This document shows positions 1-64,000 of a stretch of DNA of 64,000 nucleotides, in pieces. The stretch covers positions 1 through 64,000 of the forward strand of contig NZ_JRAA01000001.1 of NCBI RefSeq assembly GCF_000787395.1, written 5' to 3'. A model generated the notes under the pieces. That model saw only the letters and a program-made list of their open reading frames with translations, was not told the origin of the DNA and did not search any database. This stretch comes from Solemya velum gill symbiont. Its GTDB lineage: Bacteria > Pseudomonadota > Gammaproteobacteria > Chromatiales > Chromatiaceae. Positions within the stretch are counted from its first letter, which is position 1, and each line of letters opens with the position of its first letter. Made by a program: the position numbers and the translations under genes.

Positions 1-34
1 AAATAATTCATAACAATATAAATGGGAGCACCCG

Positions 35-418
35 ATGAATTCTGAAAAAGTCATTTTCAGCTTATTTATCGTCCTGGCGCTGACGCTTAACTTTGGTTTT
101 ATCCTCGGCGACATAGAGAACCCGGCCCACCACCCAGTCTACGAACTGTTTGCTGTCATCGTGGTGAACCTGATCGCGACCATTCTCAAGTTTGGTGACA
201 GAACGCAGATGGGGGCAGTATTGCTTTCAACCAGCCTGGTTGCTGTGCTGCAGCTGATTGTTGCTGCAGTCATCTGGGCAGTGGTTGTCCACGGCATGAA
301 TCAGCCACTCTCCAGTGCCGTCATGGTTAGTATCGTTTCTCTCTCGGCGGGCGCCTTCCTTGCCAATATCATCTCGGTTGTCCTGCTGCTGATAGAAACA
401 GTCATCATACGCCGCTAA
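35..418 (+). CDS. small four-helix inner-membrane protein, function unknown
   Basis: 127 aa, almost entirely hydrophobic. Four probable membrane segments lie at about residues 7-25, 37-52, 60-84 and 95-123, joined by short polar loops. There is no cleavable signal peptide and no recognisable catalytic motif. A GGGAG Shine-Dalgarno stands 8 nt before the ATG. The gene ends only 19 bp before the K+ channel gene on the same strand, so the two probably form one transcript, and a role as accessory subunit or partner of that channel is a reasonable inference. It resembles small uncharacterised proteins (I think the DUF6394 type) seen next to TrkA-N channel genes, but this family assignment is from memory and not certain. 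Confidence 0.75.
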   Translation: MNSEKVIFSLFIVLALTLNFGFILGDIENPAHHPVYELFAVIVVNLIATILKFGDRTQMGAVLLSTSLVAVLQLIVAAVIWAVVVHGMNQPLSSAVMVSIVSLSAGAFLANIISVVLLLIETVIIRR

Positions 419-437
419 CAGGCTATGAGCATTTATC

Positions 438-2156
438 ATGGATAGTATCGTCTATCTCGTCTTCAGGAGCATGCGTCAGCCACTGCTGACGCTGCTGATG
501 GTGTATACCGTCGCTGTGCTGGGTATGGTGCTGATTCCGGGGCAGGATGCCAGTGGAAATCCATGGCACATGGATTTCTTTCACGCCTTCTATTTTGTCA
601 GTTTCATGGCAACGACCATCGGTTTTGGCGAGATTCCCCACGAGTTTACTGATGCGCAACGTATGTGGGTTTTGCTCTCTCTCTACGCGACAGTAATTGC
701 CTGGATCTATGCACTTGGTATCCTGCTTGCCCTGGTTAAGGCAGATGCTTTTCAGATGGCGCTGACAACCAACCGTTTCAGCCGTCGAGTGAGGAAAATC
801 TCGGAACCCTTTTATCTACTCACCGGCTATGGTGCAGTGGGTAGTGAATTGTGTCGCGACCTGACCGACCGCCACCAGCACGTTGTGGTTGTGGACAAGG
901 ACCCTGAGACGATTTCGGCGCTCACTCTACACAATCTGCGTGCGGATGTGCCGGCTTTCATCGGCAATGCTGCAGAACCTGACACGCTTGTGCGAGCGGG
1001 GCTCAAGCACCCAATGTGCTCAGGTGTGGTTGGCCTGACCAGCAGTAACCTGGTGAATCTCAAGATTGCCTTGACCAGCAAGTTGCTGAATCCGACCAAG
1101 CAGGTGATCTGTCGCGCAGACTCGGCCACCATTGAGGCCAATATGGAGTCCTTTGGAACGGATTATGTTGTAGATCCATTTGAAACCTTCTCGACGCATC
1201 TATCAATGGCATTGCAGGCCCCCGGTCTTTACCTGTTGCGCCAGTGGCTCAGCAGTCTGTCGCATGCGCCCCTGACAGAGCCCGTCTACCCACCAAAGCA
1301 CGGCAAGTGGATTCTCTGCGGATTCGGCCGTTTCGGCAAGGCAGTATACGAAATTCTTGTTGACGAGGGGATCGAGGTTACCGTGATCGAGGCAACGCCG
1401 GAGAAGACGGGCAGTCCGCATACAGATACGGTAACTGGTCGTGGCACTGAGGCGGAAACCCTCAGAGAGGCCGATATCGAGAATTCAGTTGGTATTATCG
1501 CCGGAACTGACAATGACGTAGATAACCTCTCGATTATCATGACGGCGAAAGAGATCAATAGTGACCTGTTTGTCATCTTGCGCCAGAACAAGCGCTCAAA
1601 CCAGTCGATAGTCGATGCAATCAGTGCAGATATCGTGATGCACCCAAGTCACATCATTGCCAGCAGGATTCGCATGCTTTTGGTTACGCCAATGTTGCAC
1701 CACTTCATGGATCTGGCACGTAAGAAGGATGACGACTGGGCGTGTGAACTTGTCAGTCGAATGATCGCTATCAGTAGTGACAGGGTGCCGGATGTATGGG
1801 AACTGAGTGTCGACTGTAACGAGGCAGAGGCGGTCTGCAAGGCGATTGAGTCAGGCACGCGTGTGACGGTAGGCGATCTCGCCAGCAGCCCATCTGAACG
1901 TGAAGAGCAACTGCCCATGATTGCCCTGCTGATCGAAAGTGAAGGGGAGTTCATTTTGCTACCTGACGCAGGCAGGGAACTGAAAACATGGGATCGGATT
2001 CTGTGGGCCAGTAGCCCCGCTGTTCGTAACCGTATTGACTGGACACTGCAGAATCCTGTCGTGCTCGAATATATCCTCACCGGGGAGGTCCAGCCACGTA
2101 GTCCCTTGATGCGTTTTTTTAACGGAAAGAAAAAAATCCCTGCCGGATTGAACTAA
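438..2156 (+). CDS. potassium channel with two TrkA-N/RCK domains
   Basis: 572 aa. The N-terminus has two membrane helices (about residues 12-33 and 73-95) flanking a pore loop with the filter TTIGFGE, so this is a 2-TM ion-channel-2 type pore. Two Rossmann RCK/TrkA-N domains follow. The first starts near residue 128 (nucleotide motif GYGAVG) and the second near residue 286 (GFGRFG), each followed by an acidic ribose-binding residue (VVDKD, VIEAT). The family gates K+ flow in response to nucleotides or ions bound by the RCK ring. The filter reads GFGE where classical K+ channels have GYGD, so ion selectivity is not certain. It is probably co-transcribed with the small membrane protein upstream, and a hairpin terminator follows about 100 bp downstream. 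Confidence 0.88.
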   Translation: MDSIVYLVFRSMRQPLLTLLMVYTVAVLGMVLIPGQDASGNPWHMDFFHAFYFVSFMATTIGFGEIPHEFTDAQRMWVLLSLYATVIAWIYALGILLALVKADAFQMALTTNRFSRRVRKISEPFYLLTGYGAVGSELCRDLTDRHQHVVVVDKDPETISALTLHNLRADVPAFIGNAAEPDTLVRAGLKHPMCSGVVGLTSSNLVNLKIALTSKLLNPTKQVICRADSATIEANMESFGTDYVVDPFETFSTHLSMALQAPGLYLLRQWLSSLSHAPLTEPVYPPKHGKWILCGFGRFGKAVYEILVDEGIEVTVIEATPEKTGSPHTDTVTGRGTEAETLREADIENSVGIIAGTDNDVDNLSIIMTAKEINSDLFVILRQNKRSNQSIVDAISADIVMHPSHIIASRIRMLLVTPMLHHFMDLARKKDDDWACELVSRMIAISSDRVPDVWELSVDCNEAEAVCKAIESGTRVTVGDLASSPSEREEQLPMIALLIESEGEFILLPDAGRELKTWDRILWASSPAVRNRIDWTLQNPVVLEYILTGEVQPRSPLMRFFNGKKKIPAGLN

Positions 2157-2252
2157 ACTCAAAGTTGACTTGTCATATTAGTAACTGGCGAGTTCGGCTC
2201 TGGGTGGCTCCACCGAATAATTGCCAGTTGTGACTCCCCTTTGACTCAGTTC

Positions 2253-2290
2253 GCCAGTGTGCCGGTTACTCGGTACGCTGGCTTTTTCTT
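2253..2290 (+). terminator. Rho-independent terminator after the K+ channel gene
   Basis: A GCCAG...CTGGC stem with an inner GCCG/CGGT part and a small loop is followed by TTTTTCTTT. It separates the channel gene from the amt promoter. Confidence 0.75.
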
Positions 2291-2296
2291 TATGCA

Positions 2297-2313
2297 TGCA
2301 CTAAAAATGTGCA
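2297..2313 (+). promoter_or_regulatory. NtrC-binding site 1 upstream of amt
   Basis: TGCACTAAAAATGTGCA matches the NtrC enhancer dyad TGCAC-N7-GTGCA. Its centre lies 30 bp (about three helical turns) upstream of the second site and about 105 bp upstream of the predicted sigma-54 transcription start. Confidence 0.8.
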
Positions 2314-2326
2314 GTCGTGTAAGAAA

Positions 2327-2343
2327 TGCACCAATATAGTGCA
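2327..2343 (+). promoter_or_regulatory. NtrC-binding site 2 upstream of amt
   Basis: TGCACCAATATAGTGCA is close to the enterobacterial NtrC consensus TGCACC-N5-GGTGCA. Two sites on the same helix face are the usual arrangement for co-operative NtrC enhancers. Confidence 0.85.
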
Positions 2344-2384
2344 ACATCCCTCCCTAATATGGCCTATCCTCCTGATTCGTTAGC

Positions 2385-2400
2385 TGGCATGTTTATTGCT
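2385..2400 (+). promoter_or_regulatory. sigma-54 promoter of amt
   Basis: TGGCATGTTTATTGCT has the invariant GG (-24) and GC (-12) at the required 10-nt separation. The transcription start should fall near 2410, leaving a leader of about 33 nt before the amt ATG. Confidence 0.85.
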
Positions 2401-2443
2401 AATAAAGCCCTCTAACAGTTATTCATTTATTAGGGAGTGATTC

Positions 2444-3739
2444 ATGTTATCCAATATTCGCATCTGGGGCCTACTACTTGCCCTGGGTTTTTCGGGAACA
2501 GCAGCCGCTGACACCATCAACAGTGCCAATACTTCCTGGATACTGACTTCGACGGCCCTTGTGCTGTTCATGACCCTGCCCGGACTTGCACTATTTTATG
2601 GCGGCCTGGCACGCACCAAAAATGTGCTTTCTGTACTGATGCAGTGTTTTTCGATTGCAGGTATCTCTTCAATTCTGTGGCTGGTGATCGGTTACAGCCT
2701 GGCATTTGGCGAGGGTGGGGATTACATCGGTGATTTCAGCAGGGTCATGATGGCTGGAATTGATCGCGAATCACTGTCAGGTGATATTCCGGAAGCGCTC
2801 TTTATGCTGTTTCAGATGACTTTTGCAATCATCACCCCGGCCCTGATCGTCGGTGGTTATGCAGAGCGCATGAAATTTTCCGCAATGCTGATATTCAGTG
2901 CCCTGTGGCTGCTGTGTGTCTATGTACCTGTGACTCACTGGGTGTGGGGCGGTGGCTGGCTTTCAAAAATGGGTTTTTACGACTTTGCCGGTGGTGCAGT
3001 GGTGCATATTACGGCAGGTGTTGCGGCCCTGGTTGCAGCGATTGTCATCGGTCCGCGCAAGGGCTTCGGAACCACTGCAATGCCTCCACATAACATGACC
3101 ATGACTGTGACTGGTGCGGGTATGCTGTGGGTTGGCTGGTTCGGATTTAACGGTGGTAGTGCGCTGGCATCAGATGGCAATGCGGCCATGGCGATGCTGG
3201 TTACGCATATCTCTGCTGCAACCGGTGCATTGACCTGGGGTGCGATTGAATGGATCAAGCATGGACGTCCAAGTGCACTTGGTGCAGTCACCGGAATGGT
3301 GGCTGGACTTGGTACCATCACCCCAGCATCCGGTTTCGTTGGTCCTGGTGGCGCACTGGTTATCGGACTGCTTGCCGGTGGAGTCTGTTACTCGGCAACG
3401 ATTACTCTCAAACAGGTTCTGAAAATCGATGATTCTCTTGATGTCTTCCCGGTGCATGGTGTGGGCGGTATGCTCGGCATCTTCATGGTCGGTATTTTTT
3501 CAGCGACCAGCCTTGGTGTATTCAGCGGATACGGATTTGCTGAAGGCATAGAAAGCATGGGTGGGCAGGTCGGTGTACAGCTGATCGGTATGCTTACCAC
3601 CATTATCTTTACTGCGGTTGTCACCTGGCTGCTGTTGAAGGTGACAGGCATTCTTACATCCGGTCTTCGGGTTACGCCTGAAGAGGAGATTCAGGGCCTT
3701 GATATTGTGGCGCACGAGGAGCGTGGCTACGATATCTGA
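2444..3739 (+). CDS. amt: ammonium transporter (Amt family)
   Basis: 431 aa, typical for Amt/AmtB. A signal-peptide-like N-terminus (about residues 1-22, ending AAAD) precedes eleven hydrophobic helices. Family hallmarks are visible: FYGGLA in helix 1, the HWVWGGGW region followed by FAGGAVVHITAGVAAL (first pore His), WFGFNGGSA, and FPVHGVGGMLG (second pore His). It should move ammonium across the inner membrane. No glnK (PII) gene is adjacent, unlike in most gammaproteobacteria. The two NtrC sites and sigma-54 promoter upstream show control by nitrogen limitation. A GGGAG Shine-Dalgarno precedes the ATG. Confidence 0.95.
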   Translation: MLSNIRIWGLLLALGFSGTAAADTINSANTSWILTSTALVLFMTLPGLALFYGGLARTKNVLSVLMQCFSIAGISSILWLVIGYSLAFGEGGDYIGDFSRVMMAGIDRESLSGDIPEALFMLFQMTFAIITPALIVGGYAERMKFSAMLIFSALWLLCVYVPVTHWVWGGGWLSKMGFYDFAGGAVVHITAGVAALVAAIVIGPRKGFGTTAMPPHNMTMTVTGAGMLWVGWFGFNGGSALASDGNAAMAMLVTHISAATGALTWGAIEWIKHGRPSALGAVTGMVAGLGTITPASGFVGPGGALVIGLLAGGVCYSATITLKQVLKIDDSLDVFPVHGVGGMLGIFMVGIFSATSLGVFSGYGFAEGIESMGGQVGVQLIGMLTTIIFTAVVTWLLLKVTGILTSGLRVTPEEEIQGLDIVAHEERGYDI

Positions 3740-3761
3740 CCTGTCGTGATGTGAAAAAACG

Positions 3762-3797
3762 GGGCTGGGGTCGAGATGTCGATTCCGGCCCTTTTTC
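3762..3797 (+). terminator. Rho-independent terminator after amt
   Basis: A roughly 13-bp imperfect stem (GGGCTGGGGTCGA against TCGATTCCGGCCC, with G-T pairs) has a GATG loop and is followed by TTTTTC, 20 bp after the amt stop. Confidence 0.8.
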
Positions 3798-4048
3798 TTG
3801 CGTTTAATGCTTGGGGCGATTCACTGGTAGTAGCAGGAATTGCACTACACACCATGGCTTGGCTCGCCATGTCTTCGCCTGATCGCTCAAACCACGGCGC
3901 TACAGGGAACTTACTCACTGCGTTTATTCAGACACCCTTTCGCTTGATCCGTGGCTTTGAGCTGGCTTCGCCAGCGACGGACCAGGCCATGGGGTGCAGC
4001 GCCAGATGCATCCTGCATATAAGAAAAACTTTGCCCACCCATAAATAA
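3798..4048 (+). other. non-coding remnant between amt and the IS element
   Basis: An open frame crosses this stretch but it has no ribosome-binding site and no recognisable protein. I see no RNA gene or strong repeat. It is probably the upstream flank of the disrupted isocitrate dehydrogenase gene, because a box matching other promoters in the window begins at 4049. Confidence 0.5.
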
Positions 4049-4076
4049 TGTTGCGACGCACAAGTCTGCGTGTTAA
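4049..4076 (+). promoter_or_regulatory. relic promoter/operator of icd, cut by the IS element
   Basis: TGTTGCGACGCACAA (4049-4063) matches the box found at the aceA, sdhC and phaE promoters. TTGCGA (4051-4056) would be the -35. After a 17-bp spacer a TAA (4074-4076) stands where the -10 begins, with a TG one base earlier as in sdhC and aceA. The IS left end starts at 4077, inside that -10. The reading as the native icd promoter is inference from position and similarity. Confidence 0.6.
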
Positions 4077-4133
4077 TGATCCTCCCCCAATAAGTTGGTC
4101 CACCCTTATGATGAGAAAAACGGAGGACCAAAA

Positions 4134-4405
4134 ATGGGAATCAAGCGACACAAACCGGAAGAGATCGTCCAGAAGCTGAGGCAAGTTGAAGTCCTGGTTG
4201 GACAAGGCACTGCCCGCATCGATGCGATCCGCGAAATTGGCATCACTGAGCAGACTTACTACCGCTGGCGCAAAAAGTACGGTGGGATGGGGATTGACCA
4301 GTTAAAAGAACTGAAACGGCTACAGAAGGAGAATGAACGTTTGCGCAAGGCCGTTTCTGATCTGACACTGGATAAGCAGATTCTGTCGGAGGCTGCCAAG
4401 GGAAA

Positions 4406-4412
<7 letters not shown>
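4134..4412 (+). CDS. IS3-family transposase OrfA (DNA-binding)
   Basis: 92 aa from the ATG at 4134, chosen because a GGAGG Shine-Dalgarno lies just upstream. It is a small basic protein with the helix-turn-helix of the transposase 8 family (EEIVQKLRQVEVL...AIREIGITEQTYYRWRKKYGG) and a C-terminal leucine-zipper-like stretch (LKELKRLQKENERLRKAVSDL). OrfA binds the IS ends and regulates transposition. It stops at 4412, six bases after a -1 slippery site. Confidence 0.9.
4400..4406 (+). promoter_or_regulatory. programmed -1 ribosomal frameshift site (G_GGA_AAC)
   Basis: The heptamer GGGAAAC fits X_XXY_YYZ exactly in the OrfA frame (codons GGA AAC). A one-base backward slip joins ...AAKGN to LLSPSRRRAC... 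of OrfB, the classical way IS3 elements make the fused OrfAB transposase. Confidence 0.8.
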
Positions 4413-7469
<3,057 letters not shown>

Positions 7470-7502
7470 AGAGTGCCGTAAGTTGCAGAAATAAAGCGGT
7501 TG

Positions 7503-7551
7503 GTGCATCGCAATAATTTTTATTGCGATGCACAAAATTGCATGCTAATCT
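7503..7551 (+). promoter_or_regulatory. aceA promoter with a perfect 14-bp inverted operator dyad
   Basis: Two head-to-head copies of the recurring box form a perfect 14-bp inverted repeat: 7503-7516 (minus-strand sense) and 7520-7533, with a 3-nt loop. The right copy reads on as TTATTGCGATGCACAA (7520-7535). TTGCGA (7523-7528), a 17-bp spacer and TAATCT (7546-7551, preceded by TGC) form a plausible promoter. That would give a leader of about 240 nt before aceA. The dyad could also fold as a hairpin ending the icd transcript. Confidence 0.65.
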
Positions 7552-7590
7552 TACCCGATACCTGAATTTACATGCTTGGTATTGCCGCAC

Positions 7591-7663
7591 TTGACATGTC
7601 AATCAACCTGTTAAAGCGGTCACATGGCACTGCACGAGTGACAAAAACACTCGACCCGGTGCC
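7591..7663 (+). other. structured leader between the aceA promoter and gene
   Basis: Contains the 12-bp palindrome TTGACATGTCAA (7591-7602) and a long interrupted hairpin. In the hairpin GGCAC and CGAGTG (7626-7640) pair with CACTCG and GTGCC (7648-7663). The TTGACA could instead be a -35 of a second promoter. No known riboswitch is recognised. The remainder up to 7799 shows only another small dyad, TGCACCCAGGTGCA, at 7740-7753. Confidence 0.4.
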
Positions 7664-7799
7664 AGGTTACGCAGAGCGATAAAACAAAATCCTGCGATTG
7701 CGTTGGACAGTTAACCTTCAGATCCATCGCCGATCATTTTGCACCCAGGTGCAGATGACACCATTGACTGATTCAACTAACTAAATTTTGGAGACTGCT

Positions 7800-9104
7800 A
7801 TGAACAGACAGGAACAGGCCGCAGCGCTGGAGAAAGATTGGGCGGAAAATCCGCGTTGGAAAAATGTAAAGCGTGGTTACACCGCTGAAGACGTTGTTCG
7901 TCTGCGTGGTTCACTGCAACCTGAGTACACACTCGCACGTCGTGGTGCTGAGAAACTGTGGGACCTCGTCAATGGCGATGCCAAGAAAGGCTATGTGAAC
8001 TGCATGGGCGCACTCACTGGTGGCCAGGCAATGCAGCAGGCAAAAGCCGGTATCGAAGCCATCTACCTCTCAGGCTGGCAGGTTGCTGCAGATGCGAACA
8101 CATCTGAAACCATGTACCCGGACCAGTCTCTCTACGCTTACGATTCGGTTCCAACCATCGTTCGTCGTATCAACTCGACTTTCAAGCGTGCCGACGAGAT
8201 CCAGTGGTCACGTGACGTTAACCCTGAAGACGAAGGTTTTATCGATTACTTCCTGCCAATCGTTGCTGATGCCGAGGCCGGTTTCGGTGGTGTTCTGAAC
8301 GCCTACGAGCTGATGAAGAACATGATCGCCAATGGTGCATCCGGTGTTCACTTCGAAGACCAGCTTGCTGCTGCCAAGAAGTGTGGTCACATGGGCGGAA
8401 AGGTTCTGGTACCAACCCAGGAAGCTGTCCAGAAGCTGATCTCTGCACGTCTTGCTTCAGATGTAATGGGTGTTCCAACCCTGCTGCTGGCACGTACCGA
8501 CGCTGAAGCTGCAAACCTGCTGACTTCTGACGTTGATGAGAACGACAAGCCATTCTGCACCGGTGAGCGCACCGCAGAAGGTTTCTTCCGCGTCAAAAAT
8601 GGCCTTGAGCAGGCAATCTCACGTGGTCTTGCTTACGCACCATATGCAGATCTCGTCTGGTGCGAGACAGGTACTCCGGATATCGGTTTTGCGCGTGAAT
8701 TCGCCGAAGCACTGAAAGCCCAGAACCCTGAGCAACTGCTGGCATATAACTGTTCACCTTCTTTCAACTGGAAGAAGAATCTCAGCGACAGCCAGATTGC
8801 ATCTTTCCAGGAAGAGCTGAGCGACCTGGGTTACAAGTACCAGTTCATCACTCTCGCCGGTATTCACAACATGTGGTACAACATGTTCGACCTCGCGTAC
8901 GACTATGCACGCGGCGAAGGCATGAAGCACTATGTTGAAAAAGTACAGGAGCCTGAGTTTGCTGCAGCCGAGAAGGGTTACTCATTCGTTGCTCACCAGC
9001 AGGAAGTTGGTGCAGGTTACTTCGATGACGTCACTACTGTAATCCAGGGTGGCCAGTCATCTGTAACAGCTCTGACCGGTTCAACTGAAGAAGACCAGTT
9101 CTAA
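7800..9104 (+). CDS. aceA: isocitrate lyase
   Basis: 434 aa from the ATG at 7800, chosen over an in-frame TTG at 7788 because GGAG lies 8 nt before it. It cleaves isocitrate to glyoxylate and succinate, the first step of the glyoxylate bypass. The active-site signature KKCGHMGGK is present (catalytic Cys in KKCGH), preceded by the Mg-binding GVHFEDQ segment. [15 protein letters not shown] and [11 protein letters not shown] are also typical of ICL. Length matches bacterial AceA. Its partner malate synthase G is at 18.99 kb. The gene directly upstream, isocitrate dehydrogenase, competes for isocitrate but is dead here. Confidence 0.97.
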
Positions 9105-9134
9105 TTTAGATTGTACTGACCTCAGATGGTCATG

Positions 9135-9167
9135 AGGGAGTTGCGGGCAGCTGTCCCGTAACTCCCT
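9135..9167 (+). terminator. terminator hairpin after aceA
   Basis: AGGGAGTTGCGGG pairs with CCCGTAACTCCCT around a 7-nt loop and is followed by a short T stretch (TTTG), 30 bp after the stop codon. Confidence 0.7.
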
Positions 9168-9307
9168 TTGTCAGTGAAAGGCTATACGAATGATAGTGAT
9201 TGTCTTTCAACTGCGTCGGTACTATGCTGACTACAATAACAAGACCGGTCATTCCATATATCGGTGTGCACCGGTTTCTTCTGATAACCACAGATTAAAG
9301 GTGCGAG

Positions 9308-9784
9308 ATGTTCAAGACTGCAGATCTCTGTGATGACCACAGTGACAACCTCCAGATTGCCCGCCCGGGCTTTTTAAATTACGGTGGCCTTTCAAAGTTC
9401 CATGGAAAAATAGTTACCGTTAAGCTTCATGAAGATAACTCACTTGTACGTGAAATCCTGAATGCCGATGGTCATGGGATGGTACTGGTTGTTGATGGCG
9501 GTGGCTCGACCCGTTGCGCACTGCTCGGTGATATTCTTGCTGCCAAGGCTGTCGAGAACGGATGGCAGGGAATTATCATCAATGGCTGTATACGTGACAG
9601 TGTTGACATTCATCGCATGCAGCTTGGTGTCAAGGCCCTGGGTACCCACCCGCTGAAAAGTGTCAAGCATGATACCGGCCAGTTGAATGTTCCCGTTCAC
9701 TTCGGACGAGTGACTTACACACCTGGTGAATATCTCTATGCAGACGAGGATGGAACCATCATTTCGTCCATACCACTTTTCTAG
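9308..9784 (+). CDS. rraA: RraA family protein (regulator of ribonuclease E activity)
   Basis: 158 aa, the standard RraA length. The fold is the swivelling-domain family shared with HMG aldolases. Visible family features are the N-terminal TADLCD, VLVVDGGGSTRCALLGDILAAKAVENGW, the INGCIRDSVDI loop and the C-terminal GEYLYADEDGTIIS. In E. coli RraA forms a trimer that binds RNase E and dampens RNA decay. The GDxLAxxA and GxxRD elements used by aldolase relatives are also partly present, so enzyme activity cannot be excluded by reading alone. It is followed 17 bp later by zapE, suggesting one transcript. Confidence 0.88.
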   Translation: MFKTADLCDDHSDNLQIARPGFLNYGGLSKFHGKIVTVKLHEDNSLVREILNADGHGMVLVVDGGGSTRCALLGDILAAKAVENGWQGIIINGCIRDSVDIHRMQLGVKALGTHPLKSVKHDTGQLNVPVHFGRVTYTPGEYLYADEDGTIISSIPLF

Positions 9785-9801
9785 GAATTGCCGGAACTCT
9801 T

Positions 9802-10893
9802 ATGGCGATTACTGCGGAAAATGCAGTCGCATCAGAAGGCCTGAGCTTCGAAGAGAGCTTCAGGTTGTCGTTGGCTGACCGCGGTATCTATCTCGATAAT
9901 GCGCAGGAAGCTGCGCTGTCGACTCTCTCGTTACTGGTAACGGGTGGAAAGAAAGGTGGCTGGATCAAGTCACTATTCAGCAAGGATGATAAACGTGGTG
10001 TCTACCTGTGGGGGGAACCTGGCAGGGGCAAGACGGTACTCATGGACGGATACTACGAACTGGTTGACACATCCAAGCGGCGTGTCCACTTCCACGAGTT
10101 CCTGCGTGACATGCACCAGCGCATGGCACTGCTGTCAGGCAGTAAGGAACGTTTCAAAATCGCAACCAAAGAGTTCTGCGAAGGGATCGATCTTCTCTGT
10201 TTTGACGAGTTCCACGTGCATGATATTGCAGACTCCGTCTTCATTGGAAAGGTGCTTGAAGCACTTCTGAGCCATGGCATACGCATAGTTGCCACCTCCA
10301 ACTACCAGCCAGACGGATTAATGCCTGACCCGGTATCGCATGAACGCTTTAAACCAACTATTGCACTGATCAACAAGCATTTCGATATCGTCCATCTCGA
10401 TGGCAAGCAGGACTACAGAACCCAGCACGAGATTGACCATAGCTGTTTTTTTGATCCTCTTGATGCGAGAACCGAACGTGCCTTTGAACGTCTTTTCAAG
10501 GCGATGGAACCGCAGACAACAATCGAGGTCTGTCATATCGAGGTGGCCAATCGCTGGATCGAGTGCCATGCAGTGGGCAGGAAGGCTGTGTGGACCGATT
10601 TTGATATGCTCTGCAAGGCACAGCGCTCCTATGTCGATTACCTCGATCTTGCCGAGCAGTTTGAGGTGCTTATGCTCTCGGGTATGACTGCCAGATCACT
10701 GGAAAATCCCAACACAGTTAAGCGGTTCCTGTGGCTGATCGATGTCCTCTACGACAAGGACAAGGGACTGGTGCTTTCCAGTGAGCGCAACTATGAAGTG
10801 ATGCTGAACAACGCCAGTGGAGTTGATGATCTCAATCGCACATTGAGTCGTCTGCACGAGATGAGCAGAACTTTCAAGTCACCTCTTCCCTAG
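9802..10893 (+). CDS. zapE: cell division ATPase ZapE (AFG1 family)
   Basis: 363 aa, AFG1-like AAA ATPase. The Walker A motif GEPGRGKT is at about residue 71, and Walker B CFDEFHVHDIADS at about residue 133. A sensor-1 region (VATSNYQPDGL) follows. The family includes E. coli ZapE, which destabilises FtsZ polymers at the late divisome, and mitochondrial AFG1/LACE1. The C-terminal R-LSRLHEM segment is typical. The gene follows rraA closely. Its terminus faces aceK on the opposite strand with a 34-bp gap, and I see no strong terminator between them. Confidence 0.92.
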   Translation: MAITAENAVASEGLSFEESFRLSLADRGIYLDNAQEAALSTLSLLVTGGKKGGWIKSLFSKDDKRGVYLWGEPGRGKTVLMDGYYELVDTSKRRVHFHEFLRDMHQRMALLSGSKERFKIATKEFCEGIDLLCFDEFHVHDIADSVFIGKVLEALLSHGIRIVATSNYQPDGLMPDPVSHERFKPTIALINKHFDIVHLDGKQDYRTQHEIDHSCFFDPLDARTERAFERLFKAMEPQTTIEVCHIEVANRWIECHAVGRKAVWTDFDMLCKAQRSYVDYLDLAEQFEVLMLSGMTARSLENPNTVKRFLWLIDVLYDKDKGLVLSSERNYEVMLNNASGVDDLNRTLSRLHEMSRTFKSPLP

Positions 10894-10927
10894 GTGACGA
10901 GTCTGTCTTACTAGGCGACCAGGCAGC

Positions 10928-12733
10928 TTAGTCTTCAACGATATCATCATCGTATTGACCACTGGCAAGAAATGCTGGTGCTGCATGTCTATGCCCGAAA
11001 CGATAATCCTGAGGATATGGAAAGACATCATGCAGTATTCCGTTACTGATATCTTCCTGGCGTGCTATCCACCAATCAGGGTCAAGCAGGTCGGCGTGAT
11101 GTTTCATGAAGGCACGTTTGACGCGTTTATTGGTTAACAGAAAGGTCTCGAACTCTTCAGGAAATATATCGTTGGGTCCAACCGAGTACCATGGTTCTGT
11201 CGCCATCTCATCTTCGGGGAAACGCGGTGGGGGTATGCGCCTGAAGTTACACTCTGTTAGGTAGACAATTTCATCGTAGTCGTAGAAGACGATACGGCCG
11301 AGACGAGTAACACCAAAGTTCTTGAATAACAGGTCACCTGCAAAGATATTCGCAGCTGCCATCTCCTTGACTGCTTCACCGTAGCCGAGCATCAATTGAT
11401 CCAGGCGTTCGTCGCTGACATTCTCCATCTCTATATTGAGCGGTACCATGCGGCGCTCAATATAGACATGTGCAAATTGGATCTTGTCTCCCTCGATCTT
11501 GATGCTGCTTTCACAACTGCCCATCACCTCCTCGAGGCATTTCTGGGTAAAACGGTGTTTTGGAAAGGAGACATAGGAGTACTCTAGGGTATCTGCCATG
11601 CGTCCGACACGGTCATGTTGCTTGACCAGTAGATACTTGGCCTCGACTGTCTTTCGATCGACGTTCTTCGGTGGTGCAAAGCGGTCACGAATAATTTTAA
11701 AGACATAGGGATAAGAGGGCAGGGTGAACACTGCCATCACCATGCCCTTGATGCCGGGTGCAAGATCAATCAGGTCATCCGAATAGCGTAGATGATGCAA
11801 GAAGCCGCGGTAGAACTCTGTCTTGCCCTGTTTGTGGTAGCCGATGGCAGAGTAGAGGTCTGCGCGACTACGTCCGGGCATCAGGCGACGCAGGAAGTTG
11901 ACGATTGCAGATGGAACCGGGTGAGCGACCTGAAAATAAACATAGGAAAATTCAAACAGGCGCGATACTTCTCTTGGTCCCAGTAGTACCGTGTCGACAT
12001 ACAAGCCACCATTACCATTATTAAGGATGGGCAGGGCGAAGGGAATGATATCCGGACCATTTATTGCTCGACCGACGATGTACCCGGCCTTGTTTCTGAA
12101 GAATACCGAGTTGATCACTTGAAGCTGAAAGTTGAGATGTGTTCTTTCGGGTTTGAGTATCGTGTGAATATATTGAATGATGCCGTGAATGATGTGATTG
12201 ACATCACGATGCATGTTTTCGAACGGCAGGGTGAATTCACACGCCTCGATGATTCGTCTTATTGTTGAGCGTAGTCCTCTTGTCTTCGGATAGTAAACAT
12301 GGAATGAAGGTAAATTCGATTCAAGGTACTCGGTAGAGACCGAGCTGCGCACAAAGATGTGTTCAGCATTGAAATAGCGTGGGTGGAACTGGCGACAGAA
12401 GACAGAATTGAAAAAAGTCTCGGCAAGTTCCGGCTGGTAACTATCTTGCAGTAGCAAGATATAGTGCTTCTTGGCGATTCTCCATGACTCGGGATCCAGG
12501 TGCGCCTCATCATAGGTGGACTTCAGTTCGTGGATGGCATCGTCTACACGCGCGTCGTAGAAGGCAACGCGTTGCTGGGCAGCGTCACGCTCGCCCTCCC
12601 AGTCTGCTGCTTCGAAACGTGCCTTGGCGCCGGCAGTAACATGGTGAAATGCAGTAAAGTGGCGGTTAAAGCCCTCCAGAACGGTCTTTGCTATGGCAAG
12701 GCCCAGCGATTGATCGATTCCTGTTTCGCTCAT
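10928..12733 (-). CDS. aceK: isocitrate dehydrogenase kinase/phosphatase
   Basis: 601 aa, close to E. coli AceK in length. Features include the N-terminal regulatory half (FEAADWEGERDAAQQRVAFYDARV) and the kinase-like C-terminal half with FKIIRDRFAPPKN, FAHVYIERRMVPLN and the catalytic region GDLLFKNFGVTRLGRIVFYDYDEIVYL. AceK phosphorylates and dephosphorylates the homodimeric (type I) isocitrate dehydrogenase to set flux between TCA cycle and glyoxylate bypass. The monomeric enzyme at 5.3 kb is not its known substrate and is a pseudogene here, so a dimeric Icd should exist elsewhere in the genome. Convergent with zapE. Confidence 0.95.
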   Translation of the reverse strand: MSETGIDQSLGLAIAKTVLEGFNRHFTAFHHVTAGAKARFEAADWEGERDAAQQRVAFYDARVDDAIHELKSTYDEAHLDPESWRIAKKHYILLLQDSYQPELAETFFNSVFCRQFHPRYFNAEHIFVRSSVSTEYLESNLPSFHVYYPKTRGLRSTIRRIIEACEFTLPFENMHRDVNHIIHGIIQYIHTILKPERTHLNFQLQVINSVFFRNKAGYIVGRAINGPDIIPFALPILNNGNGGLYVDTVLLGPREVSRLFEFSYVYFQVAHPVPSAIVNFLRRLMPGRSRADLYSAIGYHKQGKTEFYRGFLHHLRYSDDLIDLAPGIKGMVMAVFTLPSYPYVFKIIRDRFAPPKNVDRKTVEAKYLLVKQHDRVGRMADTLEYSYVSFPKHRFTQKCLEEVMGSCESSIKIEGDKIQFAHVYIERRMVPLNIEMENVSDERLDQLMLGYGEAVKEMAAANIFAGDLLFKNFGVTRLGRIVFYDYDEIVYLTECNFRRIPPPRFPEDEMATEPWYSVGPNDIFPEEFETFLLTNKRVKRAFMKHHADLLDPDWWIARQEDISNGILHDVFPYPQDYRFGHRHAAPAFLASGQYDDDIVED

Positions 12734-12781
12734 GGGTTACCTGTTGTCTTGATGATTGTTTTTATTCTACCCTGATAAAAA

Positions 12782-12810
12782 AACAGGGGTGCAATAACTG
12801 CACCCCTGTT
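12782..12810 (-). terminator. strong Rho-independent terminator after phaC
   Basis: A perfect 12-bp stem AACAGGGGTGCA/TGCACCCCTGTT with a 5-nt loop is followed on the minus strand by a run of T. It closes the phaE-phaC operon ahead of aceK. Confidence 0.9.
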
Positions 12811-12832
12811 CCATTACTACTAGATGCAGTGT

Positions 12833-13894
12833 TTAACTGCGCTTGTCGAGCCACTCACCAATCGTTGGCGGAACGGTCTTCTGCGCCTTACCGCTGACGT
12901 AGATGCCGATATGGCCACCGGCGAAATTGAACTCGGTGTAATCTTTCGATCCTGTCAGCTTGGCCAGTGCCTTGGAGGCATCCGGCGGTACCAGGTGATC
13001 CTGGTCAGCATAGACGTTCAGAATCGGCATGGTGGTGTTTTTCAGGTCGACCTCGTGGTCGCCGATTTTCAAACCACCTTCGACCAGTTTGTTGTGCTGG
13101 AAGAAATCCTTGACGAACTGGCGGTAGGCTTCACCGGCCTGGTCAGGGCTGTCGAAAATCCACTTCTCCATTCGCAGGAAGTTTTTGAGTGCAGATGGAT
13201 TGTCGAGGATATCAACCAGGGAGAGATATTTCTGACCGGTCAGCTGATAAGGTTTCTGCTGCAGGAAGGTGAGGTTCAGCATATCACCGGGGATATTTCC
13301 GAGTGTGTCAACGCACAGGTCGATATCGACGTCCTGTACCCACTTGCTGAGCATGTTGTCTTCTGTCTTGAAATCGACGGGTGTAACCATAGTGACAAGG
13401 TTCTTGACCTTGTGCGGATGCATGGCACTGTAGCACAGCGAGAATGCACCACCCTGGCAGATACCCAGCAGGTTGATTGCGTCCTGGCCGCTCTCTTTGC
13501 GGATGACATCGACACAGCGATTGATGTAACCGTTGATGTAATCATCCAGTGTCAGGAAACGGTCGCAACGATCAGGAAAGCCCCAGTCGATCAGGTAGAC
13601 GTCCTGACCAGAATCGAGCAGGCCTTTGACGGTTGAGCGGTTTTCCTGGATGTCTGCCATGTAGGGACGGTTAACCAGTGCGTAGACAATCAGCATTGGA
13701 ACCTTGTTTTGCTTGGTGCCTTCATCAGCTTTATAGCGAACCAGGCGCAGGTTGTCCTCTTCATAGACGACATCGTAAGGTGTCACGCCTGTTGAGATTT
13801 CGCCAACCTCGGACATGCTCTGCAGGCCACTGCCGAGCTTGCGATTGAAATCATAGAGCTCTTCGGCGATCTGATCTGGTCTAAAATTCATCAT
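12833..13894 (-). CDS. phaC: class III PHA synthase, catalytic subunit PhaC
   Basis: 353 aa, the short length of class III PhaC (class I enzymes are near 590). It polymerises hydroxyacyl-CoA, mainly 3-hydroxybutyryl-CoA, at the granule surface together with PhaE. The alpha/beta-hydrolase lipase-like box GICQGG carries the catalytic Cys (about residue 146). The catalytic Asp is in VYADQDHLVPP and the His in GGHIGIYVSG. Starts MM; the first ATG is 2 nt after the phaE stop with a GAGGAG Shine-Dalgarno inside the phaE end. Purple sulfur bacteria such as Allochromatium are the classic hosts of this class. Confidence 0.96.
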   Translation of the reverse strand: MMNFRPDQIAEELYDFNRKLGSGLQSMSEVGEISTGVTPYDVVYEEDNLRLVRYKADEGTKQNKVPMLIVYALVNRPYMADIQENRSTVKGLLDSGQDVYLIDWGFPDRCDRFLTLDDYINGYINRCVDVIRKESGQDAINLLGICQGGAFSLCYSAMHPHKVKNLVTMVTPVDFKTEDNMLSKWVQDVDIDLCVDTLGNIPGDMLNLTFLQQKPYQLTGQKYLSLVDILDNPSALKNFLRMEKWIFDSPDQAGEAYRQFVKDFFQHNKLVEGGLKIGDHEVDLKNTTMPILNVYADQDHLVPPDASKALAKLTGSKDYTEFNFAGGHIGIYVSGKAQKTVPPTIGEWLDKRS

Positions 13895-13896
13895 GA

Positions 13897-15048
13897 TTAT
13901 GCTCCTCGCTTGGCTGCAGCTTTCTTCTTAACAGCGGCCTTCTTCTTGACTGTTGCCTTTTTCTTCACGGTTGCCTTCTTTTTTACAGCCGCTTTTTTAG
14001 CAACAGGTGCTGCCTTGGTTGTTGCTTTAGGTGCCGGAGCTTTACCAGCACCCTCAAGTTTTTCAAGACGCTCTGTCAGTTCATCGATTGTTGAACGCAG
14101 TTTGAAATTGTCACGACGCATCTGGTAGACGCGCTTTTCGAGACCGTCCAGTTCCGAACGTGAAGGCAGATTCATTTTCACGAGTTGGTCATCAATGAGC
14201 TTGTTGCCCTGTTTCTGAACAGCCATCAGGCTGTTAACGAGCTTGCCATACAGCACCTGGTACTCGTCACTCATGGCGAATTCGGCATAAGTCTCTTCAA
14301 AAACTTCTACCCACAAGTCGTAAACACCGCGCAGGGATTCAATCGAACCCTCACCCGATTCGTGCATCTCCTTGAGTCGATCCTGGATAGCACCAAGTGA
14401 TTTTGCCGTTGTGATGGCATCGGCCGCCTTAAAGGCACGCAAAGCCTGCTGGTAATCGACGACCAGGCGCGTCAACAGCTGCAGTTCTTCCTGTGATTCG
14501 CGATAGAAGCCAACTGCGGGCAGTGCGAAGAGTTGCATCAGCTGTTCAGGCATAGGTGTGGTTGCAGATTTTTTGTGGGCATCGAATATCCCTTCCTGCA
14601 TGCCTTCATGCATTGGCGAGATAGAGTCAGCCATCTGTTTCCAGGTATCAACTGGTGATGTCCAGTAATCAATGAACTCGGGCATTTCACAATCTGTTGC
14701 AGGCTTGCCTTCAGAGATATTCATGAAGCCGCACTTCATTGACTCAAGCCACTGGTTAATCGAGTCCAGCTGATTCTCTTCTGCACCAGCCGTATTCTGA
14801 AGAAACTCCTCAGCCATTTCGAAATAGGTTCTGCCGGTAGAGAGCATCTTGTCGTAGACATCGGCAAGTTCACCAGTTGTTTCCGGCTGCATGCTCTTCC
14901 ACCACTGGTCGAGGCTGTTCTGAAAGAATTCTGCGGGGTTAGGGCCATCGGTTGGCATGCCATTCTTTAAAGTGGCATCGGACCAGGAGTCCCAAAACTG
15001 TTGTTGGGCATTGACCCAGAAGTCGGCCCAGGGCGCGTTATCGCTCAT
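13897..15048 (-). CDS. phaE: class III PHA synthase subunit PhaE with lysine-rich repeat tail
   Basis: 383 aa. PhaE partners PhaC in the class III synthase and is needed for activity. The body is largely helical, with Trp-rich N-terminal segments (WADFWVNAQQQFWDSW) and the conserved region around YRESQEELQLLTRLVVDYQQALRAF and YDLWVEVFEETYAEF. A coiled coil near residues 290-335 (YQMRRDNFKLRSTIDELTERLEKLE) precedes an unusual histone-H1-like tail of Ala-Lys-Val-Lys-Lys-Lys repeats. The tail could bind DNA or the anionic granule surface. First gene of the phaE-phaC operon; its promoter carries the shared operator box. Confidence 0.93.
   Translation of the reverse strand: MSDNAPWADFWVNAQQQFWDSWSDATLKNGMPTDGPNPAEFFQNSLDQWWKSMQPETTGELADVYDKMLSTGRTYFEMAEEFLQNTAGAEENQLDSINQWLESMKCGFMNISEGKPATDCEMPEFIDYWTSPVDTWKQMADSISPMHEGMQEGIFDAHKKSATTPMPEQLMQLFALPAVGFYRESQEELQLLTRLVVDYQQALRAFKAADAITTAKSLGAIQDRLKEMHESGEGSIESLRGVYDLWVEVFEETYAEFAMSDEYQVLYGKLVNSLMAVQKQGNKLIDDQLVKMNLPSRSELDGLEKRVYQMRRDNFKLRSTIDELTERLEKLEGAGKAPAPKATTKAAPVAKKAAVKKKATVKKKATVKKKAAVKKKAAAKRGA
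13906..13999 (-). repeat. in-frame tandem repeat coding for the PhaE lysine/alanine tail
   Basis: About four to five imperfect copies of an 18-24 bp unit encode (A/T)(A/T)VKKKA blocks, preceded by an Ala-Pro-Lys linker. Copy number in such repeats often varies between strains. Confidence 0.8.
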
Positions 15049-15082
15049 GCTTCTTACCTATAGCAGTGGTTATCGTAGAGCA

Positions 15083-15115
15083 AGATTAACATGAAAAAAT
15101 TGTGCGCCGCAACAA
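15083..15115 (-). promoter_or_regulatory. phaE promoter with operator box
   Basis: On the minus strand TTGTTGCGGCGCACAA (15100-15115) contains a TTGCGG -35. An 18-bp spacer leads to TAATCT (15083-15088), preceded by TGT. This is the same architecture as the divergent sdhC promoter 115 bp away. Predicted from sequence only. Confidence 0.65.
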
Positions 15116-15228
15116 TTGAATCTAAACTCAGTAAATATTGACAAAAAGTGAGGGGATTGGAGCTGGTTTGGTTACTTGATTCTAATAAATATGACGATCG
15201 TACGGGATTGCCATTTTTTTGAAACACA

Positions 15229-15260
15229 TTGTTGCGATGCACAAAATAACCTGCTAGAGT
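15229..15260 (+). promoter_or_regulatory. sdhC promoter with operator box
   Basis: TTGTTGCGATGCACAA (15229-15244) contains TTGCGA as -35. A 17-bp spacer leads to TAGAGT (15255-15260), preceded by TGC. The rest of the 386-bp phaE-sdhC gap holds a sdh leader of about 170 nt with no recognised element. Confidence 0.65.
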
Positions 15261-15434
15261 TTGATTAGTGATGGTTATGCCGTCCATAAAAATATTATTA
15301 GTGCACCATTGGCCGGTTCGCCTGCTGACAGGTGCATGGGATGATTGCCTGGCTCCAGAGCAGACATGCTCATAGTGAAAAAATAGAGGCAATTGTCGTT
15401 TCGAATTTCTTTTCCTTGAACAAGAGAAGTAAAG

Positions 15435-15815
15435 ATGACACAGATTGCAGAACGACCACGTTTTCTGAATCTCATGAAGATTCGGCTACCGCTGCCAGGC
15501 GTGCTGTCCATCCTACACCGTATCTCCGGTGTGCTCATGGTGCTGGCGATTCCTTTCCTGATTTACCTGCTCGATCTTTCTCTGCGTGATGCCGCAGGTT
15601 TTGCCGCAGCTGCAGGTGTACTCGACATGCTGCTGATCAAACTTGGCTTGGCAGTGATCGTGTGGGGGCTTTTTCACCATCTGTTTGCAGGCATTCGTTA
15701 CCTGCTTCTTGATATGGACATCGGTGTTGAAAAACAGCAGGCACGTGCGTCCAGCTGGATTGTTTTTGGCGTCTCAATTGTTGTCACACTGATTGTTTTG
15801 GGGGTGATCTGGTGA
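15435..15815 (+). CDS. sdhC: succinate dehydrogenase cytochrome b556 subunit
   Basis: 126 aa with three membrane helices (about residues 28-50, 66-92, 105-125). It opens with the SdhC signature RPRFLNLMKIRLPLPGVLSILHRISGV (LSILHRISG is the quinone-site/heme region), and HHLFAGIRYLLLD holds the heme-ligand His. It anchors complex II in the inner membrane and forms part of the ubiquinone site. First gene of sdhCDAB-sdhE; its TGA overlaps the GTG start of sdhD. Regulated by a promoter carrying the shared box. Confidence 0.95.
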   Translation: MTQIAERPRFLNLMKIRLPLPGVLSILHRISGVLMVLAIPFLIYLLDLSLRDAAGFAAAAGVLDMLLIKLGLAVIVWGLFHHLFAGIRYLLLDMDIGVEKQQARASSWIVFGVSIVVTLIVLGVIW

Positions 15816-16153
15816 GCCGTAAATTATCTGGTCTTCGCGCCTGGTATGTACAGCGTCTGAGTGCTGCCTACATTACCTTCTATGTCCTGATTGCCGTGAT
15901 TTCTATGCTCTTCAACGGCACACCCACAACTTATAAGTCCTGGGCCACAGTTTGGTCATCGCCGCTTGTCAGTACCATGACGCTGCTGTTTTTTACAGCA
16001 CTGCTGATTCATGCATGGATCGGTATTCGCGATGTCATTCTTGACTATGTTCACCCGTTCGGTGCACGCCTCGTGGTGCTTTCCCTGTTTGCTGTGATGC
16101 TCATCACTAGCGGACTCTGGGTTGCCCGTGTTCTTTTCAACGCCATTAACTAA
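15812..16153 (+). CDS. sdhD: succinate dehydrogenase membrane anchor subunit
   Basis: 113 aa, starting at a GTG that overlaps the sdhC stop by 4 bp (translational coupling). Three membrane helices are visible. [19 protein letters not shown] is the usual SdhD N-terminus and [17 protein letters not shown] carries the conserved His and Arg near the heme and quinone. It forms the membrane domain with SdhC. The sdhA ATG follows 17 bp later. Confidence 0.93.
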
Positions 16154-16170
16154 CAAGCGAGTCTGTCACT

Positions 16171-17937
16171 ATGTCTATTCCAGTCAGTCAATTTGATGCC
16201 TTGATTATTGGTGCCGGTGGCGGTGGTATGCGTGCAGCGCTTCAGCTTGCCCGTGCAGATGCCAAGGTCGCGGTTGTTTCAAAGGTATTTCCAACCCGTT
16301 CACATACTGTTGCCGCACAGGGTGGTATTAATGCTGCGCTTGCCAACGTGCTGCCGGATAACTGGCACTGGCACATGTTCGATACCGTAAAGGGTAGTGA
16401 TTACCTCGGTGATCAGGATGCGATCGAGTACATGTGCAAAATTGCACCACAGGTTGTTTACGAGCTCGAGCATACAGGGGTTCCTTTTTCACGCCTCGAC
16501 AACGGCAAGATATACCAGCGCCGTTTCGGTGGGCAGAGCCAGAATTATGGCGGTGAACAGGCTGCGCGTACCTGTGCAGCTGCTGACCGAACCGGTCACG
16601 TCATTGTGCACACTCTTTATCAGCAGAACCTGCGTGCACAAACACACTTTTTCGATGAGTACTTCGCCATTGACCTGCTGAAAGCAGAGGATGGCTCGAT
16701 TCAGGGCGCACTGGTTCTCTGTATTGAGACCGGCGAGCCAATGATCATCCAGGCCAAGACAACCCTGCTCGCAACCGGTGGTTGTGGACAGATGTACCGT
16801 AACAACACCAACGCCCTGATCAATACTGGTGACGGTATGGCAATGGCGATGCGTGCCGGTGTTCCGGTAGAAGACATGGAGTTCTTCCAGTTCCACCCGA
16901 CCGGTATTGCCGGCAAGGGCATACTGATTACAGAGGGTGCGCGTGGTGAAGGTGGTTACCTGACCAACGCAGATGGTGAGCGGTTCATGGAGCGTTATGC
17001 TCCAAATGCGAAAGACCTGGCCAGCCGCGATGTTGTCAGCCGTGCAATTCATACTGAAGTTAAAGAGGGTCGCGGTTGCGGTCCAAACAAGGACTTCGTC
17101 TATCTCCACCTTGACCATCTTGGTGAAGAGGTTCTGCAAAAACGTTTGCCTGGTATCCGTGCCACATCTATTGCCTTCCTGGGTATCGATCCGGTTGATG
17201 CGCCGATCCCGATCTATCCGACTGCCCACTATGTCATGGGTGGTGTACCGACTGACCGTTTCGGCCAGGTGGTTGTACCTGTTGGAACGGGTCCGGAAGA
17301 GGCTGTTCCGGGTCTCTATGCAGCGGGTGAGTGTGCCTGTGCATCAGTTCATGGCGGCAACCGCCTTGGTGGTAACTCGTTGCTCGATATCCTCGTGTTT
17401 GGCCGCGCTGCTGCCAACAACATGATTGAGGCTCTCAAAGAGAATCCATCGCATAAGACACTTTCGCAGGAGAGTATCGATGCGGCAGTCACAAATCTAA
17501 CCCGCTGGGATGACATCAGCGAGGGCAGTGAGACCGTCGAGGGTTTACGCAACGAGCTGCAGAGAACCATGGAGACCTACTGTGGCGTCTACCGTGACAA
17601 GACAATGCTTGATGAAGGTGTTGAAAAGGTCCGCGAACTCCTCAAGCGCCTGCCAAATGCACGTCTCAAGGATCACTCGAAGATTTTTAATACGGCACGT
17701 ATCGAGGCACTTGAGCTTGAAAACCTGATGCAGCTGTCGCTGGCCACTATTGTTTCAGCGCAGGCGCGTGAAGAGAGCCGTGGTGCGCATTCACGTGTCG
17801 ATTTCCCGACACGTGATGATGACAAGTGGATGAAGCACTCACTCTTCTTCATGGAGGGTGAGCGACTTGACTACAAGCCAGTGCGCAGTAAGCCGCTGAC
17901 TGTCGAGAGCTTTCCACCGAAAGAGCGTACCTACTAA
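16171..17937 (+). CDS. sdhA: succinate dehydrogenase flavoprotein subunit
   Basis: 588 aa. Oxidises succinate to fumarate. The N-terminus has the dinucleotide-binding [25 protein letters not shown] carries the His that binds FAD covalently. The substrate site is [21 protein letters not shown], and the C-terminal [10 protein letters not shown] holds conserved arginines. Length and motifs match E. coli SdhA. It sits in the operon between sdhD and sdhB and needs SdhE, encoded at the operon's end, for flavinylation. Confidence 0.97.
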
Positions 17938-17955
17938 GAGATCCTTGGAGACTGA

Positions 17956-18651
17956 ATGATGAAATTTCTGATTCAACGTTACAACCCGGAAGTCGACAAG
18001 GCCCCTTACATGCAGGAGTACGATCTCGACGTGCAGCCCGGAATGATGCTGCTCGACGCATTGCTGGCGATCAAGGAAGAACATCCTGATCTCGGTTTTC
18101 GTCGTTCCTGCCAGGAAGGTGTGTGCGGTTCCGACGGCATGAATATCAACGGTACTAACGGCCTCGCCTGTATTACCGATTTGAAGAACCTAAAAGAGCC
18201 GGTCGAGATTCGCTCACTTCCCGGTCAGCCGATCATACGTGATCTGATCATTGACCAAGGTCCTTTCTTCAAGCAGTACAAGGCAGCGAAGCCATGGTTA
18301 ATCACCAATGATCCCGACCCGGAGAAAGAGCGCCTGCAGAGTCCAGAAGATCGCGACCGTCTCGATGGTCTCTACGAGTGCATTCTGTGTGCCTGTTGTT
18401 CAACTTCATGCCCGTCATTCTGGTGGAATCCGGACAAGTTCATGGGGCCTGCTGCGCTGTTGCAGTCTGCGCGCTTCATCGAGGACAGCCGTGATGATGC
18501 AACCGAGGGGCGTCTCGACCAGCTCGATAACGCCTACTCGCTGTTTCGCTGTCACTCCATCATGAACTGTGTGGATGTGTGTCCGAAAGAGCTCAACCCG
18601 ACCAAGGCGATCGGCACCATTCGCAAACGCATGTTGCAGAAGGGTATCTGA
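17956..18651 (+). CDS. sdhB: succinate dehydrogenase iron-sulfur subunit
   Basis: 231 aa. It carries electrons from FAD to ubiquinone through three Fe-S clusters. The [2Fe-2S] motif is SCQEGVCGSDGMNINGTNGL, followed by AC; the third ligand position is Asp, as in E. coli. The [4Fe-4S] and [3Fe-4S] ligands are CILCACCSTSCP and CHSIMNCVDVCP. Two adjacent ATG codons are possible starts, with GGAG upstream. Its TGA overlaps the ATG of sdhE. Confidence 0.96.
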   Translation: MMKFLIQRYNPEVDKAPYMQEYDLDVQPGMMLLDALLAIKEEHPDLGFRRSCQEGVCGSDGMNINGTNGLACITDLKNLKEPVEIRSLPGQPIIRDLIIDQGPFFKQYKAAKPWLITNDPDPEKERLQSPEDRDRLDGLYECILCACCSTSCPSFWWNPDKFMGPAALLQSARFIEDSRDDATEGRLDQLDNAYSLFRCHSIMNCVDVCPKELNPTKAIGTIRKRMLQKGI

Positions 18652-18914
18652 TGCTATCGGAAGATAGTGTTCAGGATGCAGAAAAACTCCGCTGGGCTTG
18701 CCGGCGGGGCATGCGTGAGCTGGATTTCTGGCTTCGCGCATTCGTAGATAATGGCTACGATGAACTGTCCGACGAGGACAAGAAAAATTTTGTCAGGCTC
18801 CTCGGTTGTCAGGACCAGGAGCTGTTTGACTGGCTGATGGGAAAAGCAGCACCGATAGATCCGGCCTTCCCGTCACTGATTGAAAAAATCAAAGCGGCAT
18901 CGCGACCCGAGTAA
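18651..18914 (+). CDS. sdhE: succinate dehydrogenase flavinylation factor SdhE
   Basis: 87 aa from the ATG at 18651, which overlaps the sdhB stop (TGATG). A longer frame starting inside sdhB is not supported. The signature [11 protein letters not shown] (RGxxE motif needed for FAD attachment) is at about residues 18-28. SdhE (YgfY/Sdh5) helps attach FAD covalently to SdhA. Its place at the end of the sdh operon fits this role. Confidence 0.93.
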
Positions 18915-18988
18915 CCCGCATGAACGGCCATTCGCCCGAGCTTGGGTCATGGCATGAAAAAGAGAATATATTTCATTTAGGTGTAATC

Positions 18989-21160
18989 ATGACGGAACGA
19001 GTAACAGTTGGCGGTCTGCAGATCGCTACATCCCTGTATGACCTGGTAGCAAAACAGATAGCTCCGGGCACAGGTATTGAGCCAGATGCTTTCTGGTCAT
19101 CTTTTGAAGGGATTATTAATGATCTCGCACCAAAGAACCGTGCATTGCTGGCCAAGCGTGACGACATCCAGGAGAGAATTGACACCTGGCATGTTGAGCG
19201 TAAAGGGCAGGCGCACGATGCTGCTGCCTACAAGCAATTCCTGCAGGAGATTGGTTACCTTCTGCCAGAGGGTGATGACTTCAATGTCACCACGGAGAAT
19301 GTTGACCCCGAGATCGCGAGCATCGCGGGTCCTCAATTGGTTGTGCCGGTGAATAACGCCCGTTATGCACTGAACGCAGCAAATGCACGCTGGGGCAGTC
19401 TCTACGATGGTCTCTATGGTACCGATGCCATTGCAGACAGTGACGGTCTTGAGCGAGGCAAAGAATTTAATCAGAAACGTGCCGAAAAAGTCATAGAAAT
19501 GGCAATGGCGTTTCTTGATGAGGCAGCACCTCTTGCCAATGGAAAGTACGCAGACCTGAAGAGACTGTCTGTCGCCGGTGGCACCTTGCAGGGCGAACTA
19601 ACCTCTGGCGAATTAACCATACTGGAATCTGCTGAACAGCTTTCTGGTTTTCAGGGCGACGAAGGTAATCCTAGCTTAATATTGTTGAAAAACAATGGTC
19701 TGTATATAGAACTTCATGTTAATAGTAGTGATGAAATCGGTAAATTACACCCTGCCGGTTTCAAGGATGTTGTTATCGAGTCTGCTGTTACAACCATCCA
19801 GGATTGCGAGGATTCTGTAGCAGCGGTCGATGCTGAAGATAAATGCACTGTCTATGGCAACTGGCTTGGCCTGATGAAAGGCGACCTTGAAGAGGTCTTC
19901 TATAAGCAGGGCAAGGAAGTGAAGCGCACGTTAAATCCTGATCGTGTTTACACGACTATTAATGGCAGCGAACTGACCCTGCCGGGCCGCAGCCTGATGC
20001 TGGTTCGAAATGTTGGTCACCTGATGACCAATCCGGCGATTCTGGATAAAGACGGCAACGAAGTGCCGGAAGGCATGATGGATGCGATGGTAACTGCTCT
20101 GATTTCAATGCATGACCTGAAGGGAGTTGGCCGTTACAGCAATAGCCGTACCGGCAGCATGTACATCGTTAAGCCAAAGATGCACGGCCCTGAAGAGGTT
20201 GCCCTGACCGTTGAGCTGTTTGGGCGCGTTGAAGAGGCGTTAGGCCTTGCTAAAAACACGCTGAAAGTTGGCATCATGGACGAAGAGCGCCGGACAACGG
20301 TTAACCTCAAAGAGTGTATCCGTGTTGCATCTGAACGTCTGATCTTCATTAATACCGGATTTCTTGATCGTACTGGTGATGAAATGCATACCAGCATGGA
20401 AGCAGGTCCGATGATGCGTAAGGCAGATATGAAAACCCAGCCGTGGATCACTGCCTACGAGGACTGGAATGTCGATACAGGACTGATGTGCGGATTGCAG
20501 GGACACGCACAGATCGGTAAGGGCATGTGGCCTATTCCAGATCAAATGGCGGTGATGATGGAAACCAAGATCGGTCACCCCATGGCTGGTGCAAACTGTG
20601 CATGGGTTCCGTCTCCAACTGCTGCGACACTGCATGCAACCCACTATCACAAGGTCAATGTTGCCGAACGCCAGGCTGAGCTTGCTTCACGTCCTCGCGC
20701 CAGTGTCGATGACATCCTGACTATTCCGCTGCACCCTGATCCATCATCGCTGACAGCAGATGAGATTCAGAACGAACTGGATAACAACGCCCAGGGTATT
20801 CTTGGCTACGTTGTGCGCTGGATTGATGCAGGTATCGGTTGTTCCAAGGTGCCTGATATCAATGATGTCGGACTTATGGAAGACAGGGCGACCTGTCGTA
20901 TATCAAGCCAGCATATGGCCAACTGGCTGCATCATGGTATCTGTGATGAAGCGCAGGTGGTTGAGACCTTCAAGCGCATGGCTGCAGTCGTAGATGGACA
21001 AAACAGCAATGATCCGACTTACAAGGCGATGGCGCCTGCATGTGACGGTACTGCTTTTCAGGCTGCACTCGACCTTGCATTGAAAGGGCGTGAACAGCCG
21101 AGTGGTTACACCGAGCCGTTGCTGCATGCATACCGTCTGAAACTCAAGGCAGAAGGGTAA
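18989..21160 (+). CDS. glcB: malate synthase G
   Basis: 723 aa from the ATG at 18989 ([12 protein letters not shown]), the usual length for isoform G. A longer frame from 18920 adds 23 residues not seen in the family. It condenses glyoxylate with acetyl-CoA to malate. Diagnostic segments are [36 protein letters not shown], the acid/metal region [15 protein letters not shown] and [40 protein letters not shown] follows. It completes the glyoxylate bypass begun by aceA. It follows the sdh operon by 74 bp without a visible terminator and so may be co-transcribed. Confidence 0.96.
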
Positions 21161-21167
21161 ATACTAA

Positions 21168-21203
21168 TGTAGGAGCCCCGTCCCCCGGGGTGATGCTCCT
21201 ACA
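21168..21203. repeat. REP-like palindrome between glcB and the malic enzyme gene
   Basis: TGTAGGAGC and GCTCCTACA pair, with an inner CCCCG/CGGGG stem. The GTAGGAGC...GCTCCTAC form is a common REP element of gammaproteobacteria mobilised by RAYT transposases. It might act as a terminator or mRNA-stabilising hairpin. Only one copy is seen in this window. Confidence 0.7.
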
Positions 21204-21232
21204 GATAATTAATAACCGGACAAGGGATAACC

Positions 21233-22969
21233 ATGGCACATATCAGCCGCTACTTTGACTACAAGCTCGACGAGAATGGCGAGGGCTATCTGGAAGTCGC
21301 ATTGAAAGGCATGGCGCTGTTGCGCATGAATGCAACCAACAAGGGTACTGCTTTTCCACTTAAGGAACGCAGGACTTTAGGACTTGAGGGTTTGCTGCCG
21401 CCAAAGGTGCTGACACTTCAGCAGCAGGCTGACAGAGTCTACAAGAGTTTTATTACCAAGCCGGACGATATCTCAAAGTACCAGATGTTACGTGCCACGC
21501 AAGAACGTAACGAGGTGGTCTTTTACCGCGTACTTGCTGATCATCTCGAGGAGATGATGCCTATTGTCTATACACCAACTGTTGGTAAGGCAGTACAAGA
21601 ATACAGCAGCCTGTATAAGTCGGCACGAGGTATGACCTTCTGCCCTAATACAATCGATCGTGCCGATGAGCTTGTCAGCAACTACCCATGGCAGGACGTG
21701 CGCATGATCGTTGCCACGGATTCATCAGCGATTCTCGGTATTGGTGACCAGGGCCATGGTGGTCTTGCCATCAGTATCGGCAAGCTGGCTCTCTACACTG
21801 CTGGTGCAGGTGTCAGTCCTTTCCATACCATGCCGGTTCACCTCGATGTTGGTACAGATCGCGATGACCTGTTGGCTGATCCGGAATACCTGGGTTATCC
21901 GGAAAAGCGTATCACCGGCGATGAGTACATGGATTTTGTCGAAAAGTTTGTTGATTCGGTTGAATCCCGGTGGCCGAAGGCAGTCATTCAGTGGGAGGAT
22001 TTCGCAAAGGATATCGCCTACAAGGTGCTCGACCGTTACAAGGATCGCATTCCATGCTTTAACGATGATATCCAGGGTACGGGCGCAACTGTGCTTGCCG
22101 GTCTTCTGACTGCATGCAAATCACGCAACCTGTCAATCGCAGACCAGAAGATCGTTGTGGTTGGTGCAGGTGCCGGTGGTGTCGGTGTTGCGCGAGCTAT
22201 CCAGGCAGGCCTCGTTGATGCGGGTCTTAGCGTCGAGCAGGCACGTCGGCAGATGTTCGTTATGGATATCGATGGCCTTGTCGTGGAAGGACATACTGAC
22301 GAAGAATACAAATTTCAGACTTGTCAGTATGAAGATACCTATGCAGATTGGGACATCAAAGGTGAAAGACCGGATCTGGAAGAGGTTGTACGCTTTGGTA
22401 AGCCAACTGTACTACTTGGCCTAACTGGCTGTACCGGGCTCTTTGGTGAAGAGTTGGTACGAGCAATGGCAGAGAATTGTGAGCACCCGATGATCTTCCC
22501 TCTGTCTAATCCGACTACACGTTGCGAAGCGACACCTGATGATCTCTACAAGTGGACTGACGGCCGAGCCGTGGTTTCAACCGGTAGTCCATTCGCACCG
22601 GTAAAGTGGGAAGGTAAAGAGCATCCAATCGGGCAGGGCAATAACGCCTTTGTATTCCCGGGTATCGGCTTTGCCACGATTCTTGGCAAGTGTAACCGTA
22701 TCAGTGATGCAATGATTCTTGAGTCTGCTTTTGCACTGGCAGACTATACTGAAGAGTATTATCTGAAACAGGGGCTGATTTTCCCTCCCGTGTCGGCACT
22801 GCGTGATGTGAGTCTCTATGTCACCGCACGCGTTCTGAAGAAGGCATTGGAAGATGGCTCTGCAGAACGACCGGAATTCGCAGGTATGTCTGTTGATGAG
22901 CTGGAAGCTTACGCTACATCACGTGCATGGGAGCCGAAATATCTTCGCTTTGTTCCCAAGGCGGAATAA
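21233..22969 (+). CDS. malic enzyme (malate dehydrogenase, oxaloacetate-decarboxylating)
   Basis: 578 aa, the long malic enzyme form related to E. coli MaeA and eukaryotic enzymes. It turns malate into pyruvate and CO2. The catalytic Tyr is in MPIVYTPTVGKAVQEYS, the Lys lies in the GLAISIGKLALYTAGAGVSP region, and metal-binding residues are in FNDDIQGTGATVLAGLL. The dinucleotide fold is VVVGAGAGGVGVARAI. NAD versus NADP preference cannot be read with confidence. In context it links the glyoxylate bypass, which makes malate, to pyruvate for PEP synthase or acetyl-CoA. Confidence 0.93.
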   Translation: MAHISRYFDYKLDENGEGYLEVALKGMALLRMNATNKGTAFPLKERRTLGLEGLLPPKVLTLQQQADRVYKSFITKPDDISKYQMLRATQERNEVVFYRVLADHLEEMMPIVYTPTVGKAVQEYSSLYKSARGMTFCPNTIDRADELVSNYPWQDVRMIVATDSSAILGIGDQGHGGLAISIGKLALYTAGAGVSPFHTMPVHLDVGTDRDDLLADPEYLGYPEKRITGDEYMDFVEKFVDSVESRWPKAVIQWEDFAKDIAYKVLDRYKDRIPCFNDDIQGTGATVLAGLLTACKSRNLSIADQKIVVVGAGAGGVGVARAIQAGLVDAGLSVEQARRQMFVMDIDGLVVEGHTDEEYKFQTCQYEDTYADWDIKGERPDLEEVVRFGKPTVLLGLTGCTGLFGEELVRAMAENCEHPMIFPLSNPTTRCEATPDDLYKWTDGRAVVSTGSPFAPVKWEGKEHPIGQGNNAFVFPGIGFATILGKCNRISDAMILESAFALADYTEEYYLKQGLIFPPVSALRDVSLYVTARVLKKALEDGSAERPEFAGMSVDELEAYATSRAWEPKYLRFVPKAE

Positions 22970-22997
22970 TACCGTCTAACCGGAGGAGGTGTGTGAG

Positions 22998-23423
22998 ATG
23001 AATACTGAATTACACGAGATATCACCCAAGGCTGCTTGGGAAATGATCAAAAACGATCCGCGTACCGTACTGATCGACGTGCGCTCCTCGATGGAGTACC
23101 TGTTTGTCGGTCATCCTAAGGGTGCTGTGCATGTACCATGGATCGACGAGCCTGACTGGGACATCAATCCGCATTTTACTACTGACGTTCGCAAGCTGAT
23201 GCTGGGAGGGCTCTCCTGTGACAAGGAAGATGGCTGCGTACCAGTGATTCTCATCTGCCGCAGCGGCAAGCGATCCCGGGAAGCGGGTGAGGTGCTGGTC
23301 GAGAATGGCCTAAAGAATATCTATAACATTGATGAAGGTTTCGAAGGTGAACTGGACGATGATCACCACCGCAGCACGGTAGGTGGTTGGCGCTTCCATG
23401 GCTTGCCGTGGGAACAGTGTTAA
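22998..23423 (+). CDS. rhodanese-domain protein
   Basis: 141 aa from the ATG at 22998, preceded by GGAGGAGG. A single rhodanese domain starts with ISPKAAWEMIKNDPRTVLIDVRSSMEY. The active-site loop ICRSGKRSREA holds the catalytic Cys, and IYNIDEGFEGELDDDHHRSTVGGW is typical of cytosolic single-domain forms. Such proteins carry a persulfide sulfur on the Cys. The physiological acceptor is unknown. It follows the malic enzyme by 28 bp and is closed by a terminator, so it is probably the last gene of that transcript. Confidence 0.88.
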   Translation: MNTELHEISPKAAWEMIKNDPRTVLIDVRSSMEYLFVGHPKGAVHVPWIDEPDWDINPHFTTDVRKLMLGGLSCDKEDGCVPVILICRSGKRSREAGEVLVENGLKNIYNIDEGFEGELDDDHHRSTVGGWRFHGLPWEQC

Positions 23424-23451
23424 TCGCTGTTTGATATGAAACAACCAAGAG

Positions 23452-23473
23452 CCCCGCAATTGCGGGGTTTTTT
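23452..23473 (+). terminator. Rho-independent terminator after the rhodanese gene
   Basis: Perfect palindromic stem CCCCGCAATTGCGGGG followed by six T. Confidence 0.92.
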
Positions 23474-23591
23474 ATTTGCTAATACTCACTGAATAAAGAA
23501 CAACAGTAGAAGAGGATCTTTCGTATCCAGGCATGCATGGCAGACTCATGCATATAATGGCTGTACTAATGCAGGTGATTGAGCAAGACAA

Positions 23592-24245
23592 ATGGAATAT
23601 GAAAAGAGTGGGTTGAACAGGGTCAAAAGAGGCCGCAAGAATTCGAGTTATGACCAGGAGGTCGTTTATTCCATCCTGGATGATAGTGAAGTGTGTAGCG
23701 TGGCGTTCAATGTTGATGGTAAGGCACATGTCCAGCCAATCAATTTCGGACGCAGTGGTGACAAGCTGTATATGCATGGATCATCAAAAAACCGTATGAC
23801 ATCTGCATTACTGGATTCTGGTGAGGTTTCGCTAAGTGTCATGACCCTGGACGGGATGAAACTGACAAGATCGGCTTTCAAGCACAGCGTTAACTACCGT
23901 TCAGTAGTGGTTTTTGGAAGCGTTCGTGAACTGACCACTGATGAAGAAAAGTTGGAAGGTTTAAAAGCGATTGTGAACCATTTTGTTCCAGGCAGATGGG
24001 ATTACTGCAGGGCGCCAAACCGGAAGGAGCTGAAAGCTACACGAGTGATTGAAGTCGAGATTCAAACAGCATCAGCGAAAATTGATGAATATCCACCAGC
24101 GGATGAACAGGAAGATTATGCGCTGGGCTATTGGTCCGGAACGATTCCTGTCAAGACAACATACTTGCCGCCTGTGCCGGACGAAAAATTAAGAGATGGT
24201 ATAGAGATCCCGCAACATGTTCTAGATTTTCTGGAGAGTAGATAA
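23592..24245 (+). CDS. pyridoxamine 5'-phosphate oxidase-like flavin-binding protein
   Basis: 217 aa. The split-barrel Pyridox_ox_2 / NimA-like family is suggested by VVYSILDDSEVCSVAFNVDGKAHVQPINFGRSGDKLYMHGSSKNRM, followed by VSLSVMTLDGMKLTRSAFKHSVNYRSVVVFG. The C-terminal part (YALGYWSGTIPVKTTYLPPVPDEKL) is usual for the family's members with FMN or F420-like cofactors. The substrate is unknown. It is monocistronic between two terminators and convergent with acnB. Confidence 0.82.
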   Translation: MEYEKSGLNRVKRGRKNSSYDQEVVYSILDDSEVCSVAFNVDGKAHVQPINFGRSGDKLYMHGSSKNRMTSALLDSGEVSLSVMTLDGMKLTRSAFKHSVNYRSVVVFGSVRELTTDEEKLEGLKAIVNHFVPGRWDYCRAPNRKELKATRVIEVEIQTASAKIDEYPPADEQEDYALGYWSGTIPVKTTYLPPVPDEKLRDGIEIPQHVLDFLESR

Positions 24246-24278
24246 AAAAACGGCATAGCCTTTTGGGCCATGCCGTTT
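24244..24278 (-). terminator. terminator between the flavin-binding protein gene and acnB
   Basis: AAACGGCATAGCC/GGCCATGCCGTTT stem with a T-rich loop. On the minus strand it is followed by a run of seven T, so it ends acnB transcripts. It may also work for the plus strand. Confidence 0.85.
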
Positions 24279-24307
24279 CAGCTTACACGATTGTGTGAAG
24301 CTGGTCC

Positions 24308-26905
24308 TTAAGCTGCTACCACGGGAATTACTGAGGCAGCGGCCTTCTGGTAGCTCTCGATTTGATCGAAGTTGAGATAGCGATAGATATCATCAGCCAT
24401 GGTGTCGATATCCGCAGCGTATTCCATGTACTCCTCAACACTTGGCAGCTTGCCGAGAATCGCAGCAACTGCAGCCAGTTCGGCTGAGGCAAGGAAAACA
24501 TCCGCGCCGGTACCGAGACGATTCGGGAAGTTACGTGTTGAGGTCGAAACTGCAGTTGAGTTCTCGGCGATACGTGCCTGGTTACCCATGCAGAGTGAAC
24601 AACCCGGCATTTCCGTACGTGCTCCTGCAGATCCGAAAATACTGTAGTAGCCTTCCTCGGTGAGCTGATGTTCGTCCATCTTGGTCGGTGGAGTAATCCA
24701 CAGACGTGTAGGAACAGCACCCTTGACCTTTTCGAGCAGTTTGCCGGCTGCACGGAAGTGGCCAATGTTGGTCATACAGGAACCGATGAAAACCTCGTCA
24801 ATTTTGCGTCCGGCAATTTCAGACAGCGGCTTGACGTCATCAGGGTCGTTGGGGCATGCGAGCAGCGGCTCCTTGACTTCGTTGAGGTCGATTTCGATCA
24901 CTTCGGCGTACTCGGCATCAGCATCAGCATCCATCAACTCAGGGTTGGCCAGCCACGCCTCCATCGCCTCGATACGACGCTCAATGGTGCGCTTGTCACC
25001 ATAGCCTTCCGCGATCATCCACTTCAGCATGGTGATGTTTGAGTTGAGATACTCAATGATCGGTTCCTTGTCGAGCTTGATGGTACAGCCAGCAGCAGAA
25101 CGTTCGGCTGATGCATCAGAGAGTTCGAATGCCTGTTCAACTTTCAGGTCTGGCAGGCCTTCGATCTCGAGGACACGACCGGAGAAGACGTTTTTCTTGC
25201 CGGCTTTCTCAACGGTCAGAAGACCACGCTGGATAGCGGCGTAAGGAATCGCATTGACCAGGTCACGCAGCGTGATACCCGGTTGCATTTCACCTTTGAA
25301 ACGTACCAGTACAGATTCCGGCATATCGAGAGGCATCACACCAGTAGCTGCGGCAAAGGCGACCAGGCCTGAACCGGCAGGGAAGGAGATACCAATCGGG
25401 AAACGGGTGTGTGAATCACCGCCTGTGCCAACAGTGTCAGGCAGCAGCATGCGGTTCAGCCAAGAGTGGATAACACCATCGCCGGGACGCAGTGAAACAC
25501 CGCCGCGGTTCATGATGAAGTCAGGCAGGGTGTGGTGCGTGGTGACGTCAACCGGTTTTGGATAGGCCGCAGTGTGACAGAAAGACTGCATTGTCAGATC
25601 GGCAGAGAAACCGAGGCACGCGAGGTCTTTGAGTTCATCGCGAGTCATTGGACCGGTTGTATCCTGCGAGCCGACTGTGGTCATCTTTGGTTCGCAGTAC
25701 ATACCTGCGCGAACACCTTCGACACCACACGCCTTGCCAACCATTTTCTGTGCCAGCGTATAGCCCTTGCCGGTATCGACGGGATCTTGCGGCTTGAGAA
25801 AGAGGTCGGATGCTTCCATTCCGAGAGCTTCACGCGCACGTGCCGTGAGACCACGGCCGATGATCAGCGGAATACGTCCGCCAGCCTGAACCTCATCGAG
25901 AATGACCTGTGTTTTGAGCTCAAACTTTGCAAGTTCTTCACCACTCTCATGGTTTTTGATGACGCCTTCATATGGATAGATGTCGATGACATCACCCATG
26001 TTGAGCTTTGAGACATCAACCTCGATCGGCAGTGCACCTGCATCTTCCATGGTGTTGAAGAAGATTGGGGCAATCTTGCCACCAAGGCATACGCCACCAG
26101 CGCGCTTGTTGGGGATAAAAGGAATGTCATCTCCCATGTGCCACAGGACAGAGTTGGTTGCTGACTTGCGTGAAGAACCTGTTCCTACGACATCGCCGAC
26201 GTATGCGAGTGGGAAGCCCTTCTGCTTGAGTTCTTCAATCTGCTTGATTGGTCCGACTGCACCCTGGTGATCAGGTGTGATTCCATCACGTTCCATTTTG
26301 AGCATGGCATTGGCATGCAGAGGAATATCAGGACGAGACCAGGCATCTGGTGCAGGTGACAGGTCGTCGGTGTTGGTTTCACCTGGAACCTTGAACACGG
26401 TGACGGTGATTTTTTCTGCCAGCTGAGGACGGCTGGTGAACCATTCGGCATTAGCCCATGATTCAACTACCTGTTTGGCATTCGCATTGCCTGCGTCGGC
26501 CTTTTCCTTGACATCATGGAAGGCATCGAACATCAGCAGTGTGTGAGACAGAGCTTTTGCAGCTGTTGGTGCCAGTGCATCATCATCAAGCGCATCGATC
26601 ATTGGTGCGATGTTGTAACCACCAAGCATGGAGCCAAGCAATTCAACGGCGCTGACCTTGTCGATGAGAGGGGATTCGGCTTCGCCCTTGGCGATAGCGG
26701 CAAGGAAACCTGCCTTGACGTATGCGGCGTCATCAACACCAGCTGGTACACGGTTTGTCAGCAGGTCGAGCAAGAACTCTTCTTCACCTGCCGGGGGATT
26801 CTTGACTAACTCGACGAGTTCAGCAGTCTGCTGTGCATCAAGTGGTTTGGGTACGATGCCTTCTGCGGCTCGTTCCTCTACGTGGGATCTGTAGTTTTCC
26901 AACAT
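24308..26905 (-). CDS. acnB: bifunctional aconitate hydratase 2 / 2-methylisocitrate dehydratase
   Basis: 865 aa, the AcnB length. The HEAT-like N-terminal domain comes first ([38 protein letters not shown]). The swivel domain follows, then the Fe-S domains with cluster ligands in [13 protein letters not shown] and [12 protein letters not shown], plus the earlier [16 protein letters not shown] segment. It interconverts citrate and isocitrate and can hydrate 2-methyl-cis-aconitate, so it could serve both the TCA and methylcitrate cycles encoded nearby. AGGAGG precedes the start. I saw no copy of the shared operator box at its promoter. Confidence 0.97.
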
Positions 26906-27006
26906 TTTATTATTTCCTCCTAATCGATGCGGAAAGGGGGGCTGTTACTGGTGTAGTCCCCGGGTAATCTTCCTGCATTCTCTGTAAGGCATCCTGTTTC
27001 AAAATG

Positions 27007-27032
27007 CAGCCTGCCGGATTACCGGCAGGCTG
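27007..27032 (-). terminator. hairpin after phaB
   Basis: Perfect 11-bp stem CAGCCTGCCGG/CCGGCAGGCTG with a 4-nt loop, 14 bp after the phaB stop. The T stretch that follows on the minus strand is short. Confidence 0.75.
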
Positions 27033-27046
27033 TCATTCACGGCTAT

Positions 27047-27793
27047 TTAGTGAATAAACATACCGCCGTTGACTGGCAGGTTTGCGCCGGTCATAAACGA
27101 GTTTGCATCATCAGTGCAGAAGGTGACTGCAAGTGCAATTTCTTCCGGCTGTGCCATACGCCCCATTGGAATCTGCTTGATGATTGAATCGAGTACTTCC
27201 TGTGCAATCAGTGCGGTCATGTCAGTCTCGACATATCCCGGTGAAACCGTGTTGACGGTAACATTCTTGCGTGCGCCTTCCTGTGCAACAGCCATGGTGA
27301 AGCCGTGCAGTCCGGCTTTTGCAGCAGAGTAGTTGGCCTGGCCAAACTGACCCTTCTGGCCGTTAATTGAAGAGATGTTAACGATGCGGCCAAAACCACG
27401 CTCGGTCATGCCCAGGAATACCTGGCGAGTGACATTGTATGCAGAGTTGAGGTTGGTGTTGATAACCGCATTCCACATGTCAGGAGTCATACCCTTAAGG
27501 GTCTTGTCGCGAGTGATTCCTGCGCAGTTAACAAGAATTGAAACCGGACCGAATTCCTCTTCGATTGATTTAATCATTTCGCCAACAGCGTCATAGTCAG
27601 TTACGTCTGCGCCCGCAATACCGATGTCATAGCCAGCTTCTTTCTGTTCTGCCTGCCAGGCTTCTGCATTTTCCTTTTCTGGAGGGAAGTAGTTGGCAAC
27701 AACCTTGCGTCCCTGGTCAGTCAGAGCTCTGCAGAGAGTGGTGCCAATGCCACCGGTTCCGCCGGTAACGAGTGCAATTTTTGTATCAGACAT
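27047..27793 (-). CDS. phaB: acetoacetyl-CoA reductase (NADPH)
   Basis: 248 aa short-chain dehydrogenase. Reduces acetoacetyl-CoA to (R)-3-hydroxybutyryl-CoA, the PHA monomer. The cofactor motif is TGGTGGIGTTLC; the catalytic Ser is in NISSINGQKGQFGQ and YSAAKAG holds Tyr and Lys. Residues GQFGQANYSAAKAGLHGFTMA are typical of PhaB rather than FabG. A GGAGG Shine-Dalgarno is present. A terminator immediately upstream separates it from phaP, so it has its own promoter in the short gap or is reached by read-through. Confidence 0.94.
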   Translation of the reverse strand: MSDTKIALVTGGTGGIGTTLCRALTDQGRKVVANYFPPEKENAEAWQAEQKEAGYDIGIAGADVTDYDAVGEMIKSIEEEFGPVSILVNCAGITRDKTLKGMTPDMWNAVINTNLNSAYNVTRQVFLGMTERGFGRIVNISSINGQKGQFGQANYSAAKAGLHGFTMAVAQEGARKNVTVNTVSPGYVETDMTALIAQEVLDSIIKQIPMGRMAQPEEIALAVTFCTDDANSFMTGANLPVNGGMFIH

Positions 27794-27828
27794 TTTCTAT
27801 CCTCCGGAAATGGACATTAATTAAAAAC

Positions 27829-27849
27829 AAAAAAAGGCCGTAATCGGCC
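27829..27849 (-). terminator. Rho-independent terminator of the phasin transcript
   Basis: GGCCG/CGGCC stem with a TAAT-type loop, followed on the minus strand by seven T and a further T-rich stretch. Confidence 0.85.
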
Positions 27850-27861
27850 ATAGAGTATACA

Positions 27862-27940
27862 GTTCAATAACAATGCATTATTGCATTAGTATTGAATTGA
27901 GTGGTTGACTCGACGGCAGTGCCAAATGCACTGCCGTCGA
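27862..27940 (-). other. two extra hairpins between phaP and its terminator
   Basis: A perfect 13-bp stem TCGACGGCAGTGC/GCACTGCCGTCGA (27910-27940) lies 11 bp after the phaP stop. A second AT-rich stem follows, formed by TTCAATA and AATGCA arms against TGCATT and TATTGAA (27862-27897). They may stabilise the abundant phasin mRNA. Neither has a proper T-run. Confidence 0.6.
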
Positions 27941-27951
27941 TTGAAAAGTAA

Positions 27952-28329
27952 TTATGCAGCTTTTTGCTTCGCAGCAGCAGTTACTTTTTCAACATTTGCT
28001 TCAGCAGTCTTTACGTTCTCTTCAACGAGAGAGCTGATGCCTTCCTGTGCGTCTTTCAGCATGGCAGTAACTTCTTTGTAGTTACCAACCATTTTTTCGC
28101 CACATGAACGAACGATCTCGCTCTGCAGGCTCATTGCTTCTTTGACGTCTTTGACTGAAGAGAGCTTCTCAGCATTTTCCTGAGCAGACTCAACGCAGCT
28201 GCTTACCATCTCAGCTTGCTTCTCAACCAGGTCCTGCATGGTTGCGACGTTGGTTTCTGCCAGCTTTTTGAAAGCAGAGTACATGTCTTCAGTCATTTTG
28301 TTTGTCAGTTCAATCCACTGTGTATTCAT
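27952..28329 (-). CDS. phaP: phasin (PHA granule-associated protein)
   Basis: 125 aa from the ATG at 28329; the frame extends 3 codons to a GTG, but MNTQWIELTNKM is the natural start. It is all-helical and amphipathic, rich in Ala, Glu, Lys and Val, with no hydrophobic core segment, as in the phasin_2 family (MYSAFKKLAETNVATMQDLVEKQAEMVSS...). Phasins coat PHA granules and control their size. A strong consensus promoter with three operator boxes drives it, which implies tightly regulated, high-level expression. phaR lies directly upstream on the same strand. Confidence 0.92.
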   Translation of the reverse strand: MNTQWIELTNKMTEDMYSAFKKLAETNVATMQDLVEKQAEMVSSCVESAQENAEKLSSVKDVKEAMSLQSEIVRSCGEKMVGNYKEVTAMLKDAQEGISSLVEENVKTAEANVEKVTAAAKQKAA

Positions 28330-28365
28330 TTTGATCACCCTATGTATTATGAAGAAAAATTATGC

Positions 28366-28426
28366 TTGTTGCAACGCAACATTGTGCAATGCACAAAAAT
28401 ATAGATGTTGCAGTGCACAAAGTCAA
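28366..28426 (-). promoter_or_regulatory. phaP promoter with three tandem operator boxes
   Basis: On the minus strand TTGACT (28421-28426), a 17-bp spacer and TATATT (28398-28403) make a near-consensus sigma-70 promoter. Box 3 (28406-28420, TGTTGCAGTGCACAA) fills the spacer. Box 2 (28382-28396, TTGTGCAATGCACAA, a perfect 15-bp palindrome) covers the expected start point near 28391. Box 1 (28366-28381, TTGTTGCAACGCAACA) follows. Occupancy of any box should block RNA polymerase, so a repressor is implied. Confidence 0.82.
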
Positions 28427-28516
28427 GTATTTTTCGTAAATATTTTTTACAGGGGGAATGAAAAATGCCCCGGAAAACTGGTAATCGAGGCATTTGTTGT
28501 GTTTTCTTGCAGGGAA

Positions 28517-28999
28517 TTACTTCTCTTTTTTGGTGTTGACGCCCATTGCGTTGAAGAAGTCATTCTGCATGTTTTTCCATAGTTCCACGTTCGATTCACC
28601 GAGGTCAGACCAGAATTTCATCGGACTTCCACCTGCCAGAAGGTCTTTCATCTGGGTCTGGATGGCTTCCTGCTGGTCCTGGAAAAAGCTCAGGCTGCGA
28701 TCGATGAACATCGAAAAGCCCTGATGAGAAGTGTCGCTGTAGTAGCGAATGAAGTTCTGCAGGTTGTCGTTTGAGAACAGTGGGTCGTTGTCAGATTCTT
28801 GTTCGATAATGATTTGCAGCAGGATGTTTCGCGTGATGTCTTCACCGGAGTTGGTATCGACAACTTTCATCGGAGTATTCTTGACGACCAGTTCCCTCAC
28901 TTCGGGAAGAGTGATGTAGCGACTCTCCTCCGTATCGTAGAGACGGCGGTTGGGGTACTTCTTGATGATGCGAACCTGTTCGTTTTCTTGCTCGGTCAT
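28517..28999 (-). CDS. phaR: polyhydroxyalkanoate synthesis repressor PhaR
   Basis: 160 aa. The N-terminal PHB_acc_N DNA-binding domain is diagnostic: IIKKYPNRRLYDTEESRYIT followed by LPEVRELVVKNTPMKVVDTNSGEDITRNILLQIIIEQE. A PHB_acc repeat follows, with LQNFIRYYSDTSHQGFSMFIDRSL. PhaR binds both PHA and DNA; in other bacteria it represses phasin and PHA genes until granules appear and titrate it. It lies just upstream of phaP, whose promoter carries three operator boxes, making PhaR the likely ligand, though this is inferred. Confidence 0.95.
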   Translation of the reverse strand: MTEQENEQVRIIKKYPNRRLYDTEESRYITLPEVRELVVKNTPMKVVDTNSGEDITRNILLQIIIEQESDNDPLFSNDNLQNFIRYYSDTSHQGFSMFIDRSLSFFQDQQEAIQTQMKDLLAGGSPMKFWSDLGESNVELWKNMQNDFFNAMGVNTKKEK

Positions 29000-29056
29000 G
29001 AAATTTCATCCTGCAATATTGGTTAGTATTATTTTAACCTATTATGAGACTGGTTT

Positions 29057-29070
29057 TTCGCTATGCACAA
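29057..29070 (+). promoter_or_regulatory. weak match to the shared operator box upstream of phaR
   Basis: TTCGCTATGCACAA keeps the right half (ATGCACAA) of the box but has a degenerate left half. It lies about 60 bp before the phaR start and could allow autoregulation. Low confidence. Confidence 0.3.
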
Positions 29071-29166
29071 ACTTTATCTATAAAAATATCTTTATGTGGG
29101 ATAAGAATTAATGCGATGTTCCTTATTATTGAGTGATCGGAACCAGTTTAGTTCATCGCGATAACA

Positions 29167-29187
29167 CCCCGAACATCCTGTTCGGGG
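29167..29187 (-). terminator. hairpin after phaA
   Basis: Nine-bp stem CCCCGAACA/TGTTCGGGG with a 3-nt loop, just past the phaA stop. The minus-strand T-run is poor, so it may be a weak or Rho-assisted terminator. Confidence 0.65.
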
Positions 29188-29209
29188 GTTGATTAAAAGC
29201 GAAATATAA

Positions 29210-30394
29210 TCAGGTTTTCTCTACTGCGAGGGCAACACCCATGCCACCACCGATACAGAGAGTTGCAAGTCCCTTGTTGGCATTGTCACGTTGCATGCCG
29301 TGCAGCAGGGTGACGAAAACACGTGCACCGGATGCACCGATCGGATGGCCGATAGAGATAGCACCACCGGTAACATTTACCTTGTCGGTGTCGAGACCAA
29401 GCTCCTTGTTAACCGAGATCGCCTGGGCTGCAAATGCCTCGTTCGCTTCGATACGGTCAAGATCTGCAACTGTCCAGCCAGCCTTTTCGAGACACTTGGT
29501 GGTTGACGGGATAGGGCCTGTACCCATGATCTTTGGATCAACACCTGCACTGGAGAAGGCTTTGTAGGTTGCCATTGGCTCAATGCCAAGCTCTTTTGCA
29601 GTAGATGCTGCCATAACGATAACTGCTGCTGCACCGTCATTGATACCAGAAGCATTGCCCGCAGTGACTGTGCCTTCACGGCTGAATGCCGGACGCAGTT
29701 TACCAAGACCTTCAGCTGTTACGCCTGCACGAGGAAACTCATCCGTGTCGAAAACAACCGGGTCGCCTCTGCGCTGCGGAATCTCGACAGGAACGATCTC
29801 TTCATTGAAATGACCTGCGTTCTGGGCTGCCTCGGTACGTTGCTGAGAGGTAGCAGCAAAGCTGTCCTGCTCTTCACGGCTGATCTCGTACTTTTCAGCA
29901 ATATTCTCGGCAGTGGTGCCCATGTGGTAGTCGTTGAAAGCACACCAGAGACCATCGTTGATCATGGTGTCGATCATTTTCCAGTGACCCATCTTCTGGC
30001 CATCGCGAGATTTTGGCAGTACGTGCGGTGAGGCGCTCATGTTCTCTTGTCCACCGGCAATAACTATCTTTGCATCACCAGACATGATTGCCTGTGCAGC
30101 GAGGTTGACTGCTTTGAGTCCGCTGCCACATACCTTATTGATTGTCATAGCCGGAGTGCTCTCTGAAAGTCCTGCTTCGAGAACGGCCTGGCGTGCAGGG
30201 TTCTGACCAACGCCAGCCTGCAGTACCTGTCCCATGATGACTTCATCGACCTGATCAGGATTGATTCCACTACGCTCGATGAGTGCTTTGATAACGGTTG
30301 CACCCAGAGTGCTTGCCGGGATGCTTGCGAGGCTGCCTCCGAAGGCACCAACTGGTGTACGGGCTGCGGCGACAATGACGACTTCTTCTGACAT
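29210..30394 (-). CDS. phaA: acetyl-CoA acetyltransferase (beta-ketothiolase)
   Basis: 394 aa thiolase. It condenses two acetyl-CoA to acetoacetyl-CoA, the first step of PHB synthesis. The nucleophile Cys is in [12 protein letters not shown] (about residue 89). [10 protein letters not shown] holds the catalytic His and [11 protein letters not shown] the second catalytic Cys. NEAFAAQA is also typical. A very strong Shine-Dalgarno (TAGGAGG) precedes the ATG. The promoter shares the operator box with the divergent ppsR. Confidence 0.95.
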
Positions 30395-30482
30395 ATTACC
30401 TCCTAAGGCTTTGGTCCTGTTTTCCTGATCAGGATGTTAAATATAAATCTGTTTTGTTGGCTAAGATGCCTTGACAGAGGTA

Positions 30483-30513
30483 ATCCTAGCCGTTAACGTT
30501 GTGCAATGCAACA
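30483..30513 (-). promoter_or_regulatory. phaA promoter/operator, shared with divergent ppsR
   Basis: On the minus strand TGTTGCATTGCACAA (30499-30513) contains TTGCAT as -35. A 17-bp spacer leads to TAGGAT (30483-30488). This is the same layout as at sdhC, aceA and phaE. The box is close to symmetric and sits 59 bp before the ppsR start, so it could control both directions. Confidence 0.65.
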
Positions 30514-30571
30514 GAAACGCAGTATGCCTTGATAAATCTGCATTTTTAGGGCCTTGCAACAGAGTTAAAGA

Positions 30572-31408
30572 ATGGAAAAAAGAGACGTACTGTTTATTTC
30601 GGATCGTACTGGTTTGACGGCTGAGTCATATGGCAAGAGCCTGTTATCCCAGTTTCCAGGCATTGAGTTTGAGAGCCGCCTCTATCCCTTTGTTGATTCC
30701 AAGGAACGTGCACGCGAAGTCGCACGTGAAATCAACCATATTGTTGAGGAGACTGGCAAACAGCCTATTGTTGTTAGTACCCTGGTGGAGAGTGAATCGC
30801 AGCGGGTGATTGCCAACAGTAAAGGCTGTATTGTCGATCTGTTTGGTGTATTCATCGAACCGCTTGAAGAGTGCCTTGGTGTGGAGTCTTCACACAAACA
30901 GGGTATCTCCTTTGATCCGCACAGTCATGAGTTGTATCAGAAAAAGATCAAGGCGATCGAGTACGCTCTGAAACATGATGATGGTTGCGACCTTGCAAAT
31001 TACGATGATGCAGACGTGATCCTCGTTGGGGTTTCACGCAGCGGAAAAACACCGACGAGTCTCTTCCTTGCGATGAACTTCAGCCTCAAGACGGCAAACT
31101 ATCCGCTGACATCGGACGATCTTGAGGGACACAAGTTGCCATCATTTTTGTTGCCACACACACGCAAGATGGTGGCCCTGACAATTCGTCCCGCAACCCT
31201 TTCGAATATTCGGCAACAGCGTCGTCCAAGCACTGAATATGCATCATTGCAGACCTGTCAGCGTGAATTGCGAATAGCAGATACAATGTTTAAAAATGCG
31301 AACATCCCGGTATTCGATACAACGGATACATCTATTGAAGAGATTGCCGGGTGGATCGTCAGGGAGAAACGCTTGCGCGATGTTACCGAGCTCGGCATTG
31401 GACACTGA
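30572..31408 (+). CDS. ppsR: PEP synthase regulatory protein (kinase/pyrophosphorylase)
   Basis: 278 aa, DUF299 family. Its P-loop VGVSRSGKTPTS is at about residues 151-162. The N-terminus DVLFISDRTGLTAESYGKSLLSQF is typical. It inactivates PEP synthase by ADP-dependent phosphorylation of a Thr near the catalytic His, and reactivates it by phosphate-dependent dephosphorylation. Its target ppsA lies one gene downstream. In E. coli the two genes are adjacent; here an FNR-like gene is inserted between them. Confidence 0.95.
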   Translation: MEKRDVLFISDRTGLTAESYGKSLLSQFPGIEFESRLYPFVDSKERAREVAREINHIVEETGKQPIVVSTLVESESQRVIANSKGCIVDLFGVFIEPLEECLGVESSHKQGISFDPHSHELYQKKIKAIEYALKHDDGCDLANYDDADVILVGVSRSGKTPTSLFLAMNFSLKTANYPLTSDDLEGHKLPSFLLPHTRKMVALTIRPATLSNIRQQRRPSTEYASLQTCQRELRIADTMFKNANIPVFDTTDTSIEEIAGWIVREKRLRDVTELGIGH

Positions 31409-31481
31409 TAAGGGGCTGATATGTGTAGTCGCAATGGTATAACAATAATATTTAGACAACCACCAAGAGGAATTAGATAGC

Positions 31482-32282
31482 ATGAAACCCTCTGTAAATG
31501 CACGGGTCATGGAGACGCTCATCAACACCAGTGTTGATGGTGTCGGACAGGTTGTGCGCCTGACACTCAATGTAGAAGGTGATAACTGGAAGAGCTACCG
31601 GGACGCCGGTCTGAACATTGAACTTGAAGATGGGTCGACCACGTCGGCACCGGTATGGGTTGAGGAAGCCTATGCCGTACCATTTGATAACAGTTTCGAT
31701 ATTCGCCTGCTGGTGGCTTGTCCGGAACAGGGCGCCTCACCGTTTCAGAAAAAGGCTGTGGAACTGGTGGCAGGAGACGTGGTGAAAGTCAGTGAACCAC
31801 TGAGCTACCCTTATCATGCGCCAATTAATTCGCGTGGCAAGCTGATTCTGCTTGCTGCAGGTTGCGATGTGGATGTTTTCCGCCCGTTGGTGAAAAAGAT
31901 CTACGAAAGAGATATCGACTGGATGGGTGAGGTACGCGCCTATAGTGGTGACGTAACTGGCATCGAGCACGTCTATCTCAACAATAAGAACAGTGATGCG
32001 ATGCACTATCTTGATGATCTCGGTTTTCGGGCATTCGATGCCCTGATGGCACGCTCCTCGGCAACTGTCGCTCGACTGCATGGCATGACAGAAGAACAGG
32101 CGGTGATTGAATTTGTCCGTTTCATCCGTAGCCCTTCAACTTATGTTTATGTTGCTGGCAGTGAAGCGGTGGTTGAAAAGCTTGGTGAGACAGTCGACGA
32201 GAGACTCGGGCAGCCAGGTGCATGGCAACGTATCCGGGATGAACTGCGGACGCAGAATCACTGGTATAGCCACCTGCAATAA
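31482..32282 (+). CDS. uncharacterised protein resembling ferredoxin-NADP reductase folds
   Basis: 266 aa, not confidently recognised. Residues 1-100 look like a beta-barrel (VVRLTLNVEGDNWKSYRDAGLNIELEDGS ... RLLVACPEQGASPFQKKAVELVAGDVVKVSEPLSYPY). Then GKLILLAAGCDVDVFRPLVKKI and a late STYVYVAGSEAVVEKL resemble the NAD(P)-binding half of FNR/siderophore-interacting proteins (ILLAGGTGI..., VYVCGP...). The flavin-binding RxYS motif and the GTGxxP loop are not seen, so it may be a divergent or cofactor-less member. Its place between ppsR and ppsA suggests co-expression with PEP synthase but gives no function. Confidence 0.55.
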   Translation: MKPSVNARVMETLINTSVDGVGQVVRLTLNVEGDNWKSYRDAGLNIELEDGSTTSAPVWVEEAYAVPFDNSFDIRLLVACPEQGASPFQKKAVELVAGDVVKVSEPLSYPYHAPINSRGKLILLAAGCDVDVFRPLVKKIYERDIDWMGEVRAYSGDVTGIEHVYLNNKNSDAMHYLDDLGFRAFDALMARSSATVARLHGMTEEQAVIEFVRFIRSPSTYVYVAGSEAVVEKLGETVDERLGQPGAWQRIRDELRTQNHWYSHLQ

Positions 32283-32374
32283 GAGCCAAAGCGTAATTCA
32301 GAAGGTGATGCGGTCTGTTTCGCGTCTCCTTAAAACAGTAACTGTATTTATACCCTGGTAAGAGGCTAGGCACG

Positions 32375-34741
32375 ATGATTGAGTATTTAATTCCGTTGGA
32401 TCAGCTTGGGATGGATGATGTCGACCGCGTTGGTGGTAAAAACGCGTCACTTGGTGAGATGATTCAGAATCTTTCAGACTTGGATGTAAAAGTCCCCGGC
32501 GGTTTCGCAACCACGGCTGATGCGTACCGTGCCTTTATTGCACATGATGGTCTTGGTGACCGCATTAATCAGCGTCTTGCAGAACTGGATATCGAGGATG
32601 TGGCAGCCCTGCAGGTGGCAGGAGCCGAGATTCGTGAGTGGATCGCGGGCATCCCGTTTCCACAGGAGATGGAAGAAGCAATCGATGCTGCCTACGCGGC
32701 ACTCGAGGAGGAGTACGGTACTGAAACATCATGGGCGGTGCGTTCATCTGCAACAGCCGAGGATCTTCCCGAGGCCTCCTTTGCCGGTCAGCAGGAGACC
32801 TACCTGAACGTCAGGGGAATCGAAGAGATCAAGAATGATATACGGCTTGTCTTTTCCTCTCTCTTCAATGACCGTGCGATCTCTTACCGCGTCCACCAGG
32901 GGTTTGCGCATGAGGATGTCGCTTTGTCTGCCGGCATCCAAAAAATGGTGCGTTCGGATATCGGTTCTTCCGGAGTCATGTTTACAGTCGACACAGAGTC
33001 CGGTTTCGAGGATGTAGTCTTTATCACTTCAAGCTATGGACTTGGTGAGATGGTCGTGCAGGGTGCGGTTAACCCCGACGAGTTCTATGTCTATAAGCCT
33101 GCGCAGAGAGCCGGTCGTCCAGCTGTCGTTCGCCGCAGCCTCGGCGGTAAAGCAATCAAGATGATCTACAGCGATCAGCCGGGTGAGAAGGTGACCACGG
33201 TTCCGGTCGACCCGGATGAGCAGATGCTTTTCTCTCTTGATGATGAGCACGTCAATCAGTTGGCCGGCTACGCAGATGCAATTGAAAAGCACTATGGCCG
33301 CCCGATGGATGTCGAGTGGGCACTCGACGGTATCGATAACCAGCTCTATATCGTTCAGGCTCGCCCAGAGACTGTACAGAGCCGAGTTGGCCAGGTCATT
33401 GAACGTTTCTCACTCATGGAACGCGGTGATGTGCTGGCAGAAGGACGCAGTATCGGTCAGAAGATCGGTGCCGGTCGCGCACGTATTCTCAGTGGTCTCG
33501 ACGAGATGGACAAGGTGCAGGAGGGTGATGTCCTGATCACCGATATGACCGATCCCGACTGGGAGCCGGTTATGAAACGTGCTGCAGCAATTGTTACAAA
33601 CCGCGGTGGCCGTACCTGTCATGCCGCGATCATTGCACGCGAAATGGGTGTGCCCGCAGTGGTTGGCTGCGGCAATGCAACCGAGCAAGTGGAAGATGGT
33701 ACAGATGTTACCGTCTCCTGTGCCGAGGGTGAAACAGGACACATCTATGCTGGCAAGCTGAATTTCGACATCAACCGTATCGAGCTTGGTTCGATGCCGG
33801 AGGCACCGCTGAAGATCATGATGAATGTTGGTAATCCTGAGCGTGCTTTCAGTTTTGCAGGCCTGCCAAATTTTGGTGTTGGTCTGGCACGACTCGAGTT
33901 CATTATCAACAATATGATTGGTGTGCATCCACGTGCACTGCTCGAATATGATTCGATTCCCGCCTCACTGCGTGAGCAGATCGCACCACTGATAGCTGCT
34001 TACGGTGATCCGGTCGATTTTTACGTCAAGCGCATCATCGAGGGTATATCTACTATCGGATCGGCCTTTGCACCAAATCCGGTTATCGTACGCTTGTCGG
34101 ATTTCAAGTCGAATGAGTACGCTAACCTGATCGGTGGCGACCACTATGAACCACATGAAGAGAATCCGATGATTGGTTACCGTGGCACGTCACGCTACCT
34201 CTCTGACGAGTTTGAAAAATGCTTTGAACTCGAGTGTCGTGCACTCAAATATGTGCGTGACGAGATGGGCCTCGACAACGTCTGGGTAATGGTTCCATTC
34301 GTACGTACGTTACAGGAAGCTGAAGGTGTGGTTTCATTGCTAGATAAGTACGGCCTGCGTCGCGGTGAAAACGGACTCAAGCTGATCATGATGTGCGAGG
34401 TGCCAAGTAACGCTATTCTCGCAGAGCAGTTCCTCGAGTATTTCGACGGCTTCTCCATCGGTTCCAATGATATGACCCAGCTGACACTGGCGATTGATCG
34501 TGACTCCGGACTGGTTTCCAAACTCTTCGACGAGCGTGATGAAGCAGTCAAGTTTATGCTCAGTCGTGCCATCAGGGCGTGTCGTGATGCAGGCAAATAT
34601 GTCGGTATTTGTGGGCAGGGGCCTTCAGATCATCCGGATTTTGCCAAGTGGTTGGTTGACGAGGGGATTGAAAGTGTCTCACTCAACCCGGATACAGTTA
34701 TCAGTACATGGCTCTATTTGGCGGGGGTAGAAGAGGCGTAG
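32375..34741 (+). CDS. ppsA: phosphoenolpyruvate synthase
   Basis: 788 aa, full length. Makes PEP from pyruvate and ATP, the entry to gluconeogenesis when growing on acetate, propionate or stored PHA. The N-terminal ATP-grasp domain has [12 protein letters not shown] and [21 protein letters not shown]. The swivel His is in [21 protein letters not shown], next to the Thr modified by PpsR. The C-terminal TIM-barrel domain has [19 protein letters not shown] and the acid-base Cys in [13 protein letters not shown]. It is preceded by ppsR and the FNR-like gene and closed by a terminator. Confidence 0.97.
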
Positions 34742-34761
34742 TTTTGCACTTCATGCGAATA

Positions 34762-34788
34762 AAAAAAGCCGTCGATGACGGCCTTTTT
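34762..34788. terminator. bidirectional terminator between ppsA and the hemerythrin-like gene
   Basis: GCCGTC/GACGGC stem with a GAT loop, flanked by an A-run on the left and TTTTT on the right, so it serves both convergent genes. Confidence 0.88.
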
Positions 34789-34814
34789 ATTTTGTTCAGG
34801 TAACCTGCTTTCAA

Positions 34815-35258
34815 TCAGGCAACGGCTCTCAAGTCACCAGTCACTTCTTTTACAAGCGGGTAGAGATTTTCTGTCTCTGCCTGGATTCTATCAAGGACCA
34901 TATTGAAAACTTCATCAGTTTCCGATTTGAAATTCTCATAGTCACTGATGCGCAGTTGCTTGCCACGCTTGTTACACCATTTAGAAAGGTACTCGGAAAA
35001 AACCTTTTTGATTTCTACGCTACCGGACATGAACTTTGTCGCAGTGTTCTTGGTTTCCTGGTCACACACAAGCAAGTGCTTGTAAAAGTGCTTGTCAGTT
35101 ACCTCGATGTGCTCCTTTACCATGTCAACAAAGTGAAAAAAGAGGTCGCAGGTTACTTTACTGTCACACAGGCTCCTGTCAGCAAGAAGGTAATGCAGGA
35201 TATTAGCGTGTTCAGTGATCTTGTGATTTTGATTATGTAATTCATCGTAAGTAATCAT
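34815..35258 (-). CDS. hemerythrin-like (HHE) di-iron protein
   Basis: 147 aa, predicted four-helix bundle. Candidate iron ligands are seen in the order expected for the hemerythrin HHE domain: HNQNHKITEHANIL near the N-terminus, FFHFVDMVKEHIEVTDKHFYKHL in the second helix, and ETENLYPLV in the last. Relatives bind O2 or act in iron, NO or oxygen sensing. The role here is unknown. It is divergent from the gntR-prp operon across a 331-bp gap. Confidence 0.75.
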   Translation of the reverse strand: MITYDELHNQNHKITEHANILHYLLADRSLCDSKVTCDLFFHFVDMVKEHIEVTDKHFYKHLLVCDQETKNTATKFMSGSVEIKKVFSEYLSKWCNKRGKQLRISDYENFKSETDEVFNMVLDRIQAETENLYPLVKEVTGDLRAVA

Positions 35259-35509
35259 TTTGGTACTACTCCAGACTTCTTAATTGGGATGTATATATAT
35301 GAGCGAAATGTAGCGTGCCTCTTGTCCGGGTACTTACCCACATCGCATACAAGGGAATATATGCTATTTTTCACAAAAAAGATAATTAGCAATTGCTGAA
35401 AGAATAATATTGATAACTTATTGATTTACTGTGTTTTTGTTTCGATTGTTTTCGTGCCGCATGAAAACTGGCAGTGAAATGTATAAATAATATACAGCCT
35501 AGGGCCATA
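35259..35509. other. AT-rich divergent promoter region, hemerythrin gene / gntR
   Basis: No gene is seen. The stretch is markedly AT-rich with runs such as ATATATATGAG and TTGATAACTTATTGAT. I could not assign a convincing FNR site or promoter. It must hold the start of the hemerythrin transcript. Confidence 0.4.
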
Positions 35510-35581
35510 TTGTTGACAATCAGGCGTGAATGGGCTTTAATTAACTCGATTTCCAGCCAATTCACATAGAATTGTCAACAA
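35510..35581 (+). promoter_or_regulatory. inverted-repeat operator of the gntR-prp operon
   Basis: TTGTTGACAAT (35510-35520) and its exact reverse complement ATTGTCAACAA (35571-35581) lie 50 bp apart. The second arm ends 8 bp before the gntR ATG and so overlaps its ribosome-binding region. The TTGACA within the left arm could be the -35. FadR/GntR regulators often bind such short dyads, so autoregulation and looping between the arms is plausible. Confidence 0.65.
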
Positions 35582-35589
35582 AAGGCGAA

Positions 35590-36294
35590 ATGGAACAGGC
35601 GAAAAAAGAGACCATCAGCACGTTGGATACCGGCAGTAGTCGTACGCTGGCAGACCGGGTATGCCATCAGCTGAAGGACGACATCATCACAGGACGGCTT
35701 TCTCAGGGATCCAAAATTGTGGAAGAGGATCTGGCGCGTGAGCATGGCGTAAGCCGTGGGCCGTTACGTGAAGCGATTCGTCGTCTTGAAGCGATGCACC
35801 TGGTACAGCGTATTCCTCATGCCGGGGCGCGTGTTGTTACCCTCAGCGAGAAAATGATGTCAGATGTCTACTCGGTGCGTGAAGCACTGGAAGGCATGTC
35901 GACACGTCTTGCAGCTGAATTCATCAAGCCGAAGGAAGTCGATGAACTCTGGTTGTTGCTTGAGCAGCACGAAAAGAACATTGATGAAACTGAAGGCACG
36001 GTCTATTTTCAGCGTGAGGGCGATGTGGATTTTCATATCCGCATTGCACAGGCGAGTCAGAATCAACTGTTGGTTAAATCTCTCAGTAGTGAGTTGTACC
36101 AGCTGATTCGTATGTGTCGCTACCGTACTGCAAAAGCTCCATCACGTCCTACCAAGGCACTTGGTGAACATCGCCAGATTGTTGACGCCATCTCCAGGCG
36201 AGATGGTGAATTGGCGGAAATCCTTATGCGCCGGCACATTAGTGGTGCCTGGCAGATCGCCAGAGAATTGCTACTCAAGGACTATCATGACTGA
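35590..36294 (+). CDS. GntR-family (FCD) regulator of the methylcitrate operon
   Basis: 234 aa from the ATG at 35590; an upstream TTG at 35572 lies in the operator arm and is less likely. The winged helix-turn-helix is [53 protein letters not shown]. The FCD ligand domain follows ([19 protein letters not shown], with metal/ligand residues in [14 protein letters not shown] and [11 protein letters not shown]). It overlaps prpB by 8 bp, so it is the first gene of the prp operon and probably its repressor, as in Pseudomonas and Shewanella, which use a GntR protein instead of sigma-54-dependent PrpR. Confidence 0.9.
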
Positions 36295-37180
36295 TACAAA
36301 TTTAACCCCTGGTGCGAAACTGCGTCGTGCCGTTGAAGAGAACAATCCGCTGCAGGTTGTTGGCGCGGTGAACGCTTACAGTGCCATCATGGCCGAAAAA
36401 GTTGGCCACAAGGCAATCTACCTTTCAGGCGGCGGTGTTGCAGCTTGCTCAATGGGCATTCCTGATCTTGGTATTACAACCATGAAAGATGTCCTTGAAG
36501 ACGTTAATCGCATTACGGATGCTTCCTCGTTGCCACTGCTGGTTGACGTTGATACCGGTTGGGGCGGAGCTTTCAATATCGCACGCTGTACACGCGAGAT
36601 GATCCGATCAGGTGCAGCTGGTATGCACATCGAGGACCAGGTCATGCAGAAGCGTTGTGGTCATCGTCCCAACAAGGCAATCGTCACACAGGAAGAGATG
36701 GTCGATCGCGTCAAGGCGGCTGTCGATGCGAAGAGTGATGAGAGTTTTGTTGTCATGGCACGTACAGATGCCCTTGCTGTTGAAGGCATGGAGTCAGCTG
36801 TTGAACGCGCGATTGCCTGCGTTGAAGCCGGTGCCGACATGATTTTTCCTGAAGCGATTAATACGCTTGAACAGTACAAGGAATTCACCAGTGCTGTGAA
36901 TGTTCCGGTGCTGGCAAATATCACCGAATTTGGTGCAACCCCCTTGTTTACTACAGAGGAACTGGCTTCAGCCGGCGTCAAGCTGGCGCTTTATCCACTC
37001 AGTGCTTTCCGCGCCATGAGCCTGGCTGCACTGAAGGTTTACCAAGAGCTGCTCAGTACCGGAACACAGCAAGGTGTTGTCGATACCATGCAGACTCGCA
37101 TGGAGCTTTATGATTTTCTCGACTATCACAGTTACGAGCACAAGCTTGATCAGCTTTTCGCGGAACAGAAAGAGGAGTGA
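36287..37180 (+). CDS. prpB: 2-methylisocitrate lyase
   Basis: 297 aa from the ATG at 36287 ([13 protein letters not shown]). It splits 2-methylisocitrate into pyruvate and succinate, the last step of the methylcitrate cycle. It belongs to the ICL/PEP mutase superfamily. The signature is [10 protein letters not shown] (catalytic Cys), with substrate/metal residues in [21 protein letters not shown] and [11 protein letters not shown]. The protein is shorter than AceA and has the PrpB-specific [15 protein letters not shown]-terminus. Translationally coupled to gntR. Confidence 0.95.
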
Positions 37181-37222
37181 CTCAGAGTCACTCGCGGATA
37201 ACAGAATCTAAGGAGAATATTG

Positions 37223-38368
37223 ATGACTGAACAGGTACTTCCAAAAGCAAAAAAGTCAGTTGCGCTGTCAGGTACTGCGGCAGGTAACACGGCTGTCTGT
37301 ACTGTCGGCCGTACTGGTAACGACCTGCATTATCGCGGCTATGACATTCTCGATTTTGCTGACAAGGCTGAATTCGAGGAGATCGCATATCTGCTGGTTC
37401 ACGGTGAATTGCCGAACAAGGCACAGCTGGCGACCTACAAGGCGAAGCTGAAATCACTGCGTGGTATCCCGCAAGCGGTCAAGCAGGCGCTTGAGGCGCT
37501 GCCGGCATCGTCACACCCGATGGATGTTTTGCGTACTGCCTGCTCGGTGCTAGGCAGTTGTGTGTCTGAGAAAGAAGAGATGCCTGCGGCTGAAGCACGC
37601 GACATTATCGATCGCATGATGGCCAGCTTTGGATCCATGCTGCTTTATTGGTATCACTTTGCCGTTAATGGCAAGCGTATCGATGTAGAGACTGATGACG
37701 ATTCAATCGGCGGCCACTTCCTGCACCTGTTGCATGGTGAAAAGCCGTCGGCAGAGTGGGTTCGTGCCATGCACACCTCGCTTAATCTCTATGCTGAACA
37801 TGAATTCAATGCATCAACATTTACTGCGCGCGTTGTTGCCGGTACCAATTCAGATATGTACTCCGCGATCACAGGTGCGATCGGTGCATTGCGTGGACCC
37901 AAGCACGGTGGTGCCAACGAGGCAGCATTCCGTATCCAGAGCCGTTACTCCAATGCTGACCAGGCCGAGGCGGATATCCGTGAGCGTGTTGCAAACAAGG
38001 AGATCGTTATCGGTTTTGGTCATCCTGTATACACCATTGCTGATCCGCGTAACGAGGTGATCAAGCGCGTTGCAAAAGAGCTCTCCGAGAGCAACGGCGA
38101 TACCACCATGTTCTCGGTTGCAGATCGTCTCGAGAGTGTCATGCTGGAGATCAAGAAAATGTTCCCCAACCTGGACTGGTTCTCAGCTGTCTCTTACAAC
38201 CAGATGGGTGTACCGACCGACATGTTCACACCACTGTTCGTTATTTCACGTGTTACTGGCTGGGGCGCGCATGTGATCGAGCAGCGCGAGGATGGCAAGA
38301 TCATTCGCCCAAGCGCCAATTATGTTGGCCCCGAGAGCCGTGACTGGGTACCGCTCGAAGCGCGCTGA
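37223..38368 (+). CDS. prpC: 2-methylcitrate synthase
   Basis: 381 aa from the ATG at 37223, with AGGAG upstream. Condenses propionyl-CoA with oxaloacetate. It is a citrate synthase superfamily member with the three catalytic residues in [21 protein letters not shown] and the Asp region [16 protein letters not shown]. CoA and oxaloacetate sites include [15 protein letters not shown]. The [18 protein letters not shown]-terminus and overall length fit PrpC rather than GltA. Confidence 0.94.
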
Positions 38369-38492
38369 GTTACAGGTTCAAAAAGCGTTCAGGTTGCTTG
38401 CTGGCAGTGCATGGTCGATTGATCCGACCCATTGATGGATTATGCGCTGACTGCAGGCGGCTGACTTATTCAGGAATTAGAGAACTGCATTC

Positions 38493-41087
38493 ATGACTAA
38501 CACGAATTATCGTAAAACCCTGCCGGGTACCACGCTGGATTATTTCGATACACGTTCTGCTGTTGATTCGATTAAACCCGGTTCCTATGAGAGCCTGCCA
38601 TATACCTCGCGGATACTGGCAGAACAGCTCGTGCGTCGTTGCGATCCCACCATGCTTGAAGATTCTCTCAAGCAACTTATCGAGCGTAAACGTGATCTGG
38701 ATTTTCCATGGTATCCGGCGCGCGTGGTTTGTCATGACATTCTCGGTCAAACTGCGCTGGTTGACCTGGCTGGACTGCGAGATGCAATTGCCGACCAGGG
38801 AGGTGACCCGGCAAAGGTCAACCCGGTTGTTCCTACCCAGTTGATTGTCGACCACTCCCTGGCAGTGGAACACGGTGGTTTTGATCCGGATGCGTTCGAG
38901 AAGAACCGTGCCATTGAAGATCGCCGCAACGAAGACCGCTTCCACTTTATCGAGTGGACCAAAACTGCGTTCGAGAATGTCGATGTCATCCCTGCCGGAA
39001 ACGGCATCATGCACCAGATCAATCTCGAGAAGATGTCACCGGTTGTTCAGTCACGTGAGGGTGTAGCCTTTCCTGATACCTGTGTTGGTACAGACAGCCA
39101 CACTCCGCACATCGACTGCCTGGGTGTAATCGCAATCGGTGTTGGCGGCCTTGAAGCCGAGACAGTCATGCTTGGTCGACCATCGATGATGCGACTGCCG
39201 GAGATTGTCGGAGTGAAATTGACAGGTAAGCGCCAGCCCGGTATCACTGCTACCGATATAGTACTGGCCCTGACCGAGTTTCTGCGTCAGCAGAAGGTTG
39301 TTTCTGCCTACCTTGAGTTCTTTGGCGAGGGTACTGCGGACCTGACCATTGGTGACCGTGCAACAATTTCCAACATGACTCCCGAGTTTGGTGCCTCAGC
39401 CGGCATGTTCTACATTGATAAGCAGACGATCGATTATCTCAAGCTGACCGGGCGCGATGCCGAGCAGGTGGCGTTGGTAGAGAATTATGCAAAGACCACA
39501 GGTCTGTGGGGTGATGATCTTTCAGAAGCTGAATATGAGCGTGTGCTGGAATTCGATCTCTCCACTGTCGGACGCAACATGGCGGGTCCATCCAATCCGC
39601 ATCGTCGTCTGCCGACCACGGATCTTGCCGAGCGTGGTATTGCATCTGAGTGGGAAGAGAAAACAGGTGAGATGCCGGACGGTGCAGTCATTATTGCGGC
39701 AATTACCTCCTGTACCAATACTTCCAATCCTCGTAACGTGGTTGCGGCAGCGCTGCTTGCACGTAAGGCAAATGAACTGGGCCTGGTACGCAAGCCCTGG
39801 GTGAAATCCTCTTTTGCACCCGGATCGAAAGTCGCCAGGTTGTACCTGGAAGAGGCTGGTTTGTTACCTGAACTCGAAAAACTGGGCTTCGGTATCGTCG
39901 CATATGCTTGTACTACCTGTAACGGTATGAGTGGTGCACTCGATCCGAAAATTCAGCAGGAGATTATCGATCGCGATCTGTATGCCACTGCTGTACTCTC
40001 GGGTAACCGAAACTTTGATGGTCGTATCCACCCGTATGCCAAGCAGGCTTTCCTCGCTTCACCACCGTTGGTAGTTGCCTATGCGATTGCAGGTACAGTA
40101 CGTTTTGATATCGAGAAGGATGTACTGGGTACCGACAGCAATGGCAACCCGGTGACCCTGAAGGATATCTGGCCAAGCGATGAAGAGATCGATGCAATAG
40201 TCAATGCATACGTCAAGCCGGAACAATTCCACCAGGTTTACGATCCGATGTTTGACCTCGGTGCACGTGAACAGGCTGAAAGCCCGCTTTACGACTGGCG
40301 TCCACAAAGTACCTATATCCGCCGTCCGCCATACTGGGAAGGTGCGCTAGCCGGTAAACGTACCCTCAAGGGTATGCGTCCACTGGCTGTGCTCGGAGAC
40401 AACATTACAACCGATCACCTGTCGCCCTCCAACGCCATCATGGCGAGCAGTGCTGCAGGTGAATACCTCGCAAAGATGGGTTTGCCGGAAGAGGACTTTA
40501 ACTCCTACGCAACGCACCGTGGTGATCACCTGACTGCACAGCGTGCAACCTTTGCCAATCCTAAACTGCTCAATGAAATGTGCTGTGATGACAGTGGTGA
40601 AATTATCCAGGGTTCTCTCGCACGTATCGAGCCGGAAGGCGAGCAGGTGCGGATGTGGGAAGCAATCGAAACCTACATGCAGCGCAAGCAGCCTCTCTGT
40701 ATTGTTGCCGGCGCTGACTATGGCCAGGGTTCTTCACGCGACTGGGCAGCCAAGGGTGTGCGCCTGGCCGGTGTTGAAGCGATAGTTGCCGAGGGCTTTG
40801 AACGCATACACCGTACTAACCTGGTTGGCATGGGTGTACTGCCGCTGGAGTTTAAAGATGGTGAGACGCGTGAGACCTACAAAATCGATGGCACTGAAAC
40901 CTTCGACGTAGTCGGCGAACCAAGTCCGCGTGCAGAGTTACTCGTGAAGATGCATCGTAGCAACAGTGAGACAGTCGAGATTCCGGTCACCTGTCGTCTT
41001 GATACCGCTGAAGAGGTTTCCGTGTACGAGGCGGGTGGTGTGCTGCAGCGTTTTGCACAGGATTTTCTTGCCTCAAGTGCAAACTAG
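38493..41087 (+). CDS. acnD: Fe/S-dependent 2-methylisocitrate dehydratase AcnD
   Basis: 864 aa aconitase A-type protein. Dehydrates 2-methylcitrate to a 2-methylaconitate isomer, replacing PrpD. Cluster ligands are in AAITSCTNTSNPRNV and YACTTCNGMSGAL. VVPTQLIVDHSLAVEHGG and CVGTDSHTPHIDCLGVIAIG are typical. YGQGSSRDWAAKG in the swivel domain binds substrate. The N-terminal MTNTNYRKTLPGTTLDYFDTR and the PrpF neighbour identify it as AcnD rather than AcnA. Confidence 0.95.
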   Translation: MTNTNYRKTLPGTTLDYFDTRSAVDSIKPGSYESLPYTSRILAEQLVRRCDPTMLEDSLKQLIERKRDLDFPWYPARVVCHDILGQTALVDLAGLRDAIADQGGDPAKVNPVVPTQLIVDHSLAVEHGGFDPDAFEKNRAIEDRRNEDRFHFIEWTKTAFENVDVIPAGNGIMHQINLEKMSPVVQSREGVAFPDTCVGTDSHTPHIDCLGVIAIGVGGLEAETVMLGRPSMMRLPEIVGVKLTGKRQPGITATDIVLALTEFLRQQKVVSAYLEFFGEGTADLTIGDRATISNMTPEFGASAGMFYIDKQTIDYLKLTGRDAEQVALVENYAKTTGLWGDDLSEAEYERVLEFDLSTVGRNMAGPSNPHRRLPTTDLAERGIASEWEEKTGEMPDGAVIIAAITSCTNTSNPRNVVAAALLARKANELGLVRKPWVKSSFAPGSKVARLYLEEAGLLPELEKLGFGIVAYACTTCNGMSGALDPKIQQEIIDRDLYATAVLSGNRNFDGRIHPYAKQAFLASPPLVVAYAIAGTVRFDIEKDVLGTDSNGNPVTLKDIWPSDEEIDAIVNAYVKPEQFHQVYDPMFDLGAREQAESPLYDWRPQSTYIRRPPYWEGALAGKRTLKGMRPLAVLGDNITTDHLSPSNAIMASSAAGEYLAKMGLPEEDFNSYATHRGDHLTAQRATFANPKLLNEMCCDDSGEIIQGSLARIEPEGEQVRMWEAIETYMQRKQPLCIVAGADYGQGSSRDWAAKGVRLAGVEAIVAEGFERIHRTNLVGMGVLPLEFKDGETRETYKIDGTETFDVVGEPSPRAELLVKMHRSNSETVEIPVTCRLDTAEEVSVYEAGGVLQRFAQDFLASSAN

Positions 41088-41099
41088 GGAGAAGAGAGC

Positions 41100-42278
41100 A
41101 TGGCTCATGTAGCGCAGATAAAGATCCCGGCCACCTATATGCGTGGTGGAACCAGCAAGGGTGTTTTTTTTAATCTTGGAGATCTGCCTGAAGCAGCACA
41201 AGTGCCAGGTGAGGCACGTGACAAACTGTTACTGCGTGTAATTGGCAGCCCCGATCCTTATGGTAAGCAAACTGATGGTATGGGTGGTGCAACATCCAGT
41301 ACCAGCAAAACAGTCATTCTGGCCAAAAGCGAAAAGGCAGATCATGATGTCGATTACCTGTTTGGCCAGGTCTCTATCGACAAGCCATTTGTCGACTGGA
41401 GTGGCAACTGTGGCAACCTGACTGCGGCGGTTGGTTCATTTGCGATTTCCAGTGGCCTTGTTGATGCGGAACGTGTTCCTGACAATGGCACTGCAGTTGT
41501 ACGCATATGGCAGAAGAATATCGAGAAGACGATTGTTGCACATGTGCCGATCACTAACGGCATGGTGCAGGAGACCGGTGACTTTGAACTCGACGGTGTG
41601 ACTTTTCCGGCAGCTGAAGTAGAGGTGGAGTTCATTAGTCCCGTAGATCCATCTGAAGCGATGTTTCCTACCGGTAACCTGGTCGATGACCTCGAGGTGC
41701 CGGGCATCGGAACCTTTAAAGCGACCATGATTAATGCAGGTATCCCGACCGTATTCCTTAATGCCGGTGACATCGGTTATACAGGTACGGAACTGCAGGA
41801 AGTGATCAATGGCGATCCGGCGGTACTCGAACGCTTTGAAACGATTCGTGCATACGGTGCGGTACATATGGGCCTGATCGAAAACATTGAAGAAGCAGCT
41901 GCTCGTCAACACACGCCGAAAGTTGCATTCGTCGCAAATCCGCAAGACTACGTCTCTTCCAGTGGCAAGCAGGTCAATACGACAGATATCGATCTGAATG
42001 TCCGCGCACTTTCAATGGGCAAATTGCACCATGCCATGATGGGTACAGCTGCCGTAGCGATTGGCACTGCTGCGGCGATCCCGGGTACTCTTGTAAACCA
42101 GGCAGCCGGTGGTGGAGAACGTAGCAGTGTCACATTCGGTCACCCCTCCGGCACTCTGAAAGTCGGTGCACAAGCGAGCCAGAATGAGGGTGACTGGACT
42201 GTCGATAAAGTGGTGATGAGCAGAAGTGCCCGTGTGCTCATGGAAGGGTGGGTTCGCATACCCGGTGATGCGTTTTAA
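41100..42278 (+). CDS. prpF: 2-methylaconitate cis-trans isomerase PrpF
   Basis: 392 aa. Isomerises the AcnD product to 2-methyl-cis-aconitate so that AcnB can hydrate it. The diaminopimelate-epimerase-like fold is suggested by the N-terminal PATYMRGGTSKGVFF and DGMGGATSSTSKT. WSGNCGNLTAAVGSFAI carries the conserved Cys, and GHPSGTLKVGA is near the end. It starts 12 bp after acnD. The operon gntR-prpB-prpC-acnD-prpF has no prpE. Confidence 0.95.
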   Translation: MAHVAQIKIPATYMRGGTSKGVFFNLGDLPEAAQVPGEARDKLLLRVIGSPDPYGKQTDGMGGATSSTSKTVILAKSEKADHDVDYLFGQVSIDKPFVDWSGNCGNLTAAVGSFAISSGLVDAERVPDNGTAVVRIWQKNIEKTIVAHVPITNGMVQETGDFELDGVTFPAAEVEVEFISPVDPSEAMFPTGNLVDDLEVPGIGTFKATMINAGIPTVFLNAGDIGYTGTELQEVINGDPAVLERFETIRAYGAVHMGLIENIEEAAARQHTPKVAFVANPQDYVSSSGKQVNTTDIDLNVRALSMGKLHHAMMGTAAVAIGTAAAIPGTLVNQAAGGGERSSVTFGHPSGTLKVGAQASQNEGDWTVDKVVMSRSARVLMEGWVRIPGDAF

Positions 42279-42360
42279 TGATATGCAGGTGACATGACTC
42301 TATCGCGTAAATCGAGATGAGAGTGTCTCGTTGGGACAAGCGATAAAGGATAGTAACAAG

Positions 42361-42388
42361 AGCGGTGGGAAGACTCCCCGCTTTTTTT
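42361..42388 (+). terminator. Rho-independent terminator of the prp operon
   Basis: AGCGG...CCGCT stem with further G-C pairs and a short loop, followed by seven T. Confidence 0.82.
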
Positions 42389-42663
42389 ATGTCAGAAAAA
42401 TTATCGATTAGATCAGAAAAAACGTTTCAAATATGCTGAGAATCGTGGCAGAAAGTGATATATATATCTATAAGTTTTAATCCGGACTTGAAACTTGTGG
42501 CGGTAGACGTGATTAAGGAGAGAGATCGACAATAAAAAACAGGATAATACCGCTGCCTGTTTGAAGGATGAGAGCCACCAATCAATGTTGATACTCTTTC
42601 AGGGGTATCAGTCAGAATCGGGCAAATTCTCATCTCGTATGAATGCAATCGGAGAGTTGACTC
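42389..42663 (+). other. promoter region of the FIST/GGDEF pair
   Basis: No gene is seen. It is AT-rich around 42455-42475 (ATATATATCTATAAG). A GGAGAG Shine-Dalgarno stands at its end. I found no known riboswitch or operator; it does not fit the c-di-GMP aptamer pattern. Confidence 0.4.
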
Positions 42664-43809
42664 ATGGAATTTAGCCTGCATAGATACACTGTCGAAGAGA
42701 AGTGGGATCACCCATTAGATAGTGCGATGGATTCCCCCCAGACACTCATTGTCGTATTTGTAACTGCCCGCCCTGAGGAAGAGTTATGCTCTGAACTTGC
42801 CGGGATTCATGTCAGCTTTCCCAATTCTGTTGTCGTCGGCTGCTCCTCATCTGGTGAGATATATGGTGAGGTGTTATCAGACGATAGTATTATCGCTGCA
42901 GTCATTCACTTTGCCGATACCCGCCTCAAGTTGGTTCATTCTGAAATAACTGACGCCGAACACTCTTTCGATGTAGGGACGAGCGTGGCCGAACAACTGC
43001 TGGCGCCTGATTTAGCAGCTGTTTTTACCCTGACTGATGGTCTGAAGGTGAATGGTTCTGCATATGTGGAGGGCTTGAATCACATATTACCTGACGATGT
43101 GATCATAACTGGAGGATTGGCAGGTGACTGTGATCGATTTGAGCGAACGTGGCTTTTATACGACGGGAAGTGTAAAACCGGCAGAGTAGTGGCAGTGGGG
43201 CTTTATGGTGATGCAGTCAGAGTTGCTCACGGTTCTCGCGGCGGCTGGGATCTGCTTGGACCTGACCGCGAGGTGACTTACTCGGTGGGTAATGTGCTCT
43301 ATACAATGGATAATCAGCCCGCCCTGGAAGTTTACAAGAAGTACCTTGGAGAGAGAGCTGAAGACTTGCCCGCAACAGGCCTTCTGTTTCCCCTTGCCAT
43401 TCGCAATGAAAATGATGACGATCATGATACGGTTCGTACTATTCTGGCGGTTGATGAGCAGAAGCAGTCTATAATTTTTGCTGGCGATATTCCTGAAGGT
43501 AGTCACGTCAAATTGATGCGGGCCAATTTCGATCGCCTTGTTGATGGTGCCGCTGAAGCAGCCGAACAACTGGACATGACTGGTTATGAAAATGGCCCGG
43601 CGATATGCCTTGCCATCAGTTGTGTCGGCAGGCGCCTTGTTCTGGGTCCCCGTGTTGAAGAAGAACTTGAGGCGGTGAAAGAGGTATTGCCTGCCGGGGC
43701 AGGGGTCATTGGTTACTACTCCTACGGAGAAATTTCGCCGTTGGCCAGTGGCCGTTGTGATTTGCACAACCAGACCATGACTCTTACCCTGATATGGGAA
43801 AAGGCCTGA
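42664..43809 (+). CDS. FIST-domain sensory protein
   Basis: 381 aa. The FIST N domain is about residues 20-210: TLIVVFVTARPEEEL, VVGCSSSGEIYGE, AVFTLTDGLKVNGSAYVEGLN, VIITGGLAGDCDRF. The FIST C domain is about 220-365: NQPALEVYKKYLGER, LLFPLAIRNEN, then CLAISCVGRRLVLGPRVEEELEAVKEVL. FIST proteins are thought to sense small ligands, and some related NO-sensing proteins (NosP) use the same fold. The heme-ligand His cannot be assigned here. Its stop overlaps the next gene, a c-di-GMP enzyme, so the two probably form a sensor-effector pair. Confidence 0.92.
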   Translation: MEFSLHRYTVEEKWDHPLDSAMDSPQTLIVVFVTARPEEELCSELAGIHVSFPNSVVVGCSSSGEIYGEVLSDDSIIAAVIHFADTRLKLVHSEITDAEHSFDVGTSVAEQLLAPDLAAVFTLTDGLKVNGSAYVEGLNHILPDDVIITGGLAGDCDRFERTWLLYDGKCKTGRVVAVGLYGDAVRVAHGSRGGWDLLGPDREVTYSVGNVLYTMDNQPALEVYKKYLGERAEDLPATGLLFPLAIRNENDDDHDTVRTILAVDEQKQSIIFAGDIPEGSHVKLMRANFDRLVDGAAEAAEQLDMTGYENGPAICLAISCVGRRLVLGPRVEEELEAVKEVLPAGAGVIGYYSYGEISPLASGRCDLHNQTMTLTLIWEKA

Positions 43810-45695
43810 TGCACCGACTACTCTCACGTCAACTACGCAAGCTGGATTTAACTGGCAGTAGCCTGCCGGATGATGTGCGGTGGGAAGCGCTTTTGCAGTC
43901 TATTTCGGATACCTATCAGCAGGCCGATGATGATCGCTATCTGCTTGAACGTTCCCTGCAAACTTCTTCAGATGAACTACAGGAGATGTTTCAGGCGCAG
44001 AAGGCGACTGCCGATGGTCGACTTCGTGCACTGATTAATACATTGCCTGATTTGGTGTTTTTGCTGGATGAGGATGGTCGTTATGTCGATATTATTTCCG
44101 GGGATGAGCATGAACTGGTACAGCCATCCATGGAACTCAAGGGGAAATTGCTGGCAGATGTCATGTCATCTGAACAGGCTTCATTTTTCATGGATGTCAT
44201 CCACCGTGCCCTGGAAACCAATACACTCCAAGTGGTGGAATATGAGCTAGCTGTGCAAGCAGGAAAGCGAATCTTCGAAGGTCGTGTTATATCGACTGGT
44301 CTGAAAGTGAATGATCGAAAGGCGGTTTTATTTCTTGCAAGAGATGTGACCGAGTTGACCAAGGCGCGTAACAAACTCGAACACCTGGCCACCCATGACA
44401 CTTTGACCGGGTTGCCTAACAGGGTATTGCTGGAAAACCGGCTGTGCCAGGCGGTGTCGAGAACAAAGAGAACCGGGAAAAAAGTTGCTGTCATACTTAT
44501 GGACCTTGACCGCTTCAAGCATGTTAATGACAGCCTTGGGCATACCGTCGGAGATGAACTTCTCAAGGAAGTCTCTCATCGTCTGAAAATCAGCTGCCGT
44601 GCCGAGGATACAGTATTCCGCTTTGGTGGTGACGAGTTCGTGATTATTCTTGAGGATCTGGAGAGTGCTCATCACGCAGGACAGGCAGCCAAGCATTTTC
44701 TCGATGCTTTTAATGACCCTTTAAGGCTCACCGAAATGGAACTTCAGATAAGCGTGAGTATTGGTATTGCTGTTGTGCCAGATGACGGCGAGGAAGCAGA
44801 TATCTTACTGCGATACGCTGATAGTGCCATGTATATGGCCAAGGAAGCCGGACGCAACCAGTACAGTTTTTTCACCCCGGAACTTGCAGACAACTCTGCG
44901 AACTACCTGGCACTGGAAGCCAGTCTGCGCAAAGCCATTTCAGAGCATGAACTGGTTCTTCGTTACCAGCCCCAATACAGTCTGGAGGATGATGCTCTGA
45001 TAGGGCTTGAGGCGCTGGTTCGCTGGCCGACGGCTGCGCCCGAGTTCCGCAATCCGAATAGCTTTATTCCGATGGCCGAGATAACAGGGCTCATAGAAGC
45101 CATGGGAATCTGGGTGATAGAGGAGGCATGCAGGCAGGCAACAACTTGGCTGAAGAGAAATCTTCATTTTGGCCGTATCGCAATTAATCTATCCAGTCGT
45201 CAGCTAAACAATGCATCACTGGTGAATGAGGTAAAAGATATTCTCGCTCGCTACGAGCTGCCCGGCAGTCTCCTGGAGTTCGAGATTACCGAAAGCATGG
45301 TTTTACACGAAGGCGGCGCTATTTACAGTAACCTTGATACTTTCTCCAGTATGGGTATAGACCTCTCAATTGACGATTTCGGTACAGGTCATTCCTCCCT
45401 GGTTAACCTGAAACGGTTACCCCTTAATCGACTCAAAATTGACCGCTCGTTCGTTGATGGTTTAGGTGAAGACCCGAACGATGAGGCAATCACAGGTGCC
45501 AGTATCGCACTTGCAAAACAACTGGGTTACAAGGTGGTGGCTGAAGGAGTGGAGACTGAAAAGCAGGCTGAGTTTCTTCGCCAACACAAATGTGATTTTG
45601 TACAGGGATACCTCTACGCAAAACCTATGCTAAGTGACGAAGTAGAAGAGTTATTGATTCAGAATCACCCTGCATTCGGCAAGATATCCCGCTAA
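43809..45695 (+). CDS. PAS-GGDEF-EAL cyclic-di-GMP enzyme
   Basis: 628 aa from the ATG at 43809, which overlaps the upstream stop (TGATG). An in-frame ATG at 43794 is also possible. A coiled-coil N-terminus is followed by PAS (about 75-185), GGDEF (about 195-350) and EAL (about 365-615). The cyclase motif RFGGDEFVI is intact and preceded by the inhibitory I-site RAED at the proper 5-residue spacing. The EAL domain keeps GLEALVRW, INLSSRQ, EITES, DDFGTGHSSL, KIDRSFV and EGVET, so both activities look possible. No membrane segment is seen. Input probably comes from the PAS domain and the FIST protein. Confidence 0.94.
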   Translation: MHRLLSRQLRKLDLTGSSLPDDVRWEALLQSISDTYQQADDDRYLLERSLQTSSDELQEMFQAQKATADGRLRALINTLPDLVFLLDEDGRYVDIISGDEHELVQPSMELKGKLLADVMSSEQASFFMDVIHRALETNTLQVVEYELAVQAGKRIFEGRVISTGLKVNDRKAVLFLARDVTELTKARNKLEHLATHDTLTGLPNRVLLENRLCQAVSRTKRTGKKVAVILMDLDRFKHVNDSLGHTVGDELLKEVSHRLKISCRAEDTVFRFGGDEFVIILEDLESAHHAGQAAKHFLDAFNDPLRLTEMELQISVSIGIAVVPDDGEEADILLRYADSAMYMAKEAGRNQYSFFTPELADNSANYLALEASLRKAISEHELVLRYQPQYSLEDDALIGLEALVRWPTAAPEFRNPNSFIPMAEITGLIEAMGIWVIEEACRQATTWLKRNLHFGRIAINLSSRQLNNASLVNEVKDILARYELPGSLLEFEITESMVLHEGGAIYSNLDTFSSMGIDLSIDDFGTGHSSLVNLKRLPLNRLKIDRSFVDGLGEDPNDEAITGASIALAKQLGYKVVAEGVETEKQAEFLRQHKCDFVQGYLYAKPMLSDEVEELLIQNHPAFGKISR

Positions 45696-45724
45696 TCCGG
45701 CTGTGCAGGTTCCCGATCTGCTTT

Positions 45725-46180
45725 TCAGTCATCCCATCCAGTTTGGTAACTTCCACTATTTTTCTTTTTCATTTCTTTGCTGCCGCTTGAATGAAGGCGA
45801 ATAATATTAAAACGGTCATTTGCCTGGTTACCTAGTGGAATAGCCTTAAGAAGGAAACAGCGGCTTAGGGGGCATGCTGCAGTTGCCGCTTCAACATTCA
45901 GCCTGTAATAACCCTCTGCGGTTGTTGCCGACACGCTATTGGCATATCCCAGGTTGGTCATGTTGACCGTATAAGTTGCATTGGCTGCATAATATTTTTC
46001 CTGGCGATGCGCCAGGTCCATCAATTCACTCTGGGCATCGAGACGACGTGATTTCAGTACGAACTGGCTATAGTCCGGATAGGCAACGCTTGCGAGAATG
46101 GCAATCACGACGATGGTGATCAGAAGCTCGATCAGTGAGAAGCCACTGTTTCCATCCTGGTGTCCGGCTTTAGTCGACAT
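45725..46180 (-). CDS. pilE: type IV minor pilin PilE
   Basis: 151 aa from the ATG at 46180, chosen for the GGAGG upstream and the short prepilin leader. The leader ends at G before FSLIELLITIVVIAILASVAYPDY, a classical class III prepilin peptidase site with Glu at +5. Its C-terminal region has two Cys (CPLSRC). It overlaps the pilY1 end by 11 bp. Minor pilins prime pilus assembly. Last gene of the fimT-pilV-pilW-pilX-pilY1-pilE operon. Confidence 0.9.
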   Translation of the reverse strand: MSTKAGHQDGNSGFSLIELLITIVVIAILASVAYPDYSQFVLKSRRLDAQSELMDLAHRQEKYYAANATYTVNMTNLGYANSVSATTAEGYYRLNVEAATAACPLSRCFLLKAIPLGNQANDRFNIIRLHSSGSKEMKKKNSGSYQTGWDD

Positions 46181-49100
46181 TGATGACTTCCTCCCACCAC
46201 AGGGGGACGGGCCTGTATGTGGAGGAGACAGGTATATCGAGTCCAGCACCTACAAATAGCTTGTTCACAGGGGTGGTTACAGTTTCCCCATTCTCTTCTG
46301 TTTCAGTTTCGCCGACAAAAAAGATTGAAGGTGCTGGTGGGAGTCCAGCGACATTTAGTTCAACTGACCGATCAGCTGTTGAGAGGTCGGATGTGTCGTT
46401 ATCGAAGTGCCTGATAACAGCTCCTGCAGTGCGGAGATTCAGGGCGAACAAGCGGCTTGTGAACGTGAGGTCGGACGGATCGCAAACCCCTGCTGCCGGG
46501 GTGATACGTCCTGAAAAAGTGGTGAAATAGAGATTGTGATTGTAGAGAAGAGCACGACTCGCACTCATCTCTCTTTCGGCAAGATCAATATACCAGCCGC
46601 TTGTGTTAGACAAGAGATTATGTGCGCCTTGCTGTTCCTCGGTTGTGCCTGACTGAGTCAAGTTAGTGGTGGCATCATAAAGTGTATGGCAATTATTTAT
46701 GTCCCCACACAGGGATGTATTTTCAACAATAGGCTGTGGTGGAGTGTATACATCTCCTGTACGTTGTGGCGACCATGGGTAGTAATCCTTGATCATATAG
46801 AAACGATTCTGCACTGAGTGATCCATAGGGTCAGGACGATCGCCACTTCCTGCCAGCAGGGCGTAGAAGCGTTCATTGCCGGACGCATAGTAGCCAACTT
46901 CCGGGCTGGTGAAAAAGCGCCTGTTGCTGTTAGCAGTGCCGCCATTGAGATCGGCCAGGATGTACCCATTGATTTGATGCGCATCATCGGAATCAGTGTA
47001 GAAGTCAATGCGGATAATACGACCACCTGTATCAGCAAGGTAAATCCGGTCCCAGATACCATCATCATCCACATCTACCGGGCGTGCATCTGCTGCGATA
47101 GAGTTTGTCATATTGGTCAATCTTAGAGAGGCTCCGGCTTTTGATGAGGCCCACCAGAGTCGCTCACCACTCTCTGCATCGACAATATAAAGTGCATTAC
47201 CTATGTCGTCAGCAACTCTTGCACCATTGACGACGTCCTGATCCGGATCATAACCACCACTGAAAAGAATCACCTCACGCTCCACGCCACTGATGATGAT
47301 TTTCCCTGAATCAGGTTTTGCCCAGGTCTGGCCTAGCTGCCTGAAATTTCCCTCACCACCGATAATTTCCCACTTGAATTCCGGGCTTTCAGGATTAGTG
47401 ATATCGAGAGCATAATAATTTCTACCCCCTCTGCGCATGCCGAATATTGCCGTGACCGATTCACTGCCATTGATCAGGTTGTCACCATTCGTGTCATCGT
47501 GAAGAATCTCGAGATGACCATCAAGGCCATAGATACGCTCAGCGGTTAATTTAGTATCATCCGGATTATCGACCTGGTACTTGATTGTTTTGATGTTTTC
47601 CAGCAACTCTTTCGGCATGTATGCCCAGAGCTCTTCACCAGATGCAGGATCGATTGCAGATAATACTCCCTCGGATGTGGTGATCAATAGTATCGATTGA
47701 GAAGTGCCCAGTCTGTCCTGGTAATTGAGGAGGGCAGGTGCAGTATGCAGTGGGGCGCCCATAAATCCGTGGCCAGTACTGATCCATTTGAGCAACGCAG
47801 TCACCTCAGATGATTTGGTTACGCCCAGCATCCCATTGAGAATATCAGGATGAGCCTCTCTTGCTACGAAGTCATATAACCTGTGGTCGATTAATGTGTC
47901 TGGTGTCGAACCGTTCTTGTTTATATAGGTGTAGAGATTGCGACTGCCTGTTCGTTTGGATGCGCTTCCACCAGCCAGTGGGTTGTTACCATCGGGGGTA
48001 TCACTCCAGAAACTCCTGGCATCGTCGACAAAGCTATTATCAACGTTCAGGGCAGATGCATCATTGGCGTCAACCAGCTGAAAATCACCCGTAGTTGTGA
48101 TTTTGAATTCATATTTTTTCAGGTTGCCGAACCAGAAAGGGTTAACCGCAGGTTTGAATACTGGCAGGTAAAGACTGTTCTGGCTGACTGCGATATTCGA
48201 TGGATCAAACGGAATGGTCGGCGTGTTAATGCTTGTATCAACGACTGCTTTAGCATCGTGAACAAGGCTTTGCAGTACCTCTGTCAACTCATCTGCATTG
48301 TCAGCCGTGAAGAAATCTCCTCCCCCCTTTTCTGCAATATAAGCGAGAAAAGTATTCGCCAGTGGTGTTGTGTGGAAGCCGATCGTATGTGTTGTGACAA
48401 ACTGTGTACCATCCATTGATGGATTCAAGTCTGCATTATGTGCATATTCGACAAAATCGGGACTGCAACGACCATCCTGGGGTGTTTCAGTTGCTTCGAA
48501 TGCGTGTCCGGTTGTTTTATCACTCCATTCGCATTCAGGGCTGTAGTTGTCGGGCTCCCGGTCGTCCAGATCATTGTTGGTGTAACCCCAGCCATTCTTT
48601 TCAATTGAATTACTGTTCGGCGCACCATCACTTAACAGGACGATATGATTCGGCTGGCAGTGGTTGAGTATCGGGCTGGGAATGTTCTCCTGGGAACCAT
48701 TATGCCTGGTCGCGTCAATGCCTTCTTTGTACCACTGTACGGCATCATGCAGGGCTGACGATGTGGGGGTCGACATATCATGTCCTAGTCTGGTAACTGC
48801 CCATTTTAGCGAGCCTCGACTATTACTTTCTTCCAGGTTAAGAAACTTGGTAAGAACCCTGATATCGGCCTTTAGGCAATTTCCACCTTCATCTTTTATT
48901 TGGCACGAGAGTGGATCGCTTCTGGAGACTTTCTTGCCTCTGAAACCCATAATCGCCATGTACAGATCATCGTCTGATTCATCGATAACTGTCCTCATGG
49001 CCTTCTTGACCTGGAATGTGCGCTGACTAGGCTGGTCGTCATTCAGGAAACAATCTTTAGGTGTGTTCGTTACAAGACACCTGTCGGTGTTGGGGCCAAA

Positions 49101-49250
49101 TGCCATGCTGCCTGACTCGTCTATGATGAAAAGAACCCGTGCCTTGGCACTCACCGGGCTGGTGATATAGATGTCCAGGTCATCTGTTAACGCTGCATGG
49201 CTGAACAGAATCAGGATGGTTGTGAAACTTGTGGCGAATAACTTTTTCAT
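46170..49250 (-). CDS. pilY1: type IV pilus tip adhesin/assembly factor PilY1
   Basis: 1026 aa from the ATG at 49250, where a Sec signal peptide begins (MKKLFATSFTTILILFSHAA). Frame upstream of it overlaps pilX and lacks a start signal. The N-terminal von Willebrand A domain has the MIDAS sequence FIIDESGSMAFG. The C-terminal PilY beta-propeller (about residues 520-1000) contains SILLITTSEGVLSAIDPASGEELWAYMP and Ca-binding-like acidic loops such as DVDDDGIWDRIYLADTGG. PilY1 sits at the pilus tip and affects adhesion, surface sensing and retraction. Confidence 0.93.
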   Translation of the reverse strand: MKKLFATSFTTILILFSHAALTDDLDIYITSPVSAKARVLFIIDESGSMAFGPNTDRCLVTNTPKDCFLNDDQPSQRTFQVKKAMRTVIDESDDDLYMAIMGFRGKKVSRSDPLSCQIKDEGGNCLKADIRVLTKFLNLEESNSRGSLKWAVTRLGHDMSTPTSSALHDAVQWYKEGIDATRHNGSQENIPSPILNHCQPNHIVLLSDGAPNSNSIEKNGWGYTNNDLDDREPDNYSPECEWSDKTTGHAFEATETPQDGRCSPDFVEYAHNADLNPSMDGTQFVTTHTIGFHTTPLANTFLAYIAEKGGGDFFTADNADELTEVLQSLVHDAKAVVDTSINTPTIPFDPSNIAVSQNSLYLPVFKPAVNPFWFGNLKKYEFKITTTGDFQLVDANDASALNVDNSFVDDARSFWSDTPDGNNPLAGGSASKRTGSRNLYTYINKNGSTPDTLIDHRLYDFVAREAHPDILNGMLGVTKSSEVTALLKWISTGHGFMGAPLHTAPALLNYQDRLGTSQSILLITTSEGVLSAIDPASGEELWAYMPKELLENIKTIKYQVDNPDDTKLTAERIYGLDGHLEILHDDTNGDNLINGSESVTAIFGMRRGGRNYYALDITNPESPEFKWEIIGGEGNFRQLGQTWAKPDSGKIIISGVEREVILFSGGYDPDQDVVNGARVADDIGNALYIVDAESGERLWWASSKAGASLRLTNMTNSIAADARPVDVDDDGIWDRIYLADTGGRIIRIDFYTDSDDAHQINGYILADLNGGTANSNRRFFTSPEVGYYASGNERFYALLAGSGDRPDPMDHSVQNRFYMIKDYYPWSPQRTGDVYTPPQPIVENTSLCGDINNCHTLYDATTNLTQSGTTEEQQGAHNLLSNTSGWYIDLAEREMSASRALLYNHNLYFTTFSGRITPAAGVCDPSDLTFTSRLFALNLRTAGAVIRHFDNDTSDLSTADRSVELNVAGLPPAPSIFFVGETETEENGETVTTPVNKLFVGAGLDIPVSSTYRPVPLWWEEVINVD

Positions 49251-49260
49251 CAGCTGGTTA

Positions 49261-49728
49261 CTATTGATTCGGAATGATATAACCGATCCCCATCTTGTTG
49301 ATTGCACGGGATGATGTACCGTCAACACGTCCTTCTGCTTCAAGTTCATATACCAGGATGTCAGAGTCGACCTGGTAACCGGAGATATCCTGCGTTGCTT
49401 TTTCAATATATGTAGCAGTCAGGTTGGCAGAAGTCGCAGGCTGACCGGTTACATGCGATGCAGAGAAGAAGTTACTGCTGGCCTTTGCTGCTCCCGGTGT
49501 GGTTGAGGCCGGAATGACATCATTGGGATTTTCTGTACCCAGAGCTCTCATCAGAGCATTTTCAGCAGCCTGGAAGGCAAGGTTTTTGTGTTGGTGATTG
49601 GCTGCGACACGTGTCTCGAAGATGCTTGCCTGCATGGCTGAAATACCTAGCATGCTGGTGATCAGGATCATAATCAGGACAACATAGAGTGCTACCCCTG
49701 TTTCCTTTCTATGGATGATTTTATTCAT
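49261..49728 (-). CDS. pilX: type IV pilus minor pilin PilX
   Basis: 155 aa. The leader ends KETG before VALYVVLIMILITSMLGISAMQASIFETRVAANHQ, the usual PilX N-terminus; +5 is not Glu but Val-Val, as is common in PilX. FQAAENALMRAL matches the PilX_N family. Lies 15 bp after pilW and 10 bp before the pilY1 ATG in the same operon. Confidence 0.85.
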   Translation of the reverse strand: MNKIIHRKETGVALYVVLIMILITSMLGISAMQASIFETRVAANHQHKNLAFQAAENALMRALGTENPNDVIPASTTPGAAKASSNFFSASHVTGQPATSANLTATYIEKATQDISGYQVDSDILVYELEAEGRVDGTSSRAINKMGIGYIIPNQ

Positions 49729-49743
49729 ATCAACTCTCCTGAT

Positions 49744-50526
49744 CTACTTTGCAATTGCATTCAGGTTGCGCAGGGCGATAGTGGTACCGGCGCGTCTGTA
49801 GAACTTGTTCCTGTCTGCAGGCGTGACTGTATTCGCACCGACCTGATAATAAGTTGGCTGTTGGGGCATGGATGAGATGCCCGGCCTGACACTACCCGAG
49901 CTTGCCAGTATTTCTGCACGAATCGTGACCACGCTGTTCCATTTATTGGCGGCAGTAACAGCAGCTGCAGTGGTATAACTGTTGGCGTAGCCATCTGAAT
50001 CTGTATCAACACCATAGATAAACTCGAGGTGTTCGATGCCCTCAGCCAGGCTCTGCCTGGTACCGCTGCCATCTGTATCCAGGGTGGTGCAGTAAAGTTC
50101 ACTCTGATTGTTAACGCTGGTCTGTACGTCAAGTCGGAGCCTGGCTGTTGAGTTATCTACGGGGCTGCCGCTGCAGGTGTAGCCACTACGGTAAGCTACA
50201 GTGACTCGACTGGAGCTTGTTGCTGTGCCATCAATAATGTATGGAGAGCCATCGTCGGCACCTGTAGATATAAAGACATCATCGCCTTTACCCACATTTC
50301 TGCCTGTCATAACCAGGAAGCGTCTCAGGTCGCTGGATGCAAAACGGGCATTCTCATTAGCAACAGAGAGTGCAAGGTGGAAGTGTGCAGCAGATTTACT
50401 GTCAAGATAGGCATGAATAGCAAAAATGGAAACCAGCAGTCCAATCAGCAGGCTGATCAACAGGCTGATAATTGATACGCCTTGTTGCCGGTCGGGCAGG
50501 GGAGAATGCGGGAACAGGTTTCTCAT
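49744..50526 (-). CDS. pilW: type IV pilus minor pilin PilW
   Basis: 260 aa from the ATG at 50526 (MRNLFPHSPLPDRQQG). The prepilin site is QQG before VSIISLLISLLIGLLVSIFAIHAY. The mid region contains FRYRSGYTC-like pilin beta structure, and paired Cys (YTCSGSP, ELYCTTLD) may form a disulfide. Belongs to the PilW family. Starts 11 bp after the pilV stop. Confidence 0.85.
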   Translation of the reverse strand: MRNLFPHSPLPDRQQGVSIISLLISLLIGLLVSIFAIHAYLDSKSAAHFHLALSVANENARFASSDLRRFLVMTGRNVGKGDDVFISTGADDGSPYIIDGTATSSSRVTVAYRSGYTCSGSPVDNSTARLRLDVQTSVNNQSELYCTTLDTDGSGTRQSLAEGIEHLEFIYGVDTDSDGYANSYTTAAAVTAANKWNSVVTIRAEILASSGSVRPGISSMPQQPTYYQVGANTVTPADRNKFYRRAGTTIALRNLNAIAK

Positions 50527-50536
50527 CAACCTGCCT

Positions 50537-51109
50537 TTATCCAATAGGTGCTGGTTTGAAAGGCATGACGACCCGGGAAGGTAATGCATCGCCGCTGGCT
50601 TGCCATTGCACATAAATACGACGCATGGCGCAGTTATTGGCCAGGCCTGTATCTGTTGTGTCATAAATGCACTGGACACTGAGCGTTCCACCGGGCAGAT
50701 GGTTAATGCCATTGGCACAGCGTAACTGCCACATGTCAAAAATTGCCATCTGCGCAGGTGTACAGTCTGCGACGTTCGCTGACACGGTAGTGGTCGAGAT
50801 GCTGCAATAGGCGGTTGGTGGTACAACACAGTTGGACTCGGTTGTAGTTACATAGCTGCCACCAATGGTTGTATCGTTGCCGTCATTGTCTTCAAGGGCA
50901 GGGAGATTGGAATACATTCTTTCAGACAACTCCATCGCGATATCTGTAGCAATTGCCCTGTAGTAGGCGCTATTGGAGTTGTTTTCTGCACGAATAATCA
51001 TGCTGGAAGCGCCAAGAACGGCGAATGAGAGCAGTAGTACTGCAATCAGTACTTCGATCAGTCCGACTCCGGATTGATGTGATCTGTTCTCCTGGCTATT
51101 CATCTTCAT
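50537..51109 (-). CDS. pilV: type IV pilus minor pilin PilV
   Basis: 190 aa from the ATG at 51109, or 188 from the ATG at 51103; both overlap the 3' end of fimT. The prepilin motif is QSG before VGLIEVLIAVLLLSFAVLGASSMIIRA, with Glu at +5. Several Cys (NCVVPPTAYC, ADCTPA, LRCANG, VQCIYD, NNCAM) suggest disulfides in the exported domain. Fits the PilV family by position and sequence. Confidence 0.85.
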   Translation of the reverse strand: MKMNSQENRSHQSGVGLIEVLIAVLLLSFAVLGASSMIIRAENNSNSAYYRAIATDIAMELSERMYSNLPALEDNDGNDTTIGGSYVTTTESNCVVPPTAYCSISTTTVSANVADCTPAQMAIFDMWQLRCANGINHLPGGTLSVQCIYDTTDTGLANNCAMRRIYVQWQASGDALPSRVVMPFKPAPIG

Positions 51110-51662
51110 ACGCTGCAAGCGCTTCAATTCTGGGCCTGCCTGAACTTGAAAGAACCAGCTGCTGTTTATACTCTTTTTCTGTCTTGCCGGACGAGGCTGT
51201 GAAGGTTCCCAGCTGCCTCGCGCCACTGGTTGATTTTGTTCTGCCCGTGGCAACATAGGAGACGTAGTTTTGTAGCAGACTGTTTCCACTGATGGAAATA
51301 CCTCCCGTGATACGCGTGTTGGCAATTAACTCTTCGCCATTGTCTATTTGGGCATTGGCGTTGCTGCTGTCGGTTGCATTGTCTGTAAAGACAATCCACC
51401 CCTGGCCCCAATCTCCGCTCGCTGTACATGTGGTTTTACCGTCATCTGTCGTTGTCGACTTGCACATGGTCACCCTGCTGTTGCGCTTGATCGCTTCACT
51501 GCGTGCAATCATCAGGTCGTGGTAGAGATTTTCAAGTGATGAGGTGATGCGATTCCGCTCGATCATTTTTGCGAAATTGGGAACAGCAAATGTTGCCAAT
51601 ATCACGAGCAGAACAAGCGCGATCAAGAGCTCAATTAGCGTGAAGCCAAGCATCTTTCTCAT
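51096..51662 (-). CDS. fimT: GspH/FimT-type minor pilin
   Basis: 188 aa from the ATG at 51662 (MRKMLG before FTLIELLIALVLLVILATFAVPNFAKMI). Glu +5 is present. The body ARSEAIKRNSRVTMCKS and WGQGWIVFTD is diagnostic for GspH/FimT, with Cys residues in MCKS and TTCTAS. First gene of the minor pilin operon. It corresponds to fimU/fimT in Pseudomonas. Confidence 0.9.
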   Translation of the reverse strand: MRKMLGFTLIELLIALVLLVILATFAVPNFAKMIERNRITSSLENLYHDLMIARSEAIKRNSRVTMCKSTTTDDGKTTCTASGDWGQGWIVFTDNATDSSNANAQIDNGEELIANTRITGGISISGNSLLQNYVSYVATGRTKSTSGARQLGTFTASSGKTEKEYKQQLVLSSSGRPRIEALAAYEDE

Positions 51663-51870
51663 GACGTCGTCGGGACTCCTTTTCCAAACTTGTCGTATCA
51701 TTCAGAGGCAAGTATATGTGGGAAATTATGAAAATGCTAACATTACAATAGGACTGTAAAGTATTGATAATACTAAAGAGTTAGGTGTTATTTATGGTCT
51801 GTTGATGAGCAGGAATGGGAAGTCAGAATCCGTTGTCTGATAATTATTTCTTATTTTCCGAATAAAAATG

Positions 51871-51986
51871 TTGCACAGCAGCAAATTTCTGCTATTATTC
51901 ATTTCAGAAGCTAATTCAACGTTTCTACTCCAACCACTCAGCAGAGTATTGGCGGCTAACACCTGGTGTCAGCCGCCGTTTTTTTT
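51871..51986 (+). ncRNA. candidate small RNA with sigma-70 promoter and terminator
   Basis: TTGCAC (51871-51876), a 16-bp spacer and TATTAT (51893-51898) form a good promoter; transcription would start near 51905. About 80 nt later a strong hairpin (GGCGGCT 51951-51957 pairing with AGCCGCC 51971-51977, plus an inner stem) is followed by eight T (51979-51986). The T-run is on the plus strand, whereas the neighbouring fimT and fumarase genes are both on the minus strand, so this terminator does not serve either of them well. No ORF is visible between. The remaining part of the 333-bp gap (51663-51870) shows nothing recognisable. Confidence 0.55.
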
Positions 51987-51995
51987 GCCCTGAAT

Positions 51996-53516
51996 TTATT
52001 CAGCGATTGGCAGCTTGCCAATCTTGATACGCCACTCTTTTGGTCCGCTTTCGTGGACTGATTCACCATGGCTGTCGACTGCGACGGTGACAGGCATATC
52101 CTTGACCTCGAATTCACGAATTGCTTCCATGCCGAGATCTTCAAATGCGACCATGCGGGATGCCTTGATTGCCTTCGCCACAAGGTATGCAGCTCCACCG
52201 ACAGCCATCAGGTAGGTGGCACCATGTTTTTTGATTGCCTCTCGCGCTGCAGGTCCACGTTCGGCTTTACCCACCATGCCGACAAGGCCTGTTTTACCGA
52301 GCATCATGTCGGTGTATTTATCCATGCGCGTCGAGGTGGTTGGTCCTGCGGGACCGACGACTTCATCACCAACCGGATCAACCGGGCCGACATAGTAGAT
52401 AAAGCGGTTTTCGAAATCGACTCCATCAGGGAGTGGTTCCCCTTTGTCGAGCAGTTCCTGGATGCGCTTGTGTGCAGCATCGCGGCCGGTCAGCAGGTTA
52501 CCGGAGAGCAGCAGGCGGTCACCCGGTTTCCAGTTGGCAATCTCTTCACGTGTGACCGTATCGATATTGACCGGAATGGATGCATCGTCTGCTTCGTAAG
52601 TAATATCAGGCCATACATCCATTGAAGGTGGTGTGAGTACGGCAGGGCCGCTTCCATCAAGGGTAAATTCCACATGACGTGTCGCCGCACAGTTTGGGAT
52701 CAGTGCAACCGGCAGAGAGGCGGCATGGGTAGGGAAGTCGTTGATCTTGACATCCAGCACTGTTGTCAGGCCACCGAGACCCTGTGCGCCGATGCCGAGC
52801 GCATTCACCTTTTCGAACAGTTCAAGGCGCAGTTCTTCCTTGCGATTGGTAGGTCCGCGTGCCTGCAACTCGTGAATATCGATATGCTCCATGAGCGACT
52901 CTTTGGCCAGAATCATCGCTTTTTCAGCTGTACCGCCAACACCAATACCGAGCATGCCAGGTGGACACCAGCCGGCACCCAGGGTCGGGACAATATCCAG
53001 AACCCAGTCGACCAGCGAACTGCTCGGGTTGAGAACAGTGAAGCGTGCCTTGTTTTCAGAGCCACCACCCTTGGCGGCGAGTTTGATTTCAACCTTGTCG
53101 CCTGCAACGAGCTCGGTATGGACCACGGCAGGCGTATTGTCGCCGGTATTCTTGCGCGCGCCGAGCGGGTCGGCAACCATGGAAGCGCGCAGCACGTTAT
53201 CCGGGTGGGAATAGGCTTTGCTGACAGCGGTATTGACCATCTCATCGACTGTCTGGTCTGTCTCCCAGCTGACATCCATTCCGATCTTGAGAAACACCAC
53301 GACTCCACCAGTGTCCTGGCAGATTGGCCGGTGTCCCTCGGCGCACATACGCGAGTTAACGAGAATCTGTGTCATGGCATCTTTTGCGGCCGGGGACTCC
53401 TCGCGTTCCCATGCCTCCGTCAGCGAACGGATGTAATCTTCAGGGTGGTAGTAGGAGATGAACTGCAGGGCATCTGCAATGCTCTCGATAAAATCGTGCT
53501 TATTGATGGTTGTCAT
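51996..53516 (-). CDS. fumA: fumarate hydratase class I (Fe-S)
   Basis: 506 aa. Interconverts fumarate and malate with a [4Fe-4S] cluster. The N-terminal alpha domain has RPICQDTGGVVVFLKIGM, GWCPPGMLGIGVGGTAEKAM and IPNCAATRHVEF, with the Cys ligands expected of class I enzymes. The C-terminal beta domain has GDRLLLSGNLLTGRDAAHKR and VVGPAGPTTSTRMDKYTDMML. Length matches one-chain class I fumarases. The promoter carries the shared operator box, tying it to sdh and PHA genes. Confidence 0.95.
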   Translation of the reverse strand: MTTINKHDFIESIADALQFISYYHPEDYIRSLTEAWEREESPAAKDAMTQILVNSRMCAEGHRPICQDTGGVVVFLKIGMDVSWETDQTVDEMVNTAVSKAYSHPDNVLRASMVADPLGARKNTGDNTPAVVHTELVAGDKVEIKLAAKGGGSENKARFTVLNPSSSLVDWVLDIVPTLGAGWCPPGMLGIGVGGTAEKAMILAKESLMEHIDIHELQARGPTNRKEELRLELFEKVNALGIGAQGLGGLTTVLDVKINDFPTHAASLPVALIPNCAATRHVEFTLDGSGPAVLTPPSMDVWPDITYEADDASIPVNIDTVTREEIANWKPGDRLLLSGNLLTGRDAAHKRIQELLDKGEPLPDGVDFENRFIYYVGPVDPVGDEVVGPAGPTTSTRMDKYTDMMLGKTGLVGMVGKAERGPAAREAIKKHGATYLMAVGGAAYLVAKAIKASRMVAFEDLGMEAIREFEVKDMPVTVAVDSHGESVHESGPKEWRIKIGKLPIAE

Positions 53517-53552
53517 GCTGGTTATCCGTCATTCTGTTATTTTTGAATTCCG

Positions 53553-53581
53553 ATTATCGCAATTATTGCATTGCAACAAAA
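53553..53581 (-). promoter_or_regulatory. fumarase promoter with operator box
   Basis: On the minus strand TTGTTGCAATGCAATAA (53563-53579) lies directly upstream of an extended -10 TGCGATAAT (53553-53561). A weak -35 TTTTGT (53576-53581) would give a 17-bp spacer. The box therefore fills the core promoter, 47-63 bp before the ATG. Confidence 0.6.
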
Positions 53582-53625
53582 GCCCCGAATTTTATCGAAT
53601 CTGCTACTGACAGAGTATAGATCTG

Positions 53626-56600
53626 TTATTCAGGAGCGGGGATTTCTCGCCACGCATTCAGCATCGGGAAATAGAGCGCAAGTCGGGATGGCATGCCGTC
53701 CAGCTTCTTGAGCGCATGCCAGTAGCCGTACAGTTGATCGCGGTAACGTTCAATTTCACTCTCAAGGAAGGCGTCCACTGTGTCTGCCTCATGGTGAGAG
53801 CCACTCTTGTAGTCGATGATCCAGCGTTCGCCATTCTCATCCGTGAACAGCCTGTCGATGATCAGGTGCCTGATACCGTTCTCGTGCCTGACACTGATGC
53901 CGAATTCGCATGCAGCATCGGTGTGATCTTGCAGAATCCATTGTCCTCTCTGATCATCCAGGGTATTCAGCAGTGCTTTTTGCACCCGTTTGACAGCAGG
54001 TGCCGTGTCATGTGGTACGCAGCCGAGGCTGAGTAGCCAGTTTGTAATCAGTGAATCGGATGCCTTGATGCGCTCCTTGTTCCACTGCTCTACACCCTCG
54101 TTGGCAATCACTTCAAGCATGCCATGCACAACTGTACCGACATGGCGTGCAAGTTCACCAGCCCAGGTGAATTCTGGCATCTGCGCAATGAGAGTCGTGC
54201 TTGCTGGGGAGGGCAGCTGCGAAATCGCATCAGGCAAGCGTGCTTTCCAGTCAGCTGGCAATCGCTTGATATCCGGCGTTTGCCAGGCATCGATACTATT
54301 GTCATCATCATCTGCTGTGAGCTCTCCGAAATGCTGTTTCACGGCTGGCCACAAGGATGCAAGCAGTGATCCCCTGGTCGGATTCGGGATACCTGTTTTG
54401 GTATTTATTGTTGCATGGCCGAGCAGGTGCAAACGCCGTTTCGCACGCGTGGTTGCGACATAGAGCAGGCGCTGCTGCTCAAACGCATCACGTTGTGCAT
54501 TGATTGAGCGGATATAACTGCTGGTCGGGCTTGTTGCATCACCTGTCGCTTCAATGTTTGTCATCAGCAGTGATTCGACACCATGCTCATCTCTGGTCTG
54601 CAGGTATTGCAACAACTCCTTGCTGGCATGTCTTGGGCCACGGCCAAGACCGGGAAGAATGATGCAGTCATACTCAAGCCCCTTGGATTTGTGCATTGTC
54701 AGGATTTCGACATGATCGCCTGCATCAGGATCTGCGGGTGCATAGAGTTCGTTGAGTGCTTCGTCAAACTGCTGCGGATCTTCAATACGTCCAGCTGATT
54801 CGAGTGACTCCAGGGTGGAAAAGAAGACCTCAACCGCGAGCAGATCACGACCACTCTGCAGGCTGTCGCGCCCACCCAATGCCAGCCATACAGCCTCTGT
54901 TGATTCGCGCAATGTGAGCCTGCCTGCATGTTGCAGAGAGGCTGAGATGATCGCGTTGAAACGTGTGAGTCGCTGTGTTCCGTCATCAGATAGCAGGCTG
55001 GTATCAATGCTCTCCAGGCATGGCCACAAGGGACCGCTCTCGATTGTATTGGCCAGCTGGTAGAGATCGCTGAGGAGTAGCCCACACCAGGGAGAACGCA
55101 GCAGGCTCATCCAGGCAACCCGGTCGCCGAAATGGTGAAGCGCGCGTACCAGTGAACAGAGATCACCGATTACCGGCAGGGTGTTAAGGCGTTCTGTCTC
55201 CGTCACCCGAAAGTCGATCGATGCAGCACGCAGGGCAGGGATGATGGCCTCGAGATGTGAGCGTGAGCGCACCAGGATGGCGATTTTCAATTCATCCGGT
55301 GTTGACTTGATGATGTCCACGACCTTCTGTGCTTCTTCCTGCTTTGATGCGCTGCTGGCCGGATGAACAGAGACTTCTCCGGCAAGTCCCTCTTCGACAA
55401 AACTGACTGAACTGCTGTAGGGAACCGCACCGAGGTTGCTGTCGGGCTGGGCAGGAAAGCAGGCAGGAAAGGCCTGGTTGACCCATTCGACGATATTGTG
55501 ATGTGAACGAAAATTAACCTTCAGGGACAGTTGCTGCAGCTGAATATCACCAATGCCGTTGACACAGGCATCGAGATAGAGGCCGACATCGGCTTCACGG
55601 AAACGGTAGATTGACTGCATCGGGTCGCCAACACAGAAGAGTGTTCTGCCATCGTCAGGCTGCCAACCTGCTGTAAGTTTTTCAAGAAGCTGGTACTGGC
55701 CGTGGGAAGTGTCCTGGAATTCATCGACCAGCAGATGCTGGATGCGTTGGTCCAGCATCAGTGCGAGATCGGTTGGGTCGTCGCTATTGCCAAGCGCATC
55801 GTGGGCGCGAAGTGCAACTTCAATATGATCAACTTCACCACGTTCACCGAAGATGACTTTCAAGTGTGCGGTTGCAATTTTCAGCAGCTCTGCCAGGGCA
55901 CTGAGCAGGTGCCAGTCGTCATCACTGTAGGATGCTGCCGGCAGTTTTCTGAGCTGAGTGATGGCATGCAAGAGTTCAGGTTGCTGTCTGATCTGATCAA
56001 GCAGTGCCATGAAGGTTTTTTTCTCTTCTTTGTAATCTGGCGGGAAGCCAATGGTGATAGTTGCCTGCTTTCTCAGGGTGTCGCCACTTTTAACCAGGAC
56101 GAGTTCGGCAAGTGCCTGCCAACGGGAGATTTCGTGAGCAACCGGCAGGGGGGTGTCTGTCTGCTCCAGGTAGCAGCTCCAATCTTGTTGCGGTTTGTTG
56201 TTGGCCTGCAGTTGTTGTGCCGAGAAGTGAGCCTGTTCGACCAGCTGGGGAATGATGTTGTTCGTATCAGCTTTGACAAGTTGTTCAAGTGCATCAAGCA
56301 CCAGTTTCTCAAGGGTCGATTCAAGCAGTTGTCTCTGTTGTTGATCCGTACCCGCTGCGATAAGGCGCAGCCACTGGTCACGCTTGCCAAGCATTCCTGC
56401 CAGCAGTTCCTCTACTTTATTGAAATTGTTGTCGAGGTGAATCAACAGTTCAGCAACAGTTTCAGACCACTCGTTCCTGCTCTCGATTTCGAGCAGTGTG
56501 TTACGCGCTGCTTCTCTGTAGAGTGGCATTGCCCTGTCAGTCGGGGAGAGTGCGCCACCGCTTTGTGACAGCATTGGCATCATGCGTACCAGCTGGGATG

Positions 56601-56967
56601 TCAGCGAGTCGATCGTCTGAATGCGCAGGCGCCCGGGATTGTTTCTCAGCTGCCAGCCCTCCTGCTCATCACGTTTTGATGCCTCGCGCGCGATCTTCCA
56701 CAGCTGCTGTTCGTGATCCTGCTCAGGCATCTCGCCAGTTGCAAGCTTGAACGCATCCATGATGCGATTGCGCATCTCGGCTGCAGCCTTGCGCGTGAAG
56801 GTGATGGCGATAATCTCTTCCGGCTGTTGTGCAATTGCCAGAAGTTTGAGGTAACGCTGGATCAATAGCGTGGTTTTTCCGGAACCAGCCGGTGCCTGCA
56901 CGATAAAAGAGCGACTTGTATCCAGAGCATCCCGGCGTTGCTCATGATCTGCAATCCGCTTGCTCAT
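53626..56967 (-). CDS. AddA/RecB-like helicase-nuclease (UvrD family)
   Basis: 1113 aa superfamily 1 helicase. Walker A is APAGSGKTTLLIQRYLKLL (about residues 28-46); TFTRKAAAEMRNRI is motif Ia and LLVDEFQDTSHGQ is motif II. FCVGDPMQSIYRFREAD, LKVNFRSHHNIVEWVN and LTMHKSKGLEYDCIILPGLG are later motifs. The C-terminal PD-(D/E)XK nuclease carries RWIIDYKSGSH. With the gene it overlaps by 4 bp (ATGA) it forms an AddAB-type complex for double-strand-break end processing. The name addA is by analogy. Confidence 0.88.
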   Translation of the reverse strand: MSKRIADHEQRRDALDTSRSFIVQAPAGSGKTTLLIQRYLKLLAIAQQPEEIIAITFTRKAAAEMRNRIMDAFKLATGEMPEQDHEQQLWKIAREASKRDEQEGWQLRNNPGRLRIQTIDSLTSQLVRMMPMLSQSGGALSPTDRAMPLYREAARNTLLEIESRNEWSETVAELLIHLDNNFNKVEELLAGMLGKRDQWLRLIAAGTDQQQRQLLESTLEKLVLDALEQLVKADTNNIIPQLVEQAHFSAQQLQANNKPQQDWSCYLEQTDTPLPVAHEISRWQALAELVLVKSGDTLRKQATITIGFPPDYKEEKKTFMALLDQIRQQPELLHAITQLRKLPAASYSDDDWHLLSALAELLKIATAHLKVIFGERGEVDHIEVALRAHDALGNSDDPTDLALMLDQRIQHLLVDEFQDTSHGQYQLLEKLTAGWQPDDGRTLFCVGDPMQSIYRFREADVGLYLDACVNGIGDIQLQQLSLKVNFRSHHNIVEWVNQAFPACFPAQPDSNLGAVPYSSSVSFVEEGLAGEVSVHPASSASKQEEAQKVVDIIKSTPDELKIAILVRSRSHLEAIIPALRAASIDFRVTETERLNTLPVIGDLCSLVRALHHFGDRVAWMSLLRSPWCGLLLSDLYQLANTIESGPLWPCLESIDTSLLSDDGTQRLTRFNAIISASLQHAGRLTLRESTEAVWLALGGRDSLQSGRDLLAVEVFFSTLESLESAGRIEDPQQFDEALNELYAPADPDAGDHVEILTMHKSKGLEYDCIILPGLGRGPRHASKELLQYLQTRDEHGVESLLMTNIEATGDATSPTSSYIRSINAQRDAFEQQRLLYVATTRAKRRLHLLGHATINTKTGIPNPTRGSLLASLWPAVKQHFGELTADDDDNSIDAWQTPDIKRLPADWKARLPDAISQLPSPASTTLIAQMPEFTWAGELARHVGTVVHGMLEVIANEGVEQWNKERIKASDSLITNWLLSLGCVPHDTAPAVKRVQKALLNTLDDQRGQWILQDHTDAACEFGISVRHENGIRHLIIDRLFTDENGERWIIDYKSGSHHEADTVDAFLESEIERYRDQLYGYWHALKKLDGMPSRLALYFPMLNAWREIPAPE

Positions 56968-59609
56968 GACGCGTCCTCTTCTTCAAGAGAGAATCTCTCT
57001 GTATCCGCTTTGCGGCACAGTGAGTCGAGTTCACAATATCGGCAGGCCTGGGGTGAAGGTGTTGGATCGGCCCTGCCGTGTACGATTTCACTGGCGATAT
57101 CATGCAGGGAGAATTTCCAGGTATCGAGTAGCGCTTGCCATTCTTCGACCTCTGCAGTTTTTGAGCCGAGCATGGACTTGTCTTCGGCAAGGCCTCGCAT
57201 TTCGCATTTGCCGCTACGTACGTAGGCAAGCACAGCTGCACAGATTTCGTGTTTCGACTGGGTAGCATAGATCGGTAGCTGGGGTTCTCCCGGGCGTTCA
57301 TTTTCCCAGCCCGGGTTGGCGTGCTGACTGCTCTTGTAATCAATTACGGCATTGCAGCCATTCTCGAGTTTATCGATACGGTCAATGCGGATGTTGAATG
57401 AGAGCCCGGCCAGTTGCGCCTGGTGCCTGGCTTCACACTCAATCACACTGAAAGGAGGGCGCTGCTTTTCCAGTTCGAGCCATTGTATTAGCAGCCGTTC
57501 AAGACGCTTTTGTTCAAGCTGTGCCATGCGCTTTCCGGCATGCAGATCAAGATTGTGTTTTCCAGCGGCGTGGGCAACGCTGGCAGTGACCATGTGTCGG
57601 CATGTCTCATCATCGCACTTATGCAGGCGCTTGCTGTTTTGCAGCTGTTTCCAGAGGATCTCAAGCGCATCGTGCAGCAGCGTGCCTTTCGTACCAGGAT
57701 CAATCCCCGGTGCTGTTTCCTGTGGTTTTCTTGCATGCAAGCGGTGACGTGCAAAGGCCTGAAACGGGCATTGCGACTGGTCGCGAATCACTGCAACACC
57801 GCCATGGATAACATGCTCTCCAGCGGTATCGATTTTTGGTGCCTTGTTATCAGCCAGAGACTCCAGCTTTATGCTTTCAGTGTTCTGAAACAGCGGGTGC
57901 TGATATTTCACATCTGCAGCCAGAGGCAGGTCAGCCACAAGATTGCTTGGTAGCAGTTCACTTTCACCATCGATCTTTGCATGGCTGAAAATGACATGCG
58001 GAGCAGCGCAGCGCAGGCGTTCTGTTACTTTCTCAGCGATGTGCAGTTCACGTGCAGCGCTGCTGCGAGGCATCATCTGTTCGCGCTGTAATTGCAGTGG
58101 CAGCATCGGATTCGGTTTTGGCGCGGGAGGCCACTGGTCAAGCGTCATGCCCGTCACCCACAAGGCATCAAAATTCTGGCCACCTGCTTCCAGCAGTCCC
58201 ATGACCTGGATTGGCGCATCACCTGCCTGGTGATGGAAGGGAGTTTCGCGTGCCATTTGAGTGAGTCGTTGCAGGGCATGCTGGCCACTGGCGGGTGGGC
58301 TAATCCGGTCAAGGCGACTGAAGCTGTCGAGTAATTGACTGAAACTTTCGCGTGCCAGGTATTCACGCTGGTTGAGAGTCTGTTCACCAGGCCATCCTGC
58401 GATTCCCAGAATGTCGACAAAGCGTTTCGCGAGAGCGGCGTGGGAAAGCTGTTTAGGATCACCCGGCAGCAATTTCAGTTGTTGCAGTCGTTCTGCAAGC
58501 CGATGGGTCTGCAACTCTTTTGCTGTCCAGTTTGAGAGTTGTTCCAGTGAACAATCGAGTATGCCGCGTTCCCGCAGTTGCAGATCAAGAGTTGCAAGGT
58601 GCATAGACTCGCTGTTGTATTCACCAAGGAATCGCGAATGCAGCAGGCGGGTGATGTCACTGCTGTTAAGGCGCCCGTAACAGAGTTGCAGCATCAGCAG
58701 GGCGTCCCTGATGATAGCCTGATCCGCAAGGGGCTGGCCGAGGGTGATATTGAAGAGCCGCTGTTGATCGGAATCATCCTGCACAATTTGTTCGGGGTGC
58801 AGGTGGTAACGGAAAATACGAGCGGCCTGTTTACTGCGCTGCTGCAGGTCAAGAATGACAACACCAATGCGTGCATCAGGATTGTTCTGCAGCTCGCGAC
58901 TGGCCCACGCAGCAGCTGCCTCGACTTCCTGTTCAGGGGTGGCACAGGCAGTGATACAGGCTTTGCCCTCCTTGCCGATCTGTTTCAGTTCATACAGTTC
59001 GCAACCCCGGGTTTCCAGTTGTGTCAGGAAGGTGTGTTGCAGGGGCGTGTAGTCATCAAAACCGGCAAGGACCAGTTGTTCAGGAACGGCAATGTCATCA
59101 TGAATGTATGCATCGAGGAGTAGTGCGGGAATACGGCTGTGGCTGATGACGCCGTTGTCATCACAGCGGCGTTTAAATGACTCCATCCACTCGAGCAGCA
59201 GGCGGGTCTCCGCTTGCCACATGAACTCTTCCAGCGAGGATCCGTCCAGTTGCCAGTCGTTCAGTGTTTGCCAGGCATTTGCAGCATTGGCTGCAGCAAC
59301 AGTCGGCCGAAGCAGGATATGATCAGATGACTGTTTTTGATTCCAGTCAGCAGCGATCTCTTCCCACAGCAGTTTTTCCTGCAGCGCAGAGAGTGGCATT
59401 GCGGCTGTTTTGCCATTTGCAATCAATTGCTGGTATTGCTGCATCAGCCAGGCTTGCCATGGGAGCAGTTCAATACTCGCCCATGCGCTTGCTTCTTGCT
59501 GCGCAGCAAAATCTTGCTCAAGTTGGCGTGCCAGGCGTTTGTTGACTGTGATAACGCTCGTGCCGCGGCGCAGCATTTCGAACAATTCTGGCGAGTGGAG
59601 AGGTTTCAA
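56964..59609 (-). CDS. AddB-like PD-(D/E)XK nuclease (probable DNA repair protein)
   Basis: 881 aa, starting at TTG 59609. The in-frame upstream sequence reaches a stop without an ATG, and AAGGA lies 7 nt before the TTG. The C-terminal RecB-type nuclease domain has ARHQAQLAGLSFNIRIDRIDKLENG and AVIDYKSSQH. Cys residues in SQCPFQAFARHRL and ACRYCELDSLCRKAD are placed like the Fe-S cluster of AddB. The helicase-like N-terminus lacks a clear Walker A. It looks like the gammaproteobacterial family annotated as probable DNA repair protein. Operon with the AddA-like gene. Confidence 0.85.
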   Translation of the reverse strand: MKPLHSPELFEMLRRGTSVITVNKRLARQLEQDFAAQQEASAWASIELLPWQAWLMQQYQQLIANGKTAAMPLSALQEKLLWEEIAADWNQKQSSDHILLRPTVAAANAANAWQTLNDWQLDGSSLEEFMWQAETRLLLEWMESFKRRCDDNGVISHSRIPALLLDAYIHDDIAVPEQLVLAGFDDYTPLQHTFLTQLETRGCELYELKQIGKEGKACITACATPEQEVEAAAAWASRELQNNPDARIGVVILDLQQRSKQAARIFRYHLHPEQIVQDDSDQQRLFNITLGQPLADQAIIRDALLMLQLCYGRLNSSDITRLLHSRFLGEYNSESMHLATLDLQLRERGILDCSLEQLSNWTAKELQTHRLAERLQQLKLLPGDPKQLSHAALAKRFVDILGIAGWPGEQTLNQREYLARESFSQLLDSFSRLDRISPPASGQHALQRLTQMARETPFHHQAGDAPIQVMGLLEAGGQNFDALWVTGMTLDQWPPAPKPNPMLPLQLQREQMMPRSSAARELHIAEKVTERLRCAAPHVIFSHAKIDGESELLPSNLVADLPLAADVKYQHPLFQNTESIKLESLADNKAPKIDTAGEHVIHGGVAVIRDQSQCPFQAFARHRLHARKPQETAPGIDPGTKGTLLHDALEILWKQLQNSKRLHKCDDETCRHMVTASVAHAAGKHNLDLHAGKRMAQLEQKRLERLLIQWLELEKQRPPFSVIECEARHQAQLAGLSFNIRIDRIDKLENGCNAVIDYKSSQHANPGWENERPGEPQLPIYATQSKHEICAAVLAYVRSGKCEMRGLAEDKSMLGSKTAEVEEWQALLDTWKFSLHDIASEIVHGRADPTPSPQACRYCELDSLCRKADTERFSLEEEDAS

Positions 59610-59798
59610 CAGGTTTCCTTGATCTATCCGGTTGTTGGCTTAAGACTTTATATAACCATACATTATTGGCAGCTCAAATCATGAGCCCCAGTGAATTTTA
59701 TATGCATAAAAGGATTTTGGTATGGGTTGCAGCGAAGTGATTGTGTTAGTTTTTGTCAGGTTTTCGATAATATCAAATTAATTTCAGGAGGCACCGCC

Positions 59799-60983
59799 AT
59801 GATTAAACCGGTCGGTTCAGACGAATTACAACCACGTTATGTCTATGACCCGGATACGCATCACGCGCTCACTCACGAGGCAGAGTCTCTGCCGTCAATC
59901 GTAGTCAGTTCACAGGCAGCTGCGAATGCCGTGATGATGGGTTCTGGTTATTTCAACCCTCTGCAGGGCTATATGAATGTCGCTGACTCTGTCAGCTGTG
60001 CAGAGACCATGCAGATGACTTCCGGTGCTTTCTTCCCGGTTCCTGTTATGTGTTTGGTTGAGAACACAGATGCTATCGGTGATGCAAAGCGTATTGCGCT
60101 GCGTGACCCTAACGTTGAAGGCAACCCGGTTCTCGCAGTGATGGATATCGAAGCTGTCGAGACTGTCAGCGATGAGCAAATGCAGAGCATGACCGCGAGT
60201 GTTTACGGTACAGATGATCCTGAGCACCCAGGCGTTGCTGCTTTCAATTCGCAGGGCCGTGTCGCACTTTCGGGTCCGATCCAGGTGCTGAATTTCTCTT
60301 ACTTCATAACCGACTTCCCGGATACTTTCCGTACCGCTGTCGAGATTCGTAACGAGATTGCAGAGCGTGGCTGGAAGAAAATTGTTGCTTTCCAGACCCG
60401 TAACCCGATGCACCTCGCTCACGAAGAGCTGTGCCACATGGCGATGGATCGTCTCGGTTGTGATGGCCTCGTCATCCACATGCTGCTGGGTCAGCTAAAG
60501 CCGGGTGATATTCCTGCACCGGTTCGTGATGCTGCTATCCGCAAGATGGTTGAGCTCTACTTCCCACCGAATAGTGCAATGGTCACAGGTTACGGTTTCG
60601 ACATGCTCTATGCTGGTCCACGTGAAGGCGTGCTGCACGCTTACTTCCGCCAGAACATGGGTGCGACGCATTTCATTATCGGTCGTGACCACGCTGGTGT
60701 TGGTGACTACTATGGTGCTTTCGATGCGCAAACCATCTTCGATGAGCTGCCAGAGGGCGCACTGGAGATTGAAATCTTCAAGGCTGACCACACTGCATGG
60801 TCCAAGAAGCTCAACAAGGTTGTGATGATGAGCGAAGCGCCGGATCACGAGAAGGATGACTTCGTACTGCTGTCTGGTACCAAGGTACGTGAAATGCTCG
60901 GACAGGGCATTGCTCCACCAAAAGAGTTCTCACGTCCGGAAGTTGCCAAGATCCTGATCGACTACTATCAGTCAATCAACTGA
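59799..60983 (+). CDS. sat: ATP sulfurylase (dissimilatory-type sulfate adenylyltransferase)
   Basis: 394 aa from the ATG at 59799, just after AGGAGG; the frame upstream to 59691 has no start signal. Makes APS from sulfate and ATP, or ATP from APS in sulfur oxidation. The PUA-like N-terminus (about 1-160) is followed by the catalytic domain with the nucleotide motif AFQTRNPMHLAHEEL, GDIPAPVRDAAIRKM, the GRDHAGVGDYYGAFDAQ segment and LSGTKVREML near the C-terminus. Homo-oligomeric Sat is the type in sulfur oxidisers and fungi, not CysDN. No aprAB genes are adjacent. Confidence 0.95.
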   Translation: MIKPVGSDELQPRYVYDPDTHHALTHEAESLPSIVVSSQAAANAVMMGSGYFNPLQGYMNVADSVSCAETMQMTSGAFFPVPVMCLVENTDAIGDAKRIALRDPNVEGNPVLAVMDIEAVETVSDEQMQSMTASVYGTDDPEHPGVAAFNSQGRVALSGPIQVLNFSYFITDFPDTFRTAVEIRNEIAERGWKKIVAFQTRNPMHLAHEELCHMAMDRLGCDGLVIHMLLGQLKPGDIPAPVRDAAIRKMVELYFPPNSAMVTGYGFDMLYAGPREGVLHAYFRQNMGATHFIIGRDHAGVGDYYGAFDAQTIFDELPEGALEIEIFKADHTAWSKKLNKVVMMSEAPDHEKDDFVLLSGTKVREMLGQGIAPPKEFSRPEVAKILIDYYQSIN

Positions 60984-61006
60984 TCTCAAGCAGTTGTAGC
61001 TTGATC

Positions 61007-61034
61007 AAGCCCGGCTTTCGCCGGGCTTTTTTTG
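61007..61034 (+). terminator. Rho-independent terminator after sat
   Basis: AAGCCCGG/CCGGGCTT stem with a CTTTCG loop and a run of seven T. Confidence 0.93.
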
Positions 61035-61405
61035 TGTTTATGGACGACACTACTCCTGTACCCGAAAAAAAGCTGGATTCTCCGTCAGTGGCGTCAGTGC
61101 GTAGCGCAGAGCATCACAGGAGAAGTGAAAAGCTGTTTGAGTGATCGAAGATCGCGAGTTCTTTTCACGCTGTGATGATCAAGTTACACGCGATCAGGTG
61201 CCAATGAGGAGCTGTTTCTTTGCCTACCTTCTTGTCAGTACAAGAAAGTAGGGTGGGTGCGCGCCACCGCGCGCTTTCAACATTAAATCCGACGCGAAGC
61301 GTCACAAACGAACAGACCCCGGATCAAGCCCGGGGTGACGATGTTGATCAACGACTGACAACTGATAACTGTTTTTTTGCGTGAAACGAGCGAGTCGATT
61401 ATCCT
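61035..61405. repeat. intergenic mosaic of degenerate repeats between sat and the methyltransferase gene
   Basis: No gene is seen. It holds an inverted repeat CTACCTTCTTGT/ACAAGAAAGTAG (about 61221-61249) and a GTGCGCGC...GCGCGC pair. It also holds a segment near 61315-61340 (CCCCGGATCAAGCCCGGGG) of the type repeated in many proteobacterial genomes. The base composition is patchy. Probably dead repeat or mobile sequence; its copy number elsewhere cannot be seen here. Confidence 0.5.
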
Positions 61406-61435
61406 TTGCCGCTGACTGTTACTGAGGATATTCAA

Positions 61436-62092
61436 TTGGAAGCGGATTTCTGGGTTGAGCGTTGGAAGAATAACCAAATCGGGTTTCACCAAGAGACCAT
61501 CAACCGGCATCTTGAGGAGTACTGGCGTCATCTCGATGTTCCCAAGGGATCGACTGTATTTGTCCCCCTGTGTGGCAAGAGCCTCGACATGCTGTGGCTT
61601 GTCGATCAGGGTTACCGTGTCCTGGGTGTTGAGCTCAGCCACGCGGCTGTCGAGAGTTTTTTCAAAGAGAATAGTCTCGATGTCGAGGTGACTGAGGAGA
61701 ATGGGCTGCGCCTGTGGAAGGGAGAGCAGATTTCCATCTATGAGGGTGATTTCTTTTCTCTTACGAAAGAGCAGCTCTTCGGTGTCAGCGCGGTTTTTGA
61801 CCGTGCTTCACTCATCGCCCTGCCTGACTGGATGCGCTGTGATTATGTCGATGGCCTGAAAAAGTTGCTCAAACCAACGACCGGGATGCTTCTGATCACG
61901 CTTGTGTACGACCAGGACGAAATGCAGGGTCCGCCATTCTCTGTGAGTGCTGAAGAGGTAGGACAGCTCTATAAAGGTTGGTGTGATCTCGAGGAGATTG
62001 CCAGTATCGATGCCCTGGCAGAAGAGCCCGGCTTCATGAAGAAGGGGCTGACCAGCCTGCAAGAGAAGGTGTTTACTCTCTCGGTTCGCTGA
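61436..62092 (+). CDS. tpm: thiopurine S-methyltransferase family protein
   Basis: 218 aa from the TTG at 61436, which gives the family-typical start (M)EADFWVERWKNNQIGFHQ; a longer frame from 61406 also uses TTG. SAM-binding region: VFVPLCGKSLDMLWLVDQGYRVLGVELSHAAVESFF, followed by IYEGDFFSL and AVFDRASLIALP. The bacterial enzymes methylate thiols and also selenium and tellurium species. The native substrate is not evident. Its 3' end overlaps the convergent roxA-like gene by 20 bp. Confidence 0.9.
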   Translation: MEADFWVERWKNNQIGFHQETINRHLEEYWRHLDVPKGSTVFVPLCGKSLDMLWLVDQGYRVLGVELSHAAVESFFKENSLDVEVTEENGLRLWKGEQISIYEGDFFSLTKEQLFGVSAVFDRASLIALPDWMRCDYVDGLKKLLKPTTGMLLITLVYDQDEMQGPPFSVSAEEVGQLYKGWCDLEEIASIDALAEEPGFMKKGLTSLQEKVFTLSVR

Positions 62093-63224
62093 CTATTGAA
62101 CCCAGTTCGTATAGCGCTTCCAGTAGTTCAATAACAGTTTCCTGCTGCAGCCATGGTGCAAGATCATTGCCTGTCAGTGACTCACTGTTGCACAGCATGC
62201 TGGCAAACTCTGCCAGTTCGAGGGGAAGCTGGAATGATTCACCATCAGCATAGAGGGTGATGCCGTTATCAGCTCTGCGGTAGAGCAGATGGCTGAAACC
62301 ATGTCGCTGTATTCCTCTTTCAGCAATCACAGCTAGATCGCAATCACTCTCCGGCAGATCCGGGTAGAGGTGCGGTTTTGGTTCTGATAAGTAGCAGCCC
62401 AGCCATTCGGCCATTGCCTCTTTGCCCTGCGGTATTGCACTGTTCAGGCACTCGATGAGGCTGTCGATATCGTCAGGGCTGATTTCCGCTGCATTCTGTG
62501 GATTGATAATCGGGCGTTGCGGATCACTGAAACGCTCAGCCTGCCCGGTTTCCAGTAGGTGCCCGACCCAGCCTTCGAGCAAATCGTGGGATGTCGGGGC
62601 GCGGAAGCCGACTGATGCGGTTATGCACTCTCCCTCGGCTACTCCCCAGTGTGCGACACCGGGTGGAAGATAGAGAATATCGCCTGGTTCCAGCAGCCAC
62701 TCCTGTTCGGTTTCAAACTGCCTGAGGATGCGCAGGTCAATATCAGGCAGCAGGTTGTCGTTTTCGATCGCATTTGTATCGATTTTCCAGCGTCTTTGCC
62801 CGTGTGCCTGGATCAGAAAAACATCATATTCATCGACATGAGGCCCCACAGAACCCTGGTCGGCGGCATAGCTGATCATGATGTCATCGATGCGCCAGCG
62901 AGGAATAAAATGGAACAAATGCAGTATTGAAGTCAGCTGCGGGAGGTGTTTGTCCATATCCTGAAGCAGCAATGTCCAGCGGGATTCCCCGAAATCCTTG
63001 TCAAAACCGCTCTCAAAAGGTCCTTCTTCGAGTTGCCAGAATGGAGCTGATGCCAGTTCCCGTACAATGCGTGATTCGACAGCATCATTTTCGGCCAAAC
63101 TGTATAGCTCTGATTTACAAGGGATTTTCTCAGTATCGAGAGCATTTCTGATTAACAGGGGAGATTGTTGCCAGATCTTCCCGAGAAAATAGTCTTCGGA
63201 AATGCTTGCCGGGAGTCTGAGCAT
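62073..63224 (-). CDS. cupin (JmjC-like) ribosomal oxygenase, RoxA/YcfD type
   Basis: 383 aa. Fe(II)/2-oxoglutarate oxygenase; E. coli RoxA (YcfD) hydroxylates an Arg of ribosomal protein L16. The iron-binding motif is HVDEYDVFLIQAHGQRRWKI (HxD) and the distal His is in PPGVAHWGVAEG. The N-terminal FLGKIWQQSPLLIRNAL matches the family's YW.KPL..R opening, and a C-terminal winged-helix part follows. Length is close to E. coli YcfD. Assigned by motifs and length; the L16 substrate is inferred from the family. Confidence 0.87.
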   Translation of the reverse strand: MLRLPASISEDYFLGKIWQQSPLLIRNALDTEKIPCKSELYSLAENDAVESRIVRELASAPFWQLEEGPFESGFDKDFGESRWTLLLQDMDKHLPQLTSILHLFHFIPRWRIDDIMISYAADQGSVGPHVDEYDVFLIQAHGQRRWKIDTNAIENDNLLPDIDLRILRQFETEQEWLLEPGDILYLPPGVAHWGVAEGECITASVGFRAPTSHDLLEGWVGHLLETGQAERFSDPQRPIINPQNAAEISPDDIDSLIECLNSAIPQGKEAMAEWLGCYLSEPKPHLYPDLPESDCDLAVIAERGIQRHGFSHLLYRRADNGITLYADGESFQLPLELAEFASMLCNSESLTGNDLAPWLQQETVIELLEALYELGSIVSEPRE

Positions 63225-63375
63225 TCTGATTCTCGCTTAATCAGCTATTGAGTTTGTATGAAATTACCATATACTTACCAGATAGAGTACAGGAGTGGCG
63301 GGAGCAAATCTGTATTTCAGAGCGCTTGTGCACTGTAACTCTTGTCATGTCATCATATTTGTCATGGAAAAATTG

Positions 63376-63404
63376 TTGGCGTATGTTGGAACTTGTTGTA
63401 TGAT
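63376..63404 (+). promoter_or_regulatory. promoter of the OmpA-like gene
   Basis: TTGGCG (63376-63381), a 17-bp spacer and TATGAT (63399-63404) fit sigma-70 well. The start would be near 63411, 50 nt before the ATG. Confidence 0.7.
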
Positions 63405-63460
63405 CCTAATCGCCATGAAGAAAATTATGAGCGTCTAATACCGAAATCAAGGGGAGTATT

Positions 63461-63958
63461 ATGTCTCAGTTTAAAAATAAATTTGCAGCAATCGCAGTTT
63501 TGACTGCTGGTCTCGCTGCTATGCCAGCAAGTGCTGCAGAGTACCTGTCAGATTCACAGGGTGAAGTTGTTAAGAACGCATACGATGAGTGTTGGGAAGT
63601 ATCTTACGGTCTGCCCACTTGTGGACAGAAAATCACCTTCCAGGGTGTACTGTTCGATTTCAACAAGACCAACATCAAGCCTGAGTTCGCTGCACAGCTG
63701 AACGATCTGGCTGGTAGCCTTTCAGGTGGTTTCGGTAGCATGGTTATCGAAGGTCACACTGATAGCGTCGGTTCTGACTCTTACAACCAGGGCCTGTCAC
63801 AGCGTCGCGCTGACTCTGTAGCAATCTACCTGGCTGGTCAAGGTCTGGATCGCGGTAGCATGACTGGCGTTGGCATGGGTGAGTCTAGCCCGGTCAAGCC
63901 TAACGATACTGAAGAGAATCGTTACCAGAACCGTCGTGTTGAGATCACTATCAAGTAA
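63461..63958 (+). CDS. OmpA-family outer membrane/peptidoglycan-binding protein
   Basis: 165 aa. A Sec signal peptide (about 1-25, ending PASAAEY) is followed by a short spacer with two Cys (DECWEVSYGLPTC), likely a disulfide. The OmpA C-terminal domain then reads VLFDFNKTNIKPEF, IEGHTDSVGSDSYNQGLSQR and ENRYQNRRVEITIK. The NxGLSxxRAxSV motif binds peptidoglycan. There is no N-terminal beta-barrel and no lipobox, so it is a small periplasmic, wall-attached protein. AAGGGGAG precedes the ATG. Strong codon bias and promoter suggest high expression. Confidence 0.92.
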   Translation: MSQFKNKFAAIAVLTAGLAAMPASAAEYLSDSQGEVVKNAYDECWEVSYGLPTCGQKITFQGVLFDFNKTNIKPEFAAQLNDLAGSLSGGFGSMVIEGHTDSVGSDSYNQGLSQRRADSVAIYLAGQGLDRGSMTGVGMGESSPVKPNDTEENRYQNRRVEITIK

Positions 63959-64000
63959 GATAGCGAGATGACATGAGGCAGAATTTTCTGCCAACGAAAA

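Follow-up and report, generated by a model that had tools for sequence, protein, structure and literature searches.

The intergenic region between the start of fimT (51662, - strand) and the fumarase stop codon (51996-51998, - strand) harbours an orphan + strand unit at 51905-51986, which we examined within the window, the whole 64-kb stretch of DNA that was analysed. fimT is the first gene of a minor-pilin operon that ends with pilY1, with Pfam matches to PilW and PilX_N farther along, and the fumarase gene is transcribed toward the unit. An earlier note on this DNA, which proposed a small RNA here, had placed both neighbours on the - strand, and the positions of the open reading frames together with the Pfam matches bear this out. 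Reading along the + strand, the gap contains AT-rich DNA, the element TGCTATTAT, an RNA body starting at about 51905, and GGCGGCTAACACCTGGTGTCAGCCGCC followed by G and eight T (Table 1).

Table 1. Coordinates and supporting observations for the features of the fimT-fumA intergenic region and its flanks.
Feature	Position	Strand	Observations
fimT, GspH-type minor pilin	51096..51662	-	Pfam GspH and N_methyl; likely start 51662
Candidate divergent promoter of the fimT minor-pilin operon, TTAGCA-18-TATACT	51711..51740	-	From promoter scan; both hexamers kept in congener
AT-rich conserved stretch, UP-element-like, upstream of the promoter	51836..51871	+	32/36 identical to congener
Extended -10 element TGCTATTAT, TATTAT at 51894-51899	51891..51899	+	Within a 25-nt run (51876-51900) identical in congener
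Predicted small RNA, about 82 nt, U-run at 3' end	51905..51986	+	Fold z-scores; single copy in genome; no ORF
Predicted sRNA body: 5' stem-loop AGAAGC/GUUUCU, single-stranded ACUCCAACC, weak stem ACUC/GAGU	51905..51951	+	47/47 identical in congener
Intrinsic terminator GGCGGCTAACACCTGGTGTCAGCCGCC + G + T8 (T8 at 51979-51986)	51951..51986	+	13-nt arms, 92% complementary: 12-bp stem with one mismatch
Class I fumarase (fumA)	51996..53516	-	Pfam Fumerase and Fumerase_C; mRNA directed toward the sRNA gene

The predicted 82-nt RNA folds at -25.3 kcal/mol, lower than 200 of 200 dinucleotide shuffles (z -3.98), with the terminator giving most of this energy; the corresponding RNA of the congener reaches a z-score of -5.04. 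Within the body, ACUCCAACC (about 51927-51935) is the longest segment predicted to remain unpaired. No open reading frame with a credible start codon and ribosome site opens in any frame of 51905-51986, in agreement with the earlier description of a non-coding product. That description also held for the strong + strand terminator with its eight T, which ranks fourth among the hairpins of the window that directly precede a run of at least six T, at a place where no + strand gene ends. The three stronger hairpins lie at 12783 (-), 24250 (-) and 61027 (+). A consensus scan of the window returned five terminators where 3.4 are expected, a count that is not above chance when taken alone; the feature stands above chance because it is conserved in the congener.

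This conservation was assessed between two genomes of one genus, our genome and its congener (G001), over a 1.8-kb alignment. All 47 nucleotides of the body are identical. They belong to the longest stretch of identity in the alignment, 61 nt at 51902-51962, which exceeds any run in fumA, a gene that is itself 88.8% identical between the two genomes. By comparison, intergenic DNA at 51691-51835 is identical at 101 of 145 positions (69.7%). The identical block opens at the predicted transcription start and closes inside the terminator, where the upper stem and loop have changed in the congener, yet an 11-bp perfect stem and T7 are present. As judged from two genomes, the body thus appears to be under purifying selection as RNA. 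Moreover, a fixed start, a fixed body, a terminator change that preserves structure and a T-run on the + strand are together the pattern to be expected of a + strand RNA gene and not of a fumarase 3' end.

The promoter is better described as one of the extended -10 type than as the TTGCAC-16-TATTAT pair put forward in the earlier note. TATTAT survives this revision, as part of the conserved extended -10 element: counting both strands, the window contains only three copies of the pattern TGNTATWAT, and the one here lies directly before the RNA body. The proposed -35 hexamer TTGCAC (51872-51877) does not survive, as it matches TTGACA at only three of six positions and the pair is absent from the list returned by a promoter scan of the window. 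The extended -10 reading is preferred because TTGCAC is replaced by ATGCGC in the congener. The spacer also contains an imperfect palindrome, GCAGCAAATTTCTGC (51879-51893), identical in the congener, which could be a repressor operator.

We consider it highly probable that this locus is a stand-alone sRNA gene of about 82 nt, whose product is most likely a trans-acting base-pairing regulator and probably depends on Hfq. This agrees with the + strand sRNA candidate of the earlier note, and is supported by the block conserved from start to terminator, the kept stem, the T-run on the + strand and an hfq gene in each of the two genomes (E about 1e-30). It is from gene anatomy, predicted structure, two-species conservation and these hfq genes that we infer expression, Hfq binding and a pairing mechanism. 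In our model, RNA polymerase would start near 51905 from the extended -10 promoter and stop in the T8 run of the intrinsic terminator, yielding an RNA of about 82 nt. The unstructured ACUCCAACC, as the likely seed, would then pair in trans with the ribosome-binding regions of mRNAs (its CUCC is complementary to the Shine-Dalgarno sequence GGAG), and Hfq probably holds the U-rich 3' tail. From what is established for Hfq sRNAs, a tail of U7-U8 combined with a seed open to pairing suggests that translation is repressed by pairing at ribosome sites. By its sequence anatomy, the locus has the features expected of an Hfq sRNA gene: it is an intergenic unit that lacks an open reading frame, its U-run is at least about seven long (T8 here, T7 in the congener), and Hfq is encoded.

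The RNA might mainly control the divergent fimT gene, and hence the minor-pilin operon, through a duplex that spans the Shine-Dalgarno sequence and start codon of fimT, although we regard this as unlikely. Among the 49 gene starts of the window, fimT has the best plain duplex energy (-27.5 kcal/mol; -31.0 in the congener), with ACUCC of the sRNA opposite GGAGU of the fimT ribosome site in a leader that is conserved (31-nt identical run, 51659-51689). The signal fades when self-folding is allowed: 6.4% of all 90-nt stretches of the window then bind the sRNA as well as the fimT leader does or better, and in this genome 29 of 400 shuffled leaders, and 100 of 400 shuffled sRNA bodies paired with the fimT leader, do as well, although the congener leader outdoes 399 of its 400 shuffles. 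Moreover, GGAG sites pair with any RNA that contains CUCC. Because pairing weakens once intramolecular folding competes, fimT is a candidate and not a target. A search of both genomes for perfect complements of the seed found no conserved mRNA site; the one orthologous match present in both resembles a -10 element, precedes a YhbY-like gene and was rejected as an mRNA site.

Control of fimT would have a precedent in sX13 of Xanthomonas, which lowers type IV pilus mRNAs, fimT and pilW among them (PMC3771888), and is for this reason the nearest functional parallel. sX13 is a 115-nt RNA encoded after polA; its three apical loops are C-rich and in two cases contain CCCC, and it acts without Hfq (PMC3771888). 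Both are intergenic sRNAs with C-containing unpaired sequence. Our RNA differs in being 82 nt long, in carrying CUCC in a linker and no CCCC, and in its locus and fold, and we do not assign it to sX13. The more specific proposal, that it represents a new sRNA family, born within the genus and tied to the assembly of type IV pili, paired divergently with the minor-pilin operon and repressing fimT via its ribosome-binding site, seems improbable to us.

An explanation that needs no regulatory RNA is that the hairpin stabilises or terminates the 3' end of the fumarase mRNA and that the + strand promoter is accidental. The hairpin does start about 20 nt past the stop codon of the fumarase gene, and fumA is followed on the - strand by no other T-run hairpin. 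Read in that direction, however, it is followed by AATACTC with no U-run, and A8 precedes it, so that the earlier judgement that the terminator is badly oriented for fumarase stands; the promoter-like site within the hairpin on the - strand is not intact in the congener. The best-conserved part would, on the fumarase reading, be the distal 3' region of fumA, 47 nt that lie beyond the hairpin, and the fumA genes of relatives lack such an element. Conservation of the hairpin only as the fumA 3' end, which the earlier note named as evidence against an sRNA, is thus contradicted, and we hold a fumarase role to be very unlikely. Least likely is a short transcription unit without trans function, insulating fimT from fumarase or giving read-through antisense to fumA: its transcript does run toward the fumA 3' end from a promoter divergent to that of fimT, yet such a role requires a promoter and a terminator alone, and the body between them is fully conserved.

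The sRNA element is present in a single copy in its genome, and blastn against 55 relatives matched the congener alone. With a covariance model built from the two sequences, only this genus was recovered at E < 0.01 from 194 genomes of the family and 210 of the order, two samples that overlap and that, as in all of the large searches, were run with stricter filters that lose weak matches, such that a strongly diverged relative is still possible. Among 369 genomes of the class, the model found one further place, comprising the terminator hairpin without the body. The covariance search among relatives that the earlier note envisaged therefore gave no body-level homologue beyond the genus in the family, order or class samples. 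We did not accept as homologues a hairpin adjoining an apparent gene for a Crp/Fnr-type regulator (G003 L109), where the hairpin alone is present, or the further place in the class sample (G348 L175), a bidirectional GCGGCTAACAC hairpin that matches on both strands and lacks the body. Likewise, two further genomes of the family contain the 14-mer TACTCCAACCACTC in coding-like sequence, at a frequency not above that of a reversed control. No counterpart was found in the fumA 3' flanks and fimT upstream regions of relatives, and the element had no match in phages and plasmids.

At gathering thresholds, no Rfam family matched in the window. A permissive Rfam search gave, as its best sub-threshold match, the Neisseria sRNA IR_84 (RF02861) at 21.7 bits, against a gathering threshold of 51, with E 0.081 and on the strand opposite the hairpin, which we attribute to chance. 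So far, then, the sRNA appears to be genus-restricted. Unchanged in the sister species and not found in the other genomes searched, it has the look of a common type of RNA regulator, new to this lineage. It resembles the Hfq-dependent trans-encoded sRNAs of Gammaproteobacteria (80-100 nt) in being an intergenic orphan unit with its own promoter, an unstructured seed region, a long U-run terminator and hfq in the genome; it differs in having no sequence or structural match to any described family. The architecture itself is familiar, that of one more normal trans-encoded type, and the interest of the locus is that a well-bounded, conserved sRNA gene, with promoter, body and terminator, matches no described RNA family, and that it is a clean case of a single-genus regulator adjoining a pilus operon that it may control.

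Further observations concern the DNA around fimT. The fimT leader, including its ribosome site, is better conserved than the opening part of the coding region (84%). An inverted repeat around AGTATTGATAATACT (51753-51781) lies between the two divergent promoters, those of fimT and the sRNA, in a well-conserved stretch (51758-51789); it includes a TTGAT half-site that resembles an FNR box, and is possibly the operator of a regulator. In the congener, the 5' part of fimT joins the middle of pilY1 directly, with a 7-bp overlap (contig C4, L002 1803-1809), and pilV, pilW and pilX are missing, which points either to a deletion or to an assembly error at a short repeat.
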